A stretch of DNA of 35,228 nt from a virus: positions 1-35,228 of IMG/VR virus record IMGVR_UViG_3300010149_000063; one strand, 5' to 3'. A model generated the notes under the pieces. The model did not search any database and had not been told where the DNA came from. It was given only the letters and a program-made list of their open reading frames with translations. How positions within the stretch are numbered: position 1 is the first letter of the stretch; each line of letters begins with the position of its first letter. Positions 1 through 35,228 of this stretch are shown here, piece after piece. A program made the position numbers and the translations under genes.

Positions 1-1
1 T

Positions 2-895
2 GGATTTATCGATATTGCAGGTACTTCAAATGAAATTGATGTTGCTTATGCATCTGGAGATAACAAGTTTACCTTTAGCTTGCCTTCAACCATTAACGCT
101 GCAACTTCTGGTAATGCTGCAACAGCTACTAAGTTTGCTGCAACTAAGAACATCGGTATTACCTCAGGTCCAGTGACCGCTGCTAATATTGCTTTTGATG
201 GTTCAGGAAATGTTGCAATGACTTCTGCTATTGCTGACGATGCAATTACTAATGATATGATTGCTAACGACCACCTTACTCTTGCTGCTGGTAGCGGGAC
301 CTCTAATGACATTCTCCTTGGTGGAACTCTTACTATCAGCGGAACTAATGATGAGATTGAGACTTCTATCTCTGACGATACTATTACAATCGGTTTACCT
401 GATGACGTGACCATCGCCGGCGATTTAGCTGCTGGTGGTAATATAACTTCAACTGGTAATGTTGTTGTTGGTGGTAATCTTACTGCTGCAGCTGCTACCG
501 TGACTCTTGGTGATACATTGTTAGAGCTTGGTGTAAATAATACATCAGCTGTTGACCATGGTTTCTATTCACAACGTGGCTCAAGTAGCTTCTGTGGATT
601 CTTCTTCGACGAGACTGACGATAAATTCAAACCCTTTACACACGATACTGAGCCTTCATCTGACCAAGTTGCTGTTTCTGGAAATTATGCTAAGGGTGCA
701 ATGGACATTGGCGCTCTAGAAGCTACTTCTATCGATTGTGCTGGTCTTGCTACAGGTGAATTCCGACTAGAAGGTAGCGCTCCGGCTTCTGTGTCTGCTT
801 CAGGTACAGCTGGTGATATTCGCTTTGACTCTAACAAACTTTATGTTTGTGTTGGTTCGAACTCTTGGAAAGCTGTTGATTTAAGCACGTTCTAA
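2..895 (+). CDS. Tail fibre protein, C-terminal part (5' end outside window)
   Basis: The frame is open from the first bases of the window, so the methionine at 80 is internal and the true start lies upstream. The visible ~297 residues are rich in Gly, Ala, Thr, Ser, Asp and Asn, and contain short beta-strand repeats such as DDVTIAGDLAAGGNI and GNVVVGGNL, as in fibrous phage tail proteins. The last ~45 residues (GTAGDIRFDSNKLYVCV, then SNSWKAVDL) match a C-terminal pattern common in fibres of marine T4-like phages. The product should be a trimeric distal tail fibre or a fibre-associated protein. It favours GCT, GGT and CTT codons like the capsid gene, which suggests high expression. The fibre class is well supported; receptor and exact position are not. 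Confidence 0.75.
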   Translation, partial: GFIDIAGTSNEIDVAYASGDNKFTFSLPSTINAATSGNAATATKFAATKNIGITSGPVTAANIAFDGSGNVAMTSAIADDAITNDMIANDHLTLAAGSGTSNDILLGGTLTISGTNDEIETSISDDTITIGLPDDVTIAGDLAAGGNITSTGNVVVGGNLTAAAATVTLGDTLLELGVNNTSAVDHGFYSQRGSSSFCGFFFDETDDKFKPFTHDTEPSSDQVAVSGNYAKGAMDIGALEATSIDCAGLATGEFRLEGSAPASVSASGTAGDIRFDSNKLYVCVGSNSWKAVDLSTF

Positions 896-915
896 GAATA
901 ACGAGGATGATTAGA

Positions 916-972
916 GTTTAAACTTCTAAATTTACCTTTATGTTTTATTTAGGTTTTTTAGAATGTTTAAAC
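916..972. repeat. Long imperfect inverted repeat after fibre gene
   Basis: GTTTAAAC (916-923), TTCTAAA (924-930) and ACCT (934-937) face AGGT (951-954), TTTAGAA (957-963) and GTTTAAAC (965-972). The arms can form a stem of about 19 base pairs, with a small internal loop, one bulged T and a 13-base loop. It sits 20 bases after the fibre stop codon. The arms are AT-rich and no T tract follows the stem, so it is not a textbook intrinsic terminator. It could be a terminator, an RNA-processing site or a protein-binding site. Confidence 0.5.
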
Positions 973-986
973 AGCAGTAATGTAGA

Positions 987-1044
987 TACCCTCGTAGTAC
1001 GAAGGTGGGCCAATTGAGGCAAGTCCGGGATGGTGGGTCCCGGA
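987..1044 (+). other. Two consecutive hairpins in 5' leader
   Basis: Hairpin 1 (987-1007) has a TCG/CGA core with a 5-base loop, one C/A mismatch and outer pairs of ACC with GGT. Hairpin 2 is a perfect 7-base-pair stem, TCCGGGA (1024-1030) with TCCCGGA (1038-1044), and a 7-base loop. This stretch is more GC-rich than its surroundings. AAAACGTTTTT follows hairpin 2, so it may act as a weak terminator, or as structure in the leader of the gene at 1068. No tRNA fold or known riboswitch core was recognised. Confidence 0.45.
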
Positions 1045-1067
1045 AAACGTTTTTGAAAGAAATTTAG

Positions 1068-1328
1068 ATGGAAAGTCATGTAGCTATATCAATAGGAACT
1101 ATAATCGCCGGTTTAGGTTTCTTTTTTGCTTGGCACAAAGATGCGAAGGAAACGGCAAAACAAATACAGAAACTCGAAACAGAAGTTGAACAACTTAGAG
1201 AACAACGTCAGGACATAAGAGACTTAAAAGGAGAAATCTCCGACTTAAAAAACGACATGACCCTAATGAAACAAACTTTGACTAGAGTTGATACAAACAT
1301 TACACATATAATGGAAGATAGAAGATAG
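1068..1328 (+). CDS. Small membrane-anchored coiled-coil protein
   Basis: The product is 86 residues. An N-terminal hydrophobic segment at about residues 5-23 (VAISIGTIIAGLGFFFAW) is followed by a charged heptad-rich region from about 25 to 82 (KQIQKLETEVEQLREQ and on), typical of a coiled coil. The order, membrane segment then coiled coil, resembles inner-membrane spanins or small holin-associated proteins, but nothing specific identifies it. The upstream ribosome binding site is weak (GAAAGA) and the start codon follows a structured leader, so translation may be controlled. It ends 10 bases before the portal gene and is probably cotranscribed with it. Function is inferred only. Confidence 0.6.
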   Translation: MESHVAISIGTIIAGLGFFFAWHKDAKETAKQIQKLETEVEQLREQRQDIRDLKGEISDLKNDMTLMKQTLTRVDTNITHIMEDRR

Positions 1329-1338
1329 GAGAGTAAAC

Positions 1339-3687
1339 ATGGCATCATTATGGAAACGACTTTTAGGTGTACCAGAAGTTGCACCACCTCAAATTAGCTT
1401 CATTGAAGAGGATGACCCAAACAGTTTAGTCTTGGATGAGTTAAAAAAAGAAGCTTTGTCATATGAGATTAATCCTTACGACATTGCTAATTCAGAAATG
1501 ATGCAAAGTGTTTACGACAGTGCTGGAAAGGAGTATTACCTTGAAGTACTGGAGGATGGGAAGATAGGATATAACACCTTAGAACATCTATCAAAACACC
1601 CCTTGATATCTGCAATCATACAGACTAGAGTTAATCAAGCTGCAGAATTTGCACAATACTCAAACGACGATGATTTAGGGTTTGAAATACGTCTAAGAGA
1701 CGAAAAAGCGGAGCCGACACCGGCTGATTTAGAAAAAATGGACGAAATAAAAAGGTTCATACAGGATTGTGGAAGTGAGTCTATAGACTTCGAGCTAACA
1801 TTCGAAGGATTTATAAGACAAATTGTTAGAGACAGTCTAATATACGACCAGTGTAATTTTGAAGTTGTAAAAAACAGGAAAGGAGACGTTATTGGTTTTC
1901 TCCCTGTTGATGCAACAAGTATTAGGAGAACAAAACTTACTAAACAAGAGAAACAAAAAGGAAGACGAGACCCTGATAAAGCTGCATTCTGTCAGGTAAT
2001 AGAGGGCAAAGTAGTAGCAGAGTTTGGACAAAGAGACTTATGCTTTGGTGTAAGACGTCCAAGAACTTCTATGAAAAGTAAAAAGTACGGTTATCCTGAA
2101 TTGGAAGAGTTGTTAAGTGTTATACAGAACTTAATGAGTGCTGAAATATATAATGCTTCAAACTTCAATAACGGAATAAGCGCAAATGGTATAATTGCTA
2201 TTAAGTCTAAAATGGACCCTAAGTTATTTAGAGTATTTAGACGTGAGTTTTACCAAATGCTTACAGGTGTTAATAACGCTAAACGTACTCCTTTAATACA
2301 GCTAGACCCTGAAGGTGATGAAGACATTAGAAGTATTTCTATGGGTTCTTCGAATAGGGAGATGGAATACAATGCTTGGATTAGTTATTTAATCAAAGTA
2401 TTATGTGGTGTATATCAGATGGACCCTGCAGAAATAGGATTTGTTTTTGGTAGTGAAGGACAAAGTTCTGCATTGATTCAAGCAGACCCAACTGCACGTG
2501 TTTTAATGGGTAAAGAAAAAGGTTTAAGACCACTTATTCGTTCAATACAAAGCTGGATAAATAAGTACATCATACATCAGATTGACCCAAGGTTTCAGAT
2601 TTCTTTTATTGGTTTAGATAGTATGCCAGGGAAACAAAAGATTGAAATTGAACAACATCGCATGAAGTATATGACAATCAATGAGATTAGAGCACTTCAT
2701 GACTTAGACAGAGTTGAAGATGGCGATTTAATAGCTGCACATTTTGGTACGTTAAAAGCAAAAGACATGGTTAACGTTAACAATAAGGAAATTACAGAGA
2801 TAAAAACAGAAGCAGCTGCAGAACAGGCAGAAATAAAAGCCGAGCAGGTACAAAAAAAAAGTAAAGTAGACTTTGATGGTGATGGACAGGAGCATCCTGC
2901 ACAATACTTCGAAGGTTTAGATGAAGCGACTGCTCGTAAAAGAGAAAAAGAAATAGAAAGACGTAAAAAAGTTTTTGAAGAAACTGGAGAACGAATTTAT
3001 GCTCCACTTCCCGGAGACGAAGACATAGAGAAAAAGAAACAAAATAAAGGTACTAAGTCTAAGAAAGCTGACGAAGTACGTGAAGAAATAAAGAAACCTG
3101 GGAAAGACGAGTTCATTAGAGCTTGTAGTAAAGTTTCAGGTGTTTCTAAGAAAATCATTGAAGAAGTTTATGATAAAGGTTTAGCAGCTGCTGCATCTAG
3201 TGGAACAAGACCCGGTCAAACTCCACAGTCTTGGGCAAAAGCTCGTTGCTATGCCTTCTTATTTGACAGTAAAAGTGGTGCAAGAAAAGCTGATAAACAT
3301 TTATGGGATAAACACTTAGAAAATAAACGTGAAAAAGCTAAGAAGGCTATGGAACTTTATAAGAGTGAAAACTTTGTTCCAACACAAACAGTTGCAGAAG
3401 AAGCTAAACGTGGTATTAAAGCAATAGAAGAACACGGAAGTGATGCAGCTACTCAGGTTGGTAGAGTTAGAGCAAGACAACTAGCAAATAGAGACCCAAT
3501 ATCATATGAAACTGTAAAACGTATGAAAGCTTTCTTTGATAGACATGAGAAAAACAAAGAAGTCGGAGAAGGCAAGGAATGGTATGAAGACAAAGGGTTT
3601 GTGAGTTGGTTGCTTTGGGGGGGAGATAGCGGTCGTAAATGGGCAGAAATGATAATAGAACGCAAAGAAAAAGAAAAAAGTAAATAA
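1339..3687 (+). CDS. Portal protein with long C-terminal fusion
   Basis: The product is 782 residues and should form the dodecameric DNA-translocation ring at the capsid vertex. Residues ~50-480 read as a phage portal. They include HPLISAIIQTRVNQAAEFA, a clip/stem-like central region, ASNFNNGISANGIIAIKS and a late MTINEIRALHDLDRVEDGD motif. Ordinary portals are about 400-550 residues, so ~280 residues are extra. The tail contains a Lys/Glu linker, a short YFEGL...KREKEIERRKK module (~521-560), an SWAKARCYAFLF module (~590-645, resembling DUF5824-type phage domains) and an LLWGGDSGRKWAEMI module (~676-775). The last three occur as separate or fused pieces in other phage head proteins, to my recollection. 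The first gene of the head module, it has a good GGAGAG ribosome site. The portal call is firm; the roles of the tail modules are unknown. Confidence 0.85.
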   Translation: MASLWKRLLGVPEVAPPQISFIEEDDPNSLVLDELKKEALSYEINPYDIANSEMMQSVYDSAGKEYYLEVLEDGKIGYNTLEHLSKHPLISAIIQTRVNQAAEFAQYSNDDDLGFEIRLRDEKAEPTPADLEKMDEIKRFIQDCGSESIDFELTFEGFIRQIVRDSLIYDQCNFEVVKNRKGDVIGFLPVDATSIRRTKLTKQEKQKGRRDPDKAAFCQVIEGKVVAEFGQRDLCFGVRRPRTSMKSKKYGYPELEELLSVIQNLMSAEIYNASNFNNGISANGIIAIKSKMDPKLFRVFRREFYQMLTGVNNAKRTPLIQLDPEGDEDIRSISMGSSNREMEYNAWISYLIKVLCGVYQMDPAEIGFVFGSEGQSSALIQADPTARVLMGKEKGLRPLIRSIQSWINKYIIHQIDPRFQISFIGLDSMPGKQKIEIEQHRMKYMTINEIRALHDLDRVEDGDLIAAHFGTLKAKDMVNVNNKEITEIKTEAAAEQAEIKAEQVQKKSKVDFDGDGQEHPAQYFEGLDEATARKREKEIERRKKVFEETGERIYAPLPGDEDIEKKKQNKGTKSKKADEVREEIKKPGKDEFIRACSKVSGVSKKIIEEVYDKGLAAAASSGTRPGQTPQSWAKARCYAFLFDSKSGARKADKHLWDKHLENKREKAKKAMELYKSENFVPTQTVAEEAKRGIKAIEEHGSDAATQVGRVRARQLANRDPISYETVKRMKAFFDRHEKNKEVGEGKEWYEDKGFVSWLLWGGDSGRKWAEMIIERKEKEKSK

Positions 3688-3732
3688 AAATAGAAACTTT
3701 GTTAATATATAGTCTATATAAAGGAGAGAAAC

Positions 3733-3822
3733 ATGAAAGATTTAGAAAAAAACGTAGAACTCTGGTATAGACTATTAGACAAACAACAAGACAAAGTTAT
3801 TCCAGCTAAATGGTATTTATAG
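3733..3822 (+). CDS. 29-residue small protein
   Basis: This short open frame (MKDLEKNVELWYRLLDKQQ and ten more residues) lies in the gap between the portal and the next gene. It has a strong ribosome site, AAGGAG, 7 bases before the ATG. Its TAG stop is built into the TAGGAG ribosome site of the following gene, an arrangement that suggests real translation and coupling. The peptide is charged and probably helical, ending PAKWYL. No function is recognised. Confidence 0.5.
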   Translation: MKDLEKNVELWYRLLDKQQDKVIPAKWYL

Positions 3823-3831
3823 GAGTAATTT

Positions 3832-4293
3832 ATGTCATCATTTATGCAACTACTCCATGAGGCCAGAGAAGAAAACAAAATTAAAACAGAAAAACTAGAC
3901 ACTGTCTTGAATGATTTATCTAAAACTGATTCTAAAGACATTGACTTATTTAGTATGAATGAAGAAAAACATATTGAACCTTTAATAGAAGAAGAAGTTA
4001 AACCTGAAAAGGTTGTGAGTATTGGAGACAAAATCATACAAACTTCAGCTAATGCACTTTTATGTAAAAGCCTAAAAGGAAGTGGAGCATCTAAGAGATT
4101 AGCAAAAGCTATTAGTGTAAGAAAACATATTACTCCACAACAGCTTAAGAAAGCGTTTAATATACAGAGTAGAGTTAAACCTGCTCATCATAACTATCAA
4201 CTAGTAGGCGGAGATGCAATGATGCAGCTTAAAACACTATTAGAAAGCGGTACCACACTTGGTGTTGCACTAGAGACAATATATAAGGATTGA
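3832..4293 (+). CDS. Unknown head-module protein
   Basis: The product is 153 residues and mostly charged and helical. The N-terminal half is acidic (IEPLIEEEVKPEKVVS). The C-terminal half is more basic, with GSGASKRLAKAISVRKHITP followed by QQLKKAF. It sits between portal and prohead protease, where many phages carry a small core, scaffold or portal-associated protein. Its stop is 2 bases before the protease ATG. No known family was recognised and no function is claimed. Confidence 0.7.
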   Translation: MSSFMQLLHEAREENKIKTEKLDTVLNDLSKTDSKDIDLFSMNEEKHIEPLIEEEVKPEKVVSIGDKIIQTSANALLCKSLKGSGASKRLAKAISVRKHITPQQLKKAFNIQSRVKPAHHNYQLVGGDAMMQLKTLLESGTTLGVALETIYKD

Positions 4294-4295
4294 TT

Positions 4296-5453
4296 ATGAA
4301 AAAACTTGATGTATTTAGCTGCTGGTCTCCACTTGACCTAAGTAAAGCTAAAGAAGATGATGGTGCACTTGAAATAGAAGGTATCGCATCATCAGAAGCA
4401 GTTGATGAAAGTGGAGAAGTTATTCTTCAAGAAGGCTTGGACTTTAGTTATGCACTTAAACGTGGTGTATTTAATTTAGAACACTTAAGCGGACCAAAAT
4501 ATGTTTTAGGACATCCTTCAAAAATTTTCACAACAACGGTTGACGGTAAAAGAGCAACTGGAGTACGTGGTGTTTTATATACTAAGAAACAAGAAGTTAA
4601 AGAGATAATTGAAACTGCACAAGCAATGAAATCTGCTGGCGGTGGACGAACTTTAGGTTTTAGTATCGAAGGTAATGTATTAGAAAGAGATAAACGTAAT
4701 CCTAAGGTCATCAAGAAAGCTCGTGTCCTTAACATTTCTATTACTTCATCACCATGTAATGCAGATGCAACTATGAAACTAGTAAAATCTATACTTGAAA
4801 ATGAAAGCAATGAGGTAAAACAAACTATGGAAAAACATTACGAATACTCTGACGTTCGAATGTCGTATAGACAAGCAAAAATGTTAGAAGACTACTCAAT
4901 GAAACTTTGTAAGTTGTTAGGTATGCTACCTGACGATGCAGATATGCCAGAATGGACACAGGCTAAAATTACAAAGGCTCTAGATTACTTACAGGCGTCT
5001 TACCATTATCTCTGTATTGAGATGGGTGAACAAATGGAAGAAATGAAATCATACAAAATGAAGTATGAAAAAATAATGCAAGAGATGAAGATTAAGGACA
5101 TGGAGCCTACTCCAGAAGGTCCCGGAATTCATCCTACACATGAAGAAGATAATGATTATACTACAAATGATAAACCCTATGGTTTAGGCAAAGAAGTATA
5201 CATAGAAGACGTATCCATTCAGGCAGATGCTGACGCTGATGAATCAGGAAGTATGGCACCTATCTCTATGGAGAGTTTAGAAGAAGAAGTTTCATCAATG
5301 GACTTTGACTTATCAGATGAAGAGATTAAAGAAATAGTAATGAGACTACTTCGTGAGTATCCTGAAATTGGTAATGACAAAGTTATGGAGCTAATTCATC
5401 AGATGATTGCACGTAAAATGTATTACAAAATGAAAGAAAAAGAAGAAAAATAA
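4296..5453 (+). CDS. Prohead (capsid maturation) protease
   Basis: The product is 385 residues. Residues ~24-165 carry the herpes-assemblin-like prohead protease pattern: LEIEGIASSEAVDESGEVI, FNLEH (His63), GFSIEG (Ser123) and ARVLNISITSSPCNADAT. His63 and Ser123 are the likely catalytic pair by family analogy. Such enzymes cut scaffold and capsid proteins during head maturation. A region at ~185-245 (DMPEWTQAKITKALDYLQ) resembles a short module often seen in T4-like phages. The rest is acidic and may act as internal scaffold. The ATG at 4296 is preferred over an upstream TTG because AAGGA lies 6 bases before it. Portal, protease, scaffold and capsid follow in the usual order. Confidence 0.85.
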   Translation: MKKLDVFSCWSPLDLSKAKEDDGALEIEGIASSEAVDESGEVILQEGLDFSYALKRGVFNLEHLSGPKYVLGHPSKIFTTTVDGKRATGVRGVLYTKKQEVKEIIETAQAMKSAGGGRTLGFSIEGNVLERDKRNPKVIKKARVLNISITSSPCNADATMKLVKSILENESNEVKQTMEKHYEYSDVRMSYRQAKMLEDYSMKLCKLLGMLPDDADMPEWTQAKITKALDYLQASYHYLCIEMGEQMEEMKSYKMKYEKIMQEMKIKDMEPTPEGPGIHPTHEEDNDYTTNDKPYGLGKEVYIEDVSIQADADADESGSMAPISMESLEEEVSSMDFDLSDEEIKEIVMRLLREYPEIGNDKVMELIHQMIARKMYYKMKEKEEK

Positions 5454-5513
5454 GAATTCGTGCAAAAATAAATACACTTTTTTTTAGCGTAATTTATAAA
5501 AAACAGCTTGAGG

Positions 5514-5523
5514 TATATAAATA
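5514..5523 (+). promoter_or_regulatory. Candidate T4-type late promoter
   Basis: TATAAATA at 5516-5523, inside TATATAAATAG, equals the -10-like consensus of T4 late promoters, which need no -35 box. It lies in the 208-base gap about 140 bases before the scaffold/capsid genes, which need strong late expression. No matching -35 hexamer was seen. The match is a short AT-rich word in AT-rich DNA, so support is moderate. Confidence 0.45.
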
Positions 5524-5543
5524 GTATTAGGTGCTCGTGATGC

Positions 5544-5565
5544 ATTTGCTATCGGCAGCGCAAAT
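5544..5565 (+). other. Hairpin in scaffold/capsid leader
   Basis: ATTTGC (5544-5549) pairs with GCAAAT (5560-5565) around a 10-base loop, about 20 bases after the candidate late promoter and 97 bases before the scaffold start. There is no T tract after it. It may stabilise the 5' end of the capsid message. A 6-base-pair stem could also be chance. Confidence 0.25.
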
Positions 5566-5661
5566 ACTTTGCTTAAGATGTTATTTATTTATTGCAAAAT
5601 ATAGATACACTATTAAGACACAAGTCAAAATCACTTATAAAACAAATAAGGAGTTAACGCA

Positions 5662-6240
5662 ATGAGTGAAATCAACACAAATAATGTTGAGAACGTTCTG
5701 AATCAAATTAAAGAACAACTCGACAATGAAACAAAAGTTAGTGAGACCATTGCCAAAAACGCCGATAAGCTCATCGAAGCACAACTTGAGAAGTTTGATG
5801 CCCTCTCAAAAGCAGTTGATGAACTTTCTGGTAAGATGGCAACAGTCACGGAAATGTTTGCTAACCTTAATATCCCTACTAATGAGGATATTGAGAAGCA
5901 CATTGAAGTTAAAGCTGAAGAACTCTCTAAGTCATTTGATGATAAATTCGAAGACCTAGAGAAAAATATCGAGACTACTAAAGTAGAAAACGAAGAACTC
6001 GTTAAAAAAGTCGAAGTACTTGAAAACGAGCCTGTTGTTAAATCTACTATTGAAGTTGAAGACAAACCAGAAGTTGTTGTGGAAACTATTGAGAAGTCCG
6101 TTGAAGGACCTACTCGTGGAGACCTCATCAACAAAGCCCTAGAAGAAATATCTACTGCAGATACACACCGACGTTCTGAGCTCTTTAAAGCTGTAAGTCA
6201 GCTTGAAGCAGGCGTTTCCATTAAAGACATCAAACTATAA
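5662..6240 (+). CDS. Capsid scaffold-like coiled-coil protein
   Basis: The product is 192 residues, very rich in Glu, Lys, Val and Ser, with long heptad-like stretches (for example at ~20-60 and ~80-125). A Val/Glu-rich hinge (KPEVVVETIEKSVEG) precedes a short folded-looking C-terminus. This composition and the position directly before the major capsid gene fit a scaffolding or core protein that guides capsid assembly and is then cleaved by the upstream protease. It has an AAGGAG ribosome site and capsid-like codon choice (CTC, ACT, GTT). No sequence-level family match was recognised, so the call rests on composition and context. Confidence 0.65.
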   Translation: MSEINTNNVENVLNQIKEQLDNETKVSETIAKNADKLIEAQLEKFDALSKAVDELSGKMATVTEMFANLNIPTNEDIEKHIEVKAEELSKSFDDKFEDLEKNIETTKVENEELVKKVEVLENEPVVKSTIEVEDKPEVVVETIEKSVEGPTRGDLINKALEEISTADTHRRSELFKAVSQLEAGVSIKDIKL

Positions 6241-6256
6241 TATAAGGAGAATAATG

Positions 6257-7747
6257 ATGCAATTACCTGGACTAAATGAAAACATTAATGTTAACGAGCT
6301 CACTCGCTTGAATGATGCTCTTAAAAAGAATAGCAGTGTTGGTTATCAAACACCTGCTGTAATGGACGGAAGCTTTAGCCCTCTCGTTCCACAATCAATC
6401 GAAGGAACCTTGGCTAGCGCTACTCATACTATGCGAGACTTAGTATTGTGGCCTATGCTTCCTAAGGTACAAGTTTCTAACACTGTACATGAGTACGCTG
6501 TAATCAAAGAGCACGGCATCGACATGGACCCGTTCATCTCTGAAGGTGGCGGAAGTGCTTCTAGTTTTGGAAGTTCACAGTCAAGCTATGAGCGTAAATC
6601 TGTTAAAATCAAGTACATGGCAGAAAGACGCCAAATTTCAGACGTATCAACTCTAGTTGGTATCATCGGAAGCAATCCTAATGCACTTGCAGAGGAAACT
6701 GAGCGTGGTACAATGAGCCTTCTTCGCAAAGCAGAAGTTCAGCTTTTCCACGGTGACGAAGACGTTCAAGCTAAAGGTTTTGACGGCGTTCTTAAGCAAA
6801 TCGAGCGTGACCTAAGTGGCGCTCGTGATGCACAACTTGGTGGTAAACCTTTCTCTACAAACCAAGAAGATGTTGCTGGTAATGCTCTAAGCGCTATTAA
6901 GCTTCATGACGTACTTGGTGAGCTTCACAGTGCACCTCGTTTTGGTAAGCCAGACGTAATCATGGTAGACCCTAAACAGTACAGCAAATTGATTGCTGAT
7001 TCTGCTGCTAATGGTCGTCATGATGCAATGCTTCTCGTTAACCAAGGAGACCAAGGTACTCTTACTCTTGGCGCTGGACCACAAATCCACGTTATGGGAC
7101 CTATGGGACCAGTACCTGTTGTAGCTGCTCCATTCCTTAATCGTCAGCTTCCTCCTCCTACAGTTGGTGCTGGTGATGCAAGTCTTCGTCCTCAGGATGT
7201 GACTTTCGCTGCTAATGCTACTCAGCTTGCTCAGGCTTCATTGTTTGATGCTTCTGGTACCGGTGATGGACATGATGGTTCTGTTAAATATGTAATCGTT
7301 GCTGTTAATGCACAAGGTTATTCTTCACCAGTTATTTCTGACGCTGTAGACGTTAACGACGGTGATAAGGGAACTTTCCAACTTAACTCACTTGCTCGTA
7401 ATGGTGATTACTACCGTATCTACCGTACTTCTTGTATGACTGCTGGTCGCGCTGCTGCAATCACTGACGCAGAAGTTTTGGCAGAAGCTAAACTCATTGG
7501 TGAATTCTTACCTGCTGAGTGTGTTGCTGCGGCATTTGTTGACCAAGGTGTTGAGCGTTATGACTGTGGTCGCGTTCTTATCGCTTCTATGGACCAACAG
7601 GTTTGTGAATTTGCTCGTCTTCTTGACTTCTTACGACGTCCTCTCGCAGAGACCGGCGCAGCTAAGCAGTTCTTACTTATGCTCTTTGGTTCACCTATCG
7701 TTAAGGTACCTGGCAAGAACTTCGTACTTCGCAACGTTAAACGCTAA
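6257..7747 (+). CDS. Major capsid protein
   Basis: The product is 496 residues. The N-terminal half shows an HK97-fold-like capsid pattern also seen in other myovirus capsid proteins: SIEGTLASATHTMRDLVLWP (~47-66), ISEGGGSASSFGSS, KIKYMAERRQISDV and KAEVQLFHGDED. Residues ~305-425 look like an inserted beta-sandwich (VKYVIVAVNAQGYSSPVIS, then DYYRIYRTS), similar to fibronectin-III/Ig-like insertions in phage capsids. The C-terminus (~435-496) returns to a capsid pattern. The ATG at 6257 has AAGGAGA at a good distance; 6254 is an in-frame alternative. Arg codons are mostly CGT/CGC, unlike the AGA-rich neighbours, which fits very high expression. A strong terminator follows. Confidence 0.88.
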   Translation: MQLPGLNENINVNELTRLNDALKKNSSVGYQTPAVMDGSFSPLVPQSIEGTLASATHTMRDLVLWPMLPKVQVSNTVHEYAVIKEHGIDMDPFISEGGGSASSFGSSQSSYERKSVKIKYMAERRQISDVSTLVGIIGSNPNALAEETERGTMSLLRKAEVQLFHGDEDVQAKGFDGVLKQIERDLSGARDAQLGGKPFSTNQEDVAGNALSAIKLHDVLGELHSAPRFGKPDVIMVDPKQYSKLIADSAANGRHDAMLLVNQGDQGTLTLGAGPQIHVMGPMGPVPVVAAPFLNRQLPPPTVGAGDASLRPQDVTFAANATQLAQASLFDASGTGDGHDGSVKYVIVAVNAQGYSSPVISDAVDVNDGDKGTFQLNSLARNGDYYRIYRTSCMTAGRAAAITDAEVLAEAKLIGEFLPAECVAAAFVDQGVERYDCGRVLIASMDQQVCEFARLLDFLRRPLAETGAAKQFLLMLFGSPIVKVPGKNFVLRNVKR

Positions 7748-7828
7748 AAAATTAGTGTTGAATCTGGAGAGACTATATAACGTGTTTTTAAAATCAAAAA
7801 ACTTGTTGTATTAGAAGACAGTTTTTTT

Positions 7829-7868
7829 CCCTTCCTTGGTACTCTCTCTCCGCCGAGGTTGGGTTTTT
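7829..7868 (+). terminator. Intrinsic terminator after capsid gene
   Basis: CCC (7829-7831) and CCTTGG (7834-7839) pair with CCGAGG (7853-7858) and GGG (7861-7863), leaving a TT/TT internal mismatch. TTTTT follows at 7864-7868. The position, 82 bases after the major capsid stop, is where many phages insulate the very strong capsid transcript. Confidence 0.75.
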
Positions 7869-7869
7869 A

Positions 7870-7883
7870 AGGCCTCAATAAAA
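7870..7883. repeat. Intergenic repeat AGGCCTCAATAAAA, copy 1
   Basis: This 14-base word recurs exactly at 29549-29562, also in one of the few intergenic gaps. Here it lies directly after the capsid terminator, before the neck genes. Its AGGCCT core is palindromic. It could be a binding or processing site; no function is known. Confidence 0.5.
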
Positions 7884-7996
7884 TAATCACGACGTTTAAG
7901 CACAGTTAACTTTAACTGGACATATATATAAACATATAAAACGTTGTTAAGATGACTACTACAATCACATAACGTATTAAGAAAGGTACAATCCAA

Positions 7997-8995
7997 ATGG
8001 CAATAGGAATAAGAGACATACTTACTGTCGATTACTTAAAAAATACGCTGTTAGTAGGTGTGTCACTACTCGATGATGCAGGTCAACCATATCCGGATGA
8101 TTTGTTTAGTAATGCTATAGAACAAGCTATATCACTAATAGAAGAAGAATTACAAATAGTAATTGACCCACATTCAACGAGAGGTGAACGCCATGATGCA
8201 ATCTCTCAAAATAGAAGAAGTTGGTGGGGTGCCACTTTAGACAGAAGACCTTTAAAGTCTGTAGATAAGCTAACAATAAGTTATGGCAACTATCCAGAGA
8301 CTGACATACCTTTAGAATGGACAAACATAACTTCAGAAGTTGGTGGGTCTGTACATTTAATACCGACTGCTGCAACATTAGGAACATTTAGTTTTAATAA
8401 CTCAATACCTTTGTTAGTAGACCCAATATCAAACTTTAGTTATCATGAAAGAGTACCAGCTTACTTTAAATTTGATTATACTTCAGGATTTAATTTCATT
8501 GAAGGTACTATAACAATACCACAAGGTTCCACAGAGGTACTAGATATTGCGATAGCAGAAACTTTAGTAGATAAACCTAATTTTCTATTTACAATAACAG
8601 ATGATGGAAACGGCAACGTTGTAGGAGCTGCTGCACCAAAGATTAAAACATTTAATGTCGGAGACGACAAGTTTAGTGTAGAGAGTAATTTAACTCCTGC
8701 AGTTTCTGATATGATTATTAGTTATAAACTTTATACATGTCCTAACTTATTACTTAAATGTATATCATACGTTGCTGCATTACTACCTTTAGATACTGCA
8801 GGTGATTTGATTGCAGGTGCCGGTATAGGTAGCTTTAGTATTGGTGTTGATGGACTAAGTCAAACAGTTAATACAACATCATCAGCGACTTCTGCTGGTT
8901 ATGGAGCTAAAATGATAAGTTATAGAAGCCAGCTTAAAGAAGCAGTAAAAATACTTAAAGGTAAATACCGACTAAGTAAGATTGCGATGTTTTAA
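7997..8995 (+). CDS. Head-tail connector / neck protein
   Basis: The product is 332 residues. The N-terminal ~60 residues (LFSNAIEQAISLIEEELQIV) look like the helical start of head-tail adaptor proteins. The middle, ~100-240, is predicted beta-rich. The C-terminal stretch at ~265-320 (IAGAGIGSFSIGVDGLSQTV and then TSAGYGAKMISYRSQLKE) is a pattern I associate with phage neck proteins that bind the portal. It lies between capsid and sheath with a GAAAGG ribosome site and ends exactly one base before the next gene begins. It uses AGA and TTA codons, in contrast to the capsid gene. The connector role is well supported by position; the precise ring is uncertain. Confidence 0.65.
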   Translation: MAIGIRDILTVDYLKNTLLVGVSLLDDAGQPYPDDLFSNAIEQAISLIEEELQIVIDPHSTRGERHDAISQNRRSWWGATLDRRPLKSVDKLTISYGNYPETDIPLEWTNITSEVGGSVHLIPTAATLGTFSFNNSIPLLVDPISNFSYHERVPAYFKFDYTSGFNFIEGTITIPQGSTEVLDIAIAETLVDKPNFLFTITDDGNGNVVGAAAPKIKTFNVGDDKFSVESNLTPAVSDMIISYKLYTCPNLLLKCISYVAALLPLDTAGDLIAGAGIGSFSIGVDGLSQTVNTTSSATSAGYGAKMISYRSQLKEAVKILKGKYRLSKIAMF

Positions 8996-9793
8996 ATGCA
9001 GCTGCCTACACCTAATCAAAGACTAGAAAGAACTCGTGCAGACTTTATAATGCGTGAGTTTAGACAACTCATTAAACAAAAAGGTTTAGTAATTACATGG
9101 GACCAAACTATAGAATGTCCTTGTAATCAACAAAGTTCTTCAGAGTTCGGATTAGACTTAGCAAATGTCACGGACATTAACGCAGAAGCTTCTTCAAATA
9201 ACCCAGACTGCCCATCATGTGCAGGTACAGGTTTAATAAGACATTCATCACAACAAATACAAGGAATATGTACTAACGCTGAAGGTGAAGAATTAAATGG
9301 AAGTTATGGTGTTTTAAGGACAGAAGAAATAAAGTTATCATTAGAACCAGAACATCTTCCTTCATATGGAGATAGATTCAAACTAAATAATTCTGTTATA
9401 ATATGGAGAGAAATCAATACTGTTGATGCTAATGGTAAAGTACAGACCACAAGACCTATTATTTCTAGAACGCTAGACTTATTAAATGGTCAAGAAACAG
9501 TTGGTGTTTTATATATACATAAGACAGACGCAAGCGGAGCAGCACCAGTAGATGGTGCAATAGCTTCAACAGACTTTCAGATTGACGCAAACGGTTTAAT
9601 AGAGTTTACTAACCCAGCAACAGCACCTGCAATTGGTACAAGAATAGCAGTTGCTTATTATGCAAACCCAACTTATATAGTTGTAAGTTATCCACATACT
9701 GTAAGAGATACTGTTATTAGATTCCAGCAACAAGAAATACCTACTGCTATGGTAGTACAAGTTAAAGCTAAGATGGAGGTAGACAATGCTTGA
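8996..9793 (+). CDS. Neck protein with zinc-knuckle-like cysteines
   Basis: The product is 265 residues. Cys41, Cys43, Cys72 and Cys75 (ECPCNQ and DCPSCAGTG) form a CxC...CxxC set with the GTG ending of DnaJ-type zinc fingers, suggesting one structural Zn ion. A beta-rich part follows, then AYYANPTYIVVSYPHTVRDT near the C-terminus, a pattern I recall from phage neck or head-completion proteins. The start codon directly abuts the previous stop, and its end overlaps the next gene by 8 bases, so the three neck genes are translationally coupled. Likely part of the connector joining portal and tail. Confidence 0.65.
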   Translation: MQLPTPNQRLERTRADFIMREFRQLIKQKGLVITWDQTIECPCNQQSSSEFGLDLANVTDINAEASSNNPDCPSCAGTGLIRHSSQQIQGICTNAEGEELNGSYGVLRTEEIKLSLEPEHLPSYGDRFKLNNSVIIWREINTVDANGKVQTTRPIISRTLDLLNGQETVGVLYIHKTDASGAAPVDGAIASTDFQIDANGLIEFTNPATAPAIGTRIAVAYYANPTYIVVSYPHTVRDTVIRFQQQEIPTAMVVQVKAKMEVDNA

Positions 9794-10361
9794 TTTACAT
9801 ATAATACATACTATCGCCAACGGAGCTAAGTTCTACAAAGAAAACAGAGATTCTTTTGATGAAATCATGGGTGATGTATCTAGTGGACTAAGGGATAAGT
9901 ACTTTGCTAAACTTTCTAACCTTACATTAAATTTTGATAGAGCATTTTCACAAAAACATAATAAATACCCTTTGATTACTACTAAAATAGTTGAACATAC
10001 TGCGCCTGAAGAACAAGTATTAGGCAATGCAGGACATAGAGGACAATCTGTTTTAATGGTTAGCCAAAATTGTGAGATTACTGTTTATGATAATGACTAT
10101 GATGTTATGAGAATACTACATCGTTTAATTCAGGCTTCTATGCTTATTTTTAAAGGAAGCTTTTTGCAGATAGGATATTTAAATCTGCAGTTCGCTTCTT
10201 CTGAAGAATTGGCGCCTGATGATGATGGAACCGCAGATAGTGTTATGCTTTTTAAAAGAGTAATGACATTTAACGCAAAGAAGCAGATTCTGGCAACGCC
10301 GCCAGCTTCTGTTGACGCTTTGATACCATGGGTGTTAAACCCGCCGACTATAGTTCAATAG
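9786..10361 (+). CDS. Tail terminator / tail-completion candidate
   Basis: The product is 191 residues, mixed alpha/beta, with SVLMVSQNCEITVYDNDYDV in the middle and a hydrophobic IQASMLIFKGSFLQIGYL segment that is too polar overall to be a membrane span. Tail terminators of contractile phages have this size and lie between connector genes and the sheath, as here. It overlaps the preceding gene by 8 bases and has the ribosome site GGAGG at 9776-9780. The call rests mainly on gene order. Confidence 0.5.
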   Translation: MLDLHIIHTIANGAKFYKENRDSFDEIMGDVSSGLRDKYFAKLSNLTLNFDRAFSQKHNKYPLITTKIVEHTAPEEQVLGNAGHRGQSVLMVSQNCEITVYDNDYDVMRILHRLIQASMLIFKGSFLQIGYLNLQFASSEELAPDDDGTADSVMLFKRVMTFNAKKQILATPPASVDALIPWVLNPPTIVQ

Positions 10362-10404
10362 CTATAAAAATAAAACAACTACATTGCAATGATAGGAGTA
10401 AATT

Positions 10405-12381
10405 ATGCCAAGTTTTATTTCATTTAGGGGACGAAGATACTATGACCCCTCTGTCGTAATAGATGTGAATAATAACCTAATCACACCTAGTGCTGGTGAA
10501 AAATCATTGTGTGTCGTCGGGAACTTCCCTGTTCTCCCGAAAGGCGTCACACATACGTTTGGACCTTCACAACAGTTTGAAGTATCAGACCTTTATCCAA
10601 AAGAAAATCAACTTTTAGATTATAATAAAATCTTTAAGAACTCTATAAGAGATGAATTTTCTTCTGCAAGTCGTCTAACATTTGTTAACGCTGGCGATAA
10701 TGCCGGTGCTACACATACGTTAGCAATGCAGGGTGGAGGCGGATACGTTTTGACTGCTAAGAAATACGGATTAAAAGGAAATGACATCCAAATTCGTATT
10801 GAAGGACCAGCAACACCAGTAAACGACGCTAACAACGATACGCTAAGTGTTTTGGGAGACAAATATCGTATTATTATTAAAGAGCCAGGATTTGATGTTA
10901 TCTCACGTGATGTTGGATACGCAAGTCAGCTCTCAATTACATACACAGATGACAACGCCCAAGAAGGACGTTTCTGTAAGGTAGAAATCCTACCTATTTC
11001 AAATGTACAAAACATTCGTGTTTCTAAGTTTGATGACCAAGCTGATAATGCATTGATTGAAGCAGTCATTACAGCTGCAGCAGCAGTAGCAGCTAAAACT
11101 GCAGAGATTGTTGCTTTAGATGCAAATGATGATGGCACAGCGGATGCCCCTGCAAACCAAGCTGCACTTGATGTATTGATTGCAGCAAGAGTGACACTTA
11201 ACGCAACACTTACATCTGCAACAACTGCAAGAGATGCTGCTATTGATGTGACTACACGTCCTTTAACAGACTTTCCAGCAATGGATGACTTAGCAACATA
11301 CATTTCAGGACTTGATGATAGACTACAGGCACAACCACTTAACTTTGACGTTGCTCCTGAATATCTAGACAATGTTTCATTAGACTTTGCCGACGTTGCA
11401 AATGCTGCAGTATCACATACATTGCATGCACACAGCTTTGCAGTTAGTGATGGTCTTAAAAGCCTTGACATTCCATTTACAGTCGAACTTGATGCTGCTA
11501 ACGGATTTAAGGAATTTGTAGAAGCAGCTGACGCTGTTGACCCAGCTAACTTAGCAGATAGAATCTTCTCACAGTTTAGTGGTGGAAGTTTCACAGATGC
11601 TACTGTTTTAAACTATCGAGAAGTACTTGTTGGTTTAAATGATAAAGACTTCACAACAGTTGCTGTCCTTGATACAAGACGTTCTGTGCATAAAGAAGTA
11701 GAGGTATTTAACTCAAACTCTTTAGACAACTTAAGAGAAAGAAATTACTACTTACCTGCTGCAGAAGGACAAAGCATTGCATCGATTTATTCTGACTATG
11801 TATTACCTCTTAACAACTCACGATTTAGTGTTGTTGGACAAAAGATTGATTGGAAAGGCGCTGATGGCGTGACTACTATTCGTGGTACAACTTCAGACTT
11901 TGCATTCTTAGCAATGTGTCTTCAGGGTGCTTTACCAGTTGCACAAGCTGCAACTCTTTATGAGCCAAACATTGTACAGGTATATCAAGCTTGGAATCGT
12001 GAGCGTGATGTAGGTGATATGATTAAGAATGGTATTTACGGAATTGGTAAAGACTTAAAAATTGCAAGAAGTATTACAACTCACGTTAAAAACAACCTTA
12101 CTTCAGAAGTTGAAATTTCTGCTAGAGAAAGTGTTGATACTACTTCACGTGAACTAAGAAAAACTTTGCATGCAAAACTTGGTGCTCAAATACTTACTTC
12201 GACTTCTAGTCAACTAGGTAAGTTGGTTGTTGATGCACTCACTACATACGTGGACGCACAGTTTATCAAGGGATTTAGAAATGTAGCAGTTTCAATTACA
12301 GACGACACTGCATTTATTTCCTTCGACCTTGAGATTGTTAAACCACTTAACTTCATTAGCGTGAACATTAACTTAATATAA
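10405..12381 (+). CDS. Tail sheath protein
   Basis: The product is 658 residues, in the size range of T4-type sheath proteins. The C-terminal third has typical sheath features: FLAMCLQGALPVAQ, YGIGKDLKIARSITTHVKNN and a final beta-strand section (KGFRNVAVSITDDTAF, then KPLNFISVNINLI) that hands over between subunits. The N-terminus (GEKSLCVVGNFPVLPKG) also fits. Residues ~215-282 are an unusual Ala-rich helical insertion with an acidic DANDDGTADAP loop. The sheath contracts to drive the tube through the cell envelope, so this gene establishes a contractile tail. The next gene, the tube, begins 14 bases later. Confidence 0.85.
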   Translation: MPSFISFRGRRYYDPSVVIDVNNNLITPSAGEKSLCVVGNFPVLPKGVTHTFGPSQQFEVSDLYPKENQLLDYNKIFKNSIRDEFSSASRLTFVNAGDNAGATHTLAMQGGGGYVLTAKKYGLKGNDIQIRIEGPATPVNDANNDTLSVLGDKYRIIIKEPGFDVISRDVGYASQLSITYTDDNAQEGRFCKVEILPISNVQNIRVSKFDDQADNALIEAVITAAAAVAAKTAEIVALDANDDGTADAPANQAALDVLIAARVTLNATLTSATTARDAAIDVTTRPLTDFPAMDDLATYISGLDDRLQAQPLNFDVAPEYLDNVSLDFADVANAAVSHTLHAHSFAVSDGLKSLDIPFTVELDAANGFKEFVEAADAVDPANLADRIFSQFSGGSFTDATVLNYREVLVGLNDKDFTTVAVLDTRRSVHKEVEVFNSNSLDNLRERNYYLPAAEGQSIASIYSDYVLPLNNSRFSVVGQKIDWKGADGVTTIRGTTSDFAFLAMCLQGALPVAQAATLYEPNIVQVYQAWNRERDVGDMIKNGIYGIGKDLKIARSITTHVKNNLTSEVEISARESVDTTSRELRKTLHAKLGAQILTSTSSQLGKLVVDALTTYVDAQFIKGFRNVAVSITDDTAFISFDLEIVKPLNFISVNINLI

Positions 12382-12394
12382 GGAGAAGATAAAA

Positions 12395-12931
12395 ATGGCT
12401 AACGTAATTACAGGCGCAAAAGCAATGGTCAAGATGGCAGACAGTGCTGGGGTAATGAGAACCGTAGGATATGCTACTGGTATTCAAATTACTGAGGTAT
12501 TGTTAAATGGTCGTATTGACAGTCTAGGATTTATTGACACAAGAGAACTAGCTCTTATTGGTCGTCAAGTCACGGCCACCGTTAATTTTATCCGTATTTT
12601 TCAAACAAACTATGCTGATACTGGTGGAGATGGTCCCGGTGAGGGTACAGTAGATGAAGGCGTATCTCTAAATACAGAGAGAAGCGTCACAGCTACTGCT
12701 AGAGCTCGTACAGATAATGCATTTGCTATCGACAAACAACAAGGTTTCGACTTAGAGATTGTTGATACTCAACCAAATGACGGTGCGAATGAAAGAGTTA
12801 TTTACACTCTTAAGGGTTGTAAACCATCTGCTCACTCTATCGTTGTTGACCGTGGTTCATTAATGGGAGTTCAGGTATCACTTGACGCACTATACTTAAT
12901 CAGAAACGAAGGTCCTTTCATCGGAGATTGA
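12395..12931 (+). CDS. Tail tube protein
   Basis: The product is 178 residues, mainly beta strand, starting MANVITGAKAMVKMADSAGV and ending VDRGSLMGVQVSLDALYLIR. Length and position directly after the sheath fit the tube protein that stacks as hexamers inside it. The middle (ADTGGDGPGEGTVDEGVSLN) is probably a flexible loop. The ribosome site is AAGGAGA. A terminator lies 77 bases downstream, closing this transcription unit. Function is inferred from order and fold-like pattern. Confidence 0.75.
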   Translation: MANVITGAKAMVKMADSAGVMRTVGYATGIQITEVLLNGRIDSLGFIDTRELALIGRQVTATVNFIRIFQTNYADTGGDGPGEGTVDEGVSLNTERSVTATARARTDNAFAIDKQQGFDLEIVDTQPNDGANERVIYTLKGCKPSAHSIVVDRGSLMGVQVSLDALYLIRNEGPFIGD

Positions 12932-13008
12932 TGCTAAGGTACTTTAAATACACTCTGTTTAATCTTCTTAGACAGATGTATATAAACCTTCTTCTTGTAA
13001 ATAAGTAG

Positions 13009-13076
13009 AAAAACCGATTTAACTACATAACTTTTTGGCTATAATGTTAAGAGTATGTTGTTTTATCGGTTTTTTT
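13009..13076 (+). terminator. Terminator after tail tube gene
   Basis: AAAAACCGAT (13009-13018) pairs perfectly with ATCGGTTTTT (13065-13074), and the T run extends over 13070-13076. The 46-base loop is long but can fold further, since ACATA (13025-13029) faces TATGT (13054-13058). The A tract before the stem means it could also work on the other strand, though no - strand gene enters it. Confidence 0.65.
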
Positions 13077-13098
13077 GTATAAAGTGCTCTAAAGTTTG

Positions 13099-13127
13099 TT
13101 AAAATACAAAACAAGAAGATATATAAT
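13099..13127 (+). promoter_or_regulatory. Candidate promoter for chaperone/tape-measure unit
   Basis: TTAAAA (13099-13104), a 17-base spacer and TATAAT (13122-13127) form a sigma70-like promoter just after the terminator and 40 bases before the first chaperone gene. The same boxes with the same spacing occur at 24339-24367, and the -10 context GATATATAATA is identical in both, which strengthens each call. Confidence 0.5.
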
Positions 13128-13166
13128 AACATATGACCGTAATAAAAAAAATAAAAGGAGAGACTT

Positions 13167-13631
13167 ATGGACATTGTAAAACAAATCAAAGAACAGCAAA
13201 AGAGTGAGAAGTCAATTGACAACATCAAAGAAGCTATTTCACCTAAAATTGATAAGGAGAAGTTTGCACCTAGAGTAAAAAGCATCAAGATTAAATATAA
13301 CTTTGATGGTAAAGACAAAGGAACAACACTTTCTTCTAAAGTAATGGATTATGAGCAACGACTACATTATGAACGAGTTATAGCAACACTTCAGGATGGA
13401 ATGCGTGCTGACCTTCTTTCAACAGAAACAAGAAATAGACATATGTGTTTAGCACGTATTGCTACGCAGTGTATTGACCCAGCTGATTGGGTGTTGGAAG
13501 CTGCCGGTGAAGACTTAGAATTTTGTTTTCAACTAGCAAGGAGGTTGCTTGACCATGAAGCAGAATACTTTCGATACTCTGGTACAGAGAGTGGCGGACA
13601 AGAGAGCAAGCCCCGCTTTTCCATTGATTAG
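13167..13631 (+). CDS. Tail assembly chaperone, upstream frame (G-like)
   Basis: The product is 154 residues. Position between tail tube and tape measure, and a helical C-terminal half (MDYEQRLHYERVIATLQDGM and QCIDPADWVLEAAGEDLEF), fit the first of the two chaperones that keep the tape measure protein soluble. It has an AAGGAG ribosome site. Its last 77 bases overlap the next gene in the +1 (or -2) frame, as expected for the G/GT-type pair of many long-tailed phages. A possible +1 shift site lies at codons 125-128. No family name is certain. Confidence 0.65.
   Translation: MDIVKQIKEQQKSEKSIDNIKEAISPKIDKEKFAPRVKSIKIKYNFDGKDKGTTLSSKVMDYEQRLHYERVIATLQDGMRADLLSTETRNRHMCLARIATQCIDPADWVLEAAGEDLEFCFQLARRLLDHEAEYFRYSGTESGGQESKPRFSID
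13538..13557 (+). other. Possible +1 frameshift site or internal start
   Basis: In the upstream frame the codons read AGG AGG TTG CTT GAC, beginning at 13539. This gives a perfect Shine-Dalgarno word three bases before CTT, the same geometry as the prfB +1 frameshift site (AGG GGG TAT CTT TGA). A +1 slip at CTT would continue as ACC ATG AAG in the downstream chaperone frame. Alternatively the word is the ribosome site for ATG at 13555, 10 bases away. Unlike prfB, the next codon is GAC and not a stop. Confidence 0.45.
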
Positions 13632-13956
13632 ACTTCAATTAGAAAAAATGGGACTGCCTGTTAAAGATTTAGATGACCTTTATGTTTGGGAAAACTTAGA
13701 GTTTAGTTTACTTTGTCTAGAAGAATTACAGTTTAAACCTATATTAGAAGATGCTTTATCTAAAGCTAAAGAGAAACAAGACAAGATATTGGCAAAAAGA
13801 AGTGTACAAACTACTACTAATAATAAGTTCAATGAGGACTTCACAGAAGAGATAAGGAATGAAATCAAACAAGATAAATTCATCTCTGAAATGGAAGGAC
13901 AGTTTGCAGACGGAAACTTTGGTAATATACAAGAACTACTCAAAAAATATGACTAA
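13555..13956 (+). CDS. Tail assembly chaperone, downstream frame (T-like)
   Basis: From ATG 13555 the product is 133 residues. If reached by a +1 slip it would form the C-terminal half of a 262-residue fusion with the upstream chaperone. It begins with a region that could pack as helices (FPLIRLQLEKMGLPVKDLDD) and ends with charged helices. In phages with two chaperone products, the longer one recruits tape measure and tube protein. It ends 11 bases before the tape measure gene. The overlapping arrangement is seen directly; the chaperone role follows from gene order. Confidence 0.6.
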   Translation: MKQNTFDTLVQRVADKRASPAFPLIRLQLEKMGLPVKDLDDLYVWENLEFSLLCLEELQFKPILEDALSKAKEKQDKILAKRSVQTTTNNKFNEDFTEEIRNEIKQDKFISEMEGQFADGNFGNIQELLKKYD

Positions 13957-13967
13957 GGAGTAATAAG

Positions 13968-16550
13968 ATGGCTAACCCTACACTTGGGGGCATGAATACA
14001 CCAGGGCAACAAAGTGCTTATCAGGCTTTAACCTCTGGCTTTGACATGCCTAAGTTTAATTCACCACAATTCTCATCACCTAATGGACCTTCTGTAGGAG
14101 GTACAGGACAGATGGGCTTTAATGACCCGTTTGCAGGAGGTGGTATGGGAGGTTCCGGTGGAGGCGGTATGCAAGGTGGAGGGGGAGGCATGGGTGGAAT
14201 AGCAAATTCACTACGTGCTGCTGCTCAACAAATAGTTCAGAGTAATAGACAATTATCTGCTTCTTTGGACAGATTAGCTGCAGCAATGGGTGGAGGAGGA
14301 CCTTCAGGACCGGGAAGACCTTCTGGCCCTGGCGGAGCACCGCAAGGACCCCCTGGTGAAAATCCACACTCTTATGGTTATGGTGGTTCGAAACGTACTC
14401 TTGGTTCGTTTATGCAAAATACCTTATTTAATACAGGAGCAAAACAAGCTGCTACTAGAGGTATATTTGGAATGGGCGCTGGGAGTAAATTTGCTGGACA
14501 AGCAGGTGGTCTCTTTGTAGCTCAAGGGTTAGCAACAATGTCTGGCGCGTTTATGGGCGGCTTAGGAGCTTTTAATAACCAACAAAATCGAGGTATGAGA
14601 GAGCAATACGCAGACGCGTTTGAAGAGCTTAGTGCAAGGTCAGGCATGATAGTTCAAGCTCGAGCAGGACGAAGTGCTGGTGTTGTTGGTATGAGTCAGG
14701 CTGCGTCAGCCTTTGGTCTTCAAGGATTAGCTAACATTGGTGGACCTACTGGTTATGCTACTATGGCTGGACAACAAGCTTTGGCACAATTTAGAGCTAG
14801 CGATGGCTATGGCAGGGCAGTGAGTGGAGCTCGTAATCAAGCTAGCTTGGATTTTCTTAATAGCAGACCAGCCCAAGATTTACGTACTAACATTAAAAAT
14901 CTGATGCCAACCGCTAGTGAGGAGCTGTTAGGTGGTATATTGGCAGGTCTCCCGGGTTCTTCATTGACCAATCTGAAAGGAGGTGCGGCGCAAGATAAAG
15001 CAGTTATTGACCAAAGTTTGTCAATGGTGAGGGCTTCAAGAAATGCCTATATAGATACAGCAGCAAAAGGTAAGCTGAATGAATTAGAAGAAGAAAAACG
15101 TGTAGCAGCAGTAGAAAAGGCAACTAGAGAAATAGTAATACCTATTCAGAAAATTAACTTTAGTGCTGCACTTAGGTCAGCAACTACTGTTGAAGGTCGA
15201 ATGGGAGCATCAGCACAGTTTGGTGGTGCAAGATTTGCAAAAGACCCAGTACGACAAGCGCAGTTGAGAGCAGGTTTTAGAGCAAAGGCTGCTTCTATTA
15301 CAGCCTTAAAAGGTTTGGGTGGCGTAGTTAGAGGAATGGAATCTGGCTTAGTTGATTTTGCTGGTAATGTTAGAGGTGAGACTTTTGCTGGCGGAGGTAT
15401 GGATGCAGTTAATGCATCTATAGGTGGTTCGGATGCAAGTATGACTGGACAACTTGGTATGTTTGGTGATGCTTTAGGTATTAATACAACAGATGCAGCC
15501 GGTATAGTACAATCATTAATACAGGCACAGGGTTTTGTTGGTATGTCTTCTAGTCGTGCTACTGGTAGAATGGGAAGACAACAAATGTCAGGTGGCGCAA
15601 GAGTTTTACGTGCAAAAGCAGATACTCAAGATTTTGCGTTTGAGCGAGCAGGTGAAGAGATAACAGACCAGATGGACATTATAGGTGCTAGGCAAAGAGG
15701 AATTAGTTTTGGTACAATAGGTAATGCTCTTTCTTTAAATAGAGGCGGCACAGGTTTAAATCAAATGTTTGGTGGAAACACTGGGATGGGCGTATTAAGA
15801 CAAATAGAAGCTAATGGTTTAAGAGGGAGTTCTGCACAAGAATATATTAGTAATGTTAATGCAGTTCAAAATAAAGTAGCAGGAAGTGGTGTAATAATTA
15901 GCGGCGCGGCTATGGATGAAGATATGGCCGGTGTTATAAGCGCAGGTAAAAGTGGAAGGTTTGGAGCTTTATTTGGTGGTGCTGGAGGAATGAAACAGTT
16001 TAATAACATGTTTGGTAAAGGCGATGTTAGTGGTTCATTCTCTGGTATGTTTGGAGACTTAGGTAAAACAATCCTTCAGATGCATGCTTTAAATCAAACA
16101 GGTGGTAAGGTAATAGACGCACACGAATTCTCTGCAGGTATGACACAAATGCAGAAACGTGATGCTATATTTGGTGCAGTTAAGAGTAATGAAGGACGTA
16201 GAGGCGCATTTGCTTCATTAGGTTATACACCTGCTCAAATTGATGTAATGATGAGAATGAAAAAAGGTGCAACTATTGATGAAGCTAACTTAGATGCTAA
16301 TGAAGGTCAAATGGCACATTCACTCATGGCATCAGATGCAGAGAATCAAATTAGAGACGCACAAGTAGGTGGCGAAAAAGGTTTAGTTTTAAGGCAGATA
16401 AATATTGCAGACCAAGTTTTAAGAGAAACGGTAGCATCTAGAGCTGAACTGGGTAATATATTATCACAGCTTAAGATTCTAAATGCAGGTGCCGGTAAAC
16501 AAACACTTAGACAAGGTACTAACGCCGCACGTCAGGCACTGGGAAACTAA
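13968..16550 (+). CDS. Tape measure protein (first frame)
   Basis: The product is 860 residues. The first ~140 are Gly/Pro/Met-rich and disordered-looking (GGGMGGSGGGGMQGGGGG), followed by a long Ala/Gly/Gln-rich region with hydrophobic patches (FVAQGLATMSGAFMGGLGAF at ~180-200). The position after the chaperones and before the baseplate hub is that of the tape measure, which sets tail length and fills the tube. At its 3' end GGGAAAC is phased as G GGA AAC directly before TAA, so part of the product is probably extended by a -1 frameshift into the next frame. The ribosome site is AAGGAG. Confidence 0.7.
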   Translation: MANPTLGGMNTPGQQSAYQALTSGFDMPKFNSPQFSSPNGPSVGGTGQMGFNDPFAGGGMGGSGGGGMQGGGGGMGGIANSLRAAAQQIVQSNRQLSASLDRLAAAMGGGGPSGPGRPSGPGGAPQGPPGENPHSYGYGGSKRTLGSFMQNTLFNTGAKQAATRGIFGMGAGSKFAGQAGGLFVAQGLATMSGAFMGGLGAFNNQQNRGMREQYADAFEELSARSGMIVQARAGRSAGVVGMSQAASAFGLQGLANIGGPTGYATMAGQQALAQFRASDGYGRAVSGARNQASLDFLNSRPAQDLRTNIKNLMPTASEELLGGILAGLPGSSLTNLKGGAAQDKAVIDQSLSMVRASRNAYIDTAAKGKLNELEEEKRVAAVEKATREIVIPIQKINFSAALRSATTVEGRMGASAQFGGARFAKDPVRQAQLRAGFRAKAASITALKGLGGVVRGMESGLVDFAGNVRGETFAGGGMDAVNASIGGSDASMTGQLGMFGDALGINTTDAAGIVQSLIQAQGFVGMSSSRATGRMGRQQMSGGARVLRAKADTQDFAFERAGEEITDQMDIIGARQRGISFGTIGNALSLNRGGTGLNQMFGGNTGMGVLRQIEANGLRGSSAQEYISNVNAVQNKVAGSGVIISGAAMDEDMAGVISAGKSGRFGALFGGAGGMKQFNNMFGKGDVSGSFSGMFGDLGKTILQMHALNQTGGKVIDAHEFSAGMTQMQKRDAIFGAVKSNEGRRGAFASLGYTPAQIDVMMRMKKGATIDEANLDANEGQMAHSLMASDAENQIRDAQVGGEKGLVLRQINIADQVLRETVASRAELGNILSQLKILNAGAGKQTLRQGTNAARQALGN

Positions 16551-16590
16551 GAAGAGGTCCTGCACGTCGTAGGAATAGGCGCAGACGCGC
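16541..16590 (+). other. Programmed -1 frameshift signal
   Basis: The heptamer GGGAAAC (16541-16547) is read G GGA AAC in the tape measure frame, the canonical X XXY YYZ phase, and is followed at once by the TAA stop. Ten bases downstream TCCTGC (16558-16563) pairs with GTAGGA (16569-16574, one G-U pair), and GCGC (16579-16582) pairs with GCGC (16587-16590). The lambda G-GT slippery site is GGGAAAG. The new frame stays open for 609 codons. Confidence 0.7.
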
Positions 16591-18376
16591 ACCTCAAAAT
16601 TCGACGCCGAACATACAACAATTAAGCAACACAGGAGGTTCTAGTGCTAGAACGCAAAGAAGATATAAGGAATTAAGACAGAAAATAACTAATACAGAAG
16701 TTAACGTAGTACCTTATTCAAACTCTGTTGTACGTACTACGGCTATAGCTGGCAGAAGCTTAATACAACCATTGTCAGTTTTTACTCAAGGCAATATGAA
16801 AGATGTACTAGCAAATAGCTTTAAAGATTTCTTACAACAAGACCAAACATTACCTGTATCTTATAAAAACTATATAATTTCAGCAATGGGTGGATTAACT
16901 GGTAAAAGAGTATATGGCATTTCTGCTATTTTAGGCGCTTCATTTTTACAGGAAAGAAAGACAACACTTGATTTTGGCAGTACAGACATTGAAATAGAAT
17001 TATGTTTATTTGTTAATAATAACCTGATAGGTGATTTAGGTGGGAGAAACAATCCTATAGATAGAGGTATTTCATACGACGTCATAGCAATTCAATCATC
17101 ACTGGAAGCAACTAAGACCTCAACCATGAGATTAGGTAATAAACTTGTAGGTCAAGTAGAGAAAATAAAAGCTGGAATGAAAACATTTGAATCGCCTGGA
17201 GATGAAACAGGTGAAATGGCTTTCTTTAGACGTGTTCAACAAGGTGCTGTTGAGCCATCCATGTTTGCTGGAGCTAGACAAAATTGGAGAAACATTATGT
17301 TGGGTAGTTCTATAATACTAAACTTAGACCCTTCAGATGAAGCAAGACTTGGAAGTGCTGTAAGGGAAGTTAATCCACAATTTAGTTCTGTAAGAGGTTA
17401 TAGAGTGCATAGAATAGACGAAAAAGTTGCTACTTCAAAACAAGTACCAATACAGTTAAATACAGCTATGTCTTCTCCTGCTGCTCAAGCTCAAGGTAAG
17501 ATGAGTATTTCTGCTTTAGACCCAACACAGCCTATAAGTTCTGTCTTAGAAACAACCGCATCTACAGGTAAAACACAGAGTTTTAACGGTTCAAATAGAG
17601 AAACATTACTATCTCCTCACATGGAGAATTTCGGAGCGTTAGGTGTAATAGTGACATTTGATGATGGCACAAGACGTCTTATAGGCAGGATAGATGAAAA
17701 CATTATTAATAATGCTCGCGCTAGAAAAGCCAATAACCAAAACCCGTCAGCGCTTAGAAGAGATAACATGGTAAATGCTTTTTTCAATAGATTAAATGCC
17801 GCTAGAAGAGCGAAAAGACCTCAAGGAGGCGGTTCATCAGACTTAGGAGGGGTAAAAGTTGATTTAAATAAAGCTTTCGTCTCCAAGCCAATAAGCGGCC
17901 AATTAACAAGCACACAAGAAAAATATGATGAAATCATGAGAGCTGGTGTAGAAGGTCTCACACCAGAAGAAAGTAGAGCTTTTTTAACAGAACAGCGTCA
18001 AATTGCTCAAGCTCCGTCAGTGGTAGCTGGAAGATTAGCAGAAACTATGAGTCAACCAGAAGGTATGAAAATATTTGCTAGAGCTGCTAGTGATTATGTA
18101 AAAAACAGTTTAGACCCAAATTATTTTGTTTCAAATGCTCAATTGGATTTAGTAGATGCTGCAATGGGAGCCGGCGTAAATATTGATTTATTTGCTGAAA
18201 TGTTTGATGATAACACTGTAAGTCAAGCAGCAGGTCAGGCCGGACCTAAAGCAGAACTTCAAAAAATTAGACAAGCATTGACTCAAGGTAGTGATTCATC
18301 GATATACAAAGGTCAGGGTTTTACTGCGCAAGAGATTTTAAACAACAACACAAACATCTTTAAAGGAGAGAGATAA
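16547..18376 (+). CDS. Tape measure extension / tail protein in -1 frame
   Basis: This frame is open from 16523 to 18376, but has no ATG, GTG or TTG until a TTG at 16772 that lacks a ribosome site. Entry by -1 frameshift at 16541-16547 would add 609 residues to the 860-residue tape measure. The first residues are strongly basic (LRRGPARRRNRRRRAPQ), then come alpha/beta-looking segments (TTLDFGSTDIEIELCLFVNN at ~140-160) and a helical C-terminus. Independent translation from 16772 would give 534 residues. The coordinates given start at the first codon after the slip. The next gene starts 2 bases after its stop with AAGGAGAG as ribosome site. No family was recognised. Confidence 0.65.
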   Translation, partial: LRRGPARRRNRRRRAPQNSTPNIQQLSNTGGSSARTQRRYKELRQKITNTEVNVVPYSNSVVRTTAIAGRSLIQPLSVFTQGNMKDVLANSFKDFLQQDQTLPVSYKNYIISAMGGLTGKRVYGISAILGASFLQERKTTLDFGSTDIEIELCLFVNNNLIGDLGGRNNPIDRGISYDVIAIQSSLEATKTSTMRLGNKLVGQVEKIKAGMKTFESPGDETGEMAFFRRVQQGAVEPSMFAGARQNWRNIMLGSSIILNLDPSDEARLGSAVREVNPQFSSVRGYRVHRIDEKVATSKQVPIQLNTAMSSPAAQAQGKMSISALDPTQPISSVLETTASTGKTQSFNGSNRETLLSPHMENFGALGVIVTFDDGTRRLIGRIDENIINNARARKANNQNPSALRRDNMVNAFFNRLNAARRAKRPQGGGSSDLGGVKVDLNKAFVSKPISGQLTSTQEKYDEIMRAGVEGLTPEESRAFLTEQRQIAQAPSVVAGRLAETMSQPEGMKIFARAASDYVKNSLDPNYFVSNAQLDLVDAAMGAGVNIDLFAEMFDDNTVSQAAGQAGPKAELQKIRQALTQGSDSSIYKGQGFTAQEILNNNTNIFKGER

Positions 18377-18378
18377 CA

Positions 18379-21300
18379 ATGACAGATATTAATTTTGAAC
18401 AAGGCGCCGTCATCGAAGGTAAGACGGTTGAATCAACTGCTAAGAGTGACCAAAACGCTAGTTTCGACATGGCAAAGAAGTTCCAAGAAAAGTGGGAAAA
18501 AGTTTATGAGCCTATGTTTAATACAATGGTTAATGAATTTATCTTAAGAAAAGGTGAGCAAAGAGGTATTTCATACTTTAATAATCTGAACATAAACTTG
18601 CACTCACACAACTTACCTGCTCCAATTCCTATGGGAATGTATATTACTTCTTTTCAATGGGGTAATACATTAAACGACCCATACAATCAGTGTAGTATGA
18701 GATTAAAAATGCCTTTGAGTATTGCAACAGAGTTGTTTGCAGATGAACATGGTAAAATGTCTCCCGGTCAATACATATACATTTCTAGTGCTCCAGCAAG
18801 TATTGGTAAAGTAAAGTCTCCACATACTCCTAAAGATGCTTGGGATTTACCGTTTGCAAAGGGAATGTTTTTAGGATGTATTACAGATATAAACTGGACA
18901 ATGTCAACAGACAACACTGGGAACATCATACAGGTTATAGATGTAGAAGCTAATAGCTTTATTCATGCACTTCAGATGGGACAATACTTTATTTCACCAC
19001 TAGATATAGTCGACCAAAATAGACCTCAAATTAGTGCTTCTATTCAAGGAACACTAAGAGACTTAATTGGTAGAGTAGAAGGAACTACAATTTCTTCTTC
19101 ACCCTTCGCATTATCTTTAAATGATTGGAATAAAATAACAGAAGTTTTACTTTCAATGGCAACAAAAGGTTTTAAAGGTAAAGAGGTAGTAAGTACTACA
19201 GTAGGGGAAGATTTTTCATTTAAAGAAACAAAAGTAGGTAGCTATGAAAAAGCGTTATTAGATGCAGGTTTTCGTATGGACATACAAGGTTCAATGCAGT
19301 ATTTACTTAAGTTATTAGGTTATCCTTTATTACCTGCAACACTTAAAATGGAGCCTTTTGATACAAACAGTTGGTTAGAGTTGTTTTATACAAGTGATTT
19401 AAGTGTTAATCAGCTTTTAACAATGTTTTATAAACAGTCTTCTGAAGAGGAGTTTGTTAAGCTTTGTAAGAAACTTGCAGACTTTATTCGTACAGTCGGT
19501 CAAGGTTCAGTTTTATTTACAGGTGATGAAGCTCTAGACAGAGCAGCGACATTTTTAATGAAAGATGTTGAGGAAGCATTAGCAGCAGAAAATGCAGCAG
19601 CTACTGGTGCGTTATCATTAGGTGCAACTAGAATCGGTGATGTTATTAGGGTTGCAACATATTCAGATGACTTGCCACCTTCTTGTTCTTTAAGAGCAAC
19701 TATGCCTAGAGAGCCACTTCAAATTAATGCATTAGAAAGTATTAAAAATGCAAATGAGCTATCAACTACTATTTGGTCGCTATTTAAAGGTACATTTCAT
19801 TTTGATGAAGAGATGTATGAGTTATATCCAATTTTAGTACCTATACATAATGCTGATTTGTATCAAGCAACTAAGTCAGGTGAAAGTGAAGTACCTTGGA
19901 ATTTAAGAGACAAACTACATCCGTTGCATAACCAAATGAAATGCATACCTTATATTATTTTCAGACAAAAACCAATGTTTCCCGGTGTTTCTATTTCACA
20001 GGAAGAAAATGCAAAGAAAGTATTAGAGTTTAACTACAACTTATTAGTGAATAAACCATACAAATTACCTACATACATTACAGACAGTGAATTAGCAGGA
20101 ACAAATCAAGAAGGCAAACAACATGGTTTAGCTGGACTTTTACCTTATGTGGTACATCAAGATGAAATTATTTCTATGTCATGCCAACTTTCAGACTATA
20201 AACGTTTAAATGGTGTAAGAATTAAATCTCCGTTTTCACAAAAGCAATCTCAAGTGAATCAAACTTTCTCCATTGCTGACCCTGTCATAGATGTTCAAGA
20301 TGCTGTAAGAAATGGTTTAAGAATGTATAAAGGAACTTATCCTCTTGTAGGTCTTGAAGATGACATGACTAGAGAATTATTAGGTTCTTATGCTGAACGT
20401 TATTTTACAACTTACGGTTATGAAAACAATATGCCACAGGGTGCTCTTGTTTGTAAGTATCGCAACAACATGGATGTATTGCCAGGACAATTCTTAGCAA
20501 TAAACGTAAGTGGCACAGAATACCCTGCAGGTGCTGATACGAGAGTATATCCTAATGGAACGCCTGTTGATGAAAAAGCTTTTAATGATTATTATACATT
20601 TATAAGGAATACTTTCGTTGTTTATGTCAATGATGTACAAAATAGTTTAGAAGTTGACGGTGTGGGTAATGTTATTGCTTCTACTACAATAATGTTTGAA
20701 AGAGGTGTATTTGGTTATCAGCATCCTATATTACCTTACTATAAAGCAGCAACAACAGACCCATACAATGCATTAAATGAATCAGACGAAGAAAAAGCTG
20801 CAACATCAACTGTAAGAAAAGACACTCAAACGCTTTTACAAACTGTAGGTAATTTAAAGAGAAGAAAAGATGATGCATCACCCGTAAGTGCTACTGCTGG
20901 ACAGCCATCTACTCAAGCAGATATAAAAAGAATTTCTGGTATTGACATATTCGAAGATGGATATACAAGCACAAGAAGAGAAACAGCATTGCGCATGTTA
21001 TCAAGAGGTATTATTGACAAAGCAAGATACGATGCAATAATTCAGTCTATTGACGTACCAGATGATACGTATGATTATTATGATGACATGATTAGTCAAG
21101 GTTTAATTCTTGAAGATGATGCAGCACTTGCTCTAAGAAAAGAAGAGTTTAGTCAAAGAGTTGCTCTATATCTACAAGGTCAATGGATTAATCAAGAAAC
21201 ACATGATGCTTTACTTGTTTTAATTGCAAACTTAGTAGATGTAGATGCCCCTAGTCCAATACCAAAAGCACTAAGAAAAGCATTCCACAAAGCAATGAGA

Positions 21301-21411
21301 GCTCAAGGAACTGCAGAGCTTGATGGTTCTATAACAGTTGAAGAAGAACCTGCAGCACCTCTCTCTTGGGATGCAGACCAAATAGTTATACCAGATGCAA
21401 AATATAGATAG
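18379..21411 (+). CDS. Baseplate hub protein candidate
   Basis: The product is 1010 residues. It lies after the tape measure and before the spike gene, the usual place of the gp27/gpD-like hub. Residues ~70-220 (PIPMGMYITSFQWGNTLNDP, then MFLGCITDINWTM and IIQVIDVEANSFIHAL) look like the beta-rich hub domain that carries the spike. Later parts (NMDVLPGQFLAINVSG at ~695-710 and FERGVFGYQHPILPYYKAA at ~773-791) also read as beta-structured tail protein. The last ~200 residues are charged and helical (RETALRMLSRGIIDKARYDA). It is about 2.5 times longer than T4 gp27. The hub call rests on order and partial pattern. Confidence 0.55.
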   Translation: MTDINFEQGAVIEGKTVESTAKSDQNASFDMAKKFQEKWEKVYEPMFNTMVNEFILRKGEQRGISYFNNLNINLHSHNLPAPIPMGMYITSFQWGNTLNDPYNQCSMRLKMPLSIATELFADEHGKMSPGQYIYISSAPASIGKVKSPHTPKDAWDLPFAKGMFLGCITDINWTMSTDNTGNIIQVIDVEANSFIHALQMGQYFISPLDIVDQNRPQISASIQGTLRDLIGRVEGTTISSSPFALSLNDWNKITEVLLSMATKGFKGKEVVSTTVGEDFSFKETKVGSYEKALLDAGFRMDIQGSMQYLLKLLGYPLLPATLKMEPFDTNSWLELFYTSDLSVNQLLTMFYKQSSEEEFVKLCKKLADFIRTVGQGSVLFTGDEALDRAATFLMKDVEEALAAENAAATGALSLGATRIGDVIRVATYSDDLPPSCSLRATMPREPLQINALESIKNANELSTTIWSLFKGTFHFDEEMYELYPILVPIHNADLYQATKSGESEVPWNLRDKLHPLHNQMKCIPYIIFRQKPMFPGVSISQEENAKKVLEFNYNLLVNKPYKLPTYITDSELAGTNQEGKQHGLAGLLPYVVHQDEIISMSCQLSDYKRLNGVRIKSPFSQKQSQVNQTFSIADPVIDVQDAVRNGLRMYKGTYPLVGLEDDMTRELLGSYAERYFTTYGYENNMPQGALVCKYRNNMDVLPGQFLAINVSGTEYPAGADTRVYPNGTPVDEKAFNDYYTFIRNTFVVYVNDVQNSLEVDGVGNVIASTTIMFERGVFGYQHPILPYYKAATTDPYNALNESDEEKAATSTVRKDTQTLLQTVGNLKRRKDDASPVSATAGQPSTQADIKRISGIDIFEDGYTSTRRETALRMLSRGIIDKARYDAIIQSIDVPDDTYDYYDDMISQGLILEDDAALALRKEEFSQRVALYLQGQWINQETHDALLVLIANLVDVDAPSPIPKALRKAFHKAMRAQGTAELDGSITVEEEPAAPLSWDADQIVIPDAKYR

Positions 21412-21419
21412 GAGAGATT

Positions 21420-22262
21420 ATGCAAAGTCAAGGAAATTTATTTAGAGAAAGTTATCAAGATTTTTCTAGAGCAAAAGTAGTTAGAGGATTTATAAAACTA
21501 GCTATTCGTAGTGGTGGTAGTTTTACATACAATGTCATAGATGAACAAGGCAACTTGTTTAATAACGTCTCTTTTCTTAATCCAATAGGTGGAAGTCATA
21601 ATTCTTTTATGGTTGTCCCAGTTTTTGAAGGACAAGAAGTCTACTTACTCAAGACAATTCCGAATGATTTGCCATATATAATAGGAACAGTATTTCACCC
21701 TAGTCATCAAAAGGTACAGAATTTTACAAATTATACACCTATCTCTAAAGAAGTTGATGCAATTTCTAAAAATGACTTAGTTTTCCATAACTTAGACAGT
21801 CAAATAAACATATCAGCAACCAATGGATTAATTTTCAATTCTGATAATAACATTAGAATGGCACTTGGTAATGAAGGTTGTTTTAAAATAAGTAAAGATG
21901 GAAAAGGTGGAGACTATATACTTAATGGTGCACAGTTTTTACTTGAGAGAAAGAAATATATAGATGAATTAGATGCAAAGATAGTTAAAATGGAAGAACA
22001 TCTAGGCCATTTAACAAATACAGTTGCTGCAATGATAACTGGTCTTCAATCTTTAGGTGTCCCGGCATCTGCAAGCAACCCAGTTTTAGGGGCAGCTTTG
22101 GCTTTGACTATGAGTACTGCATTAACACCAAACAGCCAGTCTCAAACTGCAAATGGTGAACTTCAAGCTCTACCTAAAAGAACAACTACTGCCCATACTC
22201 AAAATTGTGCTAAAGCATTAAATAAAAGAGTCATAGTACCTAAAACAGACACTATTGGGTAA
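21420..22262 (+). CDS. Baseplate spike / OB-fold central protein
   Basis: The product is 280 residues. Residues ~20-100 (VRGFIKLAIRSGGSFTYNVI and MVVPVFEGQEVYLLKT) resemble an OB-fold of gp5/gpV-type spike proteins, and ISATNGLIFNSDNNIRMALG is a short beta repeat as in spike shafts. The C-terminal half is helical and Ala/Thr-rich. The gene directly follows the hub with a good GGAGAG ribosome site. It probably forms the trimeric tip or its base. No lysozyme domain is visible. Confidence 0.55.
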   Translation: MQSQGNLFRESYQDFSRAKVVRGFIKLAIRSGGSFTYNVIDEQGNLFNNVSFLNPIGGSHNSFMVVPVFEGQEVYLLKTIPNDLPYIIGTVFHPSHQKVQNFTNYTPISKEVDAISKNDLVFHNLDSQINISATNGLIFNSDNNIRMALGNEGCFKISKDGKGGDYILNGAQFLLERKKYIDELDAKIVKMEEHLGHLTNTVAAMITGLQSLGVPASASNPVLGAALALTMSTALTPNSQSQTANGELQALPKRTTTAHTQNCAKALNKRVIVPKTDTIG

Positions 22263-22362
22263 TACGTATAATAGAGGGTTATCTGTTTAATCGACGTTTA
22301 ACTTTCTATTATTAAACCATAAAACATATTAAGAAACTAATTTAATTAAACAGGAGTTAAAC

Positions 22363-24327
22363 ATGTCAATACCTAGCTTTGACGGATATGTAAATAGCGC
22401 AGTACCAGAAATTGCTGCTATTGAAAGTAATACAAAACTTCCAGGAAACAGAGAGTTATACCCGGGTTTTCCATTCCCGTCCAATGCTTTTTTGGCAAAT
22501 TTAACTAAGGTTCCTGCGAAATACTATTTAGAAATAAGAAAAGGTTCTAAGATAGACAGTGTCGTATCTTTTCCTTATGACCCACAAGTATTTAATTACT
22601 CTAGACCTACACCAATAAACATTCAGTATACATTAGGTGGAGTTTATAGAGAAACAAACAGTATCAGAAGACATATTATTAACATGAGTGGTAGAAGTGG
22701 TATTGCTCATCGTATTGGTTATAATAGACGTGGACAGTTTATTTACGTCCCAGGTCAAATAATCTTTAATGAGTTTGATGAATTTCTAAAACGATATACA
22801 GAGTTATGTACACAACTTTATGCTGTCCCTGGTAAAGTAATAAAAGGTGCTACTACATTTACAAGACAAGTAGGTGCAAGAACAGAGTTAGGAGCTGCAA
22901 CTGGTGAAGGCGTTCAAATGATTCTTCGTTGTTTAGATGATGATTTACATTTACTAGTTGAACCTAAAAACTTTGCATGGCAAAAAAATGCAGATGATGC
23001 ACGTTTCGACTGTAGGTGGGAAATGGACTTCGAAGGTTATGGTTATCCAGTTTATCCACAATACAGAGATGTATTTACGCAAGCTCTTGATAGGTTTGAC
23101 CAAGTAATGGGTCTAGCTGGTGGGTTTGTTGGTATGATAGGCAACATTGTTAATAACATATCTGATGACTATATTGGTCGTTTTAGAAGAAGTATTAATA
23201 ATACAATAGGTACAATGGCAGTTGCTATTGACTTAGCTTCTTCTTTTGAAGGTATATGGCATAATGCTGTTGGTGTTGCTGCAGACTTTTATAGAGTTGC
23301 TAATCAAGGACGACGTATAGGTAATAAATACATACAAATGCGTGAAAACCTGTCTAATGAATACTCAAACCAATTATCAACAATTCAAGACAACTTTAAC
23401 AACTCAAGACAAGCTAGTGGGATTGGACGTCCTATAGTATCAGACCAAAACTTTGCTGATATTGAAAACAATATGCAAGCATTACTTTCTGCACCTTCTT
23501 ATACAAGAGGTAATGATTTAAAAAATTATGGTGTTGGTAAGTTTATAATGGCACAAAACATGTTGATTAATCAGGCTGAACTAGTAAGAGGTCAAATTAC
23601 AAAGTCTTATTATGAAAACTCAGAAAAACAAAATGCTACATTAGACCAACAATACTTTGGCTCTTTTTTAAAAAATGAGAATAACTATGGTAAGTTAACA
23701 TCAAAGGACATACGCGTAAATACTTCACCAAAAGACTTTGATAGAGATAATGCAATTCCATACCCAATGAAAGCTCATGAAGATTTAGTATCTATAGCAC
23801 ATAAATTCTTTGGTACTACAGAAGCATGGACTACTTTAATGACATTTAACAAATGGCGTGATAGCAGAAGAAATCAACATGGTGAATACCCAAAGAGTGG
23901 TGAAATAATACTAATTCCACGTGAAGAAGTTGCTGGTAGAAACAAGTTTAATGTTCAAGGTGATTTAATTGGTGTTGATGTATCTGTTAAAACAGACGAC
24001 ATTACGTTTAACGATAAGGGTGATATAAGCCTATGTTCAGGACAAGACTGTGTTTCACAAAGTATTAGAAATGTTTTACTCACTAAGAACGATGAGCTAT
24101 TAGGATTTAATGATTACGGATTTACAAACATTACAGACTTTGAAGATACAACATACATAAGTGCAGTCTTAAGAGACCAATTAACTTCAGACCCACGTAT
24201 AATTGATGTAAGAGATATACAAGTTGAAAAAGATGATGATGATGATACAAGAATCAATATTTCTTGCAAGGTACAGACTGTAGAACTTAATCAAGTAGCC
24301 GTAAGAGCACCACTAAGTGGTTATTAA
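22363..24327 (+). CDS. Baseplate protein: LysM plus gp25-like fusion
   Basis: The product is 654 residues. The N-terminal ~220 residues (FPYDPQVFNYSRPTPINIQY, HIINMSGRSG) look like tail/baseplate proteins that precede LysM domains. A LysM-like segment is at ~465-525 (YPMKAHEDLVSIAHKFFGTT, then SGEIILIP), as in tail protein X/gp53-type adaptors. The last ~100 residues (QSIRNVLLTKNDELLGFNDY, then VLRDQLTSDPRIIDV and an acidic DDDDD run) match the gp25/gpW-like wedge fold. The gene therefore appears to join functions that are separate in T4. A CAGGAG ribosome site precedes it, and a promoter-like sequence follows its end. Confidence 0.65.
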   Translation: MSIPSFDGYVNSAVPEIAAIESNTKLPGNRELYPGFPFPSNAFLANLTKVPAKYYLEIRKGSKIDSVVSFPYDPQVFNYSRPTPINIQYTLGGVYRETNSIRRHIINMSGRSGIAHRIGYNRRGQFIYVPGQIIFNEFDEFLKRYTELCTQLYAVPGKVIKGATTFTRQVGARTELGAATGEGVQMILRCLDDDLHLLVEPKNFAWQKNADDARFDCRWEMDFEGYGYPVYPQYRDVFTQALDRFDQVMGLAGGFVGMIGNIVNNISDDYIGRFRRSINNTIGTMAVAIDLASSFEGIWHNAVGVAADFYRVANQGRRIGNKYIQMRENLSNEYSNQLSTIQDNFNNSRQASGIGRPIVSDQNFADIENNMQALLSAPSYTRGNDLKNYGVGKFIMAQNMLINQAELVRGQITKSYYENSEKQNATLDQQYFGSFLKNENNYGKLTSKDIRVNTSPKDFDRDNAIPYPMKAHEDLVSIAHKFFGTTEAWTTLMTFNKWRDSRRNQHGEYPKSGEIILIPREEVAGRNKFNVQGDLIGVDVSVKTDDITFNDKGDISLCSGQDCVSQSIRNVLLTKNDELLGFNDYGFTNITDFEDTTYISAVLRDQLTSDPRIIDVRDIQVEKDDDDDTRINISCKVQTVELNQVAVRAPLSGY

Positions 24328-24338
24328 AAAAAAAATGA

Positions 24339-24367
24339 TTAAAACAACAATCAAAATGATATATAAT
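24339..24367 (+). promoter_or_regulatory. Candidate promoter for baseplate J/fibre unit
   Basis: TTAAAA (24339-24344), 17 bases and TATAAT (24362-24367) lie 22 bases before the GTG start of the wedge gene. Box sequences, spacing and the GATATATAATA context are the same as at 13099-13127. It probably boosts transcription of the wedge and fibre genes. Confidence 0.5.
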
Positions 24368-24388
24368 ACTAAGAAAAGGAGAATATAA

Positions 24389-25801
24389 GTGCCAATTTTT
24401 GTTCCAAGAAATCCCCAACAAGTCTTAAGAGAAATGCTTGGCAAAGTAGTAAATAGAACTGAGTTATCTGATGTACAGGTAGGTTCTTCTTTATTTACTC
24501 TGCTAAATGCTATGGCACACGAAGTTGCCAATACAGAAGCGCGTATGTTTAATCTAAGAGCATCTTTTGCTTTAGAGAATGCTGAAGGTGAAGATTTAGA
24601 TGCACGTGTTGCAGAATTACCACCTATTGGCATTAGTAGAAAGAAATCATCTAACGCTTCTGGCTCTGTCCTAAAAATTACTAGAACTGGAGCAAGTGCT
24701 CTAGCAGGTCCAACTGTGATACCAATAGGTTCAACTATTAGTAAATCTGAAGATGGCACTAAATATAGAACTGCATCAACCATTACTATACCTTTTCCTG
24801 ATACTTCTATAGACAATGTTTATGTCGTTTGTATGTCAACAGGTTCGTCTGGTAATGCAACCACCGGTGCAATAGATACAATTGAAGGTATGCCAGATGA
24901 GATTATTGCTGTTGAAAATACTTCACCAATAAATAATGGGTTTGAAGTAGAAACAGACTCATCATTAAGAAACAGAGCAACAAGATACATTAATTCTTTA
25001 GGTAGAGTTGGTATTAAATCTCTGGAGTTTTTAGGCACTTCATTTATTTCTTCAGAGAATACTTCATTTAGTTTTGCTGGTGTCTATGAAGACCCAGAAA
25101 GACCCGGTTATTCTGAGTTAGTAGTTGATGATGGAAGTGGTTTAGAAGACCCAGGTACAAGATTTTCATCACCTAGGTCAGTGACTATTGGTAGTGGAGG
25201 TGCTAGATTCTTAACTCATGAAAGACCTGCAACAAAAGAATTAACTGCAGGTAATATATCTATAACAAACTCAGATGGAGACCGCGTGGTTTTAGCAGAT
25301 AATGACTTTATCTCTATTCCTGAACGTGGTATTTTATATTTTAAGAGTGGCGTTTTAACAGGTGGTGAAACAGTTAACATATCTTCTGTAAGGCTTTATT
25401 CAGGAGCTATTGCAGAGCTTCAAGAGGAAATAGAAGGCAATGTAAATGATGGCTCTGTATTAACAGGATTTAGAGCAGCAGGTTGTCGTGTTAGAGTAAG
25501 TCCTCCAGTTAAGACAGACTTTGAAGTTAAGATAAACATAATCGTAAGTCCTGAAAGTGATAGAAGAAACGTTATAGAAGCAGTGCGTTTTGCTACTGTT
25601 GATTTTATCAATGACCTAGATATTGGGCAGGAACTTTTACCTAGTCAACTAAGCACTCACTTAATGACAACTCAAAATATACTTTCAGCCGGTGTATTCA
25701 TTAGAAACACTACAACACCAATGGATAAAGTTTTTCCAGCAAGTGGAAAGCACGTTTTAAGAACATCTAGTGATAAAATTGACGTATTTACAACAAACTA
25801 A
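24389..25801 (+). CDS. Baseplate wedge protein, gp6 / J-like
   Basis: The product is 470 residues and starts at GTG with AAGGAG 7 bases upstream. The layout of the baseplate J/gp6/gp47 family is visible: an N-terminal helical region (VGSSLFTLLNAMAHEVANTE), then EGEDLDARVAELPPIGISRK at ~70-90, beta segments (AGPTVIPIGSTISKSEDGTK), TDSSLRNRATRYINSLGRVG at ~190-210, and a C-terminal DFEVKINIIVSPESDRRNV region followed by DIGQELLPSQLSTHL. These proteins form the wedge ring that triggers sheath contraction. It follows the gp25-like fusion, as in other contractile systems. Confidence 0.8.
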   Translation: MPIFVPRNPQQVLREMLGKVVNRTELSDVQVGSSLFTLLNAMAHEVANTEARMFNLRASFALENAEGEDLDARVAELPPIGISRKKSSNASGSVLKITRTGASALAGPTVIPIGSTISKSEDGTKYRTASTITIPFPDTSIDNVYVVCMSTGSSGNATTGAIDTIEGMPDEIIAVENTSPINNGFEVETDSSLRNRATRYINSLGRVGIKSLEFLGTSFISSENTSFSFAGVYEDPERPGYSELVVDDGSGLEDPGTRFSSPRSVTIGSGGARFLTHERPATKELTAGNISITNSDGDRVVLADNDFISIPERGILYFKSGVLTGGETVNISSVRLYSGAIAELQEEIEGNVNDGSVLTGFRAAGCRVRVSPPVKTDFEVKINIIVSPESDRRNVIEAVRFATVDFINDLDIGQELLPSQLSTHLMTTQNILSAGVFIRNTTTPMDKVFPASGKHVLRTSSDKIDVFTTN

Positions 25802-25813
25802 AGGATTTAAAAA

Positions 25814-27382
25814 ATGATTAAGAAGATACTTTTTAGCAGCTTACAAAGATTTGATTTGAAAGATGCAAACGAATTACAGCAAGGTGTTTTGGATAAACTT
25901 GAGTACACTATAAAATTGGGTTCGCCTATAACTACAGAAGCAAGTACTCAACAGTCTTACCCAATTACTGGTGTTTCATTTTCAGGAAACTCAAACGGTG
26001 AATTGATTCCTTCTGGACCATTTGCTGTTATTACAAACACAGATGACATAATTGTTATAACTCAAGAAGACATCGATGCAGGTTTATGTACTTGGAATTA
26101 TGCGTCAGTTTATGCAGCATATCAAGATGGTGTAAGAAGTGGTTCGAATCCAACAGGAGTATATTTTTATGCATACCCTGTTTATGAAGACACAGACGTT
26201 GAAAACAGAGAGTTTTATTCTCTTATTGACGGCGCTCCATTTACACAAAACGTTTCAACTAGACAAAGAGCTAGACTAGAAACATTCGCAAGTTTAAGTT
26301 CTGTATATAACATACCAAATGATGAAGGTTATTATCCAGTTCAAGTTGCTTATGTATTAGCAGCTGATATTAATGAAGCTGTTGACGTACCAGCTACACC
26401 ATGGTTAGTGACAAACATAAAAGGTAAATCACAATGGGACCAAGTTGTACTACCAAACTCTGTGTTTACAACAGACAGTGCACACCCAAATTATGGAAGT
26501 ACAGATGTGACAACTCAAGGTGTATTAAACGTTGACTTAGACACACATGCAAGCACTAGAGATAAAAACTTATATCAAGCTTTCGAAAGAATTGAAAGAG
26601 AACTTTTACGTATTAAATCATACGGCTCATCAGACCCGACAAGTACAGCAGTACAAGTTATAGGTCAAAAAAATCTTTATTCATTACAAGGTCTTAAGAA
26701 AGAAATAGAACTTTCAGATACCAAGTTTGATAATAAGAAGAGTTTTGCTGTTGCTTTGAAATATGCTAGAACTGGTAATGATAGAACTGTTAGAGCATTT
26801 ACAGACGTTGCTCACGCATCTAATGTATATGGCAATGAAATCGATGTTGAAGTAAAACAAAACTACTTGTCAGTATTTGGTCAAAGCAGTGTACCTACAT
26901 CTTTTACTGCACTTCCATATACTACTTCAGAAGATACTTTAATTAATACAACGCTTGGTGATATATCTGTACAGTATCCAATGAGAGTTTTAAGTAATAT
27001 ACACATTAAACTGCCTTCAACATATGCAGGTTGGGCTATAGATAACTTAGATGTAAATTACTTGGACAAATATGCTCATAATATAACATTAGGTGATACA
27101 GGACATTTTGTTGAGACTACTGGTGATTTATCTTCAAACTTGGACAGTTTCTTAGGTTATAGAAGATATGTTGATACAGATAGCTTTACTTTTGACAAAG
27201 CTAATACAATAACTAATGCTCCTGCTTACGTATTAAATAGTAATGGCACGAGTTCACTTAATAATGACATAGGAATAAACTTAAACCTTGTACCCTTTGG
27301 TGATTTATATAATAATCTGACTGACGGTGAAAGTTTTGTGGTTTTTATTAACTGTACATTAAGAAAACGAAATAACGCATAA
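25814..27382 (+). CDS. Baseplate or fibre-connector protein
   Basis: The product is 522 residues with no recognised family. The N-terminus (FSSLQRFDLKDANELQQGVL) is helical and the rest is largely beta-structured, rich in Asn, Thr, Tyr and Asp. HASTRDKNLYQAFERIERELL at ~235-257 may be a helical linker. In T4-like baseplates the gene after the gp6-like wedge often encodes a protein linking wedge and fibres, and this one is directly followed by a fibre gene. It overlaps nothing, with 12-13 base gaps on each side. Function is inferred from place only. Confidence 0.55.
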   Translation: MIKKILFSSLQRFDLKDANELQQGVLDKLEYTIKLGSPITTEASTQQSYPITGVSFSGNSNGELIPSGPFAVITNTDDIIVITQEDIDAGLCTWNYASVYAAYQDGVRSGSNPTGVYFYAYPVYEDTDVENREFYSLIDGAPFTQNVSTRQRARLETFASLSSVYNIPNDEGYYPVQVAYVLAADINEAVDVPATPWLVTNIKGKSQWDQVVLPNSVFTTDSAHPNYGSTDVTTQGVLNVDLDTHASTRDKNLYQAFERIERELLRIKSYGSSDPTSTAVQVIGQKNLYSLQGLKKEIELSDTKFDNKKSFAVALKYARTGNDRTVRAFTDVAHASNVYGNEIDVEVKQNYLSVFGQSSVPTSFTALPYTTSEDTLINTTLGDISVQYPMRVLSNIHIKLPSTYAGWAIDNLDVNYLDKYAHNITLGDTGHFVETTGDLSSNLDSFLGYRRYVDTDSFTFDKANTITNAPAYVLNSNGTSSLNNDIGINLNLVPFGDLYNNLTDGESFVVFINCTLRKRNNA

Positions 27383-27395
27383 AGGATAACAAAAA

Positions 27396-29483
27396 ATGGC
27401 AATAACAATCGTAATCACACCTGATAACTCAGCAAACATACCTCAGGAAAGTCTTGGACAAAGTCGGACATTGACTGCTGTAGGTACAGATAGTGCAGAT
27501 GCAGGTGCAAGTTTTAATTTTACATGGGTACTTTTAGATAAACCTGTAGGTTCTAGTGCAGCTTTAAGTACAACAACTGGTGCAACTACTGTAATTACTC
27601 CTGATGTATGGGGAAGTTATCGTATATTCTGTATTGCAGAAAACTCAGGAACCGCGGAAGTTTCATTAGCAGATGCATTAAGAGCACCAATAGAACATTT
27701 CTATAATGTCTCTGTTGAGAGTACTAATCATGACTTAGAAAAACCTGCTAAAGGTCAAAGAAATTGGCATCCTCAATACAGGAAACTAGTTGATGTTGTT
27801 GAAAACTTATCCGGTGCACCTGCTACTTTTGTATTAGGTGGTACATCAGAAATAGCAACAGCGTCAGAAATTGCTCAAGTTGCTGGACCTAACGATAGTA
27901 CTTCAGGTAATCATCATTTAGTTTTAACAACAGAAGAGTTTAATCATGCTTTAACTGCAAATGCTAATAATACACTACCAAGTGGTGCAGTTAATCAAAT
28001 GAGAAATAGACTTAAAACTGTTGCTCTGGAAAAAATTAACGAGAGTTCAATAACACAACTTTCAGATGTTGATACAGCAACACATGCAGCTGTAGCTAAT
28101 GACTTATTAGCTTACGACCCTACTGCAACAGATGACCAAGGTGGTACAGGGGCTTGGGTTCCTAAGTCAGCTTCTGAATTATCATTAAGTGGCGGAAGTG
28201 CTTCTTCTGCTGGTAGTCAATACCAAATACAAATAGCTGATGCTTCAAATGGATTTGCAGCTGCTAATTGGTCTATTGATGCTGGTGATGACTTTATCCC
28301 AGGTACAAACAATGCATTTGATATTGGTAGTACTTCAAACGCAGTTAAAGATATATACTTAGATGGTACTCTAAATTTAGGCACAGATTCTTTAAGTACT
28401 TCTTCTAATGTATTAAAGTTTAATGGTACATTTAGCATACCACATTTTAGTGGAAGTCCTGCAGATAACCAAATACTGAAATATGACAGTGGTAGTAGTT
28501 CTTGGGTTTTAGAAGCAGACCAAACTACATCAATCCCAGGTTTAACATCTAATGGAAGTAATCAATTACTTATAGATGCTGCATATGACTTAGACCCTGC
28601 TTCAACTAACGTTCACTTAGGTTCGAATGCTAATAGATACGGCAACGTTTATGCACAAGACGGAAACTTCTCTGATGACGTGACTATTGGAGACATTGCT
28701 ATAATCATTGGTCATGCAATGTTTGAAGATTATGCAACAATTCAAGATGACGGGTCAGCTGGGACATTATTAATAAAAGCTGGTGAGAATGGTACAGTTG
28801 CAGGACATATTGATTTAACATCAGACGAAGTAATTGTTGGAGCAACTACTGCATCAACAGCGGGTAAATTAAGTATTGTTGATTCAAGTGGAGATAAGCT
28901 AACTCTATCAACACAAACCAAACAAGGTGTTTCACATACAATGTTATTGCCTCCTGCAGGTGGCGTTGCTAATTCCGTTATGTATGCTTCTTCTGTTGGT
29001 ACAAATGAAACTTCATTAGAATTTGCAAAAATAAAGCAAAGAGTTGTTTATGCTACAGGTGGTATAACAAGAACTAATACAGTTTCATCCTTTTCATCTT
29101 CTGCATTATCTCATCCAGTTGATAGTCAAGCATGTTTATACCAATTTAGAAACTGTACAGGAAACTCAATAACAATTAAACAGTCTCATATTATGATTGG
29201 TAGTATGATGAATACTAATTTGACTTTCTGTCTAGTACATGCTGCTAATGATTCTGCAGCACTTGCAAATACATTCACTAAGGTTGGTAGTACATTTCAG
29301 GTTAATAACTCAAGTGGAAGTGGTGGAACGTTAGGACAAGGCCAAAGTAAACAGTCTACTACACAGGTTGTTGATAATGGTGAGTATTTCGGCGTGGTAC
29401 TTACAAACATTCCAAATACAGGTCATGCAGACAGTAATATATCAATTCATTTTGAATGCGAAGCGGATGTAGCATTTGCTTAA
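27396..29483 (+). CDS. Tail fibre protein with Ig-like N-terminal domain
   Basis: The product is 695 residues. Residues ~1-90 look like a PKD/Ig-like domain (ADAGASFNFTWVLLDKPVGS, then GSYRIFCIAENSG). The centre has fibre repeats (NAFDIGSTSNAVKDIYLDGT, LGSNANRYGNVYAQDGNF), and the C-terminal ~200 residues a globular beta domain that may be the receptor-binding head. It resembles the fibre at 2-895 in repeat style but uses TTA and AGA codons. The ribosome site is AAGGATAA. It probably forms side or distal fibres attached through the preceding protein. Confidence 0.75.
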   Translation: MAITIVITPDNSANIPQESLGQSRTLTAVGTDSADAGASFNFTWVLLDKPVGSSAALSTTTGATTVITPDVWGSYRIFCIAENSGTAEVSLADALRAPIEHFYNVSVESTNHDLEKPAKGQRNWHPQYRKLVDVVENLSGAPATFVLGGTSEIATASEIAQVAGPNDSTSGNHHLVLTTEEFNHALTANANNTLPSGAVNQMRNRLKTVALEKINESSITQLSDVDTATHAAVANDLLAYDPTATDDQGGTGAWVPKSASELSLSGGSASSAGSQYQIQIADASNGFAAANWSIDAGDDFIPGTNNAFDIGSTSNAVKDIYLDGTLNLGTDSLSTSSNVLKFNGTFSIPHFSGSPADNQILKYDSGSSSWVLEADQTTSIPGLTSNGSNQLLIDAAYDLDPASTNVHLGSNANRYGNVYAQDGNFSDDVTIGDIAIIIGHAMFEDYATIQDDGSAGTLLIKAGENGTVAGHIDLTSDEVIVGATTASTAGKLSIVDSSGDKLTLSTQTKQGVSHTMLLPPAGGVANSVMYASSVGTNETSLEFAKIKQRVVYATGGITRTNTVSSFSSSALSHPVDSQACLYQFRNCTGNSITIKQSHIMIGSMMNTNLTFCLVHAANDSAALANTFTKVGSTFQVNNSSGSGGTLGQGQSKQSTTQVVDNGEYFGVVLTNIPNTGHADSNISIHFECEADVAFA

Positions 29484-29548
29484 TAAATGATTACGACGTT
29501 ATTGCAGTTTTAAACTTTATCCTAAGCTCTATTGAAATATATAGGGTG

Positions 29549-29562
29549 AGGCCTCAATAAAA
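29549..29562. repeat. Intergenic repeat AGGCCTCAATAAAA, copy 2
   Basis: Exact second copy of the word at 7870-7883. Here it lies 17 bases before the start of the next gene and is part of a 10-base palindrome, TGAGGCCTCA (29547-29556). An ACGACGTT word occurs in the same gap (29493-29500), as it does after copy 1 (7889-7896). Confidence 0.5.
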
Positions 29563-29578
29563 ACAGAAGGGAAACAGA

Positions 29579-31225
29579 ATGGCAACATTTATAGTTTATT
29601 CAGATGCACCTGAAATAGGTTTTGGGTCGGTCACAGCTAATCCTCAACTAGATATAACAGACATGGGCTTTGGAGCACCTGAGTTCATTGAATATACAAT
29701 TGGTGCAGACACTTTCAAATATAGAAACAGAAACGAGAGAGGTTTTGGAGACCCGATATCTGAAATTACTTTTAAAGTTGTCGAAAGAGAAGATACAGAC
29801 AAGCTTGCAGACGATGGTGGCGAAGTAATTGTATTAGAAGGACAGTTTAGCCAGTTATTCGAAGCTTTAGACGTTCCTTCACCTAGGGAGTTTCAACCTA
29901 TTGGACCATTTAGTTTTAAATTCAAAGGAGTAGATGCTCAAAACTTAGACATTGTTTACCCATGTCATGGTGGAATTCCATCGTTTGGCAATAAAACTTT
30001 TACAAATGTTGAACAAACTTTGATTCATTTTACAACTCCAGCTATGATAAAAGGTAATTACGACCTTATTATTTCATATGCAAACATTGAGTTTACTTTT
30101 ACAGAACAATTCGAGGTTATTCACCGTTTGCGTTTTGACCGTACTCTTAATATACGTAAAGGATTGCCTTCTTGGTTAAACAGAGGTGATGTGAATGATG
30201 ATATAGTACCTTCAGAAGCATTTAGTAAAAACAACGTTTCAAACATTTCAGTTTTAACAGATGCAATGGGCGCTTCAATGAATACTTTATATGATAGCTC
30301 TTACACAGTAGTGACCAGTCCTTACAGATTTGGAGATACTGTTTTAAATGTTGAAACTACGTTAGGCTTTCCTAAAAACGGTGCAACAGTAAAAGTTGGA
30401 CAATATGATATGACATACACAGGTAAAACTACAACAAGATTTACAGGTGTTTCATTTACTGGTGGCGTCGATGAAATAAGAAACAATGTTAGAGTTTACC
30501 AAAAACATTCAGACTTTTCAGAAATACAAAACTTCTACAAGGTTAAAAACAACGGATTCTATAAACCAAGTTATAACATTACAGAAAATAGCTTTAATAC
30601 AGCATTTAACATTGTTGAATATGGAGAAAGACCATCTGAACAAGTAATTTTTAGATATATGTATGAGTTATTTAAACATATGAATCTTAAGAAAAACTGT
30701 AATGTAAGTGGTAATACTATTTCCGCACCAAACGACAGTTCAACATTTAACTGCTCACATGTACAAAAGCTTTGTAAAATTGATGGAGCATTTTTCTGGA
30801 TTGAAGGTGAAACTCTATCAACAAACGGCGCATTAATCCTAGACCCAATTGGCTCTACTTACTGGAATAGCACTAAACTAAAAGGTGATAGTGGCTTTGA
30901 CGGAGACGCGTATGATATTGAAATTTTACCATGGTGGATAGATAGAGATGATAGTGGTAGATTTGAAATAGTTTTTGAGAAGACTGTTTTTGCTAATTTA
31001 ACAGGCTTTATTGATAAAGACTTCATAGATTTTAATATATTTTTAGATGCAGAAAACGTGACCAATGAAAGTGGACAAAATCTAAACATTGGTTTATTAG
31101 TACCTGCAGGTGTTAGAGACATTATTAGACTAGAGAGAAGATGTGATAGTTTATTTGGTACATATTATTCTCAAGAAAGTGCACCAGATGGTTTAGCTAT
31201 TACACCAATACGAACATTTTTATAG
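29579..31225 (+). CDS. Structural protein of the baseplate/fibre region
   Basis: The product is 548 residues. A segment at ~245-310 (SPYRFGDTVLNVETTLGFPK, then GQYDMTYTGKTTTRFTG) matches a small beta-sandwich module found in many phage tail proteins, roughly 'vdst-GFP-G-v-v--e-i-Ytg-t-tsFtG'. The rest is beta-rich, with aromatic and Asn-rich patches. As the last large late gene before the membrane cassette, it is probably a distal tail or fibre-associated protein. The start has only a modest ribosome site (GAAGGG). No catalytic motif was seen. Confidence 0.6.
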   Translation: MATFIVYSDAPEIGFGSVTANPQLDITDMGFGAPEFIEYTIGADTFKYRNRNERGFGDPISEITFKVVEREDTDKLADDGGEVIVLEGQFSQLFEALDVPSPREFQPIGPFSFKFKGVDAQNLDIVYPCHGGIPSFGNKTFTNVEQTLIHFTTPAMIKGNYDLIISYANIEFTFTEQFEVIHRLRFDRTLNIRKGLPSWLNRGDVNDDIVPSEAFSKNNVSNISVLTDAMGASMNTLYDSSYTVVTSPYRFGDTVLNVETTLGFPKNGATVKVGQYDMTYTGKTTTRFTGVSFTGGVDEIRNNVRVYQKHSDFSEIQNFYKVKNNGFYKPSYNITENSFNTAFNIVEYGERPSEQVIFRYMYELFKHMNLKKNCNVSGNTISAPNDSSTFNCSHVQKLCKIDGAFFWIEGETLSTNGALILDPIGSTYWNSTKLKGDSGFDGDAYDIEILPWWIDRDDSGRFEIVFEKTVFANLTGFIDKDFIDFNIFLDAENVTNESGQNLNIGLLVPAGVRDIIRLERRCDSLFGTYYSQESAPDGLAITPIRTFL

Positions 31226-31236
31226 GAGTATGAATT

Positions 31237-31512
31237 ATGAAAGAAGTTAAAAAGCTTTCACCAATGCAAAGTAAAAAATTTTTGGCATACTTATTTGCTG
31301 ATATTGGTTGGAAGGCAATTATATTGTACCAGTTAATGCATCTTAAAGGCAAACTGGAGATAAATGAATTAACGTTTTTAATAACAACAGTGATAACAGC
31401 TGGTGTAATACAAATAGGCTATATTTTAGGTACAGCCTCACTTGAAAAATACTTAGCTTCTGCTGTAGAAATATTTGATAGAGATGATAATACTCCCAAG
31501 AAAAAGGGGTAA
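31237..31512 (+). CDS. Two-span membrane protein, holin candidate
   Basis: The product is 91 residues, with hydrophobic segments at ~14-35 (FLAYLFADIGWKAIILYQLM) and ~46-67 (FLITTVITAGVIQIGYILGT), a short charged loop and a polar tail ending TPKKKG. Small size, two membrane spans, charged ends and a place after the structural genes fit a holin, which would open the membrane at lysis. No endolysin is in the window, so this stays a candidate. The ribosome site TAGGAG is good. The cysteine-rich gene begins 2 bases after its stop. Confidence 0.5.
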   Translation: MKEVKKLSPMQSKKFLAYLFADIGWKAIILYQLMHLKGKLEINELTFLITTVITAGVIQIGYILGTASLEKYLASAVEIFDRDDNTPKKKG

Positions 31513-31513
31513 T

Positions 31514-31702
31514 ATGATTTTTGATGAAAAGACTATATGCCAGCTCTGTAAAAAGTTAGAATGTGAATGCATATACTATAAATGCCCTTGTGGTAAATTA
31601 GAAATAAACTGTAAATGGCCAGAAGATAGCTTTTGTCCTTGTAGAATATGTGATGAGTTAGCACACAACTGCTCTTGTCATAAACCTTTAAAGGAGGAGT
31701 AA
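31514..31702 (+). CDS. Small cysteine-rich protein (12 Cys)
   Basis: The product is 62 residues with twelve cysteines, in CQLC, CEC, CPC, CPC and CSCH clusters. This is enough for two or three metal sites of zinc-ribbon or knuckle type. No signal peptide is visible, so it should be cytoplasmic. The ATG at 31514 has AAAGGGG upstream and is preferred over an in-frame start at 31475 inside the previous gene. Its TAA shares one base with the ATG of the cyclase homologue, and the cyclase's perfect AAGGAGGAG ribosome site lies in its last codons, so the two are coupled. No family was recognised. Confidence 0.65.
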   Translation: MIFDEKTICQLCKKLECECIYYKCPCGKLEINCKWPEDSFCPCRICDELAHNCSCHKPLKEE

Positions 31703-32553
31703 TGTTAGACGACGACAATGATATAGTTGAAAGCCACATTGCTGTCGTCCTTACAGACATTATAGGTAGTACACGTTTTGTGCAAAGAAACGGTGCAATG
31801 GTCGCAGCAAAATGGTTTGGAATACATGATAGATATGTAATGTCTTTTATTGCAAAGAATAACGGACGTCTAGTTGACGCGAGTGATGGACATTTGATGT
31901 ACTTTGGTGATGTTTCAGACGCAATAGCTTTTGCATTTCAATACAAACGTTTCATGAGAACTAAAAAAATGCCATTTAGAAGTAGGGTTGGAATACATTG
32001 GGATAAAATGCTTATTGTTAAATCACCTGAACATTTAGTTAGAGCTGGTGGTAAAAGAATAAACCTAGAAGGCATAGGTAAAAACATAGCTGCAAGAACA
32101 ATGTCGTTATGTGGGCCAGAGCAAATACTTATGTCTAAAAATGCTTATACACAATTTAAACAAAATGGACATAGAAATCCAAACATTCCTAAGAAAGCTC
32201 TAACAGCACTTGTTGGTCTATACAAATTTAAAGGAGTATCAGAACCAGAAGCTATTTACGCAATTGGGTTAATAACTGAACAGATGCAACCTCCTAAAGA
32301 TAGTGAAAAAGCTAAACGAATAGGCGGACAAAAGAAAATAAAAACAAGAATGAAACATAAACGATGGAGTGAAATATTTTTCTACTTTTTATATCGCATT
32401 GCTTTTATAATGTTTTGTTATTTAACATATACTTTTTGGCCTTTACTTTCAAATGCACAACTTAAAGCAAGTTGGAATATAGATTATCTAGTTTTAAGAC
32501 CATTCGAATATATAGATTCAGTAATATGTTTTATCAAGGATAACATAAAATGA
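31702..32553 (+). CDS. Tail-anchored class III nucleotide cyclase homologue
   Basis: The product is 283 residues. Residues ~12-195 form a class III cyclase homology domain: VVLTDIIGSTRFVQRNG with metal-site Asp19, GRLVDASDGHLMYFG with Asp62, SRVGIHWDK, GIGKNIAARTMS with Asn128 and Arg132 (the transition-state pair), EQILMSKNAYTQF and YKFKGVSEPEAIYAIG. Class III enzymes turn NTPs into cyclic NMPs. The usual base-recognising Lys and Asp are not at their expected places (near Asp59 and Asn121), so the substrate is uncertain. A Lys/Arg-rich stretch (~210-223) precedes one membrane span at ~225-247 (FFYFLYRIAFIMFCYLTYTF), which would put the domain in the cytoplasm. It is coupled to genes on both sides. 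Confidence 0.8.
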   Translation: MLDDDNDIVESHIAVVLTDIIGSTRFVQRNGAMVAAKWFGIHDRYVMSFIAKNNGRLVDASDGHLMYFGDVSDAIAFAFQYKRFMRTKKMPFRSRVGIHWDKMLIVKSPEHLVRAGGKRINLEGIGKNIAARTMSLCGPEQILMSKNAYTQFKQNGHRNPNIPKKALTALVGLYKFKGVSEPEAIYAIGLITEQMQPPKDSEKAKRIGGQKKIKTRMKHKRWSEIFFYFLYRIAFIMFCYLTYTFWPLLSNAQLKASWNIDYLVLRPFEYIDSVICFIKDNIK

Positions 32554-32642
32554 AAAACAGAAGCAATCTGGTTGACTTCATGGGTATATTTATAGTGTTT
32601 GTCTATGTAGTTAATGAAATATGTAAATACGTTAATCAATAA
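32550..32642 (+). CDS. 30-residue single-span membrane peptide
   Basis: The ATG overlaps the cyclase TGA (ATGA), with AAGGA 9 bases upstream. The peptide starts MKNRSNLVDF and has one hydrophobic stretch at ~11-22 (MGIFIVFVYVVN). It is too short for a domain, but is a plausible membrane microprotein that may bind the cyclase anchor or a neighbouring membrane protein. The overlap and ribosome site are seen directly; a partner is inference. Confidence 0.5.
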   Translation: MKNRSNLVDFMGIFIVFVYVVNEICKYVNQ

Positions 32643-32652
32643 GGAATGATAA

Positions 32653-33147
32653 ATGGTCATTAGGAAAAAAGACGAAGGCTCTGATAAAGAAGTTGTCCAA
32701 CAAAAAAGAGAAACTAGAGGTTGGTTATTTAGTGTTGTTTTCTTATTTACAATAATAATGCTAATTATTTTTTTAGCGTTATTTGATTTTAAAGAGAGCA
32801 ATCGTGAAGTTCTAATAGGTTTGTTTGGTATTCTATTTGGTAATATACCTTCGATGATTATTATTGCAAGTGGAAGAAGCCCTGAAGAAATAGATGAACT
32901 TAAGTCTAAACTTTCAAAAAGTGATGGTGATAGGCAAGCACTCATTTCTCGTTTAAGAGATTCTCAAATACAATTACAGTTAGCTAGACAACAAATGTTT
33001 GAACTACAAAACTCTGTAATAGAAGAATTATCTATATTTAAGGGTAAGAAACCTATTAAAAGCAGACATGAAAATGATGTTATATTACCTGACATTGTGG
33101 ATGAATGGACTATTAGTCGTGAAGATGAGTATAAAAAAAGTAAATAA
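32653..33147 (+). CDS. Two-span membrane protein with coiled coil
   Basis: The product is 164 residues. Basic residues precede a first membrane span at ~24-44 (WLFSVVFLFTIIMLIIFLAL), and a second follows at ~52-73 (EVLIGLFGILFGNIPSMIII). A coiled coil at ~76-128 (SQIQLQLARQQMFELQNSVI) and a polar acidic tail come after. N-terminus and coiled coil should lie on the same side, probably cytoplasmic. It follows the microprotein by 10 bases with an AAGGA ribosome site. It could be a lysis regulator or an effector for the cyclase product, but no ligand-binding motif is visible. Confidence 0.6.
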   Translation: MVIRKKDEGSDKEVVQQKRETRGWLFSVVFLFTIIMLIIFLALFDFKESNREVLIGLFGILFGNIPSMIIIASGRSPEEIDELKSKLSKSDGDRQALISRLRDSQIQLQLARQQMFELQNSVIEELSIFKGKKPIKSRHENDVILPDIVDEWTISREDEYKKSK

Positions 33148-33213
33148 AACATACTTTTTACATATAATTACAAGAAGAAATATACATGCTTTAAAAGCAG
33201 AAAGAGAAAAACA

Positions 33214-33591
33214 ATGAAGAACTTACTATTACTAGTATTGATGTTAATTTTACCACTTACTGGTTGCGAAAAAGATGAAAAGGAAAAGAGTGAATGTCCT
33301 GACTGTCCTTGTGAACAACCTGTTGATGGTGGTCAAATGGAAGAAGAGGAAAGTGATATGGGCCTGGAGGGTGGACAAGAGGAAGACCAAGGCGGAGAAG
33401 AAGCTGGTGGTGTAGAAGAAGAAGATTCGGAGGGTGGAGACCCAGATGCATCTGAAGAAGAACCAGAAATGCCTGTTGCAGGTGCAGAAATGCCTGAGGA
33501 AGAAGCTCCTGAGGAAGGTGGCGAAATGGTCCCAGAAGAAGAGCCTGAAGAGGAATGCGAATGCGAAGGCGAAGAAGACTGCAGTTGCTAA
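33214..33591 (+). CDS. Glu-rich lipoprotein with Cys clusters at both ends
   Basis: The product is 125 residues. A signal peptide (KNLLLLVLMLILPL) ends in the lipobox LTGC with Cys18, so the mature protein should be lipid-anchored. The mature part is extremely acidic, Glu/Gly-rich and probably disordered. Cysteines lie near the anchor (28, 31, 33) and at the very C-terminus (115, 117, 123, 125). Outer-membrane spanins are small lipoproteins beside holin genes, so a spanin-like role is possible, but the acidic composition is unusual. The ribosome site is weak (AGAGAAA). Confidence 0.65.
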   Translation: MKNLLLLVLMLILPLTGCEKDEKEKSECPDCPCEQPVDGGQMEEEESDMGLEGGQEEDQGGEEAGGVEEEDSEGGDPDASEEEPEMPVAGAEMPEEEAPEEGGEMVPEEEPEEECECEGEEDCSC

Positions 33592-33592
33592 A

Positions 33593-33757
33593 ATGAGTAT
33601 AAACGAAGAGATAAATAAACTATGTGAAGAAATAGAAAAGTCTGACCTCTCTAAAGAAGTTAAGGCAGAAGCTATTGCTTTACTTAAGTATAATATAGTT
33701 AAAAGTTATCAAGTAAGGAAATACAACGAAGGTTGTCGACCCGATGGCTTAAACTAA
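33593..33757 (+). CDS. 54-residue helical protein
   Basis: The start lies 1 base after the lipoprotein stop, with no clear ribosome site, so translation is probably coupled. The protein is charged and helical (INKLCEEIEKSDLSKEVKAE) and ends in NEGCRPDGLN. The upstream extension of this frame to 33434 is only the shadow of the Glu-rich lipoprotein and is left out. It is the last + strand gene before the terminator. No function is recognised. Confidence 0.5.
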   Translation: MSINEEINKLCEEIEKSDLSKEVKAEAIALLKYNIVKSYQVRKYNEGCRPDGLN

Positions 33758-33793
33758 TACATATCAGTTATCAGATTTAACTCTGTTTTAAAG

Positions 33794-33831
33794 AAGCCGG
33801 CTTTTGGTATATTACCTTAGGTCGGCTTTTT
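33794..33831 (+). terminator. Intrinsic terminator of the late + strand genes
   Basis: AAGCCGGC (33794-33801) pairs with GTCGGCTT (33821-33828, one G-U pair), and the T run extends to 33831. Inside the loop GGTA (33806-33809) can pair with TACC (33813-33816). It lies 36 bases after the last + strand gene, where transcription converges with the - strand genes. Confidence 0.8.
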
Positions 33832-33858
33832 AGTATTCGCAGAACGTCAAGCAGATAC

Positions 33859-33888
33859 AAAAAAACCTAACTTTTTAGGGTCAGGTTT
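33859..33888 (-). terminator. Intrinsic terminator of the - strand genes
   Basis: Read on the - strand, AAACCTGAC pairs with GTTAGGTTT (one G-U pair) around an 8-base loop, followed by a T run (the A run at 33859-33865 on the + strand). It lies 42 bases past the end of the - strand gene at 33931. With the + strand terminator it forms a back-to-back insulator. Confidence 0.75.
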
Positions 33889-33930
33889 AAGTGCATTATT
33901 TTAAATCTAAGAAAGGAATTTGTCTAAGTG

Positions 33931-34167
33931 TTATGAAGCTGCTTCTTGGACTGCCTCCTCTTGAACCTCTTCAGGCTTTTCAATACGGAAAGTTTGTGTA
34001 GCTTGAAAAACTGCGTTAGCATCTGATAAACTAAATGCACCTGCCTTTTGTGCTACTTGAGCTGCTGCAAGAAGAACATTAACTGCCTTAGCTTGCTCAT
34101 TTGTAATAAAAATTCCCTCTGCGGGTTGTGCTTTCATATTCATTGGTTGACTGTCTTCAAAACTCAT
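33931..34167 (-). CDS. Small unknown protein, Ala/Gln-rich
   Basis: The product is 78 residues. A probably helical core (NEQAKAVNVLLAAAQVAQKA, ~23-42) is followed by ALSDANAVFQA-like sequence and an acidic EEVQEEAVQEAA tail. It overlaps the upstream - strand gene by 11 bases, and its ribosome site AAAGGAG lies inside that gene, which suggests coupling. It has no membrane span and no recognised family. It may be a virion-associated or regulatory small protein. Confidence 0.6.
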   Translation of the reverse strand: MSFEDSQPMNMKAQPAEGIFITNEQAKAVNVLLAAAQVAQKAGAFSLSDANAVFQATQTFRIEKPEEVQEEAVQEAAS

Positions 34168-34783
34168 TATTATCTCCTTTGAGTATTTCTTTTAAATCTA
34201 TTGTAAGTAATTTTTCTTCTACTGTATAGGCTGATTTAGACATATCATTGTTAAAATTATCAATGACAGTATCATGTGTTGTAAAGCCTTTAATACAGTA
34301 TCTTTTTTCATCTACCTGACAAACTAAAACATAAACATCAGCTGCTTTGTTTTCTGCTTGTTCTTTAGGAATGATTAACTTTGATTTCATAGGTTTTTCT
34401 GTTGCTTTAACTTCAACAGAGAATGTTTCACCATTATAAACTATGTCTGTATCAAAATTATCATCGTAGTTAAACTCTGAAGTTGTATCAAAGAATTGCT
34501 CCATTGAAACATCAAAGCCTTCTTTTTGTGCCCATCTGATGACTGCTAATTCACCAAGACATCCTAAAACTTCACGTCCCTTTATAGGGTATCCATAAGT
34601 TTTATTTTTCTTACCAAGTTCCCTATGCGAATCATAACGTTCATTAGCAATTTTTCTACCAAGTAAAACGTCTTCGTCTGATAATTCAATAATAAAGTCT
34701 TTATATCTATCAGAACTTTGCCATTGAGCAAAACAATGCTCTCTAACTCTTTGGAACTTTTGTTGTATTGTTGTTGATGACAT
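34157..34783 (-). CDS. PD-(D/E)XK-nuclease-like protein
   Basis: The product is 208 residues. GREVLGCLGELAVIRWAQ (~69-85) contains Glu78, followed by DNFDTDIVYNG with Asp113 and FSVEVKATEK with Glu124 and Lys126. This is the order and spacing of a PD-(D/E)XK restriction-endonuclease-like fold: E, D and ExK. A strand-rich part (KAADVYVLVCQVDEKRYCIK) then completes the core. Related phage proteins include nucleases and inactive DNA-binding relatives. It starts 3 bases past the end of the neighbouring - strand gene. The fold call is fair; the actual activity and target are unknown. Confidence 0.6.
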   Translation of the reverse strand: MSSTTIQQKFQRVREHCFAQWQSSDRYKDFIIELSDEDVLLGRKIANERYDSHRELGKKNKTYGYPIKGREVLGCLGELAVIRWAQKEGFDVSMEQFFDTTSEFNYDDNFDTDIVYNGETFSVEVKATEKPMKSKLIIPKEQAENKAADVYVLVCQVDEKRYCIKGFTTHDTVIDNFNNDMSKSAYTVEEKLLTIDLKEILKGDNNEF

Positions 34784-34786
34784 GTA

Positions 34787-35228
34787 TTAGCAGTCCTCGT
34801 CGTTAATTGCCCAGTGTAAATCTTTAGCCCAAGCTTCTACAATATCCCACTTTTTATTTGAGACATTCATGTGAGAAACTATAGAATACTCTGTAAGTTC
34901 ATGAATACCCATAAGTTCTTCACTTCTAAGAATAGGTTTATCGTCAAGTTCTAGAGCAACTCTTAAGTCTTCTAAGAATGATTTAGCAACTTCTGCAAGT
35001 TCTGGGTCTAAACTCATCATCTTATCAGGACCACGAGATGAATGATTATCAATCTCATGTGTATCATAACCAAATGATTTAGTTTTAGTAGCATAACGTA
35101 CTTCAGGAGACATACAAATGTCAACACCTACAGAATACTTATTAAACTTACCTGCATGATAAGCAACCAAAGCTGTGTCCAAACATTGAATTATTTCGAT
35201 ACGGTTGCTGTCGCTTGGGTCTCTACCA
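34787..35228 (-). CDS. Unknown protein, 5' end outside window
   Basis: The frame stays open to the right edge of the window (PSDSNRIEIIQCLDTALVAY upstream of a TTG at 35182), so the start lies outside and the gene is partial. About 147 residues are visible, with a soluble alpha/beta look, Asp/Glu-rich, including SVGVDICMSPEVRYATK and MNVSNKKWDIVEAWAKDLHW. It is followed after 3 bases by the nuclease-like gene on the same strand, so the three genes probably form an operon transcribed against the structural genes. No family was recognised. Confidence 0.6.
   Translation of the reverse strand, partial: GRDPSDSNRIEIIQCLDTALVAYHAGKFNKYSVGVDICMSPEVRYATKTKSFGYDTHEIDNHSSRGPDKMMSLDPELAEVAKSFLEDLRVALELDDKPILRSEELMGIHELTEYSIVSHMNVSNKKWDIVEAWAKDLHWAINDEDC

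What the first reader, a model, noticed from the sequence alone, without database searches (positions are those of the whole stretch)
31702..32553. Phage-encoded, membrane-anchored class III cyclase with altered base-recognition positions
Both metal aspartates (Asp19, Asp62) and the Asn128/Arg132 pair are present, so the enzyme may be active. The segment before Asp62 reads LVDASDG, one residue shorter than the usual VKxxGDG and with no Lys; the usual Asp before the NxxxR motif reads as Asn121. Such changes are expected in enzymes that do not make cAMP, and non-canonical base recognition is known in the pyrimidine cyclases of Pycsar defence. Finding one in a phage late operon raises the possibility of cyclic-nucleotide signalling in lysis timing, host takeover or anti-defence.
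Basis: partly seen in the sequence, partly recalled or inferred. Interest (0 to 1): 0.75.

Follow-up and report, generated by a model that had tools for sequence, protein, structure and literature searches.

The report
Phage membrane cyclase with dedicated partner
Many large, uncultured environmental phages carry the same membrane-bound enzyme for making a cyclic-nucleotide signal (probably cyclic GMP), almost always beside one small membrane protein of unknown function, which suggests that phages run their own signalling circuit inside infected bacteria.

Summary
ORF 31702-32553 is a class III nucleotidyl cyclase with a C-terminal membrane anchor, in a contractile-tail phage contig. It belongs to a virus family: 188 IMG/VR loci match, on contigs up to 376 kb, and no close relative turned up in the bacterial or isolated-phage collections searched. 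In 100 distinct viral sequences Asp19, Asp62 and Arg132 never vary, Asn128 is kept in 97, and dN/dS is 0.05-0.13.

The altered motif is not a phage novelty and not a Pycsar mark. The same shortened D-x-[S/T]-D-G occurs in a bacterial cyclase-TM-TPR family that matches Xanthomonas XC_0250, which makes cGMP and not cAMP. Profile matches to this family reach E 1e-45, against 8e-6 at best for PycC. GTP is therefore the likeliest substrate.

The new result is the neighbour. A two-TM, coiled-coil protein (window 32653-33147) lies downstream of the cyclase in 26 of 26 non-redundant clusters, across unrelated gene neighbourhoods. It resembles nucleotide-gated SLATT/PycTM membrane effectors only weakly. 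The ten phage records scanned encode no cyclic-nucleotide-binding domain.

I read this as a phage-borne cyclase-plus-membrane-partner module. The product and the partner's role are inferred, not shown.

The parts
31702..32553 (+). class III nucleotidyl cyclase: catalytic domain about residues 10-190, conserved linker QPPxxSEKxKRxGG (196-209), membrane segment (225-243 by hydropathy)
32653..33147 (+). c1: 164-aa partner protein, two TM segments (25-43, 53-71), then a long coiled coil (77-128); downstream of the cyclase in all 26 non-redundant clusters with room to see it
   Evidence: weak SLATT/PycTM resemblance
32550..32642 (+). 30-aa ORF MKNRSNLVDFMGIFIVFVYVVNEICKYVNQ, possible one-TM micropeptide, ATGA overlap with the cyclase stop; conservation not tested
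31237..31512 (+). c2: 91-aa hydrophobic protein (SKKFLAYL...IQIGYILG), very weak holin-like PHROG hit in relatives; often but not always near the cyclase
31514..31702 (+). c8: small Cys-rich protein (probable ATG at 31514; listed ORF starts at 31475), ends in TAATG overlapping the cyclase start; 12 distinct members
34787..35182 (-). relative of an Amidase_2 endolysin, probably cut by the record end (cluster c28; the full-length relative L004:13010-13801 hits PF01510 at 1e-9)

Best explanation
The gene encodes an active, membrane-tethered class III nucleotidyl cyclase of the XC_0250 (guanylate cyclase) subfamily. It would work as a homodimer with two metal-dependent sites and most likely turn GTP into cGMP. 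The phage version is the cyclase-linker-TM part of the bacterial enzyme without its TPR part. It forms a module with the small protein encoded just downstream (c1: two TM helices plus a cytoplasmic coiled coil), which I take to be its dedicated membrane receptor/effector or, next most likely, its regulator. During infection the signal would act locally at the membrane through c1 rather than through a phage-encoded cyclic-nucleotide-binding protein. Shown by computation: the fold, intact catalytic residues, purifying selection, kinship with the XC_0250-like family, the c1 pairing and the absence of a recognised CNB domain in ten phage records. Inferred: that it is active, that GTP is the substrate, and that c1 responds to or controls the product.
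For: Fold and catalytic set. Purifying selection, dN/dS 0.05-0.13. Closest bacterial family: 7 of 398 genomes match the viral profile at E 1e-39 to 1e-45, the next match being 1e-14. Those seven share the shortened D[RK][ST]DG, the GAKxxE motif and a P..S.KA.R linker before a hydrophobic segment; the six scanned have C-terminal TPRs; and in 4 of 7 they lie beside a gene joining a cNMP-binding-type region and GGDEF, as XC_0250 lies beside XC_0249. The six residues published for XC_0250 (D41, D71, L73, A150, L157, A161) all fall on matching letters in three of the seven, and five of six in a fourth, when the second metal Asp is set to 71 (PMC3770947). Tree: phage plus XC_0250-like group against other class III, SH-aLRT 99. 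Pairing: 58/58 loci, 26/26 clusters under 80% identity, 23 adjacent and 10 overlapping; of 57 c1 loci, 55 have the cyclase upstream and the other two have it close to c1 on the other side; of 14 genomes picked by a third gene, 6 have both, 6 neither, 2 discordant. No CNB domain over the cut-off in ten phage records. SLATT_fungal (2TM effector domain) is the Pfam family hit by most c1 members, 16 of 20, best 0.0012.
Against: No experiment exists. The XC_0250 sequence was not in hand; kinship is inferred from architecture, neighbours and residue numbering. The bacterial family has Pro where the phage has Asn128, so substrate choice may differ too. The SLATT and PycTM hits of c1 are weak and lie among many chance-like hits to other TM proteins, and c1 has no confident fold match (pTM 0.28). 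Two discordant genomes exist: G408 has a divergent cyclase without c1 (though with another hydrophobic/coiled-coil gene directly upstream), and G419 has c1 without a cyclase.
Confidence: 0.42

Rival explanations
1. Host takeover: the cyclase raises a cyclic nucleotide to act on host receptors (CRP-like regulators, cNMP-GGDEF proteins), and c1 only anchors or regulates the enzyme through its coiled coil.
For: No CNB protein recognised in the phage records, so the receptor could be the host's; XC_0250-type cGMP controls host behaviour through XC_0249 (PMC3770947); both cyclase and c1 have membrane segments and often overlapping genes, which fits a complex.
Against: Hosts unknown; such receptors are not universal, while the module sits in very diverse phages.
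Confidence: 0.27
2. Lysis control: the product or the cyclase itself times lysis through holin-like c1 and c2.
For: Two small membrane proteins nearby; an amidase near the module in the window group and a lysozyme-like gene in the L006 group; weak holin hits for c2.
Against: In the terminase-portal group no lysis gene was recognised beside the module; c2 is not obligate; c1 is long and lacks a convincing holin hit.
Confidence: 0.13
3. Counter-defence or exclusion: the module makes a cyclic nucleotide that misdirects host Pycsar- or CBASS-type defences, or triggers c1 against a competing phage.
For: Architecture (cyclase plus 2TM protein) is Pycsar-like; weak PycC and PycTM profile hits.
Against: Closest kin is a cGMP enzyme family, not PycC; no functional data.
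Confidence: 0.13
4. A catalytically dead cyclase fold used as a scaffold.
For: Base-recognition residues are non-canonical; three sequences have Ala at position 128.
Against: All metal, Arg and phosphate-Lys residues are invariant in 100 sequences under strong purifying selection.
Confidence: 0.05

Closest known systems
XC_0250 of Xanthomonas campestris (class III guanylate cyclase with TPRs, linked to XC_0249 cNMP-GGDEF; PMC3770947)
   Same: The homologues taken as its orthologues share the shortened D-x-[ST]-D-G motif, GAKxxE segment and a P..S.KA.R linker before a hydrophobic segment; E to 1e-45; joint clade with SH-aLRT 99
   Different: Phage protein lacks the TPR part, keeps Asn128 (Pro in the bacterial family), and is paired with c1 instead of a cNMP-GGDEF protein
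Pycsar (PycC pyrimidine cyclase plus PycTM/PycTIR; PMC11224242)
   Same: Class III cyclase next to a membrane protein; weak profile similarity of both proteins
   Different: Not the closest kin found; Leu instead of aromatic at metal-Asp minus 2; carried by phages; no CNBD-TIR effector
Adenylate cyclases Ma1120 and Rv1900c
   Same: Fold and catalytic residues
   Different: Asp59 and N/E/S/A at the two substrate positions; hairpin one residue shorter; C-terminal TM
Adenylate cyclase reported beside curli genes in pelagiphages (PMC9599517)
   Same: A cyclase gene in marine phages
   Different: No CsgG in 14 of our records; its sequence was not compared, so identity with this family is untested

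Membership tests
Class III nucleotidyl cyclase | cyclase fold | tested here: met
   (Ma1120, Rv1900c, target TM about 0.9)
Class III nucleotidyl cyclase | two metal Asp, Asn and Arg of the transition state, phosphate Lys | tested here: met
   D19, D62, R132, K177 100/100; N128 97/100; Lys role by position only
Class III nucleotidyl cyclase | catalytic activity | not testable with these tools
   needs enzyme assay
Class III adenylate cyclase (substrate type) | Lys/Asp adenine-specifying pair | tested here: not met
   Asp59 at the Lys position; E/N/S/A and never D at 121
XC_0250-like guanylate cyclase subfamily | shared clade and shortened motif | tested here: met
XC_0250-like guanylate cyclase subfamily | C-terminal TPR part | tested here: not met
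   phage proteins mostly 270-300 aa, ending just after the TM region
XC_0250-like guanylate cyclase subfamily | GTP substrate | not testable with these tools
   inferred from kinship only
Pycsar PycC | close sequence kinship with PycC | tested here: inconclusive
   weak PADLOC hits; PycC sequences not retrieved for the tree
Pycsar PycC | aromatic base-stacking residue two before the first metal Asp (Y50/F60/F100) | tested here: not met
   Leu17 in 94 of 100, Phe in 2 (PMC11224242); equivalence read from sequence
Pycsar system | adjacent PycTM or PycTIR effector | tested here: inconclusive
   c1 hits PycTM at 0.012 in one of 20 members
SLATT 2TM effector (c1) | convincing profile match | tested here: not met
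   16 of 20 members at E up to 1, best 0.0012, among many other TM-family hits

The most novel reading that the evidence does not exclude
A Pycsar-like two-gene circuit carried by phages: a cyclase whose cyclic mononucleotide gates its own SLATT-like two-TM membrane effector, used by the virus (lysis, membrane control or exclusion of rivals) rather than against it.
Probability: 0.25. Interest if true: 0.9.

Novelty: new variant of a known kind. Interest (0 to 1): 0.7.

Why it matters
Phage links to cyclic-nucleotide signals are known mainly as bacterial defences that phages evade or destroy. Here many diverse phages, including contigs of 200-376 kb, keep their own cyclase together with a fixed membrane partner under strong purifying selection. 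If active, this would be a virus-run second-messenger circuit and a new handle on how large phages control the infected cell. I found no paper describing this pair in the library searched.

Tried and rejected
Pycsar membership: weak hits and a better-matching bacterial family. Curli/T8SS context of pelagiphage cyclases: no CsgG in 14 records. A CNB-domain effector in the phage: none over the cut-off in ten records. Bacterial members by pattern scan of 84,980 species: none, then one weak classical cyclase. Isolated phages: no match for the window protein; one weak hit for a relative, in an unannotated faecal contig. Fold of c1: no match. PycC sequences for the tree: none found at E 1e-15 in 299 genomes. 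c2 as an obligate third member: not obligate.

Full report
Observation. It has no Pfam or PHROG hit on its own, but sequence search of the PDB finds the mycobacterial cyclases Ma1120 and Rv1900c, the AlphaFold2 model matches the same enzymes, and 15 of 34 relatives match Pfam Guanylate_cyc. The record is a 35-kb virus contig with portal, capsid, sheath and baseplate genes; the cyclase follows the structural genes.

A virus family. A single-sequence scan of IMG/VR gave 19 relatives and a profile scan 188, on contigs up to 375,691 bases. Pattern scans of 84,980 bacterial and archaeal species gave nothing and then one weak, classical cyclase. The annotated-phage collection gave nothing for the window protein and one weak hit for a relative. 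Among 100 distinct viral sequences D19, D59, D62, R132 and K177 never vary; N128 is kept in 97; position 121 is E, N, S or A and never D; 94 have a C-terminal hydrophobic segment. Nei-Gojobori dN/dS is 0.05-0.13 in six of seven pairs, the seventh being saturated. The enzyme is therefore very probably functional.

The odd motif explained. A profile of the viral proteins searched against 398 Pseudomonadota genomes gives seven matches at E 1e-39 to 1e-45 and then a gap to 1e-14. The seven are roughly 840-960-aa proteins (two with probably over-long starts) with an N-terminal cyclase, a P..S.KA.R linker and a hydrophobic segment; the six scanned with Pfam have TPRs. They carry the same shortened D[RK][ST]DG motif. 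In four of seven the neighbouring gene joins a cNMP-binding-type region to GGDEF (the first part judged by eye from sequence). This is the arrangement of XC_0250/XC_0249 in Xanthomonas, where the cyclase domain makes cGMP from GTP and not cAMP from ATP (PMC3770947). All six residues cited in that paper fit three of the seven sequences, and five of six fit a fourth, when numbered from the second metal Asp. Phage and XC_0250-like sequences group together against other class III cyclases with SH-aLRT 99. So the non-adenylate reading is supported, the pyrimidine reading is not, and GTP is the likeliest substrate. PADLOC PycC models match at 8e-4 for the window protein and 8e-6 at best. PycC clades B, D and E have an aromatic residue two before the first metal Asp (PMC11224242); here it is Leu in 94 of 100.

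The partner. Clustering of neighbours showed one gene, c1, after the cyclase in almost every context: after tail genes, beside helicase and nuclease-like genes, and between terminase and portal genes (gene names there judged by eye from sequence). Counted properly, 58 of 58 loci with 5.5 kb of downstream sequence have c1 on the same strand; by cluster 26 of 26, of which 23 are adjacent and 10 overlap the cyclase stop. From the other side, 55 of 57 c1 loci have the cyclase upstream and the remaining two have it close by on the other side. In 14 phage genomes chosen by a third gene, both occur in 6, neither in 6, and 2 are discordant. c1 has two TM segments and a long coiled coil. It matches PHROG 9990 of unknown function (16 of 20 members, best 1e-5). 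Among Pfam families the one hit by most members is SLATT_fungal, a 2TM effector domain (16 of 20, best 0.0012), and PADLOC gives PycTM at 0.012 for the window copy. These are weak and lie among other TM-protein hits, so they are a lead only. c2, a second small hydrophobic protein, is often near but not obligate.

Mechanism. No cyclic-nucleotide-binding domain reached the cut-off in ten phage records, the largest 376 kb. The product must therefore act on host receptors, on c1, or on something unrecognised. Neighbours of bacterial nucleotide cyclases can be their receptors (XC_0249, PycTM/PycTIR), and c1 is near-obligate, so I favour c1 as receptor/effector, with c1 as regulator next. Lysis control is possible near amidase or lysozyme-like genes but does not explain the terminase-portal group. 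None of these roles is shown.

Novelty. The enzyme family is known in bacteria; its phage form, the fixed pairing with c1 and its spread are not described in the papers I could search. The one phage cyclase report I found (PMC9599517) places an adenylate cyclase beside curli genes, a context absent from our records; whether it is the same family was not tested.

Limits. Counts come from metagenomic contigs, some near-identical; clusters at 80% identity were used for the main count. XC_0250 and PycC sequences were not in hand. Hosts are unknown.

Noticed in passing
L128-L134 (bacterial XC_0250-like proteins): Read against the viral alignment, the metal Asp pair of XC_0250 would be D28/D71 rather than the published D41/D71, and the Asn would be Pro with Arg kept, rather than L157/A161. 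The published residue assignment may be shifted; XC_0250 itself was not in hand.
   Followed up: partly
L258:7168-7959 (-) and 7960-8370 (-): A divergent phage cyclase (EIDKTDG, GAKPVEVDG, KNICAR) without c1, directly preceded by a different small hydrophobic, coiled-coil gene: possibly the same design with another partner.
   Followed up: partly
window 32550-32642: 30-aa hydrophobic micro-ORF between cyclase and c1, starting at the cyclase stop.
   Followed up: no
window 31514-31702: Small Cys-rich, probably metal-binding protein whose stop overlaps the cyclase start; 12 distinct members among the loci.
   Followed up: no
record of L061 (G006, 375,691 bases): The cyclase gene lies across both record ends with overlap, so this record is probably a complete, terminally redundant or circular jumbo genome.
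   Followed up: no
window 34157-34783 (-): A relative (L005) has a DTDIVFDGKELTVEIKTT stretch that looks like a PD-(D/E)XK nuclease core; the family occurs in 11 loci.
   Followed up: no
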